Position numbers and translations under genes: made by a program
The notes under the pieces: generated by a model
Seen by the model: the letters and a program-made list of their open reading frames with translations, nothing else
The model's database searches: none
What the model was told of the DNA's origin: nothing
Assembly: GCF_023558375.1 (NCBI RefSeq)
Contig: NZ_CP083761.1
Span: forward strand, 3,894,501-3,958,500
Source of the DNA: Chroococcidiopsis sp. CCMEE 29
Lineage (GTDB): Bacteria; Cyanobacteriota; Cyanobacteriia; Cyanobacteriales; Chroococcidiopsidaceae
Length of the DNA stretch: 64,000 nt
Reading direction: 5' to 3'
Shown here: piece by piece, positions 1 to 64,000 of the stretch
Numbering within the stretch: position 1 is the stretch's first letter
Layout: the number at the start of each line of letters is the position of its first letter

Positions 1-1382
1 CAGCTCTGCGTTGATTGCAGAAGAGTTGCATCATTTTCCTGACCTGGACCGTTAATGTACTTATGGTAGATAACAAAGTCAGGCGTAACTCCTAACTGTT
101 TCAGGGTGGAAAGCATTACCGGTGTCCATCCGTAATGGATTTTACCAGTCCTTAAGTTTTTAGCCGAGCGATCGGTGTAGTGTGCGTAGCTATCCTCGCC
201 GTTTACTACCACAACCCCAACTTTTATGGTTGGGTCTACGGCCTTCATCTGGGAAATATAATCCTTTGCTCTCATCGCATAGGTGTAGGGGTCGTGGGGT
301 CGAGAGTTTGTGTCGTACTCCCACTTTCCATATGACTCATTCCCAATTTCCCAATATTTAAAGCCATAGCCTTTGGTTTTATTTGAATATCTCACCCAGT
401 TAGCTGCTTCAGTAGGCGTACCACTGCCGTAATTAACAGTGATAATGGCTTGATTGCCAGCCTGAAGAGTTCCGTTTGCAAAGGTATCGAAAGAAAGAGG
501 TTGGGTCGTAGTCTGACCATTTTCGATTGTCTGGCTAGTTGCCCAGCGGTAGGTATCTGCAAGCGCACCTCCGGGGAAACGAAGGATTTTATTATCAAGC
601 TCTTTAAGCAGTTTTGTATTGTCAGGACTAGTAAATGACGACTCCCATGCACCAGTATTAAGTCCAAAGAAACGGTTATCAACTGTGCGCCGGGTTTGCA
701 ATGCATCTACACTAATATTTACCTTCGAAGGAGCCTGCACGGCTGTAAGCGAAATATCATCTAAGTAATACGTTGGGCTTGAGCCCCCACTTGTGTCCTT
801 CAGGTAAAAACCGTCAAGATCGGGCTTTCCTGCAACACCCAATACATTAAGCGGAATCGTAATCTGTTGCCAGACTCCTGGCTGAAGAGGTGGAAGGCTA
901 TAAGTGGGCTGATCTTTCCCGCTAAGAGTCGCTCCAAACAGAAGGCGCTGTCCCCCGCCTGAGCCACCATTAATCCAGAAGGTAAGCGCAGCATAACCGC
1001 TAGTATCAAAGGCAGCGTGATGAAGATAAATTCCTTCATATGGGGCAGCAGTGACGCTGATAGAATTTCTCCCACTACGAGCAATACTAGTGTTGCTATA
1101 GTTACGCTTAGCCCAGCCGTAGTCAATCCAACCGCTCACTAGCGAATCTCCGTAGATTGGTAGGTTAGCTGGTGCACTAACTGCTCTAGCGGGGAGAAAG
1201 AGAGCGTAAAAACTCAGAGCGACAAGAGAAGCTTTACTACCTCTGTAAAAAGACTTCAACAATCTGCTTGCAACTAGGTCTGTCCTCGGATGTGATCTAG
1301 GGGAAACCTTCGCCTTTTTTGCCAATAAGGATTTGTCTCTTCGCGAACTTGCGAAGAGCTCAGCCCATTCAATTACTTTCAT
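1..1382 (-). CDS. secreted glycoside hydrolase, alpha-L-arabinofuranosidase-like (C-terminus outside window)
   Basis: The frame reads open from an ATG at 1382 to the window edge, about 460 codons, so the C-terminus is missing. A hydrophobic stretch ending in an Ala-rich cleavage-like site lies near residues 48-66, which suggests export; a later start is possible because the N-terminus is long and basic. A beta-rich domain with a carbohydrate-binding-module look (about residues 70-190) ends in YYLDDISL. The catalytic domain follows, with RFPGG and YWEIGNES; the Glu in the Asn-Glu pair is the expected acid/base of clan GH-A. These motifs resemble GH51 arabinofuranosidases, but the nucleophile lies beyond the window, so substrate is an inference. 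It is divergent from a polysaccharide biosynthesis run and may trim the same polymer. Confidence 0.75.
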   Translation of the reverse strand, partial: MKVIEWAELFASSRRDKSLLAKKAKVSPRSHPRTDLVASRLLKSFYRGSKASLVALSFYALFLPARAVSAPANLPIYGDSLVSGWIDYGWAKRNYSNTSIARSGRNSISVTAAPYEGIYLHHAAFDTSGYAALTFWINGGSGGGQRLLFGATLSGKDQPTYSLPPLQPGVWQQITIPLNVLGVAGKPDLDGFYLKDTSGGSSPTYYLDDISLTAVQAPSKVNISVDALQTRRTVDNRFFGLNTGAWESSFTSPDNTKLLKELDNKILRFPGGALADTYRWATSQTIENGQTTTQPLSFDTFANGTLQAGNQAIITVNYGSGTPTEAANWVRYSNKTKGYGFKYWEIGNESYGKWEYDTNSRPHDPYTYAMRAKDYISQMKAVDPTIKVGVVVVNGEDSYAHYTDRSAKNLRTGKIHYGWTPVMLSTLKQLGVTPDFVIYHKYINGPGQENDATLLQSTQS

Positions 1383-2654
1383 AAAACCCTAAAAAACTAT
1401 TTTTAAGTCAGGCTCGGCTACGTTTTTTAAGGTTCTAAAAATTTGCATTACAGAAGTTTTGAAGATTAAAATTTCATGAACGCAAACGCTTCAAATTTAA
1501 AGAGAAATAACTCTTAGCACCTATTTCACAGTAGCTTTGCACAACCCGCTTACAAAACAAACTTAACGCCACCTCTAAGCTGTACCCAAGGGAAATTTCA
1601 CTGAAAGTTTTCACAAACTATATTCGAGTGTTTCTACTAGAGGGTAAATTCACGAGAGAGATTACACCGATAAGCTGGCTTTTTTAGACTGCAATTTTTT
1701 TTGAGTGGGTAAAATTGCGAAGTCGATCTCAGTGGAGAATTTGCATTTCAATGCTTCCCCTCCGCGAATCTACGAGAGAAGTTTCACTGACAAGTTAGCA
1801 AAATTTGCATTCCAGCGCTTCTTTATTGAATGGAAGTACCGTGATATCTCAGAGAACTATTAAAAGAAAGCTCTAAGAAACCATGAAAAATGGAGTAGCC
1901 TTTGTTAGATAATGCGAAACCTACCAAGACTACTAGAAAGATTGACCTATTTTTTAGACAACCTCTTAGCAGTAGCAAAAAATGATTGTGTACCTACTAA
2001 ATACATAAGCTCTGTAGTTATCTCGGAGACATCTGTCCAAAACACTATTCCAGTAACGTAAGATGATGCTCTCGTACAAACCAAAGCTTGTCGATACAGA
2101 AAAATTCAGTTGTTTTACTATGTAACGCAGGGTTATTTCATTCTAGCCAGAGTCAAGATGTGCTAGCTCCGGCAACCGCAAATTCGCTACTATATTTCCT
2201 CGCTCTACGAAACGGCGCAGCCTGGCTGCCTGACACATCTCAGCGAAAGAGCAAGAATTAAACTTGACGGGATACAGAGCGGATACGTGAGAATGGTGGC
2301 ATAAAGCAGCGCTACAGCAGCGACCAATACAACCGCTCCAACTCACTTTGAAGAACACAGGTGGTACTGCAATTTGCAGTACCATCAACAGCCATATTCA
2401 TGGTTTGCTGCTTGACTTCGAGGTAAGCATCCTCGCTAAGACTGATTTAAGATGAAAGTCTGACAGTTGCACTTAGGTTTCTGACATAAGAATCTACTCA
2501 CACCATTACTATGACTGCACCATTATCTAGTACTATGACTGCACAACTATTTAGTGTCCGCAGCAGAAGAAGCGTTGTCAGCTTGTCAGACTGAGGTAAG
2601 TCTGCTAAAGTATCACTTGATACTTTCCTGCTTCAGTAAAAGGAGGGTTGGGAT
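1383..2654. other. long AT-rich intergenic region
   Basis: About 1.27 kb lie between the divergent hydrolase and the polysaccharide run, with no convincing gene. The motif AATTTGCATT recurs near 1439, 1738 and 1801. A pair of imperfect repeats beginning ACGAGAGA lies near 1652 and 1771. A near-perfect palindrome TGGTACTGCAA/TTGCAGTACCA with a one-base centre spans 2362-2384. TACTATGACTGCAC is directly repeated near 2507 and 2531. The stretch could hold the promoters of both divergent units. Confidence 0.5.
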
Positions 2655-2864
2655 ATGAATTTACGAGATTACTATGAAACCAAGGGCTATGTTGTCTTTT
2701 TTAACTTAGTGTAGGCATCATTTAATTGACAAGCTGTTAAATTCAGAAAAGCAGGATATTGTTTTATCAAAGTATCCTTTTTCAGGCAGAATACAAATGA
2801 ATATGAAGCTAATGAAATCACTGAATTTGACCATGTTAAACAAGCACTTCAAACGTCTGCCTGA
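2655..2864 (+). pseudogene. decayed phytanoyl-CoA dioxygenase-like fragment
   Basis: A good ribosome site (AGGAGG near 2641) precedes an ATG. The first frame gives MNLRDYYETKGYVVF and then stops at 2712. A shift of frame continues HLIDKLLNSEKQDIV, and a second shift gives FRQNTNEYEANEITEF and DHVKQALQTSA before a TGA at 2862. Read together the pieces resemble the N-terminal region of phytanoyl-CoA dioxygenase-like proteins found in polysaccharide clusters; this is from memory of the family, not from a search. The C-terminal iron-binding part is absent. Confidence 0.45.
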
Positions 2865-2871
2865 CTAGTTC

Positions 2872-4125
2872 ATGAATCTGAATCAAGAGAGTTCAATTTT
2901 GACAGGATATAATATTGTAATTATTACCATCGCTGATTTGCCTGAAGGCGGTGGAAACACTTCACGCTTAAAAACACTAGCTCATGCTCTAATTCAGGGG
3001 GGACATAAGGTAACTATATGGAATCAGCATAGCCTCGGTATTACTCCTGAATCAGTGCAAAAAGCTGAAGGACAGATTTATGGTGCACCCTATTGTTATG
3101 TATTGAATACCACAAAAAGAGCCTCTGGCTTTCCATCTATTGGCATTAAACTTCGTGCAGTTATAGCAATTGCTAAGAAAGTAATTGAATATCACAAAAA
3201 GAAAGAGATTGATGTGCTTTGGTTTAATCATTTATCTTTTTATGATGTTTATCCGCTGACATTACTGGCGAAGCACCTGAACATTCCTACAATTCAATCC
3301 TATGAAGATGAGCGCCTTGAGCTTGTATCTTCTGAAAAGTTATCGCTATCACAGCGTATATTTGCAGTAAATTCTTGGCTTGGCGATCGATATTGCCCTA
3401 GGTTAGCTGACGGAATTGTAGTCATATCGAATTATCTAAAGTCAAAATATGACAAGTTGAGTAAAGATCCAGACAAAGTTAACATAGTGCCAACAATTAT
3501 TGATTGCGAAGAATGGGTATGTTCAGATGAAGAAGATACTTTAGTTCCAACTATTTTATACGCAGGTGCTTTCAATGAACAGGATGAGATTGAAAATCTG
3601 ATTGAAGCATTCGCAATATTACGTTCAAAGGGTTATGAGTTTCGTGTATTAATGCTAGGAGGAAATGAACGACACTCAAGCCGAATGGCTAAAGTATATG
3701 AACAGATTGATAGGCTTGGGCTTTCTTCCTTAATCGAGATAAAAGGGTTTTTGCCACTAGCGGAAGTAAAAACACAGTTGTGCAAATCACACATCCTGAT
3801 AAATATTCGTCGTGACAGTGTTTATAGTCGGTCAGGATTGTCTACGAAGTTATCTGAATATTTAGCTTCTGGACGTATGGTTATTTCTTCAGATGTTGGC
3901 GATGTGAGCCATTATGTTTCCAATGGTAAAGGTGCCTTATTGGTACCCTCAACAGTCACTGTAGATGAAATTGTTCAAGCAATTTCTCAAGGGCTTCAAT
4001 CTAGTGATTTGAGACGTAAGATTGGTGCGGCTGGTAGAGATATTGCAAAAAGTTATTTCGATGTGTCTGTAGCTAAGGCGAAGCTTCAAGCTATTCTCGA
4101 CGAAGTGTTGAAAGAAAATAGATAA
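2872..4125 (+). CDS. glycosyltransferase family 4 protein
   Basis: A 417-residue GT-B fold glycosyltransferase. The N-terminal half (about 15-200) starts with a beta strand followed by a Gly-rich loop (EGGGNTSRL), as in GT4 enzymes. The C-terminal half (about 225-400) has ILYAGAF, then LMLGG, then a donor-site region with GLSTKLSEYLASGR and a Glu before the YLASG loop, followed by SDVGDV. It should transfer a sugar from a nucleotide donor to a lipid-linked or polymer acceptor at the cytoplasmic face. Three bases separate it from the epimerase that follows, so the two are probably co-transcribed. The sugar cannot be told from sequence. Confidence 0.85.
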   Translation: MNLNQESSILTGYNIVIITIADLPEGGGNTSRLKTLAHALIQGGHKVTIWNQHSLGITPESVQKAEGQIYGAPYCYVLNTTKRASGFPSIGIKLRAVIAIAKKVIEYHKKKEIDVLWFNHLSFYDVYPLTLLAKHLNIPTIQSYEDERLELVSSEKLSLSQRIFAVNSWLGDRYCPRLADGIVVISNYLKSKYDKLSKDPDKVNIVPTIIDCEEWVCSDEEDTLVPTILYAGAFNEQDEIENLIEAFAILRSKGYEFRVLMLGGNERHSSRMAKVYEQIDRLGLSSLIEIKGFLPLAEVKTQLCKSHILINIRRDSVYSRSGLSTKLSEYLASGRMVISSDVGDVSHYVSNGKGALLVPSTVTVDEIVQAISQGLQSSDLRRKIGAAGRDIAKSYFDVSVAKAKLQAILDEVLKENR

Positions 4126-4128
4126 ATT

Positions 4129-5196
4129 ATGAGCGTAGTATTAATAACAGGTTCAGCAGGTCTAATTGGTTCTGAAGCAGTACGGTTCTTTTCTAAACTA
4201 GGCATGGAAGTTGTTGGAATCGACAACGATATGCGCAAATTATTTTTTGGTGAAGAAGCTTCAACTGATTGGAATCGCCAACGTTTGCTCACAGAAATAT
4301 CAAACTACCACCACTATGATATAGATATTCGAGATTACTTGAAATTAAAAGATATTTTTAAGCGATTTAAAAAAGATTTATCTTTAGTAATTCACACAGC
4401 AGCACAACCCTCGCATGATTGGGCAGCAAGCGATCCATTTACAGATTTTTCAGTTAATGCCAATGGCACGCTTAACTTGTTACAAGCAACACGTGAGTAC
4501 TGCCAAGAAGCTACATTTATCTTCACATCTACAAACAAGGTATATGGTGACTTACCAAATTACCTTCCTTTAGTTGAGTTAGAAAAGCGTTGGGAGATTG
4601 CCTCATCCCACAGATATTACCCAGGCATTTCCGAAGATATGAGCATTGACCAAAGTAAGCACTCACTCTTTGGGGCTTCCAAAGTTGCTGCTGATATACT
4701 TGTTCAAGAGTATGGTCGCTATTTTGGCATGAAAACAGTGTCTTTTCGAGGAGGATGCCTCACAGGCCCAAATCATTCGGGAACCCAATTACACGGTTTC
4801 TTAGCTTACCTAATGAAATGTACTATGACCGGGATACCCTATACAGTTTTTGGTTATAAAGGTAAGCAAGTTCGCGACAACATTCATTCATCAGATCTTA
4901 TTAGTGCATTTTATGAATCATACAAAAATCCTGGTATTGCTGAAGTCTACAACATAGGAGGTGGTCGTGAGAGCAACTGCTCAATGCTAGAAGCTATCGA
5001 ATTATGCCAAGAAATTACTGGAAAAGAGCTGTATTACTCTCTTAGTGAAGCTAATCGCAGCGGTGATCATATATGGTATATCAGCGATCTTTCTAAGTTC
5101 AAGGCAAAATATCCAAACTGGTCAATTACTTATGATGTCCCGCGAATTTTGTATGAAATATATGAGCAAAACACTGAGCGATGGGTGGCCAAATAA
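4129..5196 (+). CDS. extended SDR NAD-dependent epimerase/dehydratase (CDP-paratose/tyvelose 2-epimerase-like)
   Basis: A 355-residue extended short-chain dehydrogenase. The Rossmann glycine motif GSAGLIGS is at residues 8-15 and IDNDMRK binds the adenosine side of [18 protein letters not shown] (about 89-103) resembles CDP-tyvelose/paratose 2-epimerases, as do NKVYGD and the C-terminal [11 protein letters not shown]. The usual catalytic YxxxK reads FGASK at 181-185, so the tyrosine is Phe while the lysine is kept. It probably makes a nucleotide-sugar donor for the adjacent transferases. The exact substrate is unknown. Confidence 0.8.
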
Positions 5197-5423
5197 AAAT
5201 TTACTTTATGCATATGCCTGCGAACGTCGTAATGGTGAATGAGTGACGTGGAAGATTTATGTTTTCATCCACAGTGAGTGCTATAGAATGCTATTAAATA
5301 CTAGCAACTGGTCGTTATTGGTTGGGATACAAGCGTTATATGGAGCGACTATAAGCATCTTAACGGTCTGCTTCCGAAGTGACACTGAATTTTTTGATTT
5401 CCAACTATCAGGAGCAAATCTTA

Positions 5424-6356
5424 ATGAAGGTTCTCTATCTGATCCAGACTCATAAGAATCCAGAACAGATTTATCGGCTGATCAAAACGATTAAAAAATT
5501 GGCTACCACGTCTTACATATTGGTTTGTCACAACTTCACGTATAGTAACTTAGACGTAGCACCTCTACAAACTTTACCAGAAGTTAAGGTAATCAGTAGT
5601 AAAAGGGAATTAGGGGATTTTTCTATAATTCAGGAATACCTAGAGGTCATTAGCTGGCTCTTGAGTCAAAACATTGAATTTGATTGGCTGATCAACCTTA
5701 CAGGTCAAGATTATCCTACTCAACCACTTTCCCAGTTGGAGAAATTTCTATTAGAAACGCAGTACGATGGCTTTTTAGAGTATTTTGAGGCGTTTTCTGA
5801 TTTAGAACCCAAAAATTGGAGAGGTAGAGAAGGACGCGATCGCTATCTTTACAATTACTGGCGGTTATATAGATACCTACCGCGTTGGCAGCGAGCGTTA
5901 ATCAAGCTTCCACGAATCTTCATTAATAACACCCAACCTTTTGTTCGCATTAAGTTATCCTATGGTCTGATGGTAGGAGTTCGTACTCCTTCGTCGCCCT
6001 TTAATGAAAAATTTTTATGTTATGCCGGGTCATACTTCCATATTCTTTCGAGAAAGTGTATTCAATATTTGGATAATTTCTCGAAGCACCACCCCAATTT
6101 GATCAGTTATTACAGCAACAAATATGTTCCCGATGAGTCTTTAATTCAAAGCATTTTAGTTAATAGTAAATTATTTAATCTTTGTAACGATAATATGCGT
6201 TACATCAATTGGGGAAACACTGAATATGATGGTCCTCGTATACTCACAGTTAAGGACTATCCAGTATTAAGTAAAGATGATGTCTATTTTGCCAGAAAAC
6301 TCGATATGAGCTATGACAGTGAGATTTTAGATATGTTAGATGCAAGAATATTTTAA
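5424..6356 (+). CDS. core-2/I-branching (GT14-like) glycosyltransferase
   Basis: The start is the ATG at 5424, with AGGAG ten bases upstream; an upstream in-frame ATG at 5379 has no such site. The 310-residue protein starts MKVLYLIQTHKNPEQ and carries INLTGQDYPTQ (about 94-104), GSYFHILSRKC, KYVPDESLIQS and MRYINW. These are landmarks of the Branch/GT14 family of beta-1,6-N-acetylglucosaminyltransferase-like enzymes. No membrane anchor is seen, so it is probably cytoplasmic and acts in polysaccharide assembly. About 227 bases before it hold no convincing gene. Confidence 0.8.
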   Translation: MKVLYLIQTHKNPEQIYRLIKTIKKLATTSYILVCHNFTYSNLDVAPLQTLPEVKVISSKRELGDFSIIQEYLEVISWLLSQNIEFDWLINLTGQDYPTQPLSQLEKFLLETQYDGFLEYFEAFSDLEPKNWRGREGRDRYLYNYWRLYRYLPRWQRALIKLPRIFINNTQPFVRIKLSYGLMVGVRTPSSPFNEKFLCYAGSYFHILSRKCIQYLDNFSKHHPNLISYYSNKYVPDESLIQSILVNSKLFNLCNDNMRYINWGNTEYDGPRILTVKDYPVLSKDDVYFARKLDMSYDSEILDMLDARIF

Positions 6357-6512
6357 AATTAAAGCCAGTAATAATATAGTTAAATTTTATAAATTTGAAA
6401 AGTTGATTAACATAGAAAAACCACAAAATGAGCGGCAACCTATATTTTTGACCGTGCAAACATACAACAGAAATAGTATCCCTGTTTAGGATATTACCTA
6501 GGTTAACCAAAT

Positions 6513-7787
6513 ATGAGATTACAGCCCACAATAACTCCGGATGTAGCAAAGAAGTTGCCTGTTCAGGGACGCTACATCAAAGTTGAAAGTGTTGCATTTT
6601 TGTTTTGGTTTTTTATCGGGCTAGATCCTTGCCTAACTTTCTTATTTTTTAGGAGCAATCCAGCACTAGGAACATTAGTGATCTGTCTACCACCTACAGG
6701 CTTTGCATTTTTTCTCCTATCAAGCTTACTAACTGGCAACCGACTTAAACGCGCAGAGATTTTAAAGCCAATGGTAGCAAAGCTACTAGTAGCATTTGTG
6801 ATCTGGGCAGGCGTAACGCTGTTTTGGACGGGTGCGAGTTCGCCCTTTTCAGCTTTTGGTTACTGGGCTAGCATTGCAATAAAACTTTTTGTTGTGTTGC
6901 TACTGCTATTTTTAGGAAACACAGAGCGAGTGGCAATTAAATCCTTGCAAGGTTTTGCTTGGGGTGGATTTGTTTTTGCCTTAGTGCCTCTGCTGTTAAA
7001 TGCCAAAACTATTGACGGACGTTTAGGTGATGAGGTTTTTCTTCATCCGAATACGATTGGCAATCAAATGGCGATTATCACCCTATGCTGTGTTTACTTA
7101 GCATTACAATCTTGGGGACGGATGGCAGAGCGACGGCTCTACATATTAATTTCGGGAATCCTACTTTTTACCCTACTAAGAAGCCTAAGCAAAACATCTA
7201 TTATCTGCCTCTTGTTAGCACTTTTGATTTATTTAATACGTAGCAAAATTAGTTTACAAAAAAAGATAAATTTAGTAGTACTAGCAGGTGGAGTGATAGC
7301 TATTTGTTCTGTAGCCCTAACTGAATATCTAGATCGGTATCTGAATGAACAACAAGGGGGGAAAGCTCTGACCACTGCCACAGGAAGAACGCGAATTTGG
7401 CAAATGACTTGGCAGATGATTCAAGAAAATCCAATTTGGGGCTATGGGTATCAATCTTACCGGGATCTTGCAGATCAGATAATTGCACTTCGCTTGGTTC
7501 ATCCACACAACGAATGGTTAAATGTATGGTTTAACTTGGGGGGCGTGGGTTTAATCCTAGGTGTACTAACTTACATCACCTATTATTGGCATTTACGACA
7601 AGCAGCTAAAGCTGGTTTACCGCAAGAAGCTTTGGGACTCGCTCTGCTAACTTATTCCCTAGTACGTGGAGTGACGGAGGCAAATATCCCAGATTTAATC
7701 GCTTATCCCACACCACTGATGATGTTGATGATTGGGTGGCTAACCCAAAGAAAGCAATTTTCGCGCAACGGAGATAGGTATGGCTAA
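6513..7787 (+). CDS. O-antigen ligase/polymerase family membrane protein
   Basis: A 424-residue polytopic membrane protein with about ten to twelve hydrophobic segments. A large loop near residues 280-340 holds GRTRIWQMTWQMIQENPIWGYGYQSY and, further on, VHPHNEWLNVWFNLGG. The GRxxxW and HNxWL patterns are typical of the Wzy_C/O-antigen ligase family. It should polymerise or ligate lipid-linked glycan units on the outer face of the plasma membrane. Its last 8 bases overlap the next hydrolase gene, which indicates a shared transcript. Confidence 0.85.
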   Translation: MRLQPTITPDVAKKLPVQGRYIKVESVAFLFWFFIGLDPCLTFLFFRSNPALGTLVICLPPTGFAFFLLSSLLTGNRLKRAEILKPMVAKLLVAFVIWAGVTLFWTGASSPFSAFGYWASIAIKLFVVLLLLFLGNTERVAIKSLQGFAWGGFVFALVPLLLNAKTIDGRLGDEVFLHPNTIGNQMAIITLCCVYLALQSWGRMAERRLYILISGILLFTLLRSLSKTSIICLLLALLIYLIRSKISLQKKINLVVLAGGVIAICSVALTEYLDRYLNEQQGGKALTTATGRTRIWQMTWQMIQENPIWGYGYQSYRDLADQIIALRLVHPHNEWLNVWFNLGGVGLILGVLTYITYYWHLRQAAKAGLPQEALGLALLTYSLVRGVTEANIPDLIAYPTPLMMLMIGWLTQRKQFSRNGDRYG

Positions 7788-9081
7788 AGTGTGGCGCTAC
7801 GGTACCTTGACAGTGGCAGTTATTTTGCTAATGATCCTGAGCTGCACGCAAGGGCTGCCGAAATTTGTTCAATCTGAGCAATTAATGAGCGTAAGCAAGC
7901 CTCCAACTTCAGGTATACCTGCCAGCCTGTTCAATTTGCATGTAATTAATCTGAAATACGGTGCAACCTGGCCAAACATTCCTTTTCACGGCTGGCGAAG
8001 CTTTTACTCAGACTGGACCAGCCTTGAGCCGAAAAAAGATGAATGGCATTTTGAATATTTGGATTGGGAGGTTAGTCAAGCACAACAGCATGGGGTGGAG
8101 ATGACGTTAATTCTCTACAACACTCCAACATGGGCATCGGCACGTCCAAAGGAGAAAGGGTGCTGCACCCCAGATGCACCAAAGGGCAATACTGCTGAAG
8201 CTAGCAATATCGAAGACTGGCGCAACTATGTCCGCAAGGTTGCTACTCGTTACAAAGGGCGAGTTCATTATTACGAGTTTTGGAATGAGCCAAATGTAGA
8301 ACGATTTTATTCTGGAACAGTCAAGCAGTTGGGATTATTGAACCGAGTGGCTTACCAGGTACTGAAAGAGGTCGATCCGACAATTACAGTAATTTCTTCC
8401 GCTTTGTCACCTTACGGGGACCATTTTAAATATTTTGAAGACTACCTTGCTCAAGGTGGGGGTGAATACGCGGATATAATTGGCTACCATTTTTATGTTC
8501 CACCCAAGCCGCCAGAGGCAATGTTGCCATTAATTCAGCGGGTGAAAGCGTTGATGGCTAAGTATGGGCTAGCTAATAAATCTCTTTGGAATACGGAAAC
8601 TGGGTGGAGAATTATTAATCGTGATAAAAATATCAAAGATGAAGAATGGGCGGGTAATCCACTCTCTAGTGAAGATGCCTCTGCTTATATTGCCCGTTCT
8701 TACCTTCTTTCCTGGGCAATGGGAGTGAAAAGACTCTACTGGTATGCTTGGGGACACCGGAGTATGGGATTAACCGACTATGACGCCAGAACACCGAAGC
8801 CTGTCGCTACTGCATACAGCGAGGTGAAGAATTGGCTAGTAGGAGCACAGATGAGGAGTTGCCAATTAGATAAACAGAAAACCTGGATTTGCCAGTTGAA
8901 GCGCGATCGCGGCTATTTAGCCTGGATAGTCTGGAATCCTGATAAAAGTTTACTATTCAACCTACCTCGAACGTGGGGTGTGCAGCAAATCAGAGATTTG
9001 TCGGGCAAAAAGCGCAAGCTGTTACAGGTGAATCAGGTAAAAATTAGCCCATCACCATTGTTGTTGGAGCGGTTACGGTGA
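7780..9081 (+). CDS. lipoprotein-like clan GH-A glycoside hydrolase
   Basis: A 433-residue protein with an N-terminal hydrophobic segment (residues 8-22) ending LLMILSC, a plausible lipobox with Cys22. The rest reads as a TIM-barrel hydrolase: YYEFWNEPN places the acid/base Glu at 170, and LWNTETGW places the nucleophile Glu at about 273. Both strand positions fit clan GH-A (GH5/GH39-like). Substrate is not evident. It overlaps both neighbours (8 bases before, 4 after), so it belongs to the polysaccharide operon and may process or release the polymer. Confidence 0.8.
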   Translation: MAKVWRYGTLTVAVILLMILSCTQGLPKFVQSEQLMSVSKPPTSGIPASLFNLHVINLKYGATWPNIPFHGWRSFYSDWTSLEPKKDEWHFEYLDWEVSQAQQHGVEMTLILYNTPTWASARPKEKGCCTPDAPKGNTAEASNIEDWRNYVRKVATRYKGRVHYYEFWNEPNVERFYSGTVKQLGLLNRVAYQVLKEVDPTITVISSALSPYGDHFKYFEDYLAQGGGEYADIIGYHFYVPPKPPEAMLPLIQRVKALMAKYGLANKSLWNTETGWRIINRDKNIKDEEWAGNPLSSEDASAYIARSYLLSWAMGVKRLYWYAWGHRSMGLTDYDARTPKPVATAYSEVKNWLVGAQMRSCQLDKQKTWICQLKRDRGYLAWIVWNPDKSLLFNLPRTWGVQQIRDLSGKKRKLLQVNQVKISPSPLLLERLR

Positions 9082-10259
9082 GAGTTTTACTGCTACACAA
9101 CCGCTACCAGTTCGTTGGGGGCGAAGAGTCAGTGATGCAGGCTGAGAAAGCTTTGCTGGAAGCCAAAGGGCATCAGGTGACCTTAATAGAAATTAGTAAT
9201 GATGAGATTGTTGGTATTTGGGGAAAAGCCAATGCTGCTGCAAGCGCCGTCTATTCAATCGCATCAAAGCAGCGGGTGAGTGCAGAGATTGCTGATTTCC
9301 GTCCTGACATAGTACACGTTCATAATTTTTTTCCACTACTTTCCCCATCGGTGTATGACGCCTGTAGCGATGCTAGAGTGCCAGTGGTGCAGACACTCCA
9401 TAACTATAGACTTGGCTGCCCTAATGCAATACTGTTGCGCGATGGTAAGGTTTGTGAAGATTGCCTTGGCAAAAGGATACCCTGGCCAGGGATTGTACAC
9501 GCTTGCTATCGCGGTTCACGCACCCAAAGCGCTGTCGTTGCTGCAATGTTAGCCTTTCATCAACTCCGTGGTACTTGGCAGAAACGGGTTGATGCCTACA
9601 TTGTTCTGACTGCTTTTCAAAAAGAAAAGATGGTTCAGGCGGGGCTACCCAGGGAAAAAGTATATATTAAGCCAAATTACGTCTTTGCTCCAGAGAAATT
9701 AGTTGACAGGAGTTTGGATGTTAGCTACGCACTCTTTGTGGGGCGACTTTCCCAAGAAAAGGGTGTTGCAACCCTGATCGACGCATATCTGCAAAACAAT
9801 TTACGGATACCCCTGAAGATTGTTGGCGACGGTCCTTTACGTGAAGTACTGCAAGCGCGTGTCGAGGCTACAGGGCTTGAGAATGCAATTCAATCTCTAG
9901 GGTGGCAGGATAAGTCAGCAGTGTTGTCACTGATGTGCAGTGCTAATTTTCTAGTATTTCCTTCAACTTGGTATGAAGGATTTCCAGTAACTATCTTGGA
10001 AGCTTTTGCCTGTGGCTTGCCCGTGTTAGCCTCTCGATTGGGTAGCATGGCAGAAATGGTGGAGGATGGTGTAACTGGTCTGCATTTTGAAGCTGGAAAT
10101 TCAGCAGATTTGGCAAACAAACTCCAATGGGCATATGAACACCCTAAAGAAATGATTTGTATGGGAAAAAACGCTCGCCGTATTTATGAAGCACACTATA
10201 CTCCTGAAGCTAATTATCAACAGTTAATGGCAATTTACCACACTCTACACATGAAGTAG
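9078..10259 (+). CDS. glycosyltransferase family 4 protein
   Basis: The GTG start shares the sequence GTGA with the stop of the preceding gene, a translational-coupling arrangement. The 393-residue protein has the GT4 opening RVLLLHNRYQFVGGEES with its Gly-rich loop. It continues with VHVHNFFPLLSP and VVQTLHNYR in the N-lobe, FVGRLSQEKGV at the lobe junction, and the EX7E-type donor motif in YEGFPVTILEAFACGLPVLAS. It should act last in the operon, adding a sugar from a nucleotide donor. Three Cys near residues 115-140 (GCPN, CEDC) are typical of one GT4 subgroup. Confidence 0.88.
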   Translation: MRVLLLHNRYQFVGGEESVMQAEKALLEAKGHQVTLIEISNDEIVGIWGKANAAASAVYSIASKQRVSAEIADFRPDIVHVHNFFPLLSPSVYDACSDARVPVVQTLHNYRLGCPNAILLRDGKVCEDCLGKRIPWPGIVHACYRGSRTQSAVVAAMLAFHQLRGTWQKRVDAYIVLTAFQKEKMVQAGLPREKVYIKPNYVFAPEKLVDRSLDVSYALFVGRLSQEKGVATLIDAYLQNNLRIPLKIVGDGPLREVLQARVEATGLENAIQSLGWQDKSAVLSLMCSANFLVFPSTWYEGFPVTILEAFACGLPVLASRLGSMAEMVEDGVTGLHFEAGNSADLANKLQWAYEHPKEMICMGKNARRIYEAHYTPEANYQQLMAIYHTLHMK

Positions 10260-10494
10260 GTGAGTAATTAAATTATTGCATCGCCCTCATTTTAAGACCC
10301 ACGCAGGGGGAAAGAGAAATTTGGGAGTGAAAAAAGAAATTGAGGTCGATCTAAAATCTACAACCCTAGAGTGAGTAAGGGTTTTGCAATGTCCCTCTTT
10401 AGTTATGTGTAGCCTCTTGCCTCAATTGTTAGAGTAAACGAGTGATAAGAAGGGTTTATTAATCCTTTTGTTTTAGTTTAGGGAGAGAAATACC

Positions 10495-11487
10495 ATGGTT
10501 GAGAGTAGTCAGTCATTTAATCAACAAGACGAGAACGTTATTCCTACGGAACAGGCTCAGTCTACTGAGGATATAACGCCGACTGAGCAACATAATGAAA
10601 ATGCAGAGCAGGCATCTGGCGGTCATACCGTTGGAGCAGCGCTTGGTGCTGCTGGAGGTGCAGTTACTGGTGCAACCGTTGGTCGATTAGTGGGTGGTCG
10701 AATTGGTGCAGCCGTCGGGGCTCTAGGCGGTGCAGTTGCTGGTGCGGCTGTTGGTCGAGAGATGGCTAGCAATATCGATCATACTGTAGAAGGCGTTGCC
10801 GATAGCGTTAAGCAAACGGCTGAAGGCGTTGCCGATTCACTTAAGGATGCTGTTGAAGATATTAAGCCTGCTATTAAAGGTACCGTAGAGTCTGTCAAAG
10901 ACAAAGTGGACGAAGCTAACGTTCAAGGCATCTCTAATTCTGTCAAGAGTAAAATTGACGAGGCTGATGTCAGTGGGCTTTCTCAATCGGTTCAGCATAA
11001 GATTGATGAAACTGACACCAGAGGCATCTCGCAGTCGCTTCAGCATAAGATTGAAGAAACCGATACTAGAGGCATCTCGCAATCAGTTCAACATAAGATT
11101 GATGAGGCTAATGTCAAAGGGATTTCTGACTCCGTTAAGGGCAAAGTCGAAGAGGCTAATGTCAAGGGAGTCTCTGACTCCGTTAAAAAGAATGTCCAAG
11201 ATATTGGCAGTTCCGTTAAAGGCAAAGTTGACGAGACTGACGTCAAAGGTGTTTCCAATTCGGTTCAACACAAGATTGAAGAAACCGACGTCAAAGGTGT
11301 TTCACAATCAGTTAAGCATAAGATTGATGAAACTGACACCAAAGGCATTTCTGACACAGCTAAAGACCGGATTGCGCAGGACAAATCGCAGGAACAATCT
11401 AATCCACCCCAGGTAAAACGCTCATCGGTTGAGCCTGTTCTGCCTCGCTATGAAGTTATAGAACCCAAAAATCCGCCACAGAGCTAA
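10495..11487 (+). CDS. glycine-zipper protein with 16-residue amphipathic repeats
   Basis: A 330-residue protein of unknown function preceded by GGGAG nine bases before the ATG. Residues 1-40 are Gln/Glu-rich and probably disordered. Residues 42-90 are a Gly/Ala zipper (GAALGAAGGAVTGATVG) that could insert into a membrane. Residues 145-300 are about nine copies of a 16-residue unit such as GISQSVQHKIDETDTR, each an amphipathic helix rich in Lys, Asp and Glu. One unit near 225-250 is irregular. No signal peptide is seen. The design resembles LEA-like or YtxH-like stress proteins, an analogy only. It stands alone between the polysaccharide operon and a terminator. Confidence 0.7.
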   Translation: MVESSQSFNQQDENVIPTEQAQSTEDITPTEQHNENAEQASGGHTVGAALGAAGGAVTGATVGRLVGGRIGAAVGALGGAVAGAAVGREMASNIDHTVEGVADSVKQTAEGVADSLKDAVEDIKPAIKGTVESVKDKVDEANVQGISNSVKSKIDEADVSGLSQSVQHKIDETDTRGISQSLQHKIEETDTRGISQSVQHKIDEANVKGISDSVKGKVEEANVKGVSDSVKKNVQDIGSSVKGKVDETDVKGVSNSVQHKIEETDVKGVSQSVKHKIDETDTKGISDTAKDRIAQDKSQEQSNPPQVKRSSVEPVLPRYEVIEPKNPPQS

Positions 11488-11530
11488 GGACAAATTTGTT
11501 GCTAAGCAAATTGAGTGAATTGGATTGAAT

Positions 11531-11567
11531 AAGAGGAGTCAGAAATTATTGGCTCCTCTTTGTCTTT
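11531..11567 (+). terminator. Rho-independent terminator after the repeat protein
   Basis: AAGAGGAG (11531-11538) pairs with CTCCTCTT (11553-11560), and TTGTCTTT follows. It sits 44 bases after the stop of the glycine-zipper gene. Confidence 0.7.
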
Positions 11568-11623
11568 AAAAGTTAGAAAAAGGGCAGCATTGTAGAGAAT
11601 TGGCAGTTTAAGGTGCAAGGTAT

Positions 11624-12169
11624 TTAGTCACTCAGTACTTTATGTGCTTTGAGAATCAGCCCACAACTTGGTGCGTGTGTGATGACACTATCCATTACCA
11701 TTTGCACAGCTGCATCTAAAGAAATACGAAGCCTTTCTATTGTCTCCGTACCTTCTTGGTTTGGCTGGGTGAAGGTTAACTGCTTTGCTAAAAATAAATG
11801 CACAGGACAATGAACAATTGATGTATCTAAATCGAACTCTCCTAACTCAATCCATTCATCTGCTTTGATGCCAAGCTCTTCTTGAACTTCACGTTGCGCC
11901 GCTTCCTGGTGAGGTTCATCCTCCTCAAGCGCCCCGCACACTACTTCAATACTTTCTTTCCCCAAAGCATATCGAAATTGCCGAGTCAGATACACTACGC
12001 GATCGCTATCTATCGGCAGAATAGCAACGCCAGGTTTCATGACAACAGTGGCATACATACCAAGTTGCCCATCTGGTTGAAGCACTTGGTCTTCACGAAC
12101 CTTTATAAAAGAATTATGGTACTTCTGGCTGGTTGCTTGTATTGTCCAAGGACCCTTTTTTTGTGGCAT
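11624..12169 (-). CDS. Nudix hydrolase, ADP-ribose pyrophosphatase-like
   Basis: A 181-residue protein with the Nudix box GALEEDEPHQEAAQREVQEE at about residues 79-98 (GX5EX7REUXEE), which binds the catalytic Mg2+. VVYLTRQFRYALGKESIEVVCG before it matches ADP-ribose/NDP-sugar pyrophosphatases. It should hydrolyse nucleoside diphosphate derivatives in the cytoplasm. Its start lies 53 bases from the stop of the dihydroorotase gene on the same strand, so the two could be co-transcribed. Confidence 0.85.
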   Translation of the reverse strand: MPQKKGPWTIQATSQKYHNSFIKVREDQVLQPDGQLGMYATVVMKPGVAILPIDSDRVVYLTRQFRYALGKESIEVVCGALEEDEPHQEAAQREVQEELGIKADEWIELGEFDLDTSIVHCPVHLFLAKQLTFTQPNQEGTETIERLRISLDAAVQMVMDSVITHAPSCGLILKAHKVLSD

Positions 12170-12222
12170 GAGCAGCTTCCTGGCTATTGAGTAACAATCA
12201 ATTGTTATAACTAACCAGAGCC

Positions 12223-13551
12223 TTAGATAAATGACAACGCTTTGCCTCGTACTTCTGTATTCAACTCACCTTTGTTATAAACAATTTGACCGCCGACAAT
12301 AGTTATTACAGGCCATCCAGTCAAGTTCCATCCTTCAAACGGACTCCAGCCGCACTTAGTTAGTAGTTCCTCCCGCAGGACAGGACGGTAGGTGTTCAAA
12401 TCTACAAGGACTAAATCAGCATCATAGCCAGGAGTGATCGCCCCTTTTTTAGGAATCCTATAAGCCTTGGCTACAGCCGTAGACATCCAGTGGGATACCT
12501 GAGCAACAGAGCAGCGTCCCTGTATCGCCTGAGTCAGCATGACTGGTAGCGATGTTTCCACCCCAGGCATTCCAGAAGGAGAATTGGGGTATTCTTGGGC
12601 TTTCTCCTCCAAAGTGTGTGGAGCATGATCGGTGGCAATGAAATCAATCACTCCATCAAGCAAAGCTTGCCAGAGAACCTCGTTGTCATGAGGCGATCGC
12701 AACGGTGGATTCATCTGCGCCAATGTGCCGATCTTGGCGTAAGCACTGGTGTTCAACAACAAATGCTGTGGTGTTACTTCAGCGGTTACCCAATTGGGTT
12801 TATCCTGACGCAGTAACTCTGCTTCTTCAGCAGTTGACATATGGAGAATATGCAAGCGACGCTGGTACTTCTTAGACAGTCCCAAAGCTAGTTGAGTTGC
12901 CAACAGAGCTGCTTGATTATCCTGAATTTGGGAATGAATTGCTGGATCGTGAATTCCAGCAAATTCTTGCCGCCGCTGTTTAATTCGGGCTTGATCCTCG
13001 GCATGAACCGCAATTAAACGCTCTCCCTTAGCAAAGATTGATTCCAGCGCCGTTTCTTGATCGACTAACAGCTGACCATGCATCGACCCCATAAAAATTT
13101 TAATTCCTGGTGTGGGGTGAGCTGTGAGTAAATCAGGTAAATCCTCTGCCGTTGCCCCGATAAAAAAGCCATAATTAACTAGGCACTTCTGGGCTGCCCG
13201 TTGCAGCTTGTCATCTAAAGTCTGCTGGGTAGTGGTTAGAGGGCGGGTATTGGGCATTTCCAGAAATGAAGTTACTCCACCTCTGGCACAAGCACAGCTA
13301 GCTGTGAACAAGTCTTCTTTATGTTCCAGCCCTGGCTCCCGAAAGTGTACCTGTGGATCGATCGCGCCCGGCAACAAAGTTAAGCCTGTCGCGTCTATTA
13401 CTTTAACTCCCGGTTCGTTGGCAACAGTAGGGATTTCTGGAGCAATCTGAACAATCTCGCGATCGCGGGTTTGTACATCCCCAACTAAAAAGTCACCATT
13501 CGGCAAGAGAATTTGAGCGCGGCGGATTAGGAGGCAGGAAGTAGATGGCAT
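12223..13551 (-). CDS. pyrC: dihydroorotase-like amidohydrolase
   Basis: A 442-residue amidohydrolase. The first signature reads DPQVHFREPG (65-74), so the first His of the usual HxH metal pair is Gln67. Other expected ligands are present: Lys151 in GIKIFMGS, His183 in AVHAED, His237 in HILHMST and Asp308 in ATDHAPH. Length and GMPGVETSLP fit class I dihydroorotases, which close the pyrimidine ring precursor. The Gln may be a lineage feature or may change metal content. A second, more degenerate paralogue lies at 15088-16347. The symbol is assigned by family. Confidence 0.75.
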   Translation of the reverse strand: MPSTSCLLIRRAQILLPNGDFLVGDVQTRDREIVQIAPEIPTVANEPGVKVIDATGLTLLPGAIDPQVHFREPGLEHKEDLFTASCACARGGVTSFLEMPNTRPLTTTQQTLDDKLQRAAQKCLVNYGFFIGATAEDLPDLLTAHPTPGIKIFMGSMHGQLLVDQETALESIFAKGERLIAVHAEDQARIKQRRQEFAGIHDPAIHSQIQDNQAALLATQLALGLSKKYQRRLHILHMSTAEEAELLRQDKPNWVTAEVTPQHLLLNTSAYAKIGTLAQMNPPLRSPHDNEVLWQALLDGVIDFIATDHAPHTLEEKAQEYPNSPSGMPGVETSLPVMLTQAIQGRCSVAQVSHWMSTAVAKAYRIPKKGAITPGYDADLVLVDLNTYRPVLREELLTKCGWSPFEGWNLTGWPVITIVGGQIVYNKGELNTEVRGKALSFI

Positions 13552-13787
13552 GGCAAGTAAGGGTCAAATCAGGAGTCCAGCTTGAGAGTGAAGCATTCTT
13601 TAAGTTGACTAAACCGTGAAATTACTGAGTGGGTTACAAATATTTTGAATTAGCCCAGCTCAAACCTGTAAAAACTCCTAAATCACAAACAAACAGAATT
13701 TCTATAGGTAAGATTAGCAAGTAGGTTTTCTTTACAGGTCGGGTTCGTCACCTAGGTTTTCCCTTCGATTATATTGATTAAACATCC

Positions 13788-14366
13788 ATGTCTAATGTGA
13801 AAAAACAAGTACCTGATAACAATTCTCCACAAGAGCGTGAAGGTTCCTGGGTGGGGGAATTAGGAAGAACAATCGGCTTGAGCATCGTTCTGGCTTTAGG
13901 AATTCGCACCTTCGTTGCCGAAGCTCGTTGGATTCCTTCCGAATCAATGGTGCCGACGTTACAGAAGTATGACAAGTTGATTGTAGATAAGTTAAGTTAT
14001 CACTTTACTAGCCCACAGCGGGGAGAAATCGTAGTATTTTCTCCTACAGAGAATATTAGAAAGGAAAATCCTAATCTCAAGGATGCATTTATTAAGCGGA
14101 TTATCGGGCTGCCAGGAGACAAGGTCGAGGTTAAGGGAGAACGAGTTTATATTAACGATCAACCCCTACAAGAAAAGTATATAGAAGCTCCACCCCAGTA
14201 CCAATACGGACCAGTCATGGTGCCAGCTAACTCCTATCTGGTACTGGGCGATAACCGCAATAATAGCTACGATAGCCATTTTTGGGGATTTGTCCCTCGT
14301 GAGAATATCATCGGTCGGGCAATTGTTCGCTTCTGGCCCCCCAACCGCGTTGGAGAACTTAATTAA
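13788..14366 (+). CDS. lepB: signal peptidase I
   Basis: A 192-residue type I signal peptidase. One membrane segment lies at about residues 27-46, followed by [11 protein letters not shown] with the catalytic Ser53. [15 protein letters not shown] holds the general base Lys103. [19 protein letters not shown] is box E. It cleaves signal peptides on the outer side of the plasma or thylakoid membrane. It is transcribed away from the dihydroorotase gene, with a 236-base gap between them that should hold both promoters. Confidence 0.95.
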
Positions 14367-14476
14367 CGGGGGTTTTGGTATCTTTATAGTTTTTTCTAGC
14401 TCAGCCCTAGGAAGCTGATGAAAACTCAAAGGTATTCACGCTAGTGTTGAGCTAGACCTCACTATAAAATCTAGCT

Positions 14477-15091
14477 GTGGATATCTCTGTCATAGTCAAG
14501 ACGTTTGTTGCTGTGTTTGTGCTGGCGGATGCCTTGGGGAATGCACCGATCTTTTTGGTTTTAACCAAGGGGATGGAACCGGAGCAAAGAAACAGCGTAG
14601 TGGATAGGGCTAGTGTGGTGGCGACAGGGGTACTGCTAGGATTTGCCTTTGGTGGTAAAGCGATTTTAAATTACTTGCACATCAGCATGGCATCCTTACG
14701 AGTAGCTGGAGGCTTACTCTTACTCTTAATTGCCTTTCGCATGTTAGAGGGAGAAGTAGATACGCCAATTGTCGAGCAGGAGCGCGATGTGGCAATTACC
14801 CCACTGGCGTTGCCTCTGTTGGCTGGACCGGGAACACTGACGACGGTGATGCTGTTGATGTCTGAATCCCCCAATGCCCATTTAAGTGTGGTAGTGGGGA
14901 TTGTCGCGGCGATGGTTGTGACTTGGTTTATTGTGCGTCAGGCAGCTCATATTGACCACTTGATCGGTGCAGAAGGTGCGGTGATTATCACTCAACTTTT
15001 GGGCTTTCTGCTGGCAGCACTGGCAGTGGAAATCGGTAGCGCTGGAATTCGCGAACTTTTTCTGCTCTCATCCGTAGCCACGTCTTTTTAA
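14477..15091 (+). CDS. MarC family integral membrane protein
   Basis: A 204-residue protein starting at GTG with about six membrane segments. FVLADALGNAPIFLVLT in the first segment and PLALPLLAGPGTLTTVM in the middle are MarC family landmarks. The family's role is not established; the old link to multiple antibiotic resistance was not upheld. It converges on the dihydroorotase-like gene with a 4-base overlap. Confidence 0.85.
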   Translation: MDISVIVKTFVAVFVLADALGNAPIFLVLTKGMEPEQRNSVVDRASVVATGVLLGFAFGGKAILNYLHISMASLRVAGGLLLLLIAFRMLEGEVDTPIVEQERDVAITPLALPLLAGPGTLTTVMLLMSESPNAHLSVVVGIVAAMVVTWFIVRQAAHIDHLIGAEGAVIITQLLGFLLAALAVEIGSAGIRELFLLSSVATSF

Positions 15092-16347
15092 GACCCAACT
15101 GCCCAGATTTGAATAACGCGACCGAGCAGTTGTTGCCCTAGCCAGGGAGTATTAGCAGAGCGCGTATTCAGAGTTTGCCTCTCGACCTTCCAGGGTTGCT
15201 GGGGATCAAACAACGTGAGTTCAGCGGCTTTACCGGGAGCGATCGCACTTGGAGTCTGCTGTAAACATTCAGCGGGACGGGTACTCAGACAACGCCATAG
15301 TTCCAAGGCTGACAATTCACCAGCTTCTACCAGATTCTGCCACAGGAGTGGTAAGGCCAATTCTAAGCCAATCGCCCCTGGAGGAGCTTCAGCAAAAGCA
15401 ACGGTTTTTTCTTCATAGGTGTAAGGTGTGTGATCGATGGCGATCACATCTAGAACACCCGCACGCACTCCCTGCCGCAGCGCTGCTAAATCACCTGGGT
15501 TGCCTAAAGGTGGTTCCAAACGTAAGCTGGGGTCATAGCTGCCAACTGCTTGTGTATCGAGTAGTAAGTGCATCCAACTAGTGCTGGCAGTAATCGGTAA
15601 ACCTTGTGCCTTGGCGGACTGAATCAACTGGACACTGCGGGCGGTGGAAACGCGCATGATGTGGACTGGAGTGCCAATGGTTGCAACTAATTCTAAGATG
15701 GCGGTGAGGGCGGTTGTTTCAGCGATCGCCGGACTTCCTGGTAAGCCAAAGCGGATAGAATAGGAACCTTCACGCATGACCCCATGCCCCGCTAGCTGAC
15801 GGTCACAAGGCAAAAGCGCGATCGGCTTTCCTAGAGGCTTGAGATATTCCAACAAGTGCCGCAGCAGTGCTAGATTCTCCAGTGGTTGACCATCCGCAAA
15901 GCCAACAACTCCAGCTGCCGCTAACTCCGCCAACTCCGTCATTTGTTGTCCCTGTACACCTAGAGTGAGAGCACCCCAAGCTTGGATTTTTGATTTTTGA
16001 TTTTTGATTTTGGATTGAAACGCCAAACCCGCTGGGTTATCGATGGGTGGGGATGTATCTGGCAAAAGGTTCAATCTGGTAAAACCTCCAGCCGCAGCAG
16101 CTGAAATTAGAGAAGCTAGGGTTTCCCGTTCTTCAAACCCCGGCTCTCCAGAATGACTGTACAAATCTACCAGCCCAGGTCCCAGCACGAGTCCCTGACA
16201 ATCTTGGAGATGCGTGTTAGTTGGAAAGTCAGAAATTTGAGGTTCAACAGCTTTGATCGCGCCATCAATAATCAACACATCAGCCTGCCGATCAGTTTCA
16301 GAAACTGGATCGATTACTCGGACTTGTTGCAGTAGTTCACTCGTCAT
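15088..16347 (-). CDS. dihydroorotase-like protein, probably catalytically inactive
   Basis: A 419-residue amidohydrolase-fold paralogue of dihydroorotase. The metal signature reads DLYSHSGEPG (61-70), so the first His is Tyr63 and the substrate-binding Arg is Gly67. AIDHTPYTYEEK keeps one Asp. Such loss is seen in PyrC' subunits that support aspartate carbamoyltransferase, so a structural role is plausible. Residues 111-122 (QSKIKNQKSKIQ) come from a dispersed nucleotide repeat inserted in frame at 15983-16018, in what is probably a surface loop. Confidence 0.75.
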   Translation of the reverse strand: MTSELLQQVRVIDPVSETDRQADVLIIDGAIKAVEPQISDFPTNTHLQDCQGLVLGPGLVDLYSHSGEPGFEERETLASLISAAAAGGFTRLNLLPDTSPPIDNPAGLAFQSKIKNQKSKIQAWGALTLGVQGQQMTELAELAAAGVVGFADGQPLENLALLRHLLEYLKPLGKPIALLPCDRQLAGHGVMREGSYSIRFGLPGSPAIAETTALTAILELVATIGTPVHIMRVSTARSVQLIQSAKAQGLPITASTSWMHLLLDTQAVGSYDPSLRLEPPLGNPGDLAALRQGVRAGVLDVIAIDHTPYTYEEKTVAFAEAPPGAIGLELALPLLWQNLVEAGELSALELWRCLSTRPAECLQQTPSAIAPGKAAELTLFDPQQPWKVERQTLNTRSANTPWLGQQLLGRVIQIWAVGS

Positions 16348-16436
16348 GCCTGATTAAGTCAAAAGTGAAAAGGGGAGAGACAGGAATAGGCGTGTGTTGC
16401 TGCATTTAGCATTTGACATTCTACATTCTGACTTCT

Positions 16437-16694
16437 GTACGGGCGGGTTTAACAGACACGCCTTTAGGAAGCCAGATAAACCGGTCAAACCTGCCCCTAC
16501 GACCTCTAACTACAATGCCCCAGTACGGGCGGGTTTAACAGACACGCCTTTAGGAAGCCAGATAAACCGGTCAAACCCGCCCCTACGACTCCTAACTACA
16601 ATGCACCAGTACGGGCGGGTTTAACAGACACGCCTGTAGGAAGACAGATAAACCGGTCAAACCCGCCCCTACGACTCCTAACTACAATGCCCCA
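16437..16694. repeat. three tandem 86-bp copies of a palindromic-ended repeat
   Basis: Copies start at 16437, 16523 and 16609, each opening GTACGGGCGGGTTTAACAGA. Each copy has inverted ends, GGGCGGGTTT and AAACCCGCCC (AAACCTGCCC in copy 1), so each can fold as a hairpin. The copies differ at a few bases. The last copy supplies the final codons and stop of the phosphatase gene that ends at 16682. The stretch 16348-16436 before the array holds no gene. Confidence 0.9.
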
Positions 16695-18040
16695 GCTGCT
16701 GTTCGATCAATGACTCCTCCTCCCAGATGGGTAGTAATATTCATCGCTTGCAGGACTGGCAAACCAGCTAGACCTTGGGGATAATCGATCACACTGACTG
16801 CCCCATTGCCTTGGCGGAAGTTCCAGAAATGATCGGGTGACAACCCCAGGATATGGCAAAGCAAGACTTTATTTGTAGCATCGTGAGCCACTACTAAACC
16901 TGTCTGATGTTGGTTTTCAACTGATGCTAAGACGTCATGCCAAGCTGCGATCGCTCTTTCCCACACCTGCTGTAAATTTTCTCCTTCTGGCATTTGGACT
17001 TGGGCTGGCACCGTGCGCCACCGATGTAGTTCACCGGGGTAAGTTTGCTCAATTTCTGCTTCTAATTTCCCTTCCCACAGTCCGTGACTGATTTCCCGCA
17101 ATCCATCATTTAATTGCAGTTGAACAGCAGAGTGCTCCTGCAAAATAATCTCTGCTGTTTCCTTGGGACGTAGCATTGGGCTAGTAAAGGCAAAATCTAG
17201 CGGCACACCTTTGAGGAATTGGGCTGCTCTTTGGGACTGTTGCCTTCCATTGTCGTTGAGGGGAACGTCAATTCCTCCTTGAAATCTAGTTTGGCGATTC
17301 CAGTCAGTTTCACCGTGACGGACCAGCAATAGGCGCTGCCCATAATGATTGGGTCGCAGCGAGGGCAAAACTTCTCCCCCTAAATGGGCAAGCTGATTCA
17401 TCGACTCTAGTTGAACAGATCCTCCCTCTGGGGAAGGGGGATAGGGGAGATCAAAATTCAATACACTAATACCACAGTTAGATTGCTGTAGGGAGTGGTA
17501 ACGACTGGGTGCAATTCCCAATGCAGTACTAATCAGGGCACGGTTAATGCCGTTATGCCCAACTATCAGAATCGTTTCTCCAGCATGGCGAGGCAAAATC
17601 TCCTGCCAGAACTGCCGCGCTTGTTCGTATAGCGCCAGAACTGGGAAGTGTTCCCTTGTACCCTGCGACTGTGGCACGACCATCAGCAGTTCGTCTGGGT
17701 GCTGCTGCCAGCGGTGGTAATCTTCTGGAAACTTATCCCGCACGTCCTTAAGCAGCAAACCCTCCCATAAAGGCAGGTCAATTTCCATCAACTTATCAGT
17801 GGCTTTCAAAGTTGTGGATGTAGCAAAACAGTTGAGAATGACTTCTGCTGTTTGTTTTGCACGCTGTAGAGGACTAGTGTAGATAGCAGCAAAGCTAAGG
17901 CGATTGAGCGCAGCACCAACTTTACGGGCATCGTCACGGCCTTTTTCTGTCAGGGTTGACGCATCACTGCGGCCTTGGATCCGGCGCTCAGTATTATAGC
18001 TGCTTTGACCGTGGCGCACGATTACAACACGAGTGGTCAT
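16682..18040 (-). CDS. two-domain histidine phosphatase (phosphoglycerate mutase-like)
   Basis: A 452-residue fusion of two histidine phosphatase domains. Domain 1 has VIVRHGQSSYN (about 6-16) and VGHNGINRA. Domain 2 has LLVRHGETDWN (about 240) and VAHDATNKV. In each, the RHG His is the phospho-acceptor; the second late His sits in AHDA, a common variant. Related cyanobacterial enzymes act as phosphoserine or sugar phosphatases, but the substrate is unclear here. The last residues, TAAGAL, are encoded within the 86-bp repeat array, so the C-terminus was set by repeat insertion. Confidence 0.85.
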   Translation of the reverse strand: MTTRVVIVRHGQSSYNTERRIQGRSDASTLTEKGRDDARKVGAALNRLSFAAIYTSPLQRAKQTAEVILNCFATSTTLKATDKLMEIDLPLWEGLLLKDVRDKFPEDYHRWQQHPDELLMVVPQSQGTREHFPVLALYEQARQFWQEILPRHAGETILIVGHNGINRALISTALGIAPSRYHSLQQSNCGISVLNFDLPYPPSPEGGSVQLESMNQLAHLGGEVLPSLRPNHYGQRLLLVRHGETDWNRQTRFQGGIDVPLNDNGRQQSQRAAQFLKGVPLDFAFTSPMLRPKETAEIILQEHSAVQLQLNDGLREISHGLWEGKLEAEIEQTYPGELHRWRTVPAQVQMPEGENLQQVWERAIAAWHDVLASVENQHQTGLVVAHDATNKVLLCHILGLSPDHFWNFRQGNGAVSVIDYPQGLAGLPVLQAMNITTHLGGGVIDRTAAGAL

Positions 18041-18306
18041 TCGATTTTAGATTTTGGATTTACGATTTTGGATTGAACCTTTCCGCGGAAAGGTTTTGGA
18101 GATTCTAGACTTACGATTGACGATTTGGAATTCCTGGAACGGGATGGGCATCAGAACCAAGGAAACCTAATCTAAAATCTAAAATCCAAAATCCAAAATT
18201 TCTGGTCAGGGTAATTTTAACTTGCTGCGGTCGTCAGCTGAAATGTCTCTTCTGTCAGCTGTTTCTTGCGATAATTCCCACAAGGCGATCCAGTGATGGT
18301 GGTTTC
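18041..18306. repeat. inverted copies of a dispersed AT-rich repeat around a palindrome
   Basis: The repeat GATTTTAGATTTTGGATT (18043-18074) recurs inverted at 18164-18200. Between them lies the 20-bp perfect palindrome AACCTTTCCGCGGAAAGGTT (18076-18095). The stretch also separates two divergent genes, so promoters are expected here. Confidence 0.75.
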
Positions 18307-19932
18307 ATGACAATTAAGCGAGTAATTTTAACTGTGCTGACTGTGGTAGCAATAGTCTTTGCTGGTGCATCTCTATTAGCAAGCTGGAAACAACCCCAGG
18401 TTCAAAGCCGCCTGGAGCTTTATCAAACGAATCTCCTACTCCAAGCGGCTCAGTGGCAACCGGCAGAGAGAGCAGAGGCTAAACGCTCCAATGCCCGCAA
18501 CACGCTTGTAGGAGAAAGACCTCTAGAAGCAGCTACAGAGCAGTATCAAGAAGCACGGGAATTGGCTCAGAGGAATTTAGAGAAAGCGAAAAATCAACTG
18601 GCAGAACTGCGATCGCAGCCCGTCACTACCCCAGCCACCCCTAAACCTCAGACAGATATTGCTCCTGTCACCGACACTTCTCGCCTCAGGCAACAGCGAT
18701 TGGTGCAATTGTCGCTGAACCGGCTAGAAAGATTAACCAATGAAATAGACTTGCGGCTAGGAATCTTACAAGTGCAGCAAGGACAACGCGATAGAGCCTT
18801 AAAGACTTGGGCAAATGTCAGGGAGCAGGGGAGCTTTCTTAAGCGGGGGGAGCAGGGGAGGCAGGGGGAGAACTCGCCACTCGCCAATAAATTCGTTGAG
18901 ACATCTGCTGTGTTAACAGGGCTTTGGAGCGATCCACCTCGGTTGCTACCCAATGCCGAACAGCTAATTCAAAACTATTTAGACGGTTGGTTTCGCTATC
19001 GCGCTTTATCGCAACTGTACCAACTCCAGCAACGCCAAGCAGCGTTAGTGACTCTCCAGGCAGAGGAACAAGAAGCAGCTCAACAAGCTGTATTGAAACT
19101 AGCACTGATTAATGGCATCCCAACCTTGGGGGGCTTTGTTGGTGTGGGATTAATCATTTTTTTGGTGAGCCAGCGGTTAGTGAAGGGGAAGGAGTCTTTA
19201 TTGGCTCAAAACGAGGATGCTACTTGGTCAACGCCTTGGACGGGTGAAACAGTTTGGCAGGTTTTCATTGTAGGCTTTTTCCTGATGGGGCAACTGATAG
19301 TACCGTTGGTATTTTCATTGCTTCATGTCAGACCAATTGGCGCTGGTGTGAGAATTCAGGCGTTCTACATTCTAATCAATTACCTGCTGCTAGCATTGGG
19401 TGGGCTAGGAGTGCTGTATCTATCCATTAAGTCATTTTTGCCGCTGCCAGCAGACTGGTTCCGTTTTAATTTGCATGGTAACTGGTTTTTGTGGGGGTTA
19501 GGTGGCTATTGCGTGGCGCTGCCCTTGGTGCTTGTGGTGTCGCTGATTAATCAACAGCTCTGGCAAGGACAGGGGGGTAGTAATCCGCTGTTATCGCTGG
19601 CGCTGGAAGCGCAAGATCAAGTGGCTCTTACTATATTTTTCTTTACCGCTGCGATCGCTGCCCCATTTTTTGAAGAATTCCTGTTCCGGGGTTTTCTGTT
19701 GCCATCTCTGACTCGTTATATGCCCGTATGGGGAGCAGTGGTATTGAGTAGTTTGCTATTTGCGGTTGCTCACCTCAGCCTTTCAGAAATTCTGCCGCTG
19801 ACAGTTTTGGGAATAATTTTGGGGGTAGTTTATACGCGATCGCGCAATCTCCTTGCTCCCATGCTGCTCCACAGCCTCTGGAATAGCGGCACACTTGTGA
19901 GTCTATTTGTCTTAGGTAGTGGCTCTAGTTAG
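18307..19932 (+). CDS. CPBP family intramembrane metalloprotease
   Basis: A 541-residue membrane protein. A signal-anchor segment at 5-25 is followed by a long helical, Gln-rich outer or coiled region (about 35-260). Several membrane segments then end in the Abi/CPBP domain: EEFLFRG (EExxxR), FAVAHLSL (FxxxH) and HSLWN (HxxxN), which hold the metal and catalytic residues. The family includes CaaX-type proteases and bacteriocin-immunity proteins. A low-complexity insert, LKRGEQGRQGEN, is encoded by a purine-rich repeat at about 18819-18885. Confidence 0.85.
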   Translation: MTIKRVILTVLTVVAIVFAGASLLASWKQPQVQSRLELYQTNLLLQAAQWQPAERAEAKRSNARNTLVGERPLEAATEQYQEARELAQRNLEKAKNQLAELRSQPVTTPATPKPQTDIAPVTDTSRLRQQRLVQLSLNRLERLTNEIDLRLGILQVQQGQRDRALKTWANVREQGSFLKRGEQGRQGENSPLANKFVETSAVLTGLWSDPPRLLPNAEQLIQNYLDGWFRYRALSQLYQLQQRQAALVTLQAEEQEAAQQAVLKLALINGIPTLGGFVGVGLIIFLVSQRLVKGKESLLAQNEDATWSTPWTGETVWQVFIVGFFLMGQLIVPLVFSLLHVRPIGAGVRIQAFYILINYLLLALGGLGVLYLSIKSFLPLPADWFRFNLHGNWFLWGLGGYCVALPLVLVVSLINQQLWQGQGGSNPLLSLALEAQDQVALTIFFFTAAIAAPFFEEFLFRGFLLPSLTRYMPVWGAVVLSSLLFAVAHLSLSEILPLTVLGIILGVVYTRSRNLLAPMLLHSLWNSGTLVSLFVLGSGSS

Positions 19933-20372
19933 TTTTTATATAGCAAAAGTAGAAAATTTACACCTGATTTGTGTTTGCGTAATATTACTGTTTAACTTAG
20001 AGCCTGTTTCTCGATTTCCGTAGTATTACTCTCCACTTTTACAGAACAGCACTGCTACTGTGTGTTTGTCTTCTTGGGGTGTTTAGATTAAACAGCGACC
20101 AGGAACTTCACCAAACAGGCTACCAATTTTGGATTTTAGATTTGGGAGCCACTTGCGTGCGGGGGTCTCCCCCCGCCCTTGCAAAGTGCCGTGATTTTCG
20201 ATTGAGAAATCCTTAGCGCGAGCTACTTCGGTGTAGCGATTTGTAGCCAAGCTAAAGCAAAACGGTAGCATTAGCCTTTCAGTCTAATAAATCGTGCATT
20301 TTGATGTAGAAGTGAAGTTTGTTTATAGTGCTGCTCGCAACTATAAGCAATTTCTTCCTAGGAGAAAATATT
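19933..20372. other. intergenic region, no gene seen
   Basis: About 440 bases. A short copy of the TTTGGATTTTAGATTT dispersed repeat lies near 20127, followed by a GC-rich hairpin-like stretch (GCGGGGGTCTCCCCCCGC near 20158). Nothing else is recognised. Confidence 0.4.
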
Positions 20373-21023
20373 ATGTATAGCGTTAATCGAAGAGACTTTG
20401 AAGTTTTGCTTCAACAAGAATACACAGTAAAAACTGGCAAATATATCAGTCGTGGTTGGGAAATGTTCAATCAGAACATTGGCAGTTTTATTAGCTTTTT
20501 ATTTTTAGTTTTTCTGATCAATGTGGGGCTTGGATTTATCCCCCGAATCGGAGAGATTGCCAGTTTAGTACTGGTAGCGCCGTTAAATGCAGGATTTTTG
20601 CTTTTCACCTTAAAAATCGCTCAAGGTCAAAATACAACATTTAGTGATTTTTTCACTGGATTTAAATACTTTAAATCGGTTTTTTTGGCAAGTTTACTAA
20701 CCACAATTTTTACAGTGATTGGCATATTTTTTTTAGTAATTCCAGGTATTTACTTAGCAGCAGCATACACATTTACCATTCCACTATTAGTGGAAAAGGA
20801 AATTAAGGTTTGGGACGCAATGGAAGCCAGTAGAGCAATCATTACGAAGAGATGGTACTCGATGTTCTTCTTTATTTTGATTCTGGGATTACTCAATTTG
20901 AGTGGATTGCTTTTAATAGGATTTGGGCTTTTACTAACGGTTCCCTTATCTGGATGTATGGTAATTGCAGCTTATGAAGATATAGTTGGTTTTCGCCTTT
21001 TCATCGCTCCAACAGAGTATTGA
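20373..21023 (+). CDS. polytopic membrane protein, function unknown
   Basis: The start is the ATG at 20373 with AGGAG nine bases upstream; an upstream in-frame ATG at 20319 lacks one. The 216-residue protein has an amphipathic N-terminus (GWEMFNQNIGSF) and about five membrane segments. FFLVIPGIYLAAAYTFTIPLLVEKE is the pattern of DUF975/GdpP-membrane-domain-like proteins, with a conserved Glu-rich turn and MEASRAIITKRW afterwards. It stands alone. No catalytic residue is evident. Confidence 0.6.
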   Translation: MYSVNRRDFEVLLQQEYTVKTGKYISRGWEMFNQNIGSFISFLFLVFLINVGLGFIPRIGEIASLVLVAPLNAGFLLFTLKIAQGQNTTFSDFFTGFKYFKSVFLASLLTTIFTVIGIFFLVIPGIYLAAAYTFTIPLLVEKEIKVWDAMEASRAIITKRWYSMFFFILILGLLNLSGLLLIGFGLLLTVPLSGCMVIAAYEDIVGFRLFIAPTEY

Positions 21024-21146
21024 CTTAAAACCAATTTTGTTTATATGAATTAAGAGTAAAGCAAACTTGTCACCATCACTGCTATAGAAATAGATTTGAA
21101 GCAGTTGATTGGTGTATAAAATTATAATCTACTCAAAAATTGACAT

Positions 21147-21197
21147 CAAGGCGGCAGGCTTCCAATACCTTTTAGGTAGAAGTGCGTCGCCTTGACT
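21147..21197. repeat. inverted repeat, possible hairpin
   Basis: TCAAGGCG pairs with CGCCTTGA across about 35 bases that themselves hold ATACCTTTTAGGTA. It lies between the membrane protein and the copper ATPase. No T-run follows, so a terminator role is doubtful. Confidence 0.45.
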
Positions 21198-21315
21198 ATT
21201 TGTTATATATATAAGCAGAAGATAGCAGAACCAGCTTTACTGACATCTTCCACCGTGTGGTCAAGTTTTTTGCTTGAGAGTTTTAGCCAAATTTGTGAGA
21301 ATTAGGCAGCATTTC

Positions 21316-23874
21316 ATGGAGCAATCTACCTTGTTAGAAACCCTAACAGATTCTGATGTCGTGACAATTACCCTAGATGTCGAGGGGATGAAGTGTGCAG
21401 GCTGCGTGAAGGTAGTGGAAAAACATCTGGCACAGAATCCAGGCGTGATTTCAGCTCGCGTCAACTTGGTGACGGAAGTGGCAGTCGTGGAGTGTGAAGC
21501 TGGTAAGGTTGAACCAGCTGACCTAGCTCAGCAGTTGACAGCAGCTGGGTTCAAGACTCAATCCCGATCCTCTCAAGCAGAAGTATCTGGTACAGCAGCG
21601 GATACATCTACTCCATCAGACCCGGCTGAGCGACAGCGCCAAGAGATGCATTCGGCAATCTGGCAGTTAGGTGTGGCAGGTGGCTTACTGATCCTCTCCA
21701 GCATCGGACATTTGAGCCAGTGGGGTGGTCCAGAACTCCCAGTTTTGACTAACATTTGGTTTCACTGCGGATTAGCAACAGCAACGCTGCTGGGACCAGG
21801 ACGCTCAATCTTGCTGGATGGCTGGCGCGGATTGCGACTCAATGCGCCTAATATGAACACTTTAGTCGGGCTGGGTACATTGACGGCATACACTGCTAGT
21901 TTAGTCGCTCTAGTTTTTCCCCAATTGGGTTGGGAGTGCTTCTTTGACGAGCCAGTGATGCTACTGGGTTTTATCCTGCTGGGTAGGACTCTGGAAAAAC
22001 AAGCTAGAGGTAGGGCAGCGGCAGCTTTTAGGAATTTGCTAGCGCTTCAACCACAGGTTGCCCGCTTGATTCCTGACCCCGAGAAAGTTGCTACCTCCGG
22101 ACAGTCCAGCGTAGAAATTCCCGCTGCTCATGTGCGGGTAGGGGAATGGTTACAGGTTTTAGCCGGAGAAAAAATTCCAGTCGATGGTGAGGTAGTCGTT
22201 GGGCAGACTACGGTGGATGAATCAATGCTGACTGGAGAAGCGATGCCAGTGATGAAGCAACCGGGAGATTCGGTCGTGGCTGGAACCCTAAATCAGACAG
22301 GGGCGATCGCTATCCGAGCGACTCGTACAGGCAAAGATACAACCCTAGCTCGAATTGTGGCGCTAGTAGAAGCCGCCCAAACCCGCAAAGCTCCGGTGCA
22401 GAGATTAGCAGATACAGTAGCTGGCTACTTTACCTACGGTGTGTTGGCAACTGCAGCCTTAACGTTTGTGTTTTGGTACTTTATCGGCACCCAAGTTTGG
22501 CCTGATGTCTTGTCGGTTGGGCATTGGTCTGATTCTCAACACCTGACACTTCACACCCAACATCTGGCACACACTACCCATACACTACAACCCTCGCCGT
22601 TGCTATTGAGCTTAAAGCTAGCGATCGCAGTGATGGTAGTTGCCTGTCCCTGTGCGATGGGACTTGCTACACCGACAGCCATTCTAGTCGGTACTGGAGT
22701 GGGAGCAGAACGAGGTCTATTAATCAAAGGTGGCGATGTTCTAGAACGGGTACACCACTTAGATACAGTCGTGTTTGACAAAACCGGCACCCTCACCACA
22801 GGTCATCCTACGGTTACTGATATTATCCCGATTTCCGAATACAGGAGTGAGGGGCGAGAGGCGAGAGGCGAGGGGCGAGGGATGACCCCCCTTGCCTCCC
22901 CTGCCCTTCTCCAACTAGCGGCGGCGGCAGAAAGCGGTACTTGTCATCCCCTGGCAGCAGCAATTCAGCAGGAAGTCCAGCAGCGAGGTTTATCCATTCC
23001 AACTGCTTCAGAGTTTCACACAGAGCCAGGGCTGGGAATATCTGCTCTAGTGGAAGGTGAGCAGGTAGTGCTGGGTAACTGGGATTGGTTAACTCAGCAA
23101 GGAATTTTGATTGGTGAAACTGAACAGGCGCAGGCGCAAGCATTGGCAGCAGAGGGAAAAACAGCGGTTTACGTCGCAGCAGGTAGTAAGCTAGCTGGAT
23201 TGATTGCCGTGACGGATACCCTGAGACCAGATGCCAAAGCAGCAGTTGAGAGTTTGCAGCAGATGGGTTTACGGGTGATGATCCTAACTGGGGATAGACC
23301 AGAGGCGGCTAGTGCGATCGCTCAACAGTTAGATCTCAATCCAGATGATATCTTGGCAGGTGTCCGCCCGGATGGCAAAGCTGCAGCTATCCAATCTCTC
23401 CAAGAGCCAAAGCAAGGCAACAGGAGCGTGGGGGCGCAGAGGAAATTTCCTCATCTAAAATCTAAAATCCAAAATCCAAAATCGGTTGTGGCAATGGTAG
23501 GTGATGGCATCAATGATGCCCCAGCACTTTCCCAGGCTGATGTGGGAATTGCCCTACAAGCTGGAACAGACGTGGCAATGGAAACAGCTGAGATTGTATT
23601 AATGCGCGATCAATTGATTGATGTAGTAGAAGCAATCCAGCTTAGTCGTGCCACCTTCAATAAAATCCGCCAGAACTTATTCTGGGCGTTTGCTTATAAT
23701 ACACTCGGAATTCCCATCGCTGCTGGTGTTTTGTTGCCAATCTCCGGCTTTGTCCTGAGTCCAGCTGCTGCCGGTGGTTTAATGGCATTTAGTTCTGTCA
23801 GTGTGGTGACAAACTCCCTTCTACTGCGCCGTTTAAGGAATAGACCTTATAAAAGCAAATCGGGGTTAAACTAA
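21316..23874 (+). CDS. copper-type heavy-metal P1B ATPase
   Basis: The start chosen is the ATG at 21316; the frame also opens at a TTG at 21274. The protein of about 852 residues has an N-terminal HMA domain with GMKCAGC, an actuator region with TGEAMP, the membrane metal motif ACPCAMG (CPC, Cu+-type), DKTGTLTTG with the phosphorylated Asp, the nucleotide-binding HP in TCHPLAAA, and GDGINDAP. It should export Cu+ or related ions. Two in-frame low-complexity inserts appear. [12 protein letters not shown] comes from a purine repeat near 22850-22885. [12 protein letters not shown], from the dispersed repeat at 23453-23483, lies just before the hinge. Confidence 0.92.
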
Positions 23875-23974
23875 GTCAATAATGAGTCCAAATGTGGTTG
23901 AGAAACAGGTACCTACAGAGCGTGCCTAGGATCTGGAGTATCAACGACTTGAACGATTTACCAACCCATTTTCA

Positions 23975-24397
23975 ATGGCTTCACAACCCAAGCAGAACCA
24001 TCTACTAATTATAGAAGACGATCAAGGGCGTAAGGAACTTATTCTAGACGGTCCTATCTATTCTATTGGCAGAGATCCCCGCTGCGATATCCGCCTGTTC
24101 TCGCAATTTGTTTCTCGCCGCCATGCAACATTAGTCCGGCTGCCACGAGCAGACGGTAGCTCCTACTATCGCATTGTTGATGGCGATTCCAAAGGTAAAC
24201 CTAGTGCCAATGGAGTGCTGATTAATGGTCGCAAAATCCCTGCTCACGACCTGATAGATGAAGACGAAATAGTCTTTGGTCCACAAGTGCGGGCGATTTA
24301 TTACCTACTACAGCGAGACACAATTCCCTCGGGACCACTGGACGAGTATGATGTAACGCTGATCGGTCCTAACATGATGCCTGATTTTGATGAGTAG
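23975..24397 (+). CDS. FHA domain protein
   Basis: A 140-residue protein made almost wholly of one forkhead-associated domain, which binds phosphothreonine peptides. YSIGRDPRCDIRL (about 29-41) holds the Gly-Arg pair, QFVSRRHATLVRL holds Ser-Arg-x-His, and SANGVLINGRKI holds the Asn-Gly turn. Partners are unknown. Confidence 0.88.
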   Translation: MASQPKQNHLLIIEDDQGRKELILDGPIYSIGRDPRCDIRLFSQFVSRRHATLVRLPRADGSSYYRIVDGDSKGKPSANGVLINGRKIPAHDLIDEDEIVFGPQVRAIYYLLQRDTIPSGPLDEYDVTLIGPNMMPDFDE

Positions 24398-24447
24398 AAT
24401 ACCCTTGATTAACTAATTTGCCTGATTTAAGAGCCGAACTTATTCAG

Positions 24448-24786
24448 CTACACTTCAACAAATTGCCAATGGCGGTTCTCTATGATCGCCTGATTCACCA
24501 GTTCAAAAATTTGGTGGCAGTGGTTATCAACTTGAAGTGGTAGTTCCTCATTTTTAATTACCAAGTTCAGGCGTGTTGCTGTTTCAGTCGCTGTAGTTTT
24601 ATCAATCAGCACTTCTACTGTCACCAGCTTGGAGAAGGAAACTTGACCAGGCTGTTCGCGTGCCATCATGTAGTCACCCGTGTCATAGATAATATCTAAA
24701 TTGCAGGATTGCAAAACTTCTACAAGCAGTTGCCGGAGACTGTCAACGTCAACTGTAACAGTGAAAGAACAAGTATAACGAGCCAT
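24448..24786 (-). CDS. conserved cyanobacterial protein of unknown function
   Basis: A protein of about 112 residues starting MARYTCSF at 24786; a GTG two codons upstream is less likely. Alternating strands and helices suggest a small alpha/beta fold, with YDTGDYMMAREQPG in the middle. No signal peptide or membrane segment. I do not recognise a function. It is divergent from tmk. Confidence 0.6.
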   Translation of the reverse strand: MARYTCSFTVTVDVDSLRQLLVEVLQSCNLDIIYDTGDYMMAREQPGQVSFSKLVTVEVLIDKTTATETATRLNLVIKNEELPLQVDNHCHQIFELVNQAIIENRHWQFVEV

Positions 24787-24883
24787 AAGCACCCCTAGCC
24801 TTAGAACACTAAGTGCGATTCTATAATACCGAACCTATGGGATGTAGACAGCTCAAAAATTAATCAAGGCTAAATTATCAGGC

Positions 24884-25570
24884 ATGGGTGGCAAACTGAT
24901 TGTATTTGAAGGTGTAGAAGGCTGCGGTAAAACAACGCAAATCCAGCAATTGCGGGAATGGCTTCAAAGTGTCTATTCTCAGGCTGCGCCGATTCCAGTG
25001 GTCGCATCTCATGAACCAGGTGGGACGGAATTGGGATTAAAGCTGCGTAGTTTGTTACTGGGAGATGGCACTGGCAAACCAATTCACGACTCGGCTGAAC
25101 TATTGTTATTTGCTGCTGATCGAGCACAGCACGTTGAGGAGGTGCTGAAGCCACAGCTAGCATTAGGAGCGATTGTTTTGTGCGATCGCTATACCGATTC
25201 AACCGTTGCCTACCAAGGTTATGGTCGGGGTCTGAGTCTCCCTTTAATTGATCGGCTTAACTCTATCGCCACCGGTGGGCTGGAAAGTGACCTAACTATC
25301 TGGTTGGATGTGGATGTTGAGGTGAGTTTAGTACGGACGCGAGGACGGGGAGTAGCTGACCGCATTGAGCAAGAAACATTAGCGTTTCATCGCCGAGTGC
25401 AGCAGGGATACACACAGCTAGCCCAAACTCATCCAAAGCGGATTGTCAGGGTAGATGCCAGTTTAAGTGAGGCAGATGTGCAACAGCAAATTCAGGCAAT
25501 TTTGGCTCAAAGGTTAGCCCAATGGAATGAGGGGCATAGGGTTTTGCCCTTCTCGGAGAGTGGGGCGTAG
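24884..25570 (+). CDS. tmk: thymidylate kinase
   Basis: A 228-residue dTMP kinase. The P-loop is FEGVEGCGKTTQ (about 8-19). SHEPGGTELG, CDRYTDSTVAYQGYGRGL and the lid RTRGRGVADRIEQ complete the family pattern. It makes dTDP for DNA synthesis. The next gene, holB, starts 41 bases later, a pairing common in bacteria. Confidence 0.95.
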   Translation: MGGKLIVFEGVEGCGKTTQIQQLREWLQSVYSQAAPIPVVASHEPGGTELGLKLRSLLLGDGTGKPIHDSAELLLFAADRAQHVEEVLKPQLALGAIVLCDRYTDSTVAYQGYGRGLSLPLIDRLNSIATGGLESDLTIWLDVDVEVSLVRTRGRGVADRIEQETLAFHRRVQQGYTQLAQTHPKRIVRVDASLSEADVQQQIQAILAQRLAQWNEGHRVLPFSESGA

Positions 25571-25611
25571 ACGCGCAAGCGGCTTCTTGAAGAGTGGGAC
25601 GAGGGATGAGA

Positions 25612-26589
25612 ATGAATTATTTTGCACCACTGGTAGGGCAAACCCAAGCAGTAGAGCTACTAACTCAGGCAGTAATACAAAACCGGGTTGCCCCAGCTTA
25701 CCTATTTACGGGTGCTGATGGAGTGGGACGAAGTTTAGCCGCTAGATGCTTTGTTGAATATTTGTTCTGTGCCCATATTCCAGCATTCAAGCAGCAGCAG
25801 GTGCAGCACCGCTTGCAATTAGGCAACCACCCTGACTTGCTGTGGGTACAACCAACCTATCTTCACCAAGGACAGCGGCTCTCTGCCACTGAAGCAGCGG
25901 CTGCTGGATTGAAGCGCAAAGCTCCGCCTGCGATTAGGATCGAGCAAATTCGAGAAATTGCTCAGTTTCTGAGCCGTTCTCCCTTGGAAGCACCGCGTTC
26001 GGTAGTGGTACTGGAGCAAGCCGAAACAATGGCAGAAGCAGCAGCAAATGCCTTATTGAAAACACTAGAAGAACCAGGAAAGGCAACTTTGATTTTAATT
26101 GCTCCAGCAGCTGAAGCTTTGTTACCAACCCTAGTATCGCGCTGTCAGCGCATTCCTTTTTATCGCCTAAACCCTGATGCAATGGCTCAAGTTTTGCGCC
26201 AAACTAGTCATGGAGAAATTTTGAGCCAGCCGTCAGTGTTAGCGATCGCTCAGGGTAGTCCAGGAGAAGCGATCGCCTCTTGGCAGCAACTTCAAGCGAT
26301 TCCAGCTGATTTGCTCCAGTCCATCACTCAGTTGCCCAAGTCTCTAGGCGATGCACTTGAACTAGCCCGTCAAATTGATAAAACTCTAGATACTGCAGCC
26401 CAACTGTGGTTAGTGGATTATCTACAACACTCTTACTGGCAGCAGTTTTTACTAGGAGCAATTGAGCGATCGCCCCTGGAACAACTGGAAAAAGCTCGTA
26501 GATATTTACTGAGTTACGCTCAACCGCGATTAGTTTGGGAAGTGACGCTGCTAGAGTTAAGCCAACTTAGCCTACGAGTTCTCAGCTAA
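25612..26589 (+). CDS. holB: DNA polymerase III delta' subunit
   Basis: The start is taken as the ATG at 25612, with GAGGG six bases upstream; in-frame starts also exist at 25594 and 25606. The protein of about 325 residues has LVGQTQAVELLTQAV, the P-loop position degenerated to TGADGVGRSLAA, the SSR-equivalent VSRCQRIPF, and LLKTLEEPGKATLILIAP. It is part of the clamp loader. The zinc-binding cysteines of many homologues are not all present. It follows tmk, probably in one transcript. Confidence 0.9.
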   Translation: MNYFAPLVGQTQAVELLTQAVIQNRVAPAYLFTGADGVGRSLAARCFVEYLFCAHIPAFKQQQVQHRLQLGNHPDLLWVQPTYLHQGQRLSATEAAAAGLKRKAPPAIRIEQIREIAQFLSRSPLEAPRSVVVLEQAETMAEAAANALLKTLEEPGKATLILIAPAAEALLPTLVSRCQRIPFYRLNPDAMAQVLRQTSHGEILSQPSVLAIAQGSPGEAIASWQQLQAIPADLLQSITQLPKSLGDALELARQIDKTLDTAAQLWLVDYLQHSYWQQFLLGAIERSPLEQLEKARRYLLSYAQPRLVWEVTLLELSQLSLRVLS

Positions 26590-26599
26590 GTTTTAGAGA

Positions 26600-27373
26600 T
26601 TAAAACTGATCCTTCATTCCCCGTAGTCGGGCAAAAGTTTGTACTGGGTCTTGACTTTTCACAGCTGATTGTAATGCAGGCTGGTTCCACCGTAAAAACG
26701 GGTTTGTGCGCTTCTCTAAGCCCAAGATTGAGGGTATAGTTGCCTCAGACCGGCTACGAGCCGCTTTAACTTCAGCAAAACGAGATTGTAGTTCTGTGTT
26801 ACTGCTATCAACTGTAAGAGCAAATTGCAGATTTTTCAGGGTGTATTCGTGGGCGCACCAAACTCGTGTATCATTCGGTAAATTTCGCAGTTTACTCAAA
26901 GATTCAACCATTTGAGCGGGTGTACCTTCAAATAACCGACCACAACCGCCAGCAAATAAGGTGTCACCGCAGAATAGTTCTCCTGTGTCTCCAGCCGCTG
27001 TAGGAGGAAAGTAGTAAGCAATGTGGGCACGGGTATGTCCAGGAACGAATAAGACTTCAGCCCAGCGGTCGGCAAACTGAACGCGATCGCCTTCTTGCAA
27101 AAACACCTGCTGTCCAGGAATTCTCCCTCGATCCTCTGCTCCGCCGTAAACTTTAACTTGCCTAAAGTGTTGGATCAATTGCCGATTGCCGCCTACATGG
27201 TCGTTGTGATGGTGGGTATTAAATATTGCCACCAACTCTGCTCCCAAATCTTTTAGTTGCTTTAGAACTGGCTCAGCTTCAGCTGGATCGACAACTGCTG
27301 CAACATTTTGTTTAGGCTCATGCAGCAAAAAGATGTAATTGTCAGAAAGTGCCTGAAGACGATGGATCTGCAT
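26600..27373 (-). CDS. gloB: hydroxyacylglutathione hydrolase (glyoxalase II)
   Basis: A 257-residue metallo-beta-lactamase-fold enzyme. [11 protein letters not shown] (about 53-63) holds the HxHxDH metal motif. [11 protein letters not shown] and [13 protein letters not shown] supply further ligands, and [13 protein letters not shown] is typical of glyoxalase II. It hydrolyses S-lactoylglutathione to lactate and glutathione. The gene converges on holB. Confidence 0.93.
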
Positions 27374-27386
27374 TTTAAAATTATTT

Positions 27387-27758
27387 CTAGCGCCAGGAGT
27401 CTATATCTATAGATTGGAAGCCTTCTCGTTCTACTAAAGAAAGCATACTTCCTAGTTGCAACCAAATCAGTAAGCCAATTAGTAAAGTCAGTGGGATAGC
27501 AACTGCATAGGAAAGCCAATTAGGGAAGCCAAAAACTTCTAAACCTGAAGAAAGAAACAAACCCACGCCAGCAGAAATTCCCAGAAATGGCAGTATCAAT
27601 TGTGCGGTCGGTAATTTACTCAGCCTGTTAGCAGCGCGATCGCTTGCCCATTTCTGCACAATTTGTTTCAGCGTTGCTGCAAATGCTGCACCAGACGTTA
27701 AAGCAACTAATATGCCAGCCACTAACAGGAAATACGGGGGTTCTGGAAAGTAGGACAT
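27387..27758 (-). CDS. small membrane protein, unknown
   Basis: A 123-residue protein with three hydrophobic segments (about 8-28, 53-75 and 81-101) and a basic loop between the first two. It is the same length and topology as conserved cyanobacterial hypothetical proteins. It lies 13 bases upstream of gloB on the same strand, so the pair may be co-transcribed. Confidence 0.6.
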
Positions 27759-27846
27759 GAAGAACTCCTGATTAAAGGATGTAGGGCGAAGCCCTTCCCG
27801 AAGAGTAGGACGAAGTAAAAATTTTAACCTTCAGCCCTTAGCCTTC

Positions 27847-29559
27847 TTAGTGTTTACCTTGAAATACTCTCAGAGAAAGCACTGCTGCTGGTATGATTGC
27901 AGCTGTTTGTTCTTTAGATAAGTTTGTTAAAGCTCCAACCGCAGCGTCAAGCAAGCGAGCAGGCTTCAATTCATCCTTAACCAAGTTCCAGAGACGTTGG
28001 ACTTCTTCGGTATGGAGACGGTCATCTTCGGTGAGAGCTAAAACTAACTGCTGCCGGAGAAACTTACCTTCATCCGAGAGGAAATACTGCAAACCTAGTT
28101 GGGCTGTAGGCAGCAAATCGAAGTTTTCATCCGAGCGGGCGATCGCAATCAATTCTTCCAACCGCTGCCACTGGAATTTACCATCTTTAAACAACACATT
28201 TAGCAGCCGTCGTCGCAGTTCTGGAGTTTCCCCCTTGAGCAGTCGCCGCGCCACATATGGATATGACACCTCGACAATTTTGAAATTGGGGTTGAGGCTC
28301 AGGGCGATACCTTCCTGCGTTACCAAGGAACGAATAATCAGGGCAAACTTCGCTGGCACACGGAAAGGGTACTCGTACATCAACCCTGAGAAGGAGTCAG
28401 TGATGCTTTTAAAGTTAAAATCTCGCACGCTTTTGCCAATCGCATTCCCGAGTACAACTTCGAGTGCTGGCACGATGGGGCAAATATCTGTGTCTGGAGT
28501 TAGAAACCCTAGCTTCACCAAGTCTTCAGCTATCTCTGTGTAGTCTTTATTAACTAGATGTACAATTGCATCTACCAAAGTTTCTTTCGTGAATTCATCC
28601 AGCTGATCCATCATGCCAAAGTCAATGTATGCCATCCGACCATCAGGCATAGCAAACAAATTGCCTGGATGGGGGTCAGCATGGAAGAACCCGTGTTCCA
28701 GCAGTTGTTGCAGACCCGCTGTTACGCCAATTTCGATTAAGGTATCAGTGTCAAGTCCTGCTTCTTGAATGCGTTGAGTATCCGTGAGCTTAAATCCGTT
28801 AATCCACTCTAAGGTAAGGACACGGGGGCTGGTGTAGCGCCAGTAAATAGCTGGAACTTTGACATGGGGATCGTTACGGAAGTTAGTGGCAAATTTTTCA
28901 GCGTTCCGACCTTCGTTGAGATAATCAATCTCCTCAAACAACTTGGTGCCAAACTCGTCTACGATCATCGTCAGGTCGTGACCGAGATTTAGGGGAAGCC
29001 AAGGAGCCAACCATCCCGCTGCCCACCGGATCAAATAGAGGTCGAGTGTCAATAGAGGACGCAAGTTGGGGCGTTGCACCTTTACCGCGACTTCTTCACC
29101 GCTGTGGAGACGTGCTCGGTATACTTGACCCAGACTAGCAGCAGCAACCGGCTCAGTCGAAATTTGACTAAAGATGTCTTTAATGGAGCGAGCTAATTCA
29201 GTTTCAATTGTCTGGAAGGCGATCGCATTATCAAAGGATGGCAGTTGGTCTTGCAGTTTGACAAGTTCGTCTAAAAAATCTTTCCTTACCAGGTCAGGTC
29301 TTGTGGAGAGGGCTTGACCGATTTTGATAAACGTGGGACCAAGACGGGTGAGAATTTCCCTCAGCCGGGCAGCTCGTCTTAACTTGTTCTGCTCAACTTG
29401 ATTTTGCCATTCGTCCCACTTCAGACCCAGAATAAATCCAGCAAACAACCAGATAATTCTAAAAGCTCGCCATAAAAGTAGCCAAGGACGGTAGCGGTAG
29501 TGTTGAGCGATCGCTTCCGCATCATAACGCCTTAGCTGAGCAAGTTGATACTGACCCAC
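27847..29559 (-). CDS. ABC1/UbiB family atypical kinase
   Basis: A 570-residue member of the ABC1K family. The signature KxGQ segment reads FIKIGQALSTRPDL (about 97-110). PVAAASLGQVYRARL is the Ala-rich loop, EVAVKVQRPNL holds the invariant Lys, FHADPHPGNLFAMPDG holds catalytic Asp-Asn, and YIDFGMM is the DFG equivalent. Two hydrophobic segments lie near residues 25-45 and the C-terminus. Such proteins support plastoquinone and tocopherol metabolism in cyanobacteria. Confidence 0.9.
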   Translation of the reverse strand: MGQYQLAQLRRYDAEAIAQHYRYRPWLLLWRAFRIIWLFAGFILGLKWDEWQNQVEQNKLRRAARLREILTRLGPTFIKIGQALSTRPDLVRKDFLDELVKLQDQLPSFDNAIAFQTIETELARSIKDIFSQISTEPVAAASLGQVYRARLHSGEEVAVKVQRPNLRPLLTLDLYLIRWAAGWLAPWLPLNLGHDLTMIVDEFGTKLFEEIDYLNEGRNAEKFATNFRNDPHVKVPAIYWRYTSPRVLTLEWINGFKLTDTQRIQEAGLDTDTLIEIGVTAGLQQLLEHGFFHADPHPGNLFAMPDGRMAYIDFGMMDQLDEFTKETLVDAIVHLVNKDYTEIAEDLVKLGFLTPDTDICPIVPALEVVLGNAIGKSVRDFNFKSITDSFSGLMYEYPFRVPAKFALIIRSLVTQEGIALSLNPNFKIVEVSYPYVARRLLKGETPELRRRLLNVLFKDGKFQWQRLEELIAIARSDENFDLLPTAQLGLQYFLSDEGKFLRQQLVLALTEDDRLHTEEVQRLWNLVKDELKPARLLDAAVGALTNLSKEQTAAIIPAAVLSLRVFQGKH

Positions 29560-29848
29560 GCCTTAATTTGCCTCTTGCAACTGAGATCTTTACTTTGGTG
29601 TTTTCTAAGGAGCGCGACGAACCACAAGCCAGTTACGACTAAAATTTAGTGGTCGTTTTCCATCTAAAACATTTAATTTTTAGCATTTCCAGGCAGCCAT
29701 TTAGCTGCATCAGCTAAATGGACTAACTGTTGCTTTTTATCTTTTTTAATTATATTAAATAAAAGTACAAAGAATTTATTAAGAAAGATTAAGGGGGAGA
29801 GCCAAAAGGCTGAATTTACACTTCATACTTTGATTGCTCCCCTGCACC

Positions 29849-32488
29849 TCAACCTTTGACCGAAGACTTAGCTTCCAGATCCTCTAGGCGGCTTTTGAGT
29901 TCCTGATTCGCTTTTTTGAGCTGTTCAAGTTCTTCCCGTACCTGTTTGACCGCTTGGTCAGTGCCAGAACTTTTTTGCACCTTAGAAATTGCTTCTTCTG
30001 CCATGCGACGCACGCGACCATCTGGTGTTTGGTCAGCTAAAGAGCGCAGAATACCGATTGCTTTAGGAGTTTCCATTTGTCCCAGTGCAATCACTACCGC
30101 GACTTGAGTTAAGAAGAAAGTTTCCCTAGCAAGTTCTGCTAATCGGTCCAAAATCCGTTCCAAATTGACCGGGGTTTGACCAGTAGAGATAGTTCCCAGT
30201 GCCCGAATTGCTGATAAGCGCAGTGCTTGCGGTTCACCTAGTCTGGTGTATTCCAGAATTAGTTCTAGTGCAGCTTCCGAGGTTTTCAGCTGACTTAAAC
30301 CAGCGATCGCACCTGAGCGCACCACCTCATTCCAACCAGCCCTTTTCTCTAAAACAGTTTTGAGCAGCTTCAACACCTTCTCTTCTTTAGGCTTCTCATC
30401 TAGGCTTGCCGCTGCAATTCCCCCGATCGCTTTAGTGGCTGCTGCCTCAACATAGTAGCTGGCATCGCCATTCTCCACCAACGGTTTCAGAGCCTTATAG
30501 GTGTCATGTATCTTAATATTGGCAAGGGATTCAACCACAGCTCGGCGTACCAAGGCGTTTTCATCTTGCAACCCAGGCAATAACTGATCAAATGCCTGAT
30601 CGAGCTTAATTTCTGCCAGTTGTTTTGCCACTTCTACCCGAACTCCCCAAAAGCGATCGCGCTTCAAAGCAGTTGAAAGCGCCTTCACTGCCTCTAATCC
30701 ACCTTTTTTCGCTAAAGCCTCAGCTGCATAAATGCGAGAAATTGGGTCAGGATCAAATTCTAGTTGCGCTTTTAGTTCTGGCAGTGGATATTCCAAAAAA
30801 ACCGTTTTCAAGAAATTATTTCCAGCATCAAAGCTGACAAACTGGGGTTTTTCCTCTAGAGGGAAGTAAAAACTTTGTTCCCGTTCATTAACCCTTACAG
30901 TAAAGGTTTTAAAGTGAGGAGTAAGTTCTCCTCCTGCTTCCCCTGCTCCCCCTGTCTCCCCTGCTTGCTTCTGGGTATAACCAAAATTAATGGGAATTTT
31001 GAGGTCAAACAGTTCACTGCTGCCGTTATTGCCTTCTTTGGCTTGGGTTTGAGTAACTGTAACCTTAGCCAGCTGACTATCTCCATCCCAAGAGTAAGTA
31101 ACTTTGAAATCAGGATGACCGCCGCGATAAACGTACTGGTCAAATAGAAATAGGAAATTACGCCCAGTTGCCTTTTCAATTGCTCTTAATAAATCGACGG
31201 TTTCTACGGTTTTATGGGCATTGTCTTGAACGAAGGTGTGAATTGCCTGCCAAAACAACTCGTCTCCCAACTCGGCTCGGATCATGTGGTAAACACAGGA
31301 GCCTTTTTCGTAGAGGTGACGGTCATACAGTTCGATCGCTTCCCGGTAGACATGGGTAACAATTGGGCGACGGTAGCGGCTACTGTCCTCGTTAATATAG
31401 TTGCGAGCCTCTAGCAAACGGTAGTAAGCTGCATCCTCAGCGCCATACTCCTGTTCTGTCCACATCACTTCAGAGTAAGAAGCCATGCCTTCTTTGATCC
31501 AGGCATGAGACCAATGCTTGATCACAACCAAATCCCCAAACCATTGGTGTGCTAGTTCGTGAGCCACCAAGCTTTCAGTCATGCGGTTATCCAACGCCGC
31601 TCGTTCATCTAGTAAACAACGGTCAGTCAACAGGGTGGTGGAGGTGTTTTCCATGCCTCCAAAAATAAAGTCATCAACGCAGACTTGGGCGTATTTGGGA
31701 AAGGCGTAGGGATAGCCATACTTGTCGCTGAAGAACTCAATCATGCGGGGCGTTTTGCCCATGCTACGCCGAGCATCTTCCTCTCGTCCCTTTTCCACAT
31801 AGTAAGTTACTGGTTTACCGTTCCACTCATCCTGAATCTCGGCGAAGTCTCCTACCGCCAGGGTCATTAAGTAGGAGGGATGGACTTGCTCTTGAGACCA
31901 GTGGTAAATTTTATAGTCGCCATCTTCCTCCGTATGAATCAGCCGCCCGTTGGAGATAGCGATTAAAGGTTTAGGGACTCTAACCCGAATTTCTGAAGTC
32001 GCTAGTTGACCTGGGTAGTCGAAGCAGGGAAACCAGAAGCGGGAGTCTTCATCTTCTCCTTGAGTCCAAACTTGAGTAGGTTTGTTGGGATAGTGTTTAT
32101 CAGGAGCAATAAAGTAGATGCCGCGTTGAGGTTTTTCGATCGAGTAAGCGATCGCCATCTGGATCGACTTGCCAATCTGTGTGGGTGTAGAAAGTTGAAT
32201 CTGCAACTGGGAACCGTCGTAATCAAACGTTTGCTGCACGTTGTCAACTTGCACAGATTGGATATTCAGGTTAACCGCATCCAATATCAATCGATCAATG
32301 CCATTGCGGATTGGTTTTAGCTGGATAGTGCAAGTGCCGTTATAACTCTGGTTAGGAATATCTAAGTTGAGGTCTAGGAAAATATGCTCAACCTGTCCAG
32401 GGCGATCGGGGTTGTAGTGGGGTTTTGCCCCTGGTAATTCAAAGGATCTATGGCGGCTATTTTCTACATCAAAATAAGACTGCGGCAT
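29849..32488 (-). CDS. M1 family zinc aminopeptidase with HEAT-repeat C-terminus
   Basis: An 879-residue peptidase. GGMEN (277-281) recognises the peptide N-terminus, HELAHQW (310-316) and Glu333 in WIKEGMAS bind zinc, and the catalytic Tyr probably lies further on. The last 300 residues are HEAT-like repeats (ALVRRAVVESLANI and similar), followed by a short coiled coil at the C-terminus (EELEQLKKANQELKS). A low-complexity insert, AGETGGAGEAGGE, comes from a purine/pyrimidine repeat near 30919-30975. No signal peptide is seen, so it is probably cytoplasmic. Confidence 0.9.
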   Translation of the reverse strand: MPQSYFDVENSRHRSFELPGAKPHYNPDRPGQVEHIFLDLNLDIPNQSYNGTCTIQLKPIRNGIDRLILDAVNLNIQSVQVDNVQQTFDYDGSQLQIQLSTPTQIGKSIQMAIAYSIEKPQRGIYFIAPDKHYPNKPTQVWTQGEDEDSRFWFPCFDYPGQLATSEIRVRVPKPLIAISNGRLIHTEEDGDYKIYHWSQEQVHPSYLMTLAVGDFAEIQDEWNGKPVTYYVEKGREEDARRSMGKTPRMIEFFSDKYGYPYAFPKYAQVCVDDFIFGGMENTSTTLLTDRCLLDERAALDNRMTESLVAHELAHQWFGDLVVIKHWSHAWIKEGMASYSEVMWTEQEYGAEDAAYYRLLEARNYINEDSSRYRRPIVTHVYREAIELYDRHLYEKGSCVYHMIRAELGDELFWQAIHTFVQDNAHKTVETVDLLRAIEKATGRNFLFLFDQYVYRGGHPDFKVTYSWDGDSQLAKVTVTQTQAKEGNNGSSELFDLKIPINFGYTQKQAGETGGAGEAGGELTPHFKTFTVRVNEREQSFYFPLEEKPQFVSFDAGNNFLKTVFLEYPLPELKAQLEFDPDPISRIYAAEALAKKGGLEAVKALSTALKRDRFWGVRVEVAKQLAEIKLDQAFDQLLPGLQDENALVRRAVVESLANIKIHDTYKALKPLVENGDASYYVEAAATKAIGGIAAASLDEKPKEEKVLKLLKTVLEKRAGWNEVVRSGAIAGLSQLKTSEAALELILEYTRLGEPQALRLSAIRALGTISTGQTPVNLERILDRLAELARETFFLTQVAVVIALGQMETPKAIGILRSLADQTPDGRVRRMAEEAISKVQKSSGTDQAVKQVREELEQLKKANQELKSRLEDLEAKSSVKG

Positions 32489-32531
32489 GGTGAGAGGGAA
32501 CCTGTAATACTAAAAGGTATTGCCTTGAACT

Positions 32532-32621
32532 ATAGCAATCTGATTGATTTGTAGGGCAGGCTTCCAGCCTGTACAGGCAAGATGCCCATCCCACATCTCA
32601 CAACTTATTTAGTATTGCTAT
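32532..32621. repeat. short element with inverted ends (MITE-like)
   Basis: ATAGCAAT (32532-32539) and ATTGCTAT (32614-32621) are inverted ends. GGCAGGCTTCCAGCCTG inside can fold as a hairpin. It sits between the divergent aminopeptidase and mscL genes. Confidence 0.6.
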
Positions 32622-32781
32622 GGTTAAAAAACATCTGGATTCTATTGTTTCCAGCCTAACGCCTTCCTCTTCTCAGCTGCAAAATCTTTTGCTCAGCCTA
32701 AATTAGTTAGATATTTCTTCCTGAGGAATGGCGACGTAATACAATACCGCCATCCGTGATTGAGAGGAAAGACTCAAAGCA

Positions 32782-33228
32782 ATGGCTGTAGGACGTAGTA
32801 GAAGGGCGGCAACTGGATTTATCCGAGATTTTCAGGAATTTGCCCTGAAGGGAAATGTGATAGATCTAGCGATCGCTGTGGTCATTGGGGCAGCATTTGG
32901 TAGGATTGTCACTGCTTTTACAGAGGACATCATCATGCCGTTGCTGAATCCTCTGCTGGCAGTAACAGGAAAAGAGTGGCGGGAGTGGACTATTCCGCCT
33001 GGGGTTAGAATCGGCGATTTTTTAGGTACTGTCCTTGATTTTTTGATTGTTGCTTTGGCTTTGTATTTAGCAATTCGGGCGATCGCCAGATTCAAACGCA
33101 AAGAAGAAATGGCTCCACCAGCACCCACAGAAAAAGAGTGTCCTTACTGTTTGGAAAAAGTGCCGCTTGCAGCAACTCGCTGTCGTGCCTGCACTTCAGA
33201 ATTAAAACCCGAAGCTCCGGTAGTATGA
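32782..33228 (+). CDS. mscL: large-conductance mechanosensitive channel with C-terminal zinc ribbon
   Basis: A 148-residue MscL. The N-terminal helix FIRDFQEFALKGNVIDLAIA and the pore segment AVVIGAAFGRIVTAF are conserved, and a second membrane segment lies at about 78-101. It opens on membrane tension to release osmolytes. The C-terminus after residue 118 is unusual: CPYCLEKVPLAATRCRAC has Cys at 120, 123, 134 and 137, a zinc-ribbon pattern in place of the usual helical bundle. Confidence 0.92.
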   Translation: MAVGRSRRAATGFIRDFQEFALKGNVIDLAIAVVIGAAFGRIVTAFTEDIIMPLLNPLLAVTGKEWREWTIPPGVRIGDFLGTVLDFLIVALALYLAIRAIARFKRKEEMAPPAPTEKECPYCLEKVPLAATRCRACTSELKPEAPVV

Positions 33229-33297
33229 TTAGTAGCGTTATAGATCAAATGCTTGGGCGGGGATTGTCGTTCTAAAGCTGTTTTATTAACTTGACTT

Positions 33298-34215
33298 ATG
33301 ACTACCGTTGTCAATACTGCCCCTGGATTAGCTTCCCGCTTGGTTAACAAAGTGCTGGCAATCAAACCTTTAGCCAACCTTGCCAAACATCAAGCTCGTC
33401 AGATGATGATTAAACGCGCGGAGAAAATTGGAGTACCTTGGACAAAGGAAGTCCAGGCGCTGCGCTCCCACGATTGGGAAAGCCACCTGTCTCAGGTACA
33501 AAACCCTCAGCTCAACTACCCAGACTACTACCTCCGCTCGTTTCACGCTTATGAACAAGGCAATCTTAACTGGGATGCCGCTTTAGAGGTGGAGGTTGCA
33601 GCTTATGCTGTCCATGCAGGAATTTGGTCGAATACTGGCGCAAAAGGTGATCCCATGCTGCGCCAGAGTTATCACGACATCCTTAAAAGCAAAATTGCCG
33701 ACGAACCGCGAGACATTCTGGATTTAGGATGCAGTGTGGGCATGAGTACGTTTGCCCTCCAGAAGGTTTATCCCCAGGCTAAGATTACTGGCTTGGACTT
33801 GTCACCCTATTTTCTCGCTGTTGCTCATTACCGCTCTCAGCAGCGTCATGCTCAAATTAATTGGGTGCATGCGGCAGCTGAATCAACTAGGTTACCAGCA
33901 GGCTCGTTTGATTTAATCTCTGCTTTTTTGATGTTCCATGAACTACCCCAGTCAGCAACCTGGCAGATTTTCCGTGAGGCGCGGCGGGTACTGCGTCCAG
34001 GTGGATATTTGGCAATGATGGATATGAATCCCCAGTCAGAAATTTATGGCAAGATGCCACCCTACATTCTGACTTTACTTAAAAGTACCGAGCCTTATTT
34101 AGATGAGTATTTCACGTTGGATATTGAACAGGCACTAGTCGAAGCAGGTTTCAAGGCTCCCACTATTACTAGTAACAGCCCCCGCCATCGCACTGTGATT
34201 GCCCAGTTGGGATAA
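33298..34215 (+). CDS. class I SAM-dependent methyltransferase
   Basis: A 305-residue protein. Motif I is DILDLGCSVGMSTF (about 138-151), then ITGLDLSPYFL binds the adenosyl ribose, and LISAFLMFHELPQ and RRVLRPGGYLAMMDM are later methyltransferase motifs. The first 110 residues form an extra helical domain. The acceptor is unknown. Ten bases separate it from the PrsW gene downstream. Confidence 0.85.
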   Translation: MTTVVNTAPGLASRLVNKVLAIKPLANLAKHQARQMMIKRAEKIGVPWTKEVQALRSHDWESHLSQVQNPQLNYPDYYLRSFHAYEQGNLNWDAALEVEVAAYAVHAGIWSNTGAKGDPMLRQSYHDILKSKIADEPRDILDLGCSVGMSTFALQKVYPQAKITGLDLSPYFLAVAHYRSQQRHAQINWVHAAAESTRLPAGSFDLISAFLMFHELPQSATWQIFREARRVLRPGGYLAMMDMNPQSEIYGKMPPYILTLLKSTEPYLDEYFTLDIEQALVEAGFKAPTITSNSPRHRTVIAQLG

Positions 34216-34225
34216 ATTCAACTGA

Positions 34226-35179
34226 GTGGGCAGCTTACAGCTGGTATTTTGGGCAGTTATTCCACCGCTTTTACTGCTTTTTTACTACTATCGCCGCGTT
34301 TCCTCGGGATCACCTCTGCTCCAGCTGCTACTATGCTTTGGATTTGGGATTTTATCAGGCTTGGTAGCGCTGGGGTTGGAGTGGGGGTTTGAGCATTTAG
34401 CTAACAGATTTTGGGATTGGGATAGAATCACCCGTTCTCTAGCTGGAATTGCCTTGCGCCAACTGGTGGAAGTTGGTCCGATTGAAGAAGGTAGCAAGTT
34501 AGGTGGCGTATTGTTGTTTCAATACGCGATCGCCTCTAGGCGTTCTACCTCAGTGCGCCCTACTACTATATTTCTGTTCACCATCGCGATCACGCTGGGA
34601 TTTACTGCTGAGGAAAACTGGGTTTATCTTACCAACGGCACGGCATCGGTTGTCGATCGCTTAATTGGTACTCCAGTCCACGCAATGTTTTCTGCACCGT
34701 GGGGTTATGCCCTTGGAGTAGCCAACTCTCCAATTCGTAGGAGAGGATTTATTGCCGCTTGGGTGAATGCTGTAATTTGTCACGCTCTGGTGAATGTTTT
34801 ATCCAGTGCTTGGCGTTATTCTCCACCACTCCGTTTCCTGAGTTATAGTTTATTTCCATTTCTGTTGTGGATGTTTTGGCGGCTGGAGGCATTACTGCGT
34901 AGATTGCAGAGAAAGCCGCCAATTATCCTGATTTCTGGTCTTGTACCTATCCAGCATTATTGGCAGCGGGGTTTAGTGCTATTTGCCCTGATGCTTGGTG
35001 GTAATGCCATTTTTGGCTTTTTTCTCCTGGCAACCAGCCTCAGTCCTTTGAGTCTATCCCAACTATTTTACCCAGATGTTTGGTGGTTTTTAGTTAGCCG
35101 TTTTGTACTTAATCTGATTCCCGGACTCATAGCCTGGGGAATTTACTGCTATTTACGACGCTCATCTGGTCGCTTATAG
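34226..35179 (+). CDS. PrsW family intramembrane protease
   Basis: Starts at GTG. The 317-residue protein has about eight membrane segments. VGPIEEGSKLGG (the EExxK motif), GFTAEENWVY (ExxxY) and HAMFSAPWGYALG hold the family's active-site residues. PrsW proteases cleave anti-sigma factors in other bacteria; the target here is unknown. It lies close behind a methyltransferase gene and converges on cynS. Confidence 0.82.
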   Translation: MGSLQLVFWAVIPPLLLLFYYYRRVSSGSPLLQLLLCFGFGILSGLVALGLEWGFEHLANRFWDWDRITRSLAGIALRQLVEVGPIEEGSKLGGVLLFQYAIASRRSTSVRPTTIFLFTIAITLGFTAEENWVYLTNGTASVVDRLIGTPVHAMFSAPWGYALGVANSPIRRRGFIAAWVNAVICHALVNVLSSAWRYSPPLRFLSYSLFPFLLWMFWRLEALLRRLQRKPPIILISGLVPIQHYWQRGLVLFALMLGGNAIFGFFLLATSLSPLSLSQLFYPDVWWFLVSRFVLNLIPGLIAWGIYCYLRRSSGRL

Positions 35180-35188
35180 GTAGCCTTG

Positions 35189-35632
35189 CTACCACTTTTT
35201 GTATGGCAAGAACTTGCCACTCATGATGACTTTGACGCGATCGCCTTTCGGATCTTCTTCCTTTTCTATATCCAGTGTGAAGTCAATGGCACTCATAATG
35301 CCGTCCCCAAACTTCTCATGAATGACCGCTTTGATCGGCATCCCATATACCTGCATAATTTCGTAGAAACGATAAATTAGCGGATCTGTTGGGATTACTG
35401 GCTCTAAAGAACCTTTCAGGGGAGGTTCAATCAAGGATTGAGCTAATTCTGGAGGCAACCCCAGGGCAGAAACAATTTTGCTAGCCTCATCTTCAGAAGC
35501 GCTAGCCTGACGATAGATGACCGAGGCAATCCACACTTCATCACGATCGACAGCTGTTTCTAAATCGGCAAAGGTCATGCCCTTTTCTTTCTTGGCAGCC
35601 AAAAGCTTTTCAGTAATTGCTGAAATTACCAT
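35189..35632 (-). CDS. cynS: cyanate hydratase (cyanase)
   Basis: The start is taken at the ATG at 35632, giving about 147 residues, the usual family length; an upstream start at 35662 adds ten. The N-terminal helix-turn-helix-like domain is followed by the catalytic domain, with [11 protein letters not shown] (Arg and Glu) and [14 protein letters not shown] (Ser). It converts cyanate and bicarbonate to CO2 and ammonia. Confidence 0.93.
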
Positions 35633-35671
35633 TAAAATCTCCGGAATGCTTTTTCTCAACAATTAGTCGTA

Positions 35672-35799
35672 ATATCAAATCCGGTTGATTGCCCATGATT
35701 TGGCAGCCCTCACCCCGCCTCCGGCACCCCTCTCCCAAGCTTGGGAGAGGGGCAGGGGGTGAGGGCGAGATCTTACAGTCATTTAAGCGGATTTGATAT
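35672..35799. mobile_element. 128-bp MITE-like palindromic element
   Basis: Perfect 12-bp inverted ends, ATATCAAATCCG (35672-35683) and CGGATTTGATAT (35788-35799), enclose a strong GC-rich hairpin centred on AAGCTT near 35740 (CTCTCCC/GGGAGAG and outward). It carries no gene. Confidence 0.8.
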
Positions 35800-35901
35800 A
35801 ATTACAGCGCTTGTTTTAGAATTTCGCAGTATTTTTTAATACTAAATTACTGCTAAAAGCCTGGAAGTTACGTTCGTTTGTGCAGCAATATGTGTGACTA
35901 T

Positions 35902-36774
35902 CTACACCTGCGTCAGCACTGGTTCACTTGCCGCTGTACTGCTTGAGGCTAATTCTGGTTGAGTGCAGTAAACTTCGCAGGAGTTATTAGGACTTTCAAT
36001 CAGCTTGACTTTGTGTAATTCCGCTCCTAGTTGCCGAATGGGCTGTTGCAGTAGGCTAGAGATGCGAACTGCGATGTTTTCAGCGGTGGGAATAACTTCA
36101 GTAAAGTAGGGAATGTCTTTGTTTAAGAAAGTGTGGTCGAATGGCTCCAGCACCAAGTCTTCAATTACCTGATTTAACACACCTAAGTCAATAATCATCC
36201 CGGTGCGTGGGTCAATTTCGCCTTTGACGGTTACTTCCAGGTGGTAGTTATGTCCGTGACCGTTGGGACGAGCACATTTACCGTAAATCTCAAAGTTTTC
36301 TTTGTCGCTGAGATCGGGATGAGCTAGCCGATGAGCGGCGCTAAAGTGAGTGCTGATGCTGAGGTAAGCTTCCATTCCGTTTCCTAGATAATCGGCCCAA
36401 AGTTCCGGATGTTCAAATAGTTGCACTTTGACTAGCGGTAAGTGAGGTGCCAGCCGCTGCCAGATAACCCGTGCAATGTGCTCAGTCGTGGGCAAGGTTT
36501 GTTGAAATTCTGGCCAAACATCGTTGAGATAGGAAAAATCAAGCTGACTAGTGACTTCCTGCTTAATTACTTGCTTAACTTCCGATAGGTTCTGCACCAT
36601 GCCGTATTGATCTAACTCCCCGGCTATAGAGACAAACAAGACGTAGTTGTGTCCATGCCCTGGAGCGCGGGTGCAAAGGCTAAATTTCTGAAGGTTCTCT
36701 GCTTCGCTCAGTTCTGGCAACCAATATCGGTGGCTAGCTGAGAATTGAGCGCGGCGATTAACGATACATTGCAT
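35902..36774 (-). CDS. tandem 6-pyruvoyl-tetrahydropterin synthase/QueD-like protein
   Basis: The start is the ATG at 36774; the TTG at 36786 is less likely. The protein of about 290 residues is a duplication of the PTPS fold. Domain 1 has FSASHRYW and CTRAPGHGHNY; domain 2 has FSAAHRLAH and CARPNGHGHNY. Each keeps the zinc histidines and a Cys before HGH, and both carry a late Glu (FEHPELW, IESPNNSCEV). The family makes 6-carboxytetrahydropterin for queuosine or tetrahydropterin products. Two domains in one chain may form the ring of subunits differently. Confidence 0.85.
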   Translation of the reverse strand: MQCIVNRRAQFSASHRYWLPELSEAENLQKFSLCTRAPGHGHNYVLFVSIAGELDQYGMVQNLSEVKQVIKQEVTSQLDFSYLNDVWPEFQQTLPTTEHIARVIWQRLAPHLPLVKVQLFEHPELWADYLGNGMEAYLSISTHFSAAHRLAHPDLSDKENFEIYGKCARPNGHGHNYHLEVTVKGEIDPRTGMIIDLGVLNQVIEDLVLEPFDHTFLNKDIPYFTEVIPTAENIAVRISSLLQQPIRQLGAELHKVKLIESPNNSCEVYCTQPELASSSTAASEPVLTQV

Positions 36775-36786
36775 GAGCGCTGCCAA

Positions 36787-36816
36787 TTTGGGATTTTAGA
36801 TTTTAGATTTTGGATT
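36787..36816. repeat. dispersed AT-rich repeat copy
   Basis: GGATTTTAGATTTTAGATTT matches copies at 15983, 18043, 18164, 23453, 42336, 51366 and 52497. Confidence 0.8.
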
Positions 36817-36905
36817 GAGAAATTGCTGCTATGTAAAATTTCGTAAACTTGCTCTGCTATCAGGATAAATCAATTTACGTCTAACTCAAAACTCAAAACT
36901 ATTAT

Positions 36906-37628
36906 TTAAGCGATCGCCTCTATAGAAACTTGGGCTTCGCAATGCAATCCAGCGGCAATGCGGAAGAGTTCTTGACCCATGTGCAGGTAGTATTCATCAT
37001 AGTTGAGGTGGAAGTAATTCAACTCGTCCAACCCATCTCCCACCTGATTAAGGCAGTAATAAAGGTGAACTGCAACTCCAGCTACACTGGGGGGATTAGG
37101 CATGGAACGAAAAGCCCGCTGAGCCTCCTTCAGCCAGTCCCGACAAGTTTCTAGATAAGCTTGAAATTCTTCTAGCAGTTCATCATCAAATGGATCAGCC
37201 GCTAATGCCTCAATTTGCTCTTCCAGGGAATTGAGAATGCGACAGAGTAGGCGATTAACTGGCTGATAAACCTGGTGCAGCCATTGTTCCAGTTGCTCAT
37301 CAGCATCTCGTCCAGTTGGACGTGAGGCGTGGTATTGGTTTTGGGCAGTTGTTGTTCGCTGTTGCTGTCCGCGGTGGAAACCGCCATTTGAGTAACTCTG
37401 GCAGGTGGATGCGTTTACTTGCAGTTGCCGATCGTAGGAGCGCCGACTTTGATTATCACCCAAGACCTCATATGCCGCATTAATGCGAATAATTTGTTCG
37501 TTATCTGCTGTGTCCTGATTGCTATCAGGATGAAACAGCTTTACCAAGCGGCGATAGGCTTGCTTAATCTCCGCTTGGCTGGCACGAGGATGAATGTGTA
37601 GGGTTTCGTAGTGGTTAGAATCGACCAT
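36906..37628 (-). CDS. J-domain protein
   Basis: A 240-residue protein. The J domain is at about residues 5-67 with HPD in LVKLFHPDSNQ, which stimulates DnaK. There is no Gly/Phe-rich or zinc-finger domain. Residues 90-235 are mostly helical with many Leu, Glu and Tyr and have no known domain that I recognise. It lies 15 bases from cysK on the same strand. Confidence 0.85.
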   Translation of the reverse strand: MVDSNHYETLHIHPRASQAEIKQAYRRLVKLFHPDSNQDTADNEQIIRINAAYEVLGDNQSRRSYDRQLQVNASTCQSYSNGGFHRGQQQRTTTAQNQYHASRPTGRDADEQLEQWLHQVYQPVNRLLCRILNSLEEQIEALAADPFDDELLEEFQAYLETCRDWLKEAQRAFRSMPNPPSVAGVAVHLYYCLNQVGDGLDELNYFHLNYDEYYLHMGQELFRIAAGLHCEAQVSIEAIA

Positions 37629-37643
37629 TCAACCACTTTAGCG

Positions 37644-38606
37644 CTAACTAACCGTAGCTGGCACTCGTGGCTCTAGGTCTTGGAACAATGGTGTACTCAA
37701 ATAGCGCTCGCCAAAGCTGGGCTGAATCATCACAATCAATTTCCCCTGATTTTCTGGACGCTGGGCAACACGAATCGCCGCACACAACGCTGCACCTGAG
37801 GAGATACCAGATAATAGCCCTTCTTCTCGTGCTAGACGCCGACCATAAGCGATCGCTTCATCATCAGTGACGCTGATCACTTCATCAATCAAGTCAACTT
37901 TGAGAACTTGAGGAATAAATCCAGCCCCAATGCCTTGAATTTTGTGCGGTCCCGGGCGACCCCCTACCAAAACTGGACTATTGGTAGGTTCGACGGCAAC
38001 TATTTTAAAACTTGGCTTTCGTGGCTTGATGACCTCTGCTACACCTGTGATTGTGCCACCCGTGCCGACCCCAGCCACCATAATATCCACCTGCCCGTCT
38101 GTATCCTCCCAGATTTCCTCTGCTGTAGTTTCCCGGTGAACCTGTGGATTGGCAGGGTTACGAAACTGTTGCAGCATGTAAGCATTCGGGGTTGTCTCTA
38201 CAATTGCCTGTGCCCGTCGAATCGCGCCGCTCATGCCTTCAATTCCTGGTGTCAGTTCCAGTTCGGCTCCATAAGCACGTAACATTGCCCGCCGCTCAGC
38301 GCTCATTGTTTCTGGCATCGTTAAAATTAACTGATACCCTTTTGCGGCTGCTGCCATTGCTAAGGCAATTCCTGTATTTCCTGAAGTCGGTTCAACCAGG
38401 ATCGTCTTGCCAGGAGCAATCAGCCCTTCCTGCTCCGCTGCATTAATCATGCTGACACCAATTCGATCCTTGACCGAAGCCGCTGGATTCATACTCTCCA
38501 ATTTCACGACAATTTGAGCGACACAACCCTCGGCTTGGGGGATGCGGTTCAGCTGTACTAAGGGAGTACGACCAATTAATTCTGTAATGTCATGGGCAAT
38601 ACGCAT
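37644..38606 (-). CDS. cysK: cysteine synthase A (O-acetylserine sulfhydrylase)
   Basis: A 320-residue PLP enzyme. [11 protein letters not shown] holds the PLP-binding Lys, [11 protein letters not shown] the Asn-containing substrate loop, [10 protein letters not shown] the phosphate cradle, and [12 protein letters not shown] the C-terminal motif. It makes cysteine from O-acetylserine and sulfide. An Rrf2-family regulator lies just upstream on the same strand, which suggests control by sulfur or cysteine status. Confidence 0.95.
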
Positions 38607-38648
38607 GGCTTTAAAAAAAGTATGAAGTATGAAGGATAAATTCAGCCT

Positions 38649-39086
38649 TTAGATGTAGTACATGATGTCCAACTGCCGTCTAGCAGCTCGCTGCTCACAC
38701 AGATCCTGGAGTGTATACTTTTGCAAGACTGAGTTAGCTGCTTGATGTGCTTCTTGCCAGATTTCCTGAACCACAGCACTCTCTACAGTTTTAGGCTTAG
38801 CTTTGTCTTCAGACGATCTAGAGTCTAGCCCCTCTAAGCAGCCCAAAACCTCCAGCAGTGTAATTTTCCAAGGTTCTCGTGCCAAGATGTAACCTCCCTT
38901 TGCCCCCCGTTGACTCTTAACCACACCTCCTCGCCTTAACGTCGCCAACAATTGTTCCAAATAGCGGTCTGGTATATTTTGTTGTGCCGCAATTTGCCGG
39001 ATTTGCAAGGGTTCGCCGATCTGGTAGTGAGTTGCCAACTCTAACAGGGCAAGCAGCGCATATTCTGATTTACACGAAAGTTCCAC
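38649..39086 (-). CDS. Rrf2 family transcriptional regulator
   Basis: A 145-residue regulator. MELSCKSEYALLALLELA opens the winged helix, IPDRYLEQLLATLRRGGVVKSQRGAKGGY is the recognition and wing region. The three clustered Cys that hold an iron-sulfur cluster in IscR are not present; only single Cys are seen. That fits CymR-like members, which act with cysteine synthase. It lies directly upstream of cysK. Confidence 0.87.
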   Translation of the reverse strand: MELSCKSEYALLALLELATHYQIGEPLQIRQIAAQQNIPDRYLEQLLATLRRGGVVKSQRGAKGGYILAREPWKITLLEVLGCLEGLDSRSSEDKAKPKTVESAVVQEIWQEAHQAANSVLQKYTLQDLCEQRAARRQLDIMYYI

Positions 39087-39175
39087 AGGCCAGATCTAAA
39101 TATTATCAGGATTACCAGCTCTTCTTTAGTATACTCCGGTTCTCCACTGGGGTTTGTTAGTTTCGCCAACTGAAT

Positions 39176-39200
39176 AAAAAACCCCGCTTAGTAGCGGGGT
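39176..39200 (-). terminator. Rho-independent terminator after the porin gene
   Basis: Read on the minus strand, ACCCCGCT, a four-base loop and AGCGGGGT are followed by TTTTT. It lies 34 bases after the porin stop. Confidence 0.9.
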
Positions 39201-39233
39201 GGAATTACGTTCGTAACTTAAGCTTGATCCGAC

Positions 39234-41288
39234 TTAGAAGTTGAATGTTGTTCGGAGTGTACCAATCACAACATCATCGTTAGCATCGTTTTGACCAGGA
39301 GCAGTTAACCAGATCACACCAGGGGTGATTGAGATGTTATCTGTCAGCTGATATCTGTAGAAGCCTTCAATGTGATAACCGTAATCGCGGCTAAAGTTTC
39401 CTACCCCAGGAGCATCAAGACTTCTTAGGGTTGGTTCTATACCAGCGAAAATTCCCAACAGGTTGCCCTGCTTACCTAGATCGGGGAAAGCTAACCCAGC
39501 CCCATAGGTCCAGATATCACCGTTACCGCGACCAATTAGTGTGGCGTTAGTATAAGTACCGAACCCGCTGAGTGATATACCATCAGTTAGGCGGAGTGCA
39601 GCTGAAACACCGTAGGAGTTAGTTACAAGTGGCACATCTGCACCAGGCAGCAGTAATGACGGGTTATTGGCTAGAGTCGTACCGACAACTGGAGTACCAA
39701 TACCTTGGCTAGCAGAACCACCAATATCGAAGATTCCGTCACCCGCGTTGTGGTAAGCGTGGACATAAGTGGCAGCTAGCGCTAAGCGATCGCCAAAATT
39801 GAAATTCAACTGTGCCAGACCAGCGTAGTCACCGTTGAACAGACCAAAGTTTGGCGCAGGTTCATTGGCATTATCTGCTAAAAAGCCCACGGTTAGAGAA
39901 CTTGGTCTGAGAATGCCACCTTCACCAAAGGCAAGAGTTACTGCTCCACCTGCACCACCACCGATCCGGAAAATGGGGTTTTCTTGAGCAAAGGTAGAAA
40001 GAGCACCTCTACCGCCGTCGTAGTCCTCAAAATAAGGGTTGACGGTAGCAGCATAATCGCTATGAATTCCCCCAACAGCGGCAAGGTAACCGCGTGAATT
40101 ACCAAGTAGCGGGAAGTCGTATGCTACCCAGTCGATGGCGACATCGTTGTCAGTATTGGGTGTGATGTTGAAGGTTTGTTGACCCTCAAATGTGCCAACG
40201 TCCCCTATGCCAGGTACGACGGTACCTGGGATAGCAAAGGGTATAGCATTACCAGCTGTCAGCCGGGTATGCAATACATCTCTCCCCGTAAAGCTGGTTT
40301 GCAGGTCTAAACGTACTCGATTTTGCAGAACCGTGTTGTTAACGTCGTTAACTTGCTCACCAAAGGTATCGGTGACTGCTGCAATTACCTCACCAACTAG
40401 CTTGGTGGTAGTAGAGAACTGGTTTGCTTCCAGTTCTGCCGTTACGGCTTCTAAGGAATCTACCCGACCCCGTAAAGTGGCTAGTTCTGCAGCGAACTCT
40501 TCTTGGAGTCGTTGCAGGGTAGCTAAGTCTTCACGGCGAACTAAATCAGCGGTACCGGCAGCAATTAGTTCATTGACACGATCAAGGGCAGCATTCAAGC
40601 CAGCAGCAAACTCGTAGCGAGTCATCGCCCGGTTTCCCCGGAATGTTCCATCCGGATACCCAGCAATCACACCATAGCGCTCTACCAGAGATTGCAGCGC
40701 CTGGAATGCCCAGTCTGTTGGTTGAACGTCAGTTAGCTGAGTAACCGATGTAACCTGATCCAGCGAGGTGTTGTTTTGACCTTCGTTGCTGTAGCGGTTA
40801 ACTTCGTCCAAAGTATTGGGAGAAGTATTAGCTGGGGAAGTCGCTGGAGCTTGTGTAGGTGTCGTTGGCATTTGAGCCACGACTGTTGCTTGCTTATCAA
40901 CAATCAGTTTTTCAACTGGTGTTACAGCAGTCTGTGTCAGATTTTCCGGCTGAGAGATTGCCGCTTGTGGCATTACCTCAAGTGTTTCTACCACCTGAGT
41001 TGGTGCATCAATACGGTTGGCGAGCGCTTGAGGCTCAGATTCGGTTTTCGCAGCGCTGACATTTACGGGCGCTGTATCCAGTACCTTTAGCGCCTCAGCG
41101 TTAATTGGCGTATTGGGAGCGATCGCTACTAAATCAGCTTCTGGGACTTCCGTCTCTTTGGCTTCTGGTTGAGGAACTCCAACCGTAGTTGTTGGCGTTG
41201 TTACTGCAATTGCCGAGGATGAGACAACCAAAGTTGCTCCGAAAATAGCAGGACTCAGCAGCAGAGATTTCCACAATATTTTAGACAT
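39234..41288 (-). CDS. SLH-domain outer-membrane porin (OprB-like)
   Basis: The start is taken at the ATG at 41288, preceded by AGAGGA; a GTG at 41306 is also in frame. The protein of about 684 residues has a signal peptide (LLLSPAIFGATLVVSSSAIA). A Pro/Thr/Val-rich linker follows, then an SLH domain (about 190-250: WAFQALQSLVERYGVIAGYPDGTFRGN). A short coiled coil (LQRLQEEFAAELATL) comes next, and a beta-barrel ends in aromatic Phe (RTTFNF). The SLH domain binds peptidoglycan. Cyanobacterial homologues pass ions, iron or sugars. Confidence 0.92.
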   Translation of the reverse strand: MSKILWKSLLLSPAIFGATLVVSSSAIAVTTPTTTVGVPQPEAKETEVPEADLVAIAPNTPINAEALKVLDTAPVNVSAAKTESEPQALANRIDAPTQVVETLEVMPQAAISQPENLTQTAVTPVEKLIVDKQATVVAQMPTTPTQAPATSPANTSPNTLDEVNRYSNEGQNNTSLDQVTSVTQLTDVQPTDWAFQALQSLVERYGVIAGYPDGTFRGNRAMTRYEFAAGLNAALDRVNELIAAGTADLVRREDLATLQRLQEEFAAELATLRGRVDSLEAVTAELEANQFSTTTKLVGEVIAAVTDTFGEQVNDVNNTVLQNRVRLDLQTSFTGRDVLHTRLTAGNAIPFAIPGTVVPGIGDVGTFEGQQTFNITPNTDNDVAIDWVAYDFPLLGNSRGYLAAVGGIHSDYAATVNPYFEDYDGGRGALSTFAQENPIFRIGGGAGGAVTLAFGEGGILRPSSLTVGFLADNANEPAPNFGLFNGDYAGLAQLNFNFGDRLALAATYVHAYHNAGDGIFDIGGSASQGIGTPVVGTTLANNPSLLLPGADVPLVTNSYGVSAALRLTDGISLSGFGTYTNATLIGRGNGDIWTYGAGLAFPDLGKQGNLLGIFAGIEPTLRSLDAPGVGNFSRDYGYHIEGFYRYQLTDNISITPGVIWLTAPGQNDANDDVVIGTLRTTFNF

Positions 41289-41308
41289 CTTTCCTCTTAT
41301 CCTCACAC

Positions 41309-41877
41309 CTTTTATAGATAAAGAGATTGGCTTTGCCTATTACTTACAAGAAATAAGACGGCTTGTTGGTACCTGTGGAGTAGGTACTCCTAATTATTTT
41401 AGAGTTTAACTCTAATTTTTCCTACCTCAATACCTAAAAACTGACAGTTAATAAATTGGCACTGACTGACTGCCTCTAAGTGATATTTCTCAAGGTATAT
41501 GACAAAGACCCTCCTATAATGGTAAGCGAAAGGAATAAATGTACCTTTAAAGCCCCATATCTAAAAGGCGAGACATGCAACCCCTTGCTGCCAGCTAGCC
41601 TGCATCGTATGTTCTATGGCAGTTGAACGAACAATCTGCACGTTCTACCTTAGAGCTTAGAAGATTTTACTCACTCCGTAGTACTTGTTTAAAAATACTA
41701 CTTCTGGAAGAAACCTTCTAGCCTTATTATTTTCTTGAAGAGGACGCGGGGACGGGGAGACATTACAGATGGAGTCAGAATCTCCATCTGTAATGGAGCC
41801 ACTGAAAGACAAGCTTTCAGTGAGGGATTGTGACCCTGGAATGCCCTGCATCCGGCGCGGTTTTGGAACATTGTAAT
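41309..41877. other. intergenic region with two adjacent perfect hairpins
   Basis: No gene is seen. A 13-bp perfect stem ATTACAGATGGAG/CTCCATCTGTAAT (41762-41774, 41782-41794, 7-base loop) is followed 5 bases later by a 9-bp stem CACTGAAAG/CTTTCAGTG (41800-41808, 41814-41822, 5-base loop). They lie next to an IS1 relic and may be part of it or a structured RNA. Confidence 0.6.
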
Positions 41878-42282
41878 GTGATGAAGCCTAGTGATTTGTG
41901 GGGAATATAAAGGTAACAAGCAATGGATTTGGTTAGCCCTAGATGTGGTGACTGGAGAAATTGTCGAACTCTACATAGGAAGTTGAGCAAGAGTTGCTGC
42001 TCAAGTACTGTGGAAGTCTCTGCCTGGAATCTATCAGCAGTACGCTATTTGGTACACAGATTTTTGGGAATCTTAATGAAAAAGTTATCCCCACTCAGCG
42101 GCATAGAGCCGTTGGTCAGGAAACGGGGTTAACAAGTTATATCGAGAGATTTAACAATACTATGCGCCGAAGAATCTCGCCTTTAGTTCAGACAAAGATT
42201 ATCTCTTTCTAAGAAGCTGGAAAACCATATAGGAGCTATTTGGTATTTTATTCATCACGATAATTCATCATTACCTGGTTAG
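41878..42282 (+). pseudogene. IS1 family transposase relic
   Basis: Pieces in shifted frames spell an IS1-type DDE transposase: NKQWIWLALDVVTGEIVEL, then an in-frame TGA where an Arg is expected, AAQVLWKSLPGIYQQYAIW, YTDFWES, a frameshift, HRAVGQETGLTSYIERF, and after another shift SKKLENHIGAIWYFIHH to a TAG at 42280. The N-terminal part is gone and stops are present, so it is inactive. Confidence 0.8.
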
Positions 42283-42335
42283 GACTACCCAAATGGATAC
42301 TCTGAACCTGCCCCTCCTGGCGGCACCAGTTACTC

Positions 42336-42359
42336 AATCCAAAATCTAAAATCCAAATT
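42336..42359. repeat. dispersed AT-rich repeat copy
   Basis: AATCCAAAATCTAAAATCCA, same family as the copy at 18164. Confidence 0.75.
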
Positions 42360-42497
42360 TCGTATATCACTCTGCTCTGGAATCCAAGATTTTCTCTATC
42401 AAACTGCCCATAACACTAAAATCTATCCAGAAGTTAGAAGATATAACTTGAGAAATTGGGTATTGTGTTGCCAGTTTCTACAGGATGAGAAAGAACC

Positions 42498-43211
42498 GTG
42501 GTTCCTCTGCGCGATGATAATCCCACGGCAGTTACCCCATATGTTACCTATGGGTTGATTGCTGCCAACGTCCTTGTTTTTTTGTTTGAATTGTCTCTAC
42601 CGCCACAACAATTGGATGCGTTTTTCCATCTGGCGGCAGTAGTGCCGCGCGAACTATCGGCTAGCTTTGCTGGTATTTCGGTCAATCAGCCAGTGCCAGA
42701 GTGGGCAACATTGATTTCTTCCCAATTCCTCCACGGCGGTTTTTTGCATCTAGCCGGGAATATGTGGTTTTTGTGGATTTTTGGTAACAACGTTGAAGAC
42801 CGCTTGGGTCACGTAAGATATTTGTTCTTCTATCTTGCCTGCGGTGTTCTGGCAACATTAGCCCAATGGTTCTTTTCACAAACGTCTGGGATTCCTTCCT
42901 TAGGTGCTAGTGGAGCGATCGCTGGAGTTCTGGGTGCCTATGTTCTTCGCTTCCCGCAAATTGAGGTGCTAACCTTAATTCCCTTAGGGATATTTTTTAC
43001 GACTGTACGAGTCCCTGCGGTCTTCTTTCTAGGATTTTGGTTTATTCAACAAGCCTTATACGGTATTACTAGCTTAGAGGCTCGCACTAACATTGGTATG
43101 GAAAGTGGCGGTATTGCCTATTGGGCACATGCGGGTGGCTTCGTTGTTGGAGCAATTCTCGGTCCACTGCTAGGGTTGCTTGAGCCAAAATCAAGAGAAG
43201 AAACTTTGTAA
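42498..43211 (+). CDS. rhomboid family intramembrane serine protease (copy 1)
   Basis: Starts at GTG, giving MVPLRDDNPTAVTPYVTY. The 237-residue protein has six to seven membrane segments. LHGGFLHLAGNMWFLWIFGNNVEDRLG is the conserved loop and segment 2, SLGASGAIAGVLGAY holds the catalytic Ser in GxSG, and YWAHAGGFVVGA holds the catalytic His. It cleaves membrane proteins within the bilayer. A close paralogue lies 243 bases downstream. Confidence 0.9.
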   Translation: MVPLRDDNPTAVTPYVTYGLIAANVLVFLFELSLPPQQLDAFFHLAAVVPRELSASFAGISVNQPVPEWATLISSQFLHGGFLHLAGNMWFLWIFGNNVEDRLGHVRYLFFYLACGVLATLAQWFFSQTSGIPSLGASGAIAGVLGAYVLRFPQIEVLTLIPLGIFFTTVRVPAVFFLGFWFIQQALYGITSLEARTNIGMESGGIAYWAHAGGFVVGAILGPLLGLLEPKSREETL

Positions 43212-43454
43212 AGGCAAAATGTAAAGGGGGAATAAATAATTTTTTCCTCTTTACATTATTCTTTTCAAGTGCCTACAAAACTGATGGTTATTATGAAATA
43301 AATTATCTTTGATTCAAGAGAATAGTTTTTTTATCTTTAAATCGGCATACTTTTACTAATGCTAATAATGTCCATAGATTGAATGCGTTAGAGTGCTTAA
43401 AGCTAACTTTAATCGGCTATATTTTAGTTAACTAATAAATCAGGAAAAACACCA

Positions 43455-44150
43455 GTGGTACCTCTGCGAGATAATAACCCAATAACAATCACACCGTATG
43501 TCACCTATGCATTGATTGGTGCCAATATCTTTGTTTTTCTTTATCAACTAACTCTGACCCCAGCAGAATTGGAACAGTTTTTCCGCTCTGCGGCAGTGGT
43601 ACCTTGCCAACTATCGGCTACTTGTCCTATCCCTGCTAATCAAGGATTACCAGAGTGGATGACTCTATTTACATCTCAATTTCTGCATGGGGGTTTTTTG
43701 CACATAGCGGGAAACATGTTGTTTCTGTGGATTTTTGGTAACAACATTGAAGACCGCTTGGGGCATGTAAAGTATTTAATTTTTTATCTAGCCTGCGGTG
43801 CTTTAGCAGCACTGACCCAGTGGTTCTTTTCCCAGAGTTCCACCATTCCTTCTCTCGGTGCTAGTGGGGCGATCGCTGGAGTCATGGGGGCATACATTCT
43901 CTGCTTCCCACGCGCCCAAATTCTGACCTTAATTCCCTTAGGATTTTTCATCACCACAGTGCGACTCCCTGCCATCTTCTTTTTGGGATTTTGGTTTGTT
44001 CAGCAAGCCTTCTACGGAGTTGCCGACTTACAGGCGCGCAGCAATATTGGCATGGAGAGTGGCGGCGTTGCCTATTGGGCGCACGCAGGCGGTTTCGTTT
44101 TCGGAGCAATTCTCGGTCCCCTGTTGGGTTTGTTTAAGGGTAGCCGCTAA
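43455..44150 (+). CDS. rhomboid family intramembrane serine protease (copy 2)
   Basis: A 231-residue paralogue of the preceding gene, also starting at GTG (MVPLRDNNPITITPYVTY). GASGAIAGVMGAY and WAHAGGFVFGA hold Ser and His. The two are alike along their length, with differences in the first loop, where this copy has two Cys (VPCQLSATCPIP) absent from copy 1. That loop could change substrate choice. Confidence 0.9.
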   Translation: MVPLRDNNPITITPYVTYALIGANIFVFLYQLTLTPAELEQFFRSAAVVPCQLSATCPIPANQGLPEWMTLFTSQFLHGGFLHIAGNMLFLWIFGNNIEDRLGHVKYLIFYLACGALAALTQWFFSQSSTIPSLGASGAIAGVMGAYILCFPRAQILTLIPLGFFITTVRLPAIFFLGFWFVQQAFYGVADLQARSNIGMESGGVAYWAHAGGFVFGAILGPLLGLFKGSR

Positions 44151-44331
44151 ACTGCTCAGCCATCATTTAGATGGGTAAGCAACAGATCTAGCTTGTGAAT
44201 GACGATTTCCTGATAGAAGAGAGCTCTCTAACATTCAACGGCAAACCCTCGCTGCTTTTCAAGTTAACTATTTACAGGAGTTGGCATATGTTCGTCTGGC
44301 ACAATAATTTGTAGTTGATAATTGTATCACT

Positions 44332-44379
44332 TTCTACATAATCAGCCCCTATTATGTAGAAGGCAGATTTTGATCTGCC
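44332..44379. repeat. two adjacent hairpins
   Basis: TTCTACATAAT/ATTATGTAGAA (11-bp stem, 8-base loop) is followed with no gap by GGCAGAT/ATCTGCC (7-bp stem, 4-base loop). They lie between a rhomboid gene and a hydrolase gene. No long T-run follows. Confidence 0.6.
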
Positions 44380-44410
44380 GCTACCTTTCATCTTTGCTTT
44401 AAAACCTGTA

Positions 44411-45667
44411 ATGGTTAATAAGCTTAAAACCCGACACAATCAAGTTTTGTTGGCTCTGCTAGTTGCCTTGAGTATAGTAGCTGCGATCTTCATCTCTCCC
44501 GCATCTTACTCTCAGCCCTCCTCTAAAATTGCCCCGCCTGCTCTCAGTTCTTTACGGCAAAATCAAACTGGGTACGAGTTGCGGGGTGTCTGGCTGACGA
44601 ATATTGATAGTGATGTGCTGTTTCAACGCGATCGCCTTAGTACTGCCTTGCAACGTTTGCACGAGCTGAACTTTAACACTGTCTATCCTACAGTTTGGAA
44701 TTGGGGATATACCCTCTACCCCAGCCGCGTGGCAAAAAGGGAGATCGGGCGATCGCTCGATCCAACGCCAGGATTGCAACGGCGAGACATCCTTAAAGAA
44801 GTTGTCCAGCAAGGACATCAAAAAGGCATAGGTGTCATCCCCTGGTTTGAATTTGGCTTTATGGCACCTGCTGATTCTGCATTAGCTAAGCGCCACCCGG
44901 ATTGGCTCACCAGCCGCCGTGACGGTACGCGGATTTGGAAAGAAGGCACACACGACCGAGTTTGGCTCAATCCTTTTCACCCAAAGGTGCAGCAGTTTAT
45001 CAAAAGTTTAATTATCGAAATTGCCAGTAACTACGATATCGATGGCATTCAATTCGATGACCACTTCGGCTTGCCATCTGAGTTAGGATACGATGCCTTC
45101 ACCGTTAAGTTATATCAGGTAGAACATCAAGGTAAACGTCCGCCCAATAATTCTCAAGATCCTGAATGGCTAAGCTGGCGAGCTGACAAAATTACCCAAT
45201 TTATGCAGCAGGTGTTTAAGGAAGTTAAAGTTCGTAAACCCAACTGCCTCTTATCTGTGGCTCCTAATCCGCAAAGTATTTCTTACAAATTGTTTTTAGC
45301 AGACTGGGAGAGATGGGAACGGCAGGGGCTAATTGAAGAACTAATCTTGCAGGTGTATCGGGATGACCTAAACCTATTTATCAGCGAATTGGGGTATCCA
45401 GAAGTACAAGCAGCACGGCGGCACATTCCAGTGAGTATCGGCATTTTGTCTGGACTGAAAGATCGGCACGTTCCTGCCAGACAAATTCAAAATCAAGTAG
45501 CGGCGGTTCGCCAAAGAGGTTTTGCTGGAGTTTCTTTCTTTTTCTACGAAACTCTATGGAATCTCACGAAAGAACAGTCAACGGAGCGTCAGACTGTCTT
45601 CCGCAGAATATTTCCAGCTTCAGTAGAGCGACCAAATCTTTTGAATGGCTGGACACCAACTAGTTAG
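44411..45667 (+). CDS. glycoside hydrolase-like family 10 (GHL10) secreted protein
   Basis: A 418-residue protein. A signal peptide or anchor lies at about residues 12-34. ELRGVWLTNIDSDVLF opens the GHL10 (DUF187) TIM-barrel domain, with NFNTVYPTVWNWG, GVIPWFEFGF, VWLNPFHPKVQQF and YDIDGIQFDDHFGLP, where the paired Asp are candidate catalytic residues. These proteins probably act on glycans outside the cell. The fold assignment is strong; the substrate is unknown. Confidence 0.87.
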   Translation: MVNKLKTRHNQVLLALLVALSIVAAIFISPASYSQPSSKIAPPALSSLRQNQTGYELRGVWLTNIDSDVLFQRDRLSTALQRLHELNFNTVYPTVWNWGYTLYPSRVAKREIGRSLDPTPGLQRRDILKEVVQQGHQKGIGVIPWFEFGFMAPADSALAKRHPDWLTSRRDGTRIWKEGTHDRVWLNPFHPKVQQFIKSLIIEIASNYDIDGIQFDDHFGLPSELGYDAFTVKLYQVEHQGKRPPNNSQDPEWLSWRADKITQFMQQVFKEVKVRKPNCLLSVAPNPQSISYKLFLADWERWERQGLIEELILQVYRDDLNLFISELGYPEVQAARRHIPVSIGILSGLKDRHVPARQIQNQVAAVRQRGFAGVSFFFYETLWNLTKEQSTERQTVFRRIFPASVERPNLLNGWTPTS

Positions 45668-45708
45668 AGAGCAGGGGAGAAATCCAAAATCTAACACTCT
45701 TTCTCACT

Positions 45709-46664
45709 CTAGGCGGAGGAGAATAGGAAATCCTTGTATTCTGAGGAGGAGGGAATAACACCTCGCCTTCGATTCATTAAAGCAATTAGTGTTAGAAAAC
45801 CAATCGCTAGATGTGAAATTGGCAATCTGATTAGCCAAGGCTTCATTAAATTAAAGAAAGTAACCGGTTGAATGACTAAGCCTAAATTATTCAGCAGATT
45901 CTTCCCGCCTTGAGCCTTGTCCCACCACTCATGCTCTCTAAATTTATCCCCAACTGGGTCTATTGGTTGGTTTACACCTTGAGCGACAGTATTGTTCAAA
46001 ACTTGAGAGTCAAGACTGACCATGAGATCAGCGCTGATTACTATTTCCCACCACTTTTGGATTTGGGAAGAGTTGGTAAGGCGAAAATCTGCCCATCCCA
46101 GTTCATTTTTGCTTTGTTTTAGTCCCTACTCAACCCAGTTTCTATATCCAGCCAAATTTCTAACATCTTTGTACTTAACTGCGGGAATTTTAGTCATCAG
46201 ATACCAGGTGGAATTTTCAGGTAAAGTTTCCGGGTCAGTAGTTACTTGCCAATACTCAATTGGCTGCCGTTTACGGAATACTATTTCCCTTATCTACCGT
46301 TTTTCTTGCTTGCCATCAGAAAATATCCGGTTGTACGCTCGCCACCGATTAGAGCTGACTTTCTGAGCTTGTGGTAACCATACTCCATGATTAGTGCGAA
46401 TCGCGACTCCAAAGTCTAGTTGCAATTTGCACAACACACTAATGAAGTTGCTATCCCTCTCCCCCTACAGACTATCCTTTGTTCGTTGTTTAATCCCACC
46501 ACACGAGCTATCGCTGGTAGTGTTTTACGCTTAATATCTGAAATCATCCCCACGTGAAGATACTTAAACGCCTCAAAACTCCTAACTTCTGGAAATAGCG
46601 CTCTATCCCATTCACACTAATCATCCACAACTTTTATCGTTTCGGCAGGCTCTGTTGGCTCAAC
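45709..46664 (-). pseudogene. IS701 family transposase relic
   Basis: Minus-strand fragments spell an IS701/IS4-type transposase: FEAFKYLHVGMISDIKRKTL, PAIARVVGLNNEQ, then a gap, HGVWLPQAQKVRSNRWRAY, an in-frame TAG after SDGKQEKR, FRKRQPIEYWQVTTDPE, and finally FRLTNSSQIQKWWEIVIS and LMVSLDSQVLNNTVAQ. The middle is deleted and stops or shifts are present. No intact inverted ends were identified. Confidence 0.75.
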
Positions 46665-46845
46665 CATATACTAGGTTAGGCTTTGCAGCACTTTACTCTG
46701 TTATTATCTTACCAGAATGATGAAAGCTTCCCCAGAAGCAATCGTGCTCGTTATGTATAAAAGATTTGAGCTAATTCCCAGCCCCCTAGTGAGGTGGTTT
46801 CTTAGGAGAGCGTTAATTTGTAGCTTGCCTAAACGAAAATGGTAG

Positions 46846-46884
46846 TGATAAAAATGCCCTCCAGATTTAGCATCGGGAGGGCAT
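46846..46884 (-). terminator. terminator-like hairpin of tandem unit B
   Basis: On the minus strand ATGCCCTCC, a 13-base loop and GGAGGGCAT are followed by TTTTTATCACTA. The same arrangement recurs at 47012-47053. Confidence 0.75.
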
Positions 46885-46978
46885 AGCGATAAGTTGGGTG
46901 TGAGGAGCAAGCATTTGTTTGTTTGCTGATCTCAAGTTAAGTGGTAGATATGACAGCCCAATGACAATCAGATGACAA
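46846..46978 (-). ncRNA. candidate small RNA unit B
   Basis: The unit opens with three 7-bp direct repeats, TTGTCAT-CTGA-TTGTCAT-TGGG-CTGTCAT on the minus strand (46950-46978), spaced as in PhoB-type Pho boxes. About 65 bases follow with no open frame, then the hairpin and T-run. A TATAAT lies upstream near 46990. Unit A has the same order of parts. Transcription is inferred. Confidence 0.4.
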
Positions 46979-47011
46979 TTCTGTGAAATTATAGGGCAAA
47001 GGTAACTTTTA

Positions 47012-47053
47012 GTGATAAAAATGCCCTCCCGCTCTAATGGCTTGGGAGGGCAT
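47012..47053 (-). terminator. terminator-like hairpin of tandem unit A
   Basis: ATGCCCTCCC, a 13-base loop and GGGAGGGCAT are followed on the minus strand by TTTTATCACTA. The stem differs from unit B by one added pair and the loop sequence is unrelated. Confidence 0.75.
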
Positions 47054-47139
47054 CAATTAGGCTTAATCCGGCATGAGGAAGCAGCACCATGTCTGCTCAA
47101 AACTAACTGTAAGCATTAAATGTGACAAAGCTGAGACAA
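47012..47139 (-). ncRNA. candidate small RNA unit A
   Basis: It opens with TTGTCTC-AGCT-TTGTCAC on the minus strand (47122-47139), again 7-bp repeats with 4-base spacing, then about 70 bases with parts matching unit B (GCTGCTTCCTCA against GCTTGCTCCTCA), then the hairpin. It lies about 110 bases after the stop of the Pro/Thr repeat gene, so it might instead be that gene's 3' end. Confidence 0.4.
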
Positions 47140-47246
47140 AAACACAATATACTGTGATATCTCAGAGCGCGGGTGCGATCGCTTTGTGGGTGAGCCAGTT
47201 TTAGTACTGCTCCCCAGCAAGGGCTGAGGAGTATCCGCATAAGCTT

Positions 47247-47807
47247 TTAATTAATTTGCTTTGTGCAACTTTCTAAGGCTTGGAGCCTTGCCCTAGTAGC
47301 TCCCCCACTAGCACCTGCTGGAGAAATTGATTCACATAGTCCTGTATCTGACACACCGGCCTCGGGACTAGTGACACCTTCAGGTGCTGGAGTTGTTGTT
47401 GGAGTATCCACACCGGGAGTAGTCGTTGAACCATCCGGTGCTGGGGCAGTGATGGAATCTTCAGGTGCTGGAGTTGTTGTTGGAGCATCAACACCGGGAG
47501 TAGTCGTTGAACCATCCGGTGCTGGGGCAGTGATGGAATCTTCAGGTGCTGGAGTTGCTGGAGCATCAACACCGGGAGTAGTCGTTGAACCATCCGGTGC
47601 TGGGGCAGTGATGGAATCTTCAGGTGCTGGAGTTGCTGGAGCATCAACACCGGGAGTAGTCGTTGAACCATCCGGTGCTGGGGTACTAGAGGGGACGTCT
47701 TGCACTTGAGACTGAAGCATAGGTTCTTGAGTTTTCGCTTCAGTAGATATGCTGCCTACTAACAACAAAGCGAGAATAGAACCACCGGTCAGAAGTTGCT
47801 TGAGCAT
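47247..47807 (-). CDS. secreted Pro/Thr-rich repeat protein
   Basis: The start is the ATG at 47807, with AAGGAG just upstream; a longer frame begins at 47888 but lacks a site. The protein of about 186 residues has a signal peptide (LTGGSILALLLVGSISTEA). Four copies follow of a 26-27 residue unit such as PAPDGSTTTPGVDAPATPAP and EDSITA, encoded by near-identical 78-81 bp DNA repeats (about 47381-47690). The short C-terminus has two Cys (GLCES, ESCTK). It is probably an extended, exported linker-like protein. No function is known to me. Confidence 0.65.
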   Translation of the reverse strand: MLKQLLTGGSILALLLVGSISTEAKTQEPMLQSQVQDVPSSTPAPDGSTTTPGVDAPATPAPEDSITAPAPDGSTTTPGVDAPATPAPEDSITAPAPDGSTTTPGVDAPTTTPAPEDSITAPAPDGSTTTPGVDTPTTTPAPEGVTSPEAGVSDTGLCESISPAGASGGATRARLQALESCTKQIN

Positions 47808-48246
47808 TTTGGTTTTCTCCTTAGTAATTGCCTGCTGGGCTAGAATTATGAGAAATAAAGCCCAGTAGGGCACCTCTAAGTTAGGCACCGTTAATTACCA
47901 TACTGTACATTTAGCATTCTGCACACCTTTATACAAAAAGGCTCAATCGGCAGGCTCTATAGGGATTTCAGGGAAGTATTTGAATAAAAATGCCTCAAAC
48001 AACTGCTGGTAGAGGATTCCAGCCTCGGAGATGCCAAATAACTGAAACTGGTTCCAACCAAAGGGTTTAGCCTGTTGTTTTAACTCATTTCCCCGAAACG
48101 CCTATTGCCAATCCGCACGCCTACATTATTGAGGACGGTGGCAGAAAGACGATGAACCCAGAACAGTTAAAATTTAAGGAGATAGCTGCCTCTAGGGGCT
48201 ACTAAATCCAGGTAAGATGCAGGCGATGGCACGGTGACACTGCCTC
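47808..48246. other. intergenic region with a possible gene fragment
   Basis: A minus-strand open frame at 47943-48101 reads KPFGWNQFQLFGISEAGILY and LFKYFPEIPIEPAD to a stop but has no start codon. It looks like protein sequence yet I cannot place the family. The segment 48139-48163 (GGTGGCAGAAAGACGATGAA) recurs at 50152. Confidence 0.35.
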
Positions 48247-49293
48247 ATGATTCAAATTGACGGAGCTTACGGCGAAGGAGGCGGGCAGGTACTACGCACT
48301 GCACTCAGCCTTGCCATTATTACTAATCAACCGATACACATTGCTCGCATTCGAGCGGGACGCAAGCAGCCTGGATTAGCCGCTCAACACCTGACCGCTG
48401 TTCGGGCAGCTGCCGCAATTTGTCAAGCTGAGGTGCGGGGAGATGAGTTGGGTTCGATGACCTTGGAGTTTATTCCAGGTGGTTCTGCCCAGGCGGGACA
48501 GTATACGTTTGATGTGACAGAAGCGCAAAAAGGGGGTTCCGCTGGTGCAGTCACTCTGGTTTTGCAAACTGTCCTCCTACCTCTGGCGCTAACATTAGGT
48601 AACTCTGAGGTGACGCTAAGAGGGGGAACTCATGTTTCCTTTAGTCCCTCGCTCACTTACATTCAACAAGTCTACCTGCCCATGCTGAACCGGATGGGCG
48701 TGCAAGCTGAGGTGAGGCTAGGTGCTTGGGGTTGGTATCCCCAAGGTGGAGGTGAAGTAGAGTTGCGAGTAAGGGGTGCTAGCAAACTGAGCTGTATCAA
48801 TTTATTAGAGCGCGGTGATTTGCGGCAGGTGCAGGGGTTGGCAGTTGCCACTGCACTGCCTTCGCACATTCCTCAACGGATGGCGAGTCGGGCAGAGAAT
48901 TTTTTGCATCGAGCTAATCTTCAAGCCAGTGTAAAGCCGTTGCGAGAGCGGGGTATGGCACCAGGCGCGGGTATATTTCTAACAGCAGAGTATGAGCATA
49001 GTTTGACTGCGTTCGGCGCTTTGGGGCGTGTAGGGTTGCCAGCTGAAAAAGTCGCTGAAATCGCTTGTGAGCAACTGTTGCGTTTTCATCGGACAGGCGC
49101 GCCAGTGGATGAGCATATGGCGGATCAGCTGTTATTACCTGCTGCTTTGGCAGCACAGGAAAGTCAATACCGGGTAGCGGAGATTAGTACCCACCTAACA
49201 ACGAATGCATGGGCAATTTCGCATTTTGGGTTAGCGCGGGTAACGGTGGATGAAGCTGATAAGGTGGTGGCGAGCGCACCTTTAAGCAGCTGA
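48247..49293 (+). CDS. rtcA: RNA 3'-terminal phosphate cyclase
   Basis: A 348-residue RtcA. DGAYGEGGGQVLRTALSLA opens the protein, RAGRKQPGLAAQHLTAVRA is the substrate region, and HRTGAPVDEHMADQLLLPAAL near the C-terminus holds the catalytic His of the nucleotidyl-transfer site. It converts an RNA 3' phosphate to a 2',3'-cyclic phosphate using ATP. No rtcB or rtcR gene lies nearby. Its last 91 bases belong to a 235-bp duplication repeated at 50176. Confidence 0.93.
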   Translation: MIQIDGAYGEGGGQVLRTALSLAIITNQPIHIARIRAGRKQPGLAAQHLTAVRAAAAICQAEVRGDELGSMTLEFIPGGSAQAGQYTFDVTEAQKGGSAGAVTLVLQTVLLPLALTLGNSEVTLRGGTHVSFSPSLTYIQQVYLPMLNRMGVQAEVRLGAWGWYPQGGGEVELRVRGASKLSCINLLERGDLRQVQGLAVATALPSHIPQRMASRAENFLHRANLQASVKPLRERGMAPGAGIFLTAEYEHSLTAFGALGRVGLPAEKVAEIACEQLLRFHRTGAPVDEHMADQLLLPAALAAQESQYRVAEISTHLTTNAWAISHFGLARVTVDEADKVVASAPLSS

Positions 49294-49437
49294 GATGGGG
49301 AAGCGATTTCACGTCCGTACTTGAAGCAATTTCTACTCTTGCCACAAAGCAATGCCGCTCAATAAACCACTCATATTAGGGATGATTTTGACATTTGAGG
49401 GTAGCTCTAGTGTTACCTTTTTTGCCTCCCCACCACC
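49203..49437. repeat. 235-bp direct repeat, copy 1
   Basis: From GAATGCATGGGC to CCCCACCACC; it covers the rtcA 3' end and the 3' end of the glucokinase gene. Copy 2 at 50176-50410 has the same length and differs at scattered bases, for example GCGAGCGC here against GCGATCGC there. Confidence 0.92.
49333..49437 (-). pseudogene. 3' relic of polyphosphate glucokinase
   Basis: The minus strand reads LPSNVKIIPNMSGLLSGIAL and then WQE and a stop, matching the end of the intact gene at 50306. Everything before this part is missing at the toxin-antitoxin junction. Confidence 0.85.
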
Positions 49438-49451
49438 GATATATAGGACTG

Positions 49452-49844
49452 CTATATCTGCTCAATATTACTGATTAACCAAGTTGCTAACTCTGCTTGA
49501 GATAACTCCCCTTTTGCCAAATCAACCATGACTTCAACTGCCTCCACCTCAGGAGCTACCAACTCGTAACCGTTCCTTATTAGAAACACGCCTATAGTAA
49601 TGAAGGCAATACGCTTATTGCCATCCACAAAACAGTGGTTTTTAACTAAGCCATACCCATAGGCTGCTGCTAAGTCACAGATATTTGACTCTGGCTCATA
49701 GTATGCCAGTTGTTGAGGACGCATTATAGTAGACTCCAGCGCCCCCTCGTTTAACACCCCCAAACTACCTCCAAAGTCTTTGACGGCTTCGTCGTGCAGT
49801 GCAATAACTTCTTGTTTGTTCAACCAGTAATAGATTAAGGTCAT
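49452..49844 (-). CDS. doc: Doc-type (Fic fold) toxin
   Basis: A 130-residue protein. The Fic/Doc core reads NHCFVDGNKRIA (69-80), with the catalytic His70 and the phosphate-binding Asn-Lys-Arg. Phage P1 Doc phosphorylates elongation factor EF-Tu, and homologues share this shape. GGSLGVLNEGALESTIMRPQ is a conserved Doc segment. It overlaps the antitoxin gene by 4 bases and is transcribed after it. Confidence 0.9.
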   Translation of the reverse strand: MTLIYYWLNKQEVIALHDEAVKDFGGSLGVLNEGALESTIMRPQQLAYYEPESNICDLAAAYGYGLVKNHCFVDGNKRIAFITIGVFLIRNGYELVAPEVEAVEVMVDLAKGELSQAELATWLISNIEQI

Positions 49845-50071
49845 CTATCAGCTAGTTCCTTTAAGGCGTTACGATATCGTCTTTTGACACGTCGATAAGC
49901 TTCCATCGTCGCGGCAAAATTCTTATCGTAAGGCGATAGGACTAACCGACCGTCAGACTCTTTAGTGACGAAGACTTCATCCCCAGCTTCTACATCCATA
50001 TGTTTGAGGTATTCCTTTGGGAGTGTCACTCCAACAGAGTTACCTATTTCTCTGAGTTTGAGAGTGTCCAT
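49841..50071 (-). CDS. AbrB/MazE-type antitoxin
   Basis: A 76-residue protein. LKLREIGNSVGVTLPKEYL (about 4-22) is a SpoVT/AbrB DNA-binding motif, followed by VEAGDEVFVTKE. The basic C-terminus (RRVKRRYRNAL) probably wraps the toxin. It precedes doc with a 4-base overlap, the usual toxin-antitoxin order, and should repress its own promoter. Confidence 0.88.
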   Translation of the reverse strand: MDTLKLREIGNSVGVTLPKEYLKHMDVEAGDEVFVTKESDGRLVLSPYDKNFAATMEAYRRVKRRYRNALKELADR

Positions 50072-50151
50072 TTTCTATTTAAATATTGCGTAACTTATTA
50101 TAACATTGTAGTTACGTCTAGTTCAACAAGCAAGGCAGAAGGCAGAGAGCA

Positions 50152-50266
50152 GGTGGCAGAAAGACGATGAACCTAGAATGCATGGGCAATTTCGCATTTT
50201 GGGTTAGCGCAGGTAACGGTGGATGAAGCTGATAAGGTGGTGGCGATCGCACCTTTAAGCATCTGA
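50152..50266 (+). pseudogene. internally deleted rtcA relic
   Basis: The upstream sequence of rtcA (GGTGGCAGAAAGACGATGAA, also at 48139) is joined directly to codons for NAWAISHFGLAQVTVDEADK and the stop. Everything in between, about 1 kb, is missing, with the bases AGAA at the joint. Confidence 0.8.
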
Positions 50267-50410
50267 GACGGGGAGGCGATTCCACGTCCACACTTGAAGC
50301 GATTTCTACTCTCGCCACAAAGCAATACCACCCAATAAACCACTCATATTAGGGATAATTTTGACATTTGAGGGTAGCTCTAGTGTTACCTTTTTTGCCT
50401 CCCCACCACC
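50176..50410. repeat. 235-bp direct repeat, copy 2
   Basis: Partner of 49203-49437. This copy includes the intact 3' end of the glucokinase gene. Confidence 0.92.
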
Positions 50411-51007
50411 AAGGTAAAGGTAATCATAATTAAATAGATGTTGTAGAGAAGCGATCGCTTTTTCTAGGCGAGTGTTCCATTTTTTTACACCAACATCTTC
50501 CAAAGCTGCGCGTCCCAGTTGCTGTTCGTAAGTTTCCCCTTTGCGAAACTCATGGTGTCCCATTTCCAGATTCGGCACCAGTTTACCGTCTACAAACAGG
50601 GCAGAACCAAAGCCTGTACCTAGAGTAACTACCAATTCCACACCCTGTCTAGAAATTGCCCCTAATCCCTGCATATCGGCATCATTCACTACCCGCACTG
50701 GCTTGCCTAAACGCTGGGAGAGTGCTGTACCCAAGTCAAAACCAATCCATTCTGAGTCTAAATTAACCGCCGTTTGAGTCACGCCGCTGCGCACAACACC
50801 AGGAAACCCTACTGACACCCGGTCAAACTCACATCCAACTGCTAACTGAGCGATCGCACTAATTACTGTCTCCGGTTTAGCCGGTTGTGGTGTTTCTACA
50901 CGCGCCCGTTCAGTTTGGGGATTACCCGCTGTATCCAACACAATTACCTTGATGCCACTGCCACCAATATCAACTGATAGGGTGCGGATATATTCATTTG
51001 TTTCCAT
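50306..51007 (-). CDS. ppgK: polyphosphate glucokinase (ROK family)
   Basis: A 233-residue ROK-fold kinase. LSVDIGGSGIKVIVLD is the first phosphate loop, VRVVNDADMQGLGA holds the catalytic Asp, VVTLGTGFGSALFVDG is the second phosphate loop, and LEMGHHEF the glucose contact. The length and GHHEF fit polyphosphate/ATP glucokinases, which phosphorylate glucose. It converges on the rtcA relic. Confidence 0.9.
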   Translation of the reverse strand: METNEYIRTLSVDIGGSGIKVIVLDTAGNPQTERARVETPQPAKPETVISAIAQLAVGCEFDRVSVGFPGVVRSGVTQTAVNLDSEWIGFDLGTALSQRLGKPVRVVNDADMQGLGAISRQGVELVVTLGTGFGSALFVDGKLVPNLEMGHHEFRKGETYEQQLGRAALEDVGVKKWNTRLEKAIASLQHLFNYDYLYLGGGEAKKVTLELPSNVKIIPNMSGLLGGIALWRE

Positions 51008-51097
51008 TTGGTTTATCCTCGTTGCAGCTCGATATCAGTTAATGCAACCGAGAGCTGAACTTACGATTAGTTTATCCTAGTATTCTGTCTGCCATTT

Positions 51098-51358
51098 TTA
51101 CTCTATGTGGTCGGCAGATGGCTGCTCAGTTGGCGGAGTAGTTGTTAATGCCTCAATATACTGGCTATCCATTAGAAAGGCTCCCTTAGCAAAGCGGACA
51201 CCCCAATATCCTCCTGGACGGCGATCGATGACAACTCCTTCTTCACCAAGGTGAATCACATTAGGAGGACGCAGCATTGGCATCGGTTCAGCTGTTTTGA
51301 CGTAGGGCGGCAGCGCTATTACTCGGACTTTCTCGCCAATGGCAAATTCTTTGGACAT
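51098..51358 (-). CDS. CRR42-like (DUF3148) protein
   Basis: An 86-residue protein starting MSKEFAIGEKVRVIALPPYV. An SH3-like all-beta fold is likely, with GEEGVVIDRRPGGYWGVRF. The plant homologue CRR42 is needed for NDH complex assembly, so a link to NDH-1 is plausible but inferred. A copy of the dispersed AT-rich repeat (51366-51412) lies just before its start. Confidence 0.65.
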   Translation of the reverse strand: MSKEFAIGEKVRVIALPPYVKTAEPMPMLRPPNVIHLGEEGVVIDRRPGGYWGVRFAKGAFLMDSQYIEALTTTPPTEQPSADHIE

Positions 51359-51365
51359 AGTTGTG

Positions 51366-51412
51366 AGATTTTAGATTTTAGATCTTAAGTCTAAAAGCCA
51401 AAATCCAAAATT
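51366..51412. repeat. dispersed AT-rich repeat, inverted pair
   Basis: GATTTTAGATTTTAGATCTT faces AAAAGCCAAAATCCAAAATT; a hairpin can form between the CRR42-like and cbiX genes. Confidence 0.7.
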
Positions 51413-51413
51413 C

Positions 51414-52421
51414 CTAAGGGGCTTGCCAAATTTTTTGATGATACGCCTCTACATCTGCGTAGGGATCTACCGGGGAATGAGAGTGGTCGTGACTGTGGTG
51501 ATCGTGGTGTCCATGCTCGTGATGATGAGTGTGAACGTGATCATTACCATTTGCTGCAGCAGCTAACCGAAATTTGCACATTTCACAATTCATCTGCACT
51601 TGACCCATCTGGGTTTCAATTTCCCGCTCTCGCAGGATCGAGAACAATTGGGGATGAAGGCCCATTTCTGGCAGACAGGTGATGGAAATATCTGGGTATT
51701 GTTCCTGTTGTTGGGCGGTGATGTCGAAAATCTTTTTGACCAAGATTCCAGTGAACAGAAAGTAGGGTAAAACAATAATCCGTTTTGGCTGGTAGAGTCG
51801 AGCGCGACGGAAACCTTCTTCCAACCGAGGGTGGGTAATGCCGATAAAACAGGTTTCAACTGTTGAGTAACCACTGCCTTCCCATAAAATTCGGGCGAGT
51901 TTGCAAACATCGCTGTTGGCATCGGGGTCACTAGAGCCACGACCGACAAACAACAGCACGGTTTCGGAGCGATTCCACTGCGGCTGATCTAATTCTGCCA
52001 AGCGCGATCGCCATAATTCCAGAATCCCCGGTGTAATCCCAAAATGACGTCCGTAGTGAAACTTAAGCTGAGGATAACGTTGCCGTGCTCGGTCTAATTC
52101 GTTAGTCACATCAAACTTATTGTGCCGCGCTGCAAATAGAAGAATTGGCAGCACTGAAAGTTCGGTATAACCTTGGGCAACACATTGCTCGATCCCATCC
52201 TGAATCGTGGGCTTAGTCAGTTCCAGAAAACAAGGTAGAACAGGACGGGATGTATCCAAAGCTTGATAGGCAGCAGCAAAATCCAGCAAGCTCTGTCTCC
52301 CTGCTTCATCCTTGGTACCATGACCAATCATTAATAAAGGGCGATGTAGCGGCAGTGGTAAAAGGTGCTGGACTTTTGACTGATCTAGACCAGTCAGATT
52401 TGTTGTATTAACAGTAGGCAT
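51414..52421 (-). CDS. cbiX: sirohydrochlorin cobaltochelatase, long form
   Basis: A 335-residue CbiX-L. Two chelatase halves are seen: MIGHGTKD with His34 in the first and LFVGRGSSD in the second, where the His is Arg, with further His at 100. MNCEMC (277-282) is the MxCxxC motif reported to hold an iron-sulfur cluster in long CbiX, and a His-rich tail follows ([19 protein letters not shown], about 298-316). It inserts cobalt into sirohydrochlorin for cobalamin. A cobalamin riboswitch precedes it, which supports the assignment. Confidence 0.92.
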
Positions 52422-52435
52422 TGTAAGCTAAAGCT

Positions 52436-52640
52436 CCTTCCCTGTGCAACGCAGGAAATAGAGTGAGCAAGTAACAGATAGGCGTTCTGGCTTTCGCAAT
52501 TTTGGATTTCGGATGATTGAGCCACTTCCAAAATCTAAAATTGGTTTACAGCTGCGGCACAGCCCCGGATTTGCACCGGAGTTTCCCTATATCTATTACG
52601 GTTCACGTTTGCCTTGATATCTTAACCGATCCAGCCCAGT
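52436..52640 (-). promoter_or_regulatory. cobalamin (AdoCbl-type) riboswitch
   Basis: On the minus strand, GGTGCAAATCCGGGGCTG, then the B12 box GCCGCAGCTGTAA, then AGCCAGAACGCCTATCTGTT are present in the canonical order. The apical loop TGCAA of the first hairpin can pair with TTGCAC in the hairpin CCTGCGTTGCACAGG (about 52440-52456), which sits just before the ribosome site GGAAGGAG of cbiX. Cobalamin binding should therefore block translation. A variable stem (52497-52513 with 52527-52543) is formed by the dispersed repeat. Confidence 0.93.
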
Positions 52641-52695
52641 TCAAAAATACGGGGGGAGGGGGTAGACTTTGCTCCAAAGTTATGAAGCGATCGGA

Positions 52696-53133
52696 TTACT
52701 GCCGCCGTTGCTGCCGCCACTGTTGTACTTTTTGCTGAACTTGCTGCCGCTGTTCCGGAGTTAGGATAGCTTCTGCTCTTGATTTAGCTGACTGCATGAT
52801 TGCTTGCAGTTGAGTTTTTTGCTGCTCAGAAAGATTCATCGCCGCAAAGGCGGCCCGTCGATTCTGACCATTTTGCATTGCAGCTTTAAACTGCTGTTGT
52901 TGTTCCGGTGTGAGAACATTTTGCATCTGAGCGCGAGTATCGCGACGGAGCTGAGACATCTGCTCTTGTTGTTGCGGGGTGAGTTCTATGCCTTTAAATC
53001 TGCCTCGCTTTGGTGTCTGTTGCCCAGGAACTGGTTGGTTTGGCTGATTAGGTTGTGCTGTGACTACCAGGGGAGCAGCAACAGTAAATGCGATCGCTCC
53101 CGCTAACATGGGCATTAAGGATTTAAATTTCAT
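52696..53133 (-). CDS. Spy/CpxP-like periplasmic protein
   Basis: A 145-residue protein with a signal peptide (LAGAIAFTVAAPLVVTAQ). IELTPQQQEQMSQLRRD and ILTPEQRQQVQQKVQQW are LTxxQ repeats, and NVLTPEQQQQFKAAM another. The Gln-rich helices form a cradle that in Spy/CpxP binds unfolded proteins or metals. Transcription is away from the two-component system at 53379, which could control it. Confidence 0.8.
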   Translation of the reverse strand: MKFKSLMPMLAGAIAFTVAAPLVVTAQPNQPNQPVPGQQTPKRGRFKGIELTPQQQEQMSQLRRDTRAQMQNVLTPEQQQQFKAAMQNGQNRRAAFAAMNLSEQQKTQLQAIMQSAKSRAEAILTPEQRQQVQQKVQQWRQQRRQ

Positions 53134-53378
53134 CTTTTACTACAAATGAATTTCGCTTGTGTGATGTCACCATCATAGAAATTCGCACTGCTGCACCACA
53201 TGCGGAAAAGGTCACGAACTAAACCGTGACTTTAGTCATGGTCTACTTAGAAGAGGGGTCAGGGATTAGGGGTCGGGGGTCAGGGATTAGTTTAAGCTCT
53301 AGCTATTGAAACTCCATTTTTGAATTCTTTGCTCGTGGAATACATTAAGTTGCAAATACTATCCCAATTGCATTTTTT

Positions 53379-54587
53379 GTGAGCCAACCCATTCACATTT
53401 ACAACCACCCTTTTCGGTTTCTGCTCTATTTAGAGTGGGTACTGCTGGCGCTGGCTGCTTTAACTGAAGCCCTACCTAATCCGTCGCCAAGATTCGCTGC
53501 TCGATTACCGCTGCTGACAATTTTGAGTCTGGCTGGATTCGGGTTGATGGGCTTAAGATTACCTACTGGTAAGCAGATTTACAAGCTGCTATATACCAGT
53601 CTAGAAATTTTGCTAATTTTATTAACTGCGATCGCAGGTAGTAGAGGGATTCGTCTGTTTCCGTTTCTCTACCTCATTTTAGTGACTCGCAGTTGTTTAA
53701 TTTTTCAGTTGCCTGGTCGCTTAGTGGTTACGAGTTTAGCGTTTACCTTATTCCTGCTGACGTTGACGCGCCGCTTGCATCGCTTTCCGGCATCTCCAAT
53801 GTGGCAGGAGCGATTACGCTTTATTCCATTCAGCTTTGCGCTGTTGTTTGGATTGACGTTGGTGTTTGTGTTGCTGTTAATGAATGCAGTGTTAGCAGAG
53901 CGTCAAAGTCGTGAAAAACTAGCAATGGCGAATGAGCAACTGCGAAAATACGCCTTGCGAATTGAAGATCAAGCCACACTGCAAGAGCGTAACCGCATTG
54001 CTCGTGAGATCCATGACTCCTTGGGACATTCTCTAACTGCCTTGAACCTTCAGCTGGAAACGGCGCTGAAACTGTGGCAGTCCAACCCAGCCAAAGCTCA
54101 AACATTTCTGGCACGGGCGAAACAGCTAGGTTCTAAGGCGTTGCAAGATGTGCGACAATCGGTCTCTGCTATGCGCTCTAAGCCTTTACAAGGGCGACTG
54201 CTAGAACCAGCGATCGCCTCTCTTGCTGAGGAGTTTCATTGCTCCACTGGTGTTGCACCGATCTGCGAAATTCAGCTGCGGCGCGTGCTTCCAGATGAAG
54301 TTAACACCGCTATTTATCGCATCACGCAAGAAGCACTGACCAATATTTCCAAACATGCAGCGGCAACTGAGGTGAAAATTCAGCTCAATACTACGGCAAC
54401 AGACTTGCATTTAGCTATTTACGACAATGGTAGAGGGTTTGACTTAGACCAAAACACTAGCGGATTTGGACTCCAAAGTATGCGCGATCGCACTCTGGCA
54501 CTAGGAGGCAGATTTGAAATCTACAGCACCCCCCAAGCTGGCTGCCGCATCACTGCTGATATTCCCTTGCCGAGGTTACCACAATGA
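53379..54587 (+). CDS. NarL-type sensor histidine kinase
   Basis: Starts at GTG. The 402-residue protein has about six membrane segments (1-180). [20 protein letters not shown] holds the phospho-accepting His of the HisKA_3 domain. [17 protein letters not shown] is the N box, DNGRGFDL is the G1 box, and [15 protein letters not shown] follows. The input has no extracellular domain, so the signal may be felt in the membrane. The response regulator overlaps by 4 bases. Confidence 0.92.
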
Positions 54588-55240
54588 TTCGCGTATTGCT
54601 GGTAGATGACCAAAGTTTGATTCGTCAAGGCTTGAGGGTACTGCTGGAGTTAGAACCAGATTTGCAAGTTGTAGGAGAAGCTGAAAATGGCAAAACCGCA
54701 ATTGAGATGGTGGAGAAGTTACAGCCAGATGTGGTACTGATGGATGTGCGGATGCCAGTCATGGACGGAGTGGCAGCAACGCGAGAAATTCTTCAGCGTT
54801 TTGTTGGTTCAAAGGTCTTAGTGTTGACGACTTTTGATGATGATGAATACTTAGCTGCAGCACTGCGTTACGGGGCAATGGGGTATTTGCTTAAGGATAC
54901 GCCCTCAGAAGAGTTAGCTGCTGCAATTCAAGCTGTTCACAAGGGTTATACTCAGCTAGGACCGGGATTAGTTGAGAAAATTATTGCTAAAGTCCCAGCG
55001 GTGGCACCAATCCCGACAGCTAGCCTCCCATCCGGTTGGGGCGATCTTACTCCCCGAGAGAAGGAAGTTTTGCAGTTAATTGCCAAGGGAGCCAGTAACC
55101 GGGAAATTGCTCAGGCGCTTTTCATTTCTGAGGGGACAGTTAAAAACCATGTGACAAATATTTTGAATCGGCTGCATTTGCGCGATCGCACCCAAGCCGC
55201 AATCTTTGCTAATTCCTTCTTACCTCACCTGGATATCTAA
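54584..55240 (+). CDS. NarL/FixJ family response regulator
   Basis: A 218-residue partner of the upstream kinase. Receiver: [12 protein letters not shown] and [13 protein letters not shown] with the phosphorylated Asp at about 54. LuxR-type helix-turn-helix: [20 protein letters not shown] and [16 protein letters not shown]. It probably controls nearby or distant promoters; none of its binding sites is evident. Confidence 0.94.
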
Positions 55241-55244
55241 TCTG

Positions 55245-55670
55245 TTATTTAAATAATTGCAGACATTCTGCTTTCAAAATTCCTTTAGTTACCTTGATCT
55301 CCCTAAATCCCTTAGCAATAATTTCTTCACAAGATATGTTGATTTGAGATTGACTTATCTCAATTAAGTCTTGAATTGATGCCCCATAGACAATTTCAGA
55401 GATACCTGTCCATACACAAGCCGTAGCACACATCGGGCAAGGTTCGCCAGTTGTATATAGGGTATAACCTTCCAAGGAAGGATTCCTAATTTTTGTGGTT
55501 AAACTACGGATCGCATTAATTTCTGCATGGGCAGAGGGATCGCTATCTCGCTTAACGGTGTTATACCCTGTTGCTATCACTGCGTTATCTTTAACAATAA
55601 CAGCGCCGTAAGGAGCATCTCCTTTCTTTGCTTCTTCCAAGGCTAGCCTCATAAAATTTATATGGCTCAT
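55245..55670 (-). CDS. nucleoside/nucleobase deaminase
   Basis: A 141-residue CDA-fold enzyme. SAHAEINAIRSL holds the zinc His and proton-shuttling Glu, and TGEPCPMCATACVWTGI the two zinc Cys. GAPYGAVIV near the start resembles guanine deaminases of the tRNA-adenosine-deaminase family. Substrate is not settled. It converges on the regulator gene. Confidence 0.87.
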   Translation of the reverse strand: MSHINFMRLALEEAKKGDAPYGAVIVKDNAVIATGYNTVKRDSDPSAHAEINAIRSLTTKIRNPSLEGYTLYTTGEPCPMCATACVWTGISEIVYGASIQDLIEISQSQINISCEEIIAKGFREIKVTKGILKAECLQLFK

Positions 55671-55871
55671 ATTATTTTGGGCAGGTTACAACAGCAACTG
55701 TTAAGGATATCGCACCTCAACTGCAATTGTAACTAATTCATTGTTGGATACATAAATCATCGGATAGAAAGCGCTTTGCGCCAAATATCCAAAGTTTCCC
55801 GATCCAATTTCCTGCTTTGAAGCATGGGTTTTCCCTAACCCCTAACCCCTAATCCCTAATCTCTCTGAATT
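55671..55871. other. spacer with low-complexity repeat
   Basis: CCTAACCCCTAACCCCTAAT near 55837 is a low-complexity repeat related to the GGGGTCAGGGATTAG stretch near 53257. No gene is seen. Confidence 0.4.
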
Positions 55872-56711
55872 ATGTTATTCAAACAACGTATTGCCTTTTA
55901 TTTAGAAGACATTGAAACGCCAATAGGCAGAGCAATTACTATAATTATTACAGGTTTGGTTTTACTGTCTTCAGCTATATTCGTTGTGGAGACATACACA
56001 GTACCAACCTCTATTCGGATTAAACTTGATTTTATAGATACTACTATTTTAGTTATTTTTTCTATTGAGTATTTGCTACGCTTTTGGTGTGCTGAAAATA
56101 AAGTCAAATATTTTTTTAGTCTCTATTCCTTAATCGATTTAATGGCAATTTTGCCAGTATTTTTAGGAGCAGTAGACATTCGCTTTATCCGTATATTCAG
56201 ATGGTTCCGAATATTGAGATTAATTCGATTTATAGAAGGTAAAACTTTGTTTGGACGCATCACTACTGCGGATAGCGTCATTTTTGCACGAATATTGTTT
56301 ACTTTATTTGCAATTATCTTTGTTTACTCAGGCTTAATTTATCAAGTCGAACACCCTGTTAATTCTAAAGTTTTCCGTACTTTTTGGGACGCAGTCTATT
56401 TCTCTGTAGTAACGATGACAACCGTTGGTTTCGGCGATGTGACCCCAATTTCAGAAGTAGGTCGCCTCATGACAGTCCTAATGATTTTGACGGGTATTGC
56501 CCTTATCCCTTGGCAATTGGGCGACTTAATTAAGCAATTAGTCAAAACAACCAATCAAGTAGAGACGCTTTGTCCTACTTGCAATTTATCCTTCCATGAT
56601 GCTGATGCTCAGTTCTGTAAGCTATGTGGCACTAAGTTAGAAAAGGCTAAGGCTAAACAACTCTTTAGTGTAGGTGACGCAGCAGCTAGCAATACTGACA
56701 GTCCTAATTAA
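55872..56711 (+). CDS. voltage-gated-type potassium channel with C-terminal zinc ribbon
   Basis: A 279-residue six-segment channel. The S4-like helix has Arg at every third position (RFIRIFRWFRILRLIRF, 104-120), and TTVGFGDV (183-190) is the K+ selectivity filter. After the last segment, CPTC (234-237) and CKLC (249-252) form a zinc ribbon, like the one on the MscL in this window. It overlaps the convergent VOC gene by 4 bases. Confidence 0.92.
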   Translation: MLFKQRIAFYLEDIETPIGRAITIIITGLVLLSSAIFVVETYTVPTSIRIKLDFIDTTILVIFSIEYLLRFWCAENKVKYFFSLYSLIDLMAILPVFLGAVDIRFIRIFRWFRILRLIRFIEGKTLFGRITTADSVIFARILFTLFAIIFVYSGLIYQVEHPVNSKVFRTFWDAVYFSVVTMTTVGFGDVTPISEVGRLMTVLMILTGIALIPWQLGDLIKQLVKTTNQVETLCPTCNLSFHDADAQFCKLCGTKLEKAKAKQLFSVGDAAASNTDSPN

Positions 56712-57172
56712 ATTTCTTCTGGATCGCAACGGATCTCAATCATAAATCCATCTGGATCGTAGAAGTAGACACCTTGTCCTGTAGGACGGCTGACGGGACC
56801 ATGTGCGATCGCTACTTGATTTTGTTTTAGCACCTCGACTGCCTGGTCAAACAAGTGCGGAGCAATATCAAAGGCAAGATGATTGGCGCGGGTAAAAGCG
56901 TGACTGGGATCTGAGTGTGGCGGTAGCAAATCCGGTTCCCAAAATAAATCGAGGACAGTGCCATCTGGGGTGATGAAGTTGGCGACTTTCCCAGCTGCTA
57001 CCAACTCAACCAGCGTAGATGGAACTTCGTCGCCTGTCAGTTCATGCAAACCAAGGATAGTTCCGTAAAAGTCGCGGGAAGCTTGCATATCACGCACATT
57101 TAAGGCAATGTGGTGGACTCGACGCAGGCTACCTGGAGAAAGAACAGTGCTTGGGGTGGTGCTAGACATCAT
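56708..57172 (-). CDS. VOC superfamily (glyoxalase/dioxygenase) protein
   Basis: A 154-residue protein with two beta-alpha-beta-beta-beta modules. HIALNVRDMQASRDFYGTIL holds the first His and the aromatic-rich turn, FDIAPHLFDQAV and VYFYDPDGFMIEIRC the second metal region with a Glu. The family includes glyoxalase I, fosfomycin resistance and ring-cleaving enzymes. The reaction is unknown. Confidence 0.85.
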   Translation of the reverse strand: MMSSTTPSTVLSPGSLRRVHHIALNVRDMQASRDFYGTILGLHELTGDEVPSTLVELVAAGKVANFITPDGTVLDLFWEPDLLPPHSDPSHAFTRANHLAFDIAPHLFDQAVEVLKQNQVAIAHGPVSRPTGQGVYFYDPDGFMIEIRCDPEEI

Positions 57173-57250
57173 GGTAGAAAGACCTTTCGTTACTGAAGAT
57201 AGAAGACGGGCTTTTATCTTAAAGCCTATGATTGAAAATAAAAATTAATC

Positions 57251-57745
57251 ATGGCGTTTGACTACTCTTTAGATTTTAAGACAATCAACTTTCGCTCCTC
57301 TCCTGAAATGTATCGAGTTGGTAAGGGTGAGCAGGGAGTGCTGCTAGTGGAACCCTACAAATCCGAAATTTTGCCATATTGGCGGTTCAAAACTCCAGAT
57401 ATCGCTAAGCAATCTAGCGAAAAAATATATCAACTGTTTCTTGATTACCTGGAGCAGGATGATTTTGTTGGTGCAGATATGGCTCGGAAGTTTTTACAAA
57501 TGGGTTATACGCGATCGCGCAGATATGCTAATCATAAGAGCGGCAGAAAATACAAAACCAATCCTCAAAAGGAAATTTCTAAAGAATCTCAGGTTAAGGT
57601 GCGAAAAGATATATTACCGAATGAATTAGATCCGGTTAAAGCTGAGTCTGCGGCAATATTTAAAGAAAAGTGGATGCAAGCAAAGACGAATGATAAATAT
57701 CTCCAGCTTTTAGCAAAGCATAAGCAGATGTACGAGCAGGGATGA
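57251..57745 (+). CDS. DUF4385 family protein
   Basis: A 164-residue protein starting MAFDYSLDFKTINFRSSPEMYRVG, with GEQGVLLVEPYKSEILPYWRF and FVGADMARKFLQMGYTRSRRYANH. This conserved block is the DUF4385 pattern as I recall it. It has no known function and no signal peptide. Confidence 0.75.
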   Translation: MAFDYSLDFKTINFRSSPEMYRVGKGEQGVLLVEPYKSEILPYWRFKTPDIAKQSSEKIYQLFLDYLEQDDFVGADMARKFLQMGYTRSRRYANHKSGRKYKTNPQKEISKESQVKVRKDILPNELDPVKAESAAIFKEKWMQAKTNDKYLQLLAKHKQMYEQG

Positions 57746-57804
57746 AAGCGATCGCGCTGGTAACTATTAGAATTCAAGTATGCTTGCTGCAATAAATCAT
57801 TACT

Positions 57805-58389
57805 ATGACGATCATCACTGCAAAGCGTTTCACCCTTGAGGAGTATCACCGTCTAGCAGACTTGGGATTCTTCAGTGAAGATGACCGGGTTGAATTAATT
57901 CGCGGAGAAATTATCCAGATGGCGGCTAAAGGCACAGCCCATACAAATTGTTGCAGAAATTTACTAAGGGAACTAGCAGCACTGATAGCAGGTCAGGCAG
58001 AACTGCAATGCCAAGATCCAATTACCTTACCATCTAACAGCGAACCTGAGCCAGACTTTGTTATTCTGCGGCAACGTGATGATAACTATCGCTATGCTCT
58101 CCCCAATCCATCAGATGTTCTGCTGATAATTGAGATTGCAAACTCTACCCTAAAATATGACCAAGAGGTTAAACTACCCCTTTATGCTGAAGCAGGTATT
58201 TCCGATTATTGGTTATTTAATTTAGTAGAAAATCACTTAGAAGCTTACAGTGAACCTTATCAAGAATTGCAAGGAACTTTTGGTTATAGAGTAAAGCGGA
58301 TTTTTCTGCTAAATGAGGTAGTTACTTTTATTTGTTTTCCTGATTTGTCACTCGATTTATCCAGGGTTTTTCCTAAGTTTAAGGAATGA
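57805..58389 (+). CDS. Uma2 family endonuclease-fold protein
   Basis: A 194-residue PD-(D/E)xK-fold protein (DUF820/Uma2). TLEEYHRLADLGFFSEDDRVELIRGEI, PEPDFVILR (Glu-Asp), VLLIIEIANSTLKYDQEVKLPLY (Glu and Lys) and ISDYWLFNL are family motifs. Uma2 proteins are numerous in cyanobacteria and their role is unresolved. Spacing to the next genes suggests a separate unit. Confidence 0.88.
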   Translation: MTIITAKRFTLEEYHRLADLGFFSEDDRVELIRGEIIQMAAKGTAHTNCCRNLLRELAALIAGQAELQCQDPITLPSNSEPEPDFVILRQRDDNYRYALPNPSDVLLIIEIANSTLKYDQEVKLPLYAEAGISDYWLFNLVENHLEAYSEPYQELQGTFGYRVKRIFLLNEVVTFICFPDLSLDLSRVFPKFKE

Positions 58390-58419
58390 AATTATGAATT
58401 GATTTTCTAGCCACACTCC

Positions 58420-58625
58420 TTAATTGATATTGATACACAATGTCTTGATCTGAGTGCAGATATCCTCAATAGTGACCTCTTCCAACAATTTATCTCGATC
58501 TCGCGTGTAATCTCTGCTGCCAGTGTCGAATTGCTGCAAGAAACGTACGATTGCCACCGGACCAAGGGCTTGAGTGAGCGCCTCTATTCCCAATTGCTTA
58601 ACCTAACCTGTAGAGGAATTTCCAT
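58420..58625 (-). pseudogene. frameshifted small conserved gene
   Basis: From an ATG at 58625, MEIPLQV stops soon after, but a shift of frame gives KQLGIEALTQALGPVAIVRF and LQQFDTGSRDYTRDRDKLLE to a stop at 58420. A GTTAG/GTTAA near-duplication at the joint explains the shift. The sequence recalls a small protein family frequent in cyanobacteria; its function is not known to me. Confidence 0.5.
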
Positions 58626-58648
58626 TGTTAGTTACCCCCTTTGTCCAG

Positions 58649-59272
58649 TTATTGTCTCACCCAAGCACGAAAAGACTTAATCATCGCCACTTCCCCAATC
58701 TTTTTAGCCTCTTCAATAAAACGGGGAATCTCACTAACTGCCACAGGTGTAAAAGTAGGACTATTTTCACACAGTTGATACTGTTCTCCATCCAATCGGT
58801 AAATACGTAGCACATGCCCGTTATAACGCCAAAATTCAGGAACCCCCATTGACGCATAAAGGCGCAATTTATCTACAGATGATCGAGAGTATTCCACCTC
58901 CAGCACCAAATCAGGCGGCGGATCTTGAGTTAAATCGATTTCTTCCCTGTCCCGCATCAGGGCTTCATTCTGGATGTAGTAGCTGCTATCAGGTTCAGCA
59001 CCTCTCTCCAAGTCTGGGCGGTCTAAAGTCGTAGATCCTGCTGTGACAAGGTCTAGTTCCATCTCCTCAACCAACACATAAATTAAACGCTCAATGAGCC
59101 GGTTCGATTGCTCATGAGGCATCAGAGGAGTCATAATTTCCAGCGTTCCTTGGTCATAGGTTAGGCGGGAAGTTCGGTCTTCGCCTATCTCAACCAGCAA
59201 AGCTTTGAAAGTTTGCCAACTAACGTGGTGGAATACGACCCGTTGTTCTGCGATCGCGCGTGTAGTTTCCAT
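58649..59272 (-). CDS. Uma2 family endonuclease-fold protein
   Basis: A 207-residue member of the same family as 57805-58389, only distantly alike. LVEIGEDRTSRLTYDQGTLEIM opens the fold, EPDSSYYIQ and DLVLEVEYSRSSVDKLRLY hold the acidic residues and Lys, and GVPEFWRYNG follows. No separate partner gene can be identified. Confidence 0.88.
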   Translation of the reverse strand: METTRAIAEQRVVFHHVSWQTFKALLVEIGEDRTSRLTYDQGTLEIMTPLMPHEQSNRLIERLIYVLVEEMELDLVTAGSTTLDRPDLERGAEPDSSYYIQNEALMRDREEIDLTQDPPPDLVLEVEYSRSSVDKLRLYASMGVPEFWRYNGHVLRIYRLDGEQYQLCENSPTFTPVAVSEIPRFIEEAKKIGEVAMIKSFRAWVRQ

Positions 59273-59330
59273 CGGTCAACCCAGTTAACTGCGTCTTCTA
59301 AATCTATTGCCACTTAGTTGAATAAGACTA

Positions 59331-59546
59331 TCAGCTTGATTCTTTTGCACCTTCTTCTACTGCAACTCGCTTTGCCTTCCCCAAACGGTAAGCAGTTAGG
59401 GGACTATTGCGAATATCTGCCTCGGCGCTAGCAATCGCTTCATCTAATAACAAATTAAGCGCATCATACTGACGACAAACCTCGCGCAACTGAGCAACAT
59501 GACGCTTAATCGTTTCTGGATCAGGGATTCTGGGTTGATTGTTCAT
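59331..59546 (-). CDS. small protein, unknown
   Basis: A 71-residue protein starting MNNQPRIPDPETIKRHVAQL. Helical throughout, with no membrane segment or Cys. Its ATG overlaps the stop of the gene before it (ATGA), so the two form a coupled pair. I do not recognise either. Confidence 0.5.
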   Translation of the reverse strand: MNNQPRIPDPETIKRHVAQLREVCRQYDALNLLLDEAIASAEADIRNSPLTAYRLGKAKRVAVEEGAKESS

Positions 59547-59886
59547 GGCAAATTCAAGTCTCGCTTGATTTCTTGGATAGTCGCAGATGAAGCAGCATCA
59601 GTAGCTTCTGCCTGCTTGATTGAGCGCGCCAATAAACTTAGCGTAGCAGACGTGGCTGTTGGTTGAGCTTCAGCCACTCGTAATAGCAGCGTGTACAGTC
59701 GAGAGTAGGAAGACGTTGCCCGTTCCCTAACGTTTTGGAGTTGTTCTAGTTCGATAAGGATTTCTTCTGCCTCGCCGAACTGTTCAAAATAGTTGCTTCC
59801 GTCGCAGTTGCCTCATCAATCCTCTCCAACAATCGTCGCTGCAAATTAAAAATAGTCGTTATAGTTTCTTCTGGTAACTTTGCCAT
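59543..59886 (-). pseudogene. frameshifted small gene upstream of the 71-residue protein
   Basis: From an ATG at 59886, MAKLPEETITTIFNLQRRLL and LERIDEATATEA run to near 59795. The frame then closes, but a one-step shift gives YFEQFGEAEEILIELEQLQN and so on to IKRDLNLP and the stop at 59543. A single frameshift therefore breaks a helical protein of about 114 residues. A sequencing error is possible. Confidence 0.55.
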
Positions 59887-59961
59887 GCAATTCGCCGTTG
59901 CGTTTGTAAACCATTTGGCATATTACCTGTAGAAATACCATTTTGAATTCAGATACACTCA

Positions 59962-62121
59962 ATGCTGAACATTCCTCAACTACTGGCACAAGAGCTTTCG
60001 CTCAAACCCTATCAGGTTAAAAATGCCCTTGAACTTTTCGCAGAGGGAGCAACAGTTCCTTTTATTGCTCGCTACCGCAAGGAACTAACAGGCGAGATGA
60101 ATGAAGTTCAGCTGCGGGAATTGTCTGAACGCTTTACCTACCTAACTGAACTGGAAGAACGGAAATCAGCGATTTTGAATGCGATCGCCTCCCTGGGTAA
60201 ACTCACTGACGATCTCAAAGCCAAGATCGAAAGCTGCTTGCAGAAAACTGAACTTGAAGATTTATACCTTCCCTATCGTCCAAAACGACGAACACGTGCC
60301 ACCATTGCTAGAGAAAAAGGCTTAGAACCGCTGGCAGAATTCATTAAGTCGCTGAACCATCCCAGTGCAAAGCCAATGTCACTGGAGCAGGAGGCGGCAA
60401 AATATATCTCCCAGGAGAAGGAAGTTAAAACGGTAGAGGAAGCACTCAAAGGTGCCTCCGACATTCTGGCTGAAGCAGTATCCGAAAAGGCAAACTTGCG
60501 TGCGTATCTGCGAGACTACCTCTTGAAAGCAGGAGTATTTATTTCACGAATCAAAAATGATTGTCCCGAAGGCACTACCAAGTTTGAGATGTACCGCGAC
60601 TTCAAGGTGAAAGTAAGAGATATTGCACCCCACAACATGCTGGCGCTGCTCCGAGGCGAGACAGAGGGAGTGTTGAATTTAGAACTATCCTTTGACGAAG
60701 AAGTCGTGATGTCTTACCTAGAGTCGCAGGAAATTCAGGCAAAAGTTGGGGCAGTTAGAGACTTTTATCGAGAGATGCTCAAGGATGCGTTCAATCGGCT
60801 GATGAAAGCTTCTTTAATTGGCGAAGTACGTTCTGACAGGAAAACCTATGCTGATCTCGAATCGATCAAGACATTTGAAACCAATCTGCGTGAGTTGCTG
60901 CTATCTCCTCCGGCTGGAATGAAACCAACACTGGCAATTGACCCAGGATTTCGGACTGGATGTAAGGTTGCTGTTCTCGATCAAACAGGCAAATTCTTGG
61001 AATACCAGGCTGTGTTTCCCCATCAAGCAACTGAACAGCGCACTCATGCTGCCCGAACAATTAAGAATTTAATTGAGAAGTACAACATTCAGTTGATTGC
61101 CATTGGCAATGGTACAGCTGGACGGGAGACAGAGGAATTCATCTCTGAAGTGCTGAAGACGATGGAATGCAAGCCGATTAAAGTGATGGTGAACGAGTCA
61201 GGCGCATCAATCTATTCGGCAAGTGAGGTGGCGATCGCCGAGTTTCCCGATTTGGACGTTACGGTTAAGGGAGCAATCAGCATCGGTCGTCGTTTGCAAG
61301 ATCCGCTAGCCGAATTGGTCAAGATCGATCCGAAGTCAATTGGGGTGGGGCAGTACCAGCACGATGTCGATCAGAAGCTGCTCAAGCAGAAGCTAGATGA
61401 AACGGTAGAAAGCTGTGTGAATTACGTGGGTGTAGATTTGAATACTGCCTCGAAGGAACTCCTGAGCTTTGTCTCTGGAATTACGCCAACAATTGCCAAA
61501 AATATCATTACCTATCGCAATGAACGCGGTGCTTTTAAAACTCGCCGAGCACTGCTGAAGGTGCCAAAGCTAGGACCAAAGGCGTTCGAGCAATCAGCGG
61601 GTTTCCTGCGGATTCGCGGTGGCGACAATCCGTTAGATAATACAGCCGTTCATCCTGAGAGTTATTTTGTTGTAGAGGCGATCGCAGCCGATCTGGATGT
61701 GCCATTAACCCAGATCGCGCAGGCTGCATACAAGCTCAAGTCTATGGAACTCAAAAAATATGTTACCGATAGCGTGGGTGAACCGACGTTACGCGATATT
61801 ATCAGCGAACTCGAAAAGCCAGGCAGAGATCCACGAGCTGAGTTCAAATATGCAACCTTTAAAGAAGAGGTTAAAGAAATAAAAGATCTTAGGGTGGGAA
61901 TGGAATTGGAAGGTATTGTGACAAATGTTGCTAACTTTGGGGCATTCGTCGATGTTGGCGTGCATCAGGACGGTTTAGTGCATATCTCGCAATTAGCCGA
62001 CCGATTCGTTGCCGATCCGAAGCAGGTCGTCAAAGTAGGACAAGTTGTTAAAGTGCGGGTACTGGAAATTAACGAGAAATTGAAGCGGATTAGCTTATCG
62101 ATGAGGTCAACAAGGGGCTAG
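59962..62121 (+). CDS. tex: Tex family RNA-binding protein
   Basis: A 719-residue Tex. The N-terminal helix-turn-helix (about 1-190) is followed by the YqgF/RNase H-like domain with LAIDPGFRTGCKVAVLDQTG (about 325), a helix-hairpin-helix domain (FVSGITPTIAKNIITYRNER) and an S1 domain at the C-terminus (GIVTNVANFGAFVDVGVHQD). Tex binds nucleic acid and affects transcription and stress tolerance in other bacteria. The length is usual for the family. Confidence 0.95.
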   Translation: MLNIPQLLAQELSLKPYQVKNALELFAEGATVPFIARYRKELTGEMNEVQLRELSERFTYLTELEERKSAILNAIASLGKLTDDLKAKIESCLQKTELEDLYLPYRPKRRTRATIAREKGLEPLAEFIKSLNHPSAKPMSLEQEAAKYISQEKEVKTVEEALKGASDILAEAVSEKANLRAYLRDYLLKAGVFISRIKNDCPEGTTKFEMYRDFKVKVRDIAPHNMLALLRGETEGVLNLELSFDEEVVMSYLESQEIQAKVGAVRDFYREMLKDAFNRLMKASLIGEVRSDRKTYADLESIKTFETNLRELLLSPPAGMKPTLAIDPGFRTGCKVAVLDQTGKFLEYQAVFPHQATEQRTHAARTIKNLIEKYNIQLIAIGNGTAGRETEEFISEVLKTMECKPIKVMVNESGASIYSASEVAIAEFPDLDVTVKGAISIGRRLQDPLAELVKIDPKSIGVGQYQHDVDQKLLKQKLDETVESCVNYVGVDLNTASKELLSFVSGITPTIAKNIITYRNERGAFKTRRALLKVPKLGPKAFEQSAGFLRIRGGDNPLDNTAVHPESYFVVEAIAADLDVPLTQIAQAAYKLKSMELKKYVTDSVGEPTLRDIISELEKPGRDPRAEFKYATFKEEVKEIKDLRVGMELEGIVTNVANFGAFVDVGVHQDGLVHISQLADRFVADPKQVVKVGQVVKVRVLEINEKLKRISLSMRSTRG

Positions 62122-62205
62122 GAACTAGAAGGGTTATACATCGGCAAGGAGTAACCTTTACCGTCAAGTTGCCGCTCTGGGAATCAGTAACGAGAGAGGA
62201 AATTT

Positions 62206-64000
62206 TTGGACAATCTATATTGGCTTGAGCAAATTAAACCCTCAGACCGCACTTTGGTAGGTGAAAAAGCCTTTCACCTGAGCCGAGTGATGCAGCGTGG
62301 CTATCCGGTGCTACCTGGGTTTGTCGTCCCAGCTCAAGTTTTGTGGGACTTTCTCCAAACGCTGAATTCACGTGAGCCATTAGTCACTGCTCTGCCGCAC
62401 TCTTCCTTACACCTGGATGTTGATAATCCCCACCAACTACAGCAAGTAGCTCAGCGTCTCTGCCAGGAAATTACAACTGCACCACTGCCCTGTGAGTGGG
62501 TACAGTCAATTTTTGAGGCGACGCAATCCTGGGAAGCACCAGCGATGATGTTTCGTCCTTCCTTGGCGCTAAGTACTCCTATCCCTGGAAGAATGAAAAT
62601 AGCTGGGCTACTGGAAGCACAGGTTTGTAGCTGCAATCGGCAGGCAATCGCACTCGGATTAAAACGAACTTGGAGCCAATTATTTCGCGCCAGAAGTCTG
62701 TTTTACTGGCAGCGGCATGGAATTGAGTTGCAGCAAATTAATTTGGCAGTTTTAGTACAACCGCTCAGCAAGGCAATCGCCTCTGGTTCCCTCACTTGCC
62801 ACAGGGCTGAGTTTGAAATCAAAGCCACTTGGGGTTTGGGGATGGCGATCGCGCGGGGGGAAGTATTGCCAGATTCCTACTTTGTACAACCCGAAACTGG
62901 TGCAGTGCGATCGCAACAGCTAGGCAACAAAACCCTTGCGTATTGTTTGGCTAACTCTCCTGTGGAAGCGGACTTTACACCCTGTCTGTCAATACTTTCT
63001 CAACCGGATGACAATTGTTTACAAACTTACCTTCTGAGTGAGTTGCAACAACAGCAGTGCGCCCTCAATGACAAATATCTCCAACAACTGATTCAACTGG
63101 CGCAGCAACTTAGAACTAATTTGGGTTCAGCTTTTATTTTGGAGTGGACACTCTCGCAGTCGGAAGATAGCGTTGCCCCCCAGCTATACATCACCCAAGT
63201 TACTAATTCCCATTCTGGTACGGGCGGGTTTGGCTCGATTCCCGGTCTTCCCACAAGCTCATCTTTTCAACCTGCCCCTACTTTGCTCACCTCACAGCCA
63301 TCAATTCGGGGACTCGCAGCAGCAGGAGGACAGGCTAGGGCGACTGCTTATGTGATACGTCCTAGTCACATCCCAGACACTTTACCATCAAGAGTGATTT
63401 TAGTAGCACCTGCGATCGCACTCGATTGGTTGCCCCTACTCCAACAAGCCGCTGGTATAGTGACTGAACAAGGCGGTCTGACTTCCCACTGCGCTATTCT
63501 TGCCAGAGAATTAGGCATTCCAGCAGTAGTAAGCGTAGCGAATGCGACCCAGTTGCTGCAAACGGGCGAGTCGTTGCTTTTGGATGGCGATCGCGGCGAA
63601 ATCTATCGCGTCAGCCAAAGTCAAGACTCAAGGGTGAGGAGTGAAGAGTACGATCAAGCTCACTCCTCGCTCCTCACTTCTACCGTGCCAATTGCTACCC
63701 AGTTATTAGTCAATCTGAGTCAACCTAGCTTGCTTGAGCGAGTGAAAGGTTTGCCAGTGGATGGCGTGGGACTGGTGCGCTCAGAACTAATGGCGCTGAC
63801 TATACTGCAAGGGCAACACCCTAAAATGTGGCTGCAACAGGGACGGCAGGCAGAGTTGATCGATCTCTGGCAAGCGCAAATTAGTCAGTTCGCTAGTGCT
63901 TTTGCCCCACGACCAGTTTTTTACCGTTCTCTGGATTGGCGATCGCATGAATTCCAATCTCTAACTGATGGTTCGCTATTAGCAGCATCGGCTTCTAGCC
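62206..64000 (+). CDS. PEP synthase/PPDK-like protein, degenerate N-terminus (C-terminus outside window)
   Basis: A TTG start at 62206 with GAGAGGA upstream opens a frame that runs off the window, at least 598 codons. DRTLVGEKAFHLSRVMQRGY is the usual ATP-binding domain opening. The expected VRSSATAEDLP region reads MMFRPSLALSTPIPG, so the ATP-site Arg is displaced and the domain may not bind ATP. GGLTSHCAILARELGIPAVV has the phospho-accepting His of the mobile domain. Two repeat-derived inserts lie near 63218-63281 and 63622-63680. Function is uncertain. Confidence 0.75.
   Translation, partial: MDNLYWLEQIKPSDRTLVGEKAFHLSRVMQRGYPVLPGFVVPAQVLWDFLQTLNSREPLVTALPHSSLHLDVDNPHQLQQVAQRLCQEITTAPLPCEWVQSIFEATQSWEAPAMMFRPSLALSTPIPGRMKIAGLLEAQVCSCNRQAIALGLKRTWSQLFRARSLFYWQRHGIELQQINLAVLVQPLSKAIASGSLTCHRAEFEIKATWGLGMAIARGEVLPDSYFVQPETGAVRSQQLGNKTLAYCLANSPVEADFTPCLSILSQPDDNCLQTYLLSELQQQQCALNDKYLQQLIQLAQQLRTNLGSAFILEWTLSQSEDSVAPQLYITQVTNSHSGTGGFGSIPGLPTSSSFQPAPTLLTSQPSIRGLAAAGGQARATAYVIRPSHIPDTLPSRVILVAPAIALDWLPLLQQAAGIVTEQGGLTSHCAILARELGIPAVVSVANATQLLQTGESLLLDGDRGEIYRVSQSQDSRVRSEEYDQAHSSLLTSTVPIATQLLVNLSQPSLLERVKGLPVDGVGLVRSELMALTILQGQHPKMWLQQGRQAELIDLWQAQISQFASAFAPRPVFYRSLDWRSHEFQSLTDGSLLAASASS
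63218..63281. repeat. GGGCGGGTTT-type repeat inserted inside a coding region
   Basis: GTACGGGCGGGTTT opens and CCTGCCCCTA closes an insert read in frame in the PEP-synthase-like gene. The ends match those of the 86-bp array at 16437; the middle differs. Confidence 0.7.

Follow-up and report, generated by a model that had tools for sequence, protein, structure and literature searches.

Tandem Yfr1-type small RNA units behind a TGTCA-repeat operator in Chroococcidiopsis sp. CCMEE 29, probably stress-switched silencers of outer-membrane porins

The minus strand of positions 46846-47139 of the window (the whole 64,000-nucleotide stretch analysed) carries two consecutive units, A and B, each composed of TGTCA repeats at 11-bp spacing, a non-coding stretch and a near-identical terminator. 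Judged from sequence, the two units are probably stress-switched silencers of outer-membrane porins. The interpretation we favour, with moderate confidence, is that they are tandem Yfr1-type small RNAs (sRNAs) that would be switched on by an RppA-like envelope-stress system and would silence porin and wall genes. What can be read directly in the DNA is the operator, the core and the terminator, the conservation of all three together, the presence of the operator at protease and RppA-like loci, and the complementarity to porin mRNAs. The features are as follows.

46950-46978, minus strand: operator of unit A, TTGTCAT-N4-TTGTCAT-N4-CTGTCAT, with repeats at 46972-46978, 46961-46967 and 46950-46956
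46934-46939, minus strand: -10-like box TAACTT of unit A, 10 bases past the last repeat, a spacing common to relatives
46846-46927, minus strand: predicted sRNA of unit A, its start placed from the -10 box and its extent from folding and relatives
about 46906-46927, minus strand: 5' hairpin of unit A in the predicted fold
46898-46907, minus strand: Yfr1/Yfr10-type core CTCCTCACAC of unit A, by motif comparison
46854-46884, minus strand: terminator stem-loop of unit A, by fold and terminator match
47122-47139, minus strand: operator of unit B, TTGTCTC-N4-TTGTCAC, with repeats at 47133-47139 and 47122-47128 and one mismatch to the operator pattern
47106-47111, minus strand: -10-like box TACAGT of unit B, 10 bases past the last repeat
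47014-47099, minus strand: predicted sRNA of unit B, with an inferred start
47070-47084, minus strand: variant core CTGCTTCCTCATGCC of unit B
within 47014-47054, minus strand: terminator stem-loop of unit B
41293-41309, minus strand: predicted target site GGTGTGAGGATAAGAGG, by complementarity, immediately ahead of the probable start codon (ATG at 41288) of OprB/SLH porin ORF 39234-41306

An earlier note on this DNA had described two minus-strand units with 7-bp repeats and 4-base spacers, and both were recovered exactly where it placed them. Its estimate of 65-70 non-coding bases per unit also held, the distance from the last repeat to the stem being about 65 bases in unit A and 68 in unit B. 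The PhoB-like layout that it recognised proved to be an OmpR/PhoB-family arrangement, in which 11-bp direct repeats end 10 bp before a -10 box; this TANNNT box, exactly 10 bases past the last repeat in both units, was absent from the note. The combined pattern BTGTCAY-N4-BTGTCAY-N10-TANNNT is matched exactly by unit A and with one mismatch by unit B. At up to two mismatches it occurs four times in the window, three of them in units A and B, against 0.16 expected, and none of 100 shuffles reached four matches. Exact TGTCA pairs alone showed no enrichment in the genome (10 matches versus 10 for the reversed pattern).

Both units end in a stable stem-loop followed by TTTTTATCACTA, and GGAGGGCATTTTTATCACTA occurs exactly twice in the window at up to three mismatches, with 0 expected from 100 shuffles. 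The near-identity of the terminators thus stands as first described, but the matching 13-base loops require unequal stems: both loops have 13 bases only with a 9-bp stem in unit A and a 10-bp stem in unit B, and the loop of unit B grows to 15 bases if both stems are taken as 9 bp. Four folded stretches gave z-scores of -2.5 to -5.6 relative to shuffles. The fold of unit A comprises the 5' hairpin, an unpaired stretch of about 21 nt that holds the core, and the terminator; the minimum-energy fold of unit B does not show a 5' hairpin.

Several other features lie in the window. The 213-aa ORF 47247-47888, which shares the minus strand with unit B and lies upstream of it, has tandem proline/threonine-rich repeats. 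A cobalamin riboswitch (52460-52611, minus strand; 35.1 bits) precedes a 335-aa ORF resembling a CbiX-type chelatase (51414-52421). Two tandem ORFs at 42498-44150 (plus strand) resemble duplicated rhomboid proteases, and two overlapping small ORFs at 49452-50071 (minus strand) resemble a Doc/Fic-type toxin and an AbrB-type antitoxin.

We searched 291 genomes of the order with a pattern that combines a single TGTCA with TGCTCCTCACA at the correct distance, which returned 33 matches (28 places) in 26 genomes, versus 2 for the reversed pattern. Inspection covered 27 of the 28 places, G124:C1:3603572 being left out. At 15 of these 27, a second repeat lies 11 bp away (6 or 7 of 7 positions), and a terminator follows in all 15; false terminator calls in shuffled stretches amounted to 32 of 540. 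One further place (L037), which has a terminator but is itself truncated by the contig end, was counted as the sixteenth genome. The remaining 11 places have no such repeat and, save for one weak call (L040), no terminator, and were treated as chance. Searching related genomes for the unit, as the earlier note had suggested, therefore found repeats, motif and terminator together in 16 of the 291 genomes. A contig-wide scan yielded 34 loci, of which 8 are cyanobacterial, five of these on contigs that, judged by length, the order-level searches had already found; Aliterella atlantica (strain CENA595), Scytonematopsis contorta and Oscillatoria are among the relatives recovered in this way. The other 26 loci were taken as chance, though a uniform-base estimate predicts about 7. 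As a point against the favoured reading, 10 of the 19 genomes of the family do not show the sRNA pattern, yet every one of the 19 has a match to the RppA model, so the RNA arm is either variable or diverged beyond the pattern.

This joint conservation of operator, core and terminator supports the proposal that the units are duplicated small-RNA-like genes. It also bears on a simpler reading, in which the stem-loops are mere terminators of the upstream gene 47247-47888, with read-through, and the repeats arose by chance. Unit B does follow that ORF on its strand, but many genomes have the repeats, the -10 box, the Yfr1 motif and the terminator in combination, and the operator pattern is above chance in the window. 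We rejected this very improbable reading on the joint conservation. On the favoured reading, the units would be tandem, separately promoted genes for trans-acting sRNAs.

What is conserved across genomes differs in part from the first description, which suggested selection on structure. The RNA targeting motif is conserved more than loop-independent structure. The alignment of the core was gathered partly by the motif itself. Single 5' stems were longer than in shuffles (mean 5.6 versus 3.9 bp in 21 sequences). In a fixed register, 86 of 119 cells were paired, compared with 82.5 in shuffles, a value reached by 125 of 2000 shuffles, and both-side changes numbered 3 versus 2.8 (17 distinct rows of the 21). 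Since fixed-register pairing hardly exceeds that of shuffles, we claim no covariation for the 5' hairpin.

The core of unit A holds CUCCUCACAC, with which the cyanobacterial sRNAs Yfr1 and Yfr10 recognise their targets and which the available text of PMC6778093 and PMC2190773 describes as common to both. Rfam returned nothing within units A and B at its cut-offs. Below them, the strand of unit A matched Yfr10 (RF02362) at 16.8 bits (E 9.4; cut-off 43) and the opposite strand matched Cyano-1 at 19.6 bits (E 0.9; cut-off 41); these chance-level scores are still informative because both cyanobacterial matches align over the motif. The canonical yfr1 of this genome is a separate gene (L025; G000:C1:5342454), with the motif between two strong hairpins, and was obtained with a motif pattern that disallows G two bases before CTCC, so that some sites may be missing. 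Unit A is therefore an extra Yfr1-type RNA, and it coexists with yfr1 in one genome, as Yfr10 does. In its predicted fold, unit A resembles Yfr1, which has an unpaired core of 16-20 nt between two stem-loops. The Yfr1 undecanucleotide ACUCCUCACAC itself does not occur in the units, unit A having GCUCCUCACAC (10 of 11 positions) and unit B CUUCCUCAUGC. Unit A is predicted to work like Yfr1, yet it is not classed as yfr1.

Unit B and a third copy in the same genome hold a variant, CUGCUUCCUCAUGC. The 14-base core of unit B, CTGCTTCCTCATGC, recurs behind an operator at L103, a locus found by the operator alone, where the exact core sits between a hairpin-like stretch and a terminator. That L103 carries exactly this core suggests that unit B is a second type rather than a product of decay. 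As an observation in its own right, L103 (G000:C1:2545447-2545480, plus strand) is a third operator-driven sRNA-like unit in this genome, with the core variant of unit B.

To define the regulon, the operator was searched as repeats plus -10 box, with no RNA motif, in the same 291 genomes, giving 59 sites in 51 genomes. The reversed control gave 49 matches, 44 of them in ten genomes of a single genus (g63) without real sites; outside that genus, 59 real matches compare with 5 reversed ones. The 44 reversed matches suggest a repeat family in that genus. At twelve of the 59 sites the operator is followed by a Yfr1-type core and a terminator, and at ten by a terminator with no exact core: four of these have a TTCTCACAC core, three have no core recognisable by eye, and three look false (L116, L117 and L151).

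Behind other operators lie protein-coding genes. HhoA/HhoB/HtrA proteases scored above the NCBIfam cut-off in 3 of 3 cases scanned, as did the one CtpB scanned, with two more similar-looking; two OB-fold (BOF) proteins were above the Pfam cut-off and two below. One operator-linked operon encodes an RppA-family regulator (251 bits; cut-off 250). In genome G141, the operator is separated from htrA by a Yfr1-like core with its terminator. Among 11 operator matches at htrA loci, one is at the htrA of the present genome, where the site scores only 15 of 17; four belong to a conserved site of g3 and g4 genomes whose second repeat is poor, and six represent a different element that lies beyond htrA on the opposite strand. 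At four further loci (L065-L067 and L111), the operator precedes 220- and 130-aa ORFs without a Pfam match that are similar by eye; their proteins share the stretch ...IYNRFQ.AR.RFPEFFPCFELR... and may represent an envelope-stress family.

The genome itself encodes an RppA-like regulator (264 bits; G000:C1:4035258-4035920) together with a kinase that scored 317 bits with the RppB model, short of its cut-off of 400. In this cluster the kinase gene is followed by the operator and then, on the same strand, by genes for a permease, a methyltransferase-like protein, an M28 peptidase, HtrA and a rhomboid protease. Of 13 RppA-like loci, 6 have an operator with a score of 15 or more out of 17 after the kinase gene; four of these six have an imperfect -10 box, and two of the six had been selected for already containing the operator. 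In three genomes of genus g2, which we take to be Chroococcidiopsis, another RNA with the Yfr1 motif and the operator is found within 1 kb past the htrA gene of the RppA-like cluster. A closer RppA orthologue exists in the genome (L159, 415.9 bits), and no operator was found near it. In the available text of PMC13421787, the Synechocystis RppA motif is AAMAWCTCYYWCCCC, unlike the TGTCA operator. Because of this different motif and the closer orthologue, only the RppA-like paralogue is named, on the strength of its position: we infer that the likeliest regulator of the units is this paralogue and not RppA itself. A literature search joining RppA, HtrA and cyanobacteria found no paper.

These observations leave room for a less probable, though credible, alternative, namely that the extra Yfr1-type sRNAs are controlled by another OmpR-family regulator responding, for example, to metal, light or osmotic conditions, with the proteases as secondary members. 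It gains from the fact that the regulator is named by gene position only while the known RppA binds another motif, and from several sites that precede genes for sugar dehydrogenases, a 2Fe-2S protein, PepSY and rubrerythrin-like proteins. Other operators stand before genes whose products match no known family. That the operator keeps occurring next to the same kind of regulator/kinase pair, and ahead of HtrA and CtpB proteases in different families, argues against this alternative and for the RppA-like system.

The first reading of the locus had been that the units are phosphate-starvation sRNAs whose repeats are Pho boxes bound by SphR. The E. coli PhoB consensus is CTGTCAT, which the repeat sequence resembles. 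The available text of PMC1906773 prints this consensus otherwise; the 11-bp spacing of the direct repeats and their 10-bp distance to the -10 box match the layout that it gives for the E. coli PhoB box. In one relative (G006), moreover, the sRNA shares a contig with pstC and pstA, at a distance of a few kb. The cyanobacterial Pho box, however, is CTTAACCT-like in the accessible parts of PMC1906773 and PMC11126600: the SphR box likewise has 11-bp-spaced direct repeats, of the TTAA type, unlike the TGTCA operator. At 30 pstC loci of the Chroococcidiopsidaceae, a TTAA-type Pho box scored above the best of 5 shuffles in 17, whereas a YTGTCAY triplet did so in none. The pstS of the genome itself has a TTAA-type triplet about 100 nt before the ORF (score 22 of 24; shuffled control 17), and 114,975 bp of pst loci contained no operator match at the operator threshold. 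Units A and B lack TTAA-type repeats like those at pst genes, and the other genes behind the operator encode proteases and envelope proteins. With 30 pstC and 5 own pstS-like loci tested, the Pho reading was rejected as improbable, and phosphate responsiveness is the part of the earlier note that found no support.

Turning to targets, eight OprB-type matches were found in the genome. The start regions of three of the eight, one of them in the window, contain GGTGTGAG, which is complementary to unit A; two of these three have GGTGTGAGGA. None of 132 other start regions examined contains GGTGTGAG, the single match among 133, a set that includes loci chosen for the motif, being the window porin itself. 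Among 14 sites of GTGTGAGGAG, four have an ORF start 2-19 nt after the first base of the site, and these ORFs encode a LytR-CpsA-Psr protein, MurE, SpoIID and an AMIN-domain efflux protein of the outer membrane, all of envelope type. Predicted and tested Yfr1 targets in Nostoc agree with this, in the available text of PMC6974561. Duplex energy alone does not single out porins, the window porin ranking third of 44 window ORFs. From its seed, unit B would be expected to pair with GCAUGAGGAAG. Canonical Yfr1 could silence the same mRNAs.

In the mechanism that we propose for the RppA-like system, an OmpR/PhoB-family response regulator would bind the 11-bp-spaced TGTCA repeats and switch on each unit. 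The signal is likely to be envelope stress, because HtrA-type proteases of the periplasm and other envelope proteins belong to the regulon. The RNA of unit A would present CUUGCUCCUCACACC to mRNAs with GGUGUGAGGA near the start codon and block their translation; its targets would be OprB porins and, probably, genes of wall synthesis, murE among them. The shifted seed CUGCUUCCUCAUGC may direct unit B and the third copy to other targets. One two-component regulator would thus raise both proteases and Yfr1-type sRNAs, halting porin and wall synthesis. Extended to a whole regulon, the proposal is plausible but tentative: an undescribed envelope-stress regulon in which an RppA paralogue, acting through a TGTCA-N6-TGTCA operator, would couple the induction of HtrA/CtpB proteases to a multicopy set of Yfr1-type sRNAs, with two or more different seeds, that stop the synthesis of porins and murein.

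According to the available text of PMC6778093, nearly all cyanobacteria have Yfr1, and it is almost constitutive. If our reading is true, the units would be stress-inducible copies of the targeting motif of a constitutive RNA, and the conserved operator, linked to proteases and a regulator/kinase pair, would supply a regulator, a signal and a regulon for such RNAs.

Among known systems, the tandem arrangement recalls NsiR1, a tandem heterocyst sRNA. An NsiR1-like array was rejected, the motif being different and the locus having only two units and no repeat array of the whole gene. With Yfr1, unit A shares a core between a 5' hairpin and a terminator, as well as complementarity to porin and wall genes (PMC2190773, PMC6974561 and PMC6778093, in their available text). 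It differs in the base preceding the core (A in Yfr1, G here), in length (54-69 nt for Yfr1, about 80 nt inferred for unit A) and in its control: Yfr1 is described, in the sections available, as nearly constitutive, whereas the promoter here is predicted to be operator-controlled, and the units stand in tandem, with a second variant core. Yfr10, Syr5, Yfr104 and two Nostoc transcription start sites are likewise extra Yfr1-motif RNAs beside Yfr1 in the available part of PMC6778093. In Yfr10, however, the motif lies in the loop of a stem, whereas here it lies between two hairpins, and the Yfr10 score is far below the Rfam cut-off; the same portion of PMC6778093 states that the regulators of yfr10 are unknown, whereas here a candidate operator precedes the units. 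By sequence, then, the units are best described as a regulated, tandem variant of Yfr1/Yfr10-type sRNAs and no new class. In E. coli, MicA, RybB and CpxQ are porin-silencing sRNAs of envelope-stress regulons. The proposed logic would be the same, joining a stress regulator, a periplasmic protease and a porin-silencing sRNA, but the RNA sequences and the regulator are unrelated, and the likeness is one of analogy only. If true, the units would form a cyanobacterial counterpart of the sigma-E/Cpx MicA-RybB-CpxQ arm, assembled from unrelated parts, and would suggest that porin-silencing sRNAs joined envelope-stress responses independently in cyanobacteria and proteobacteria.
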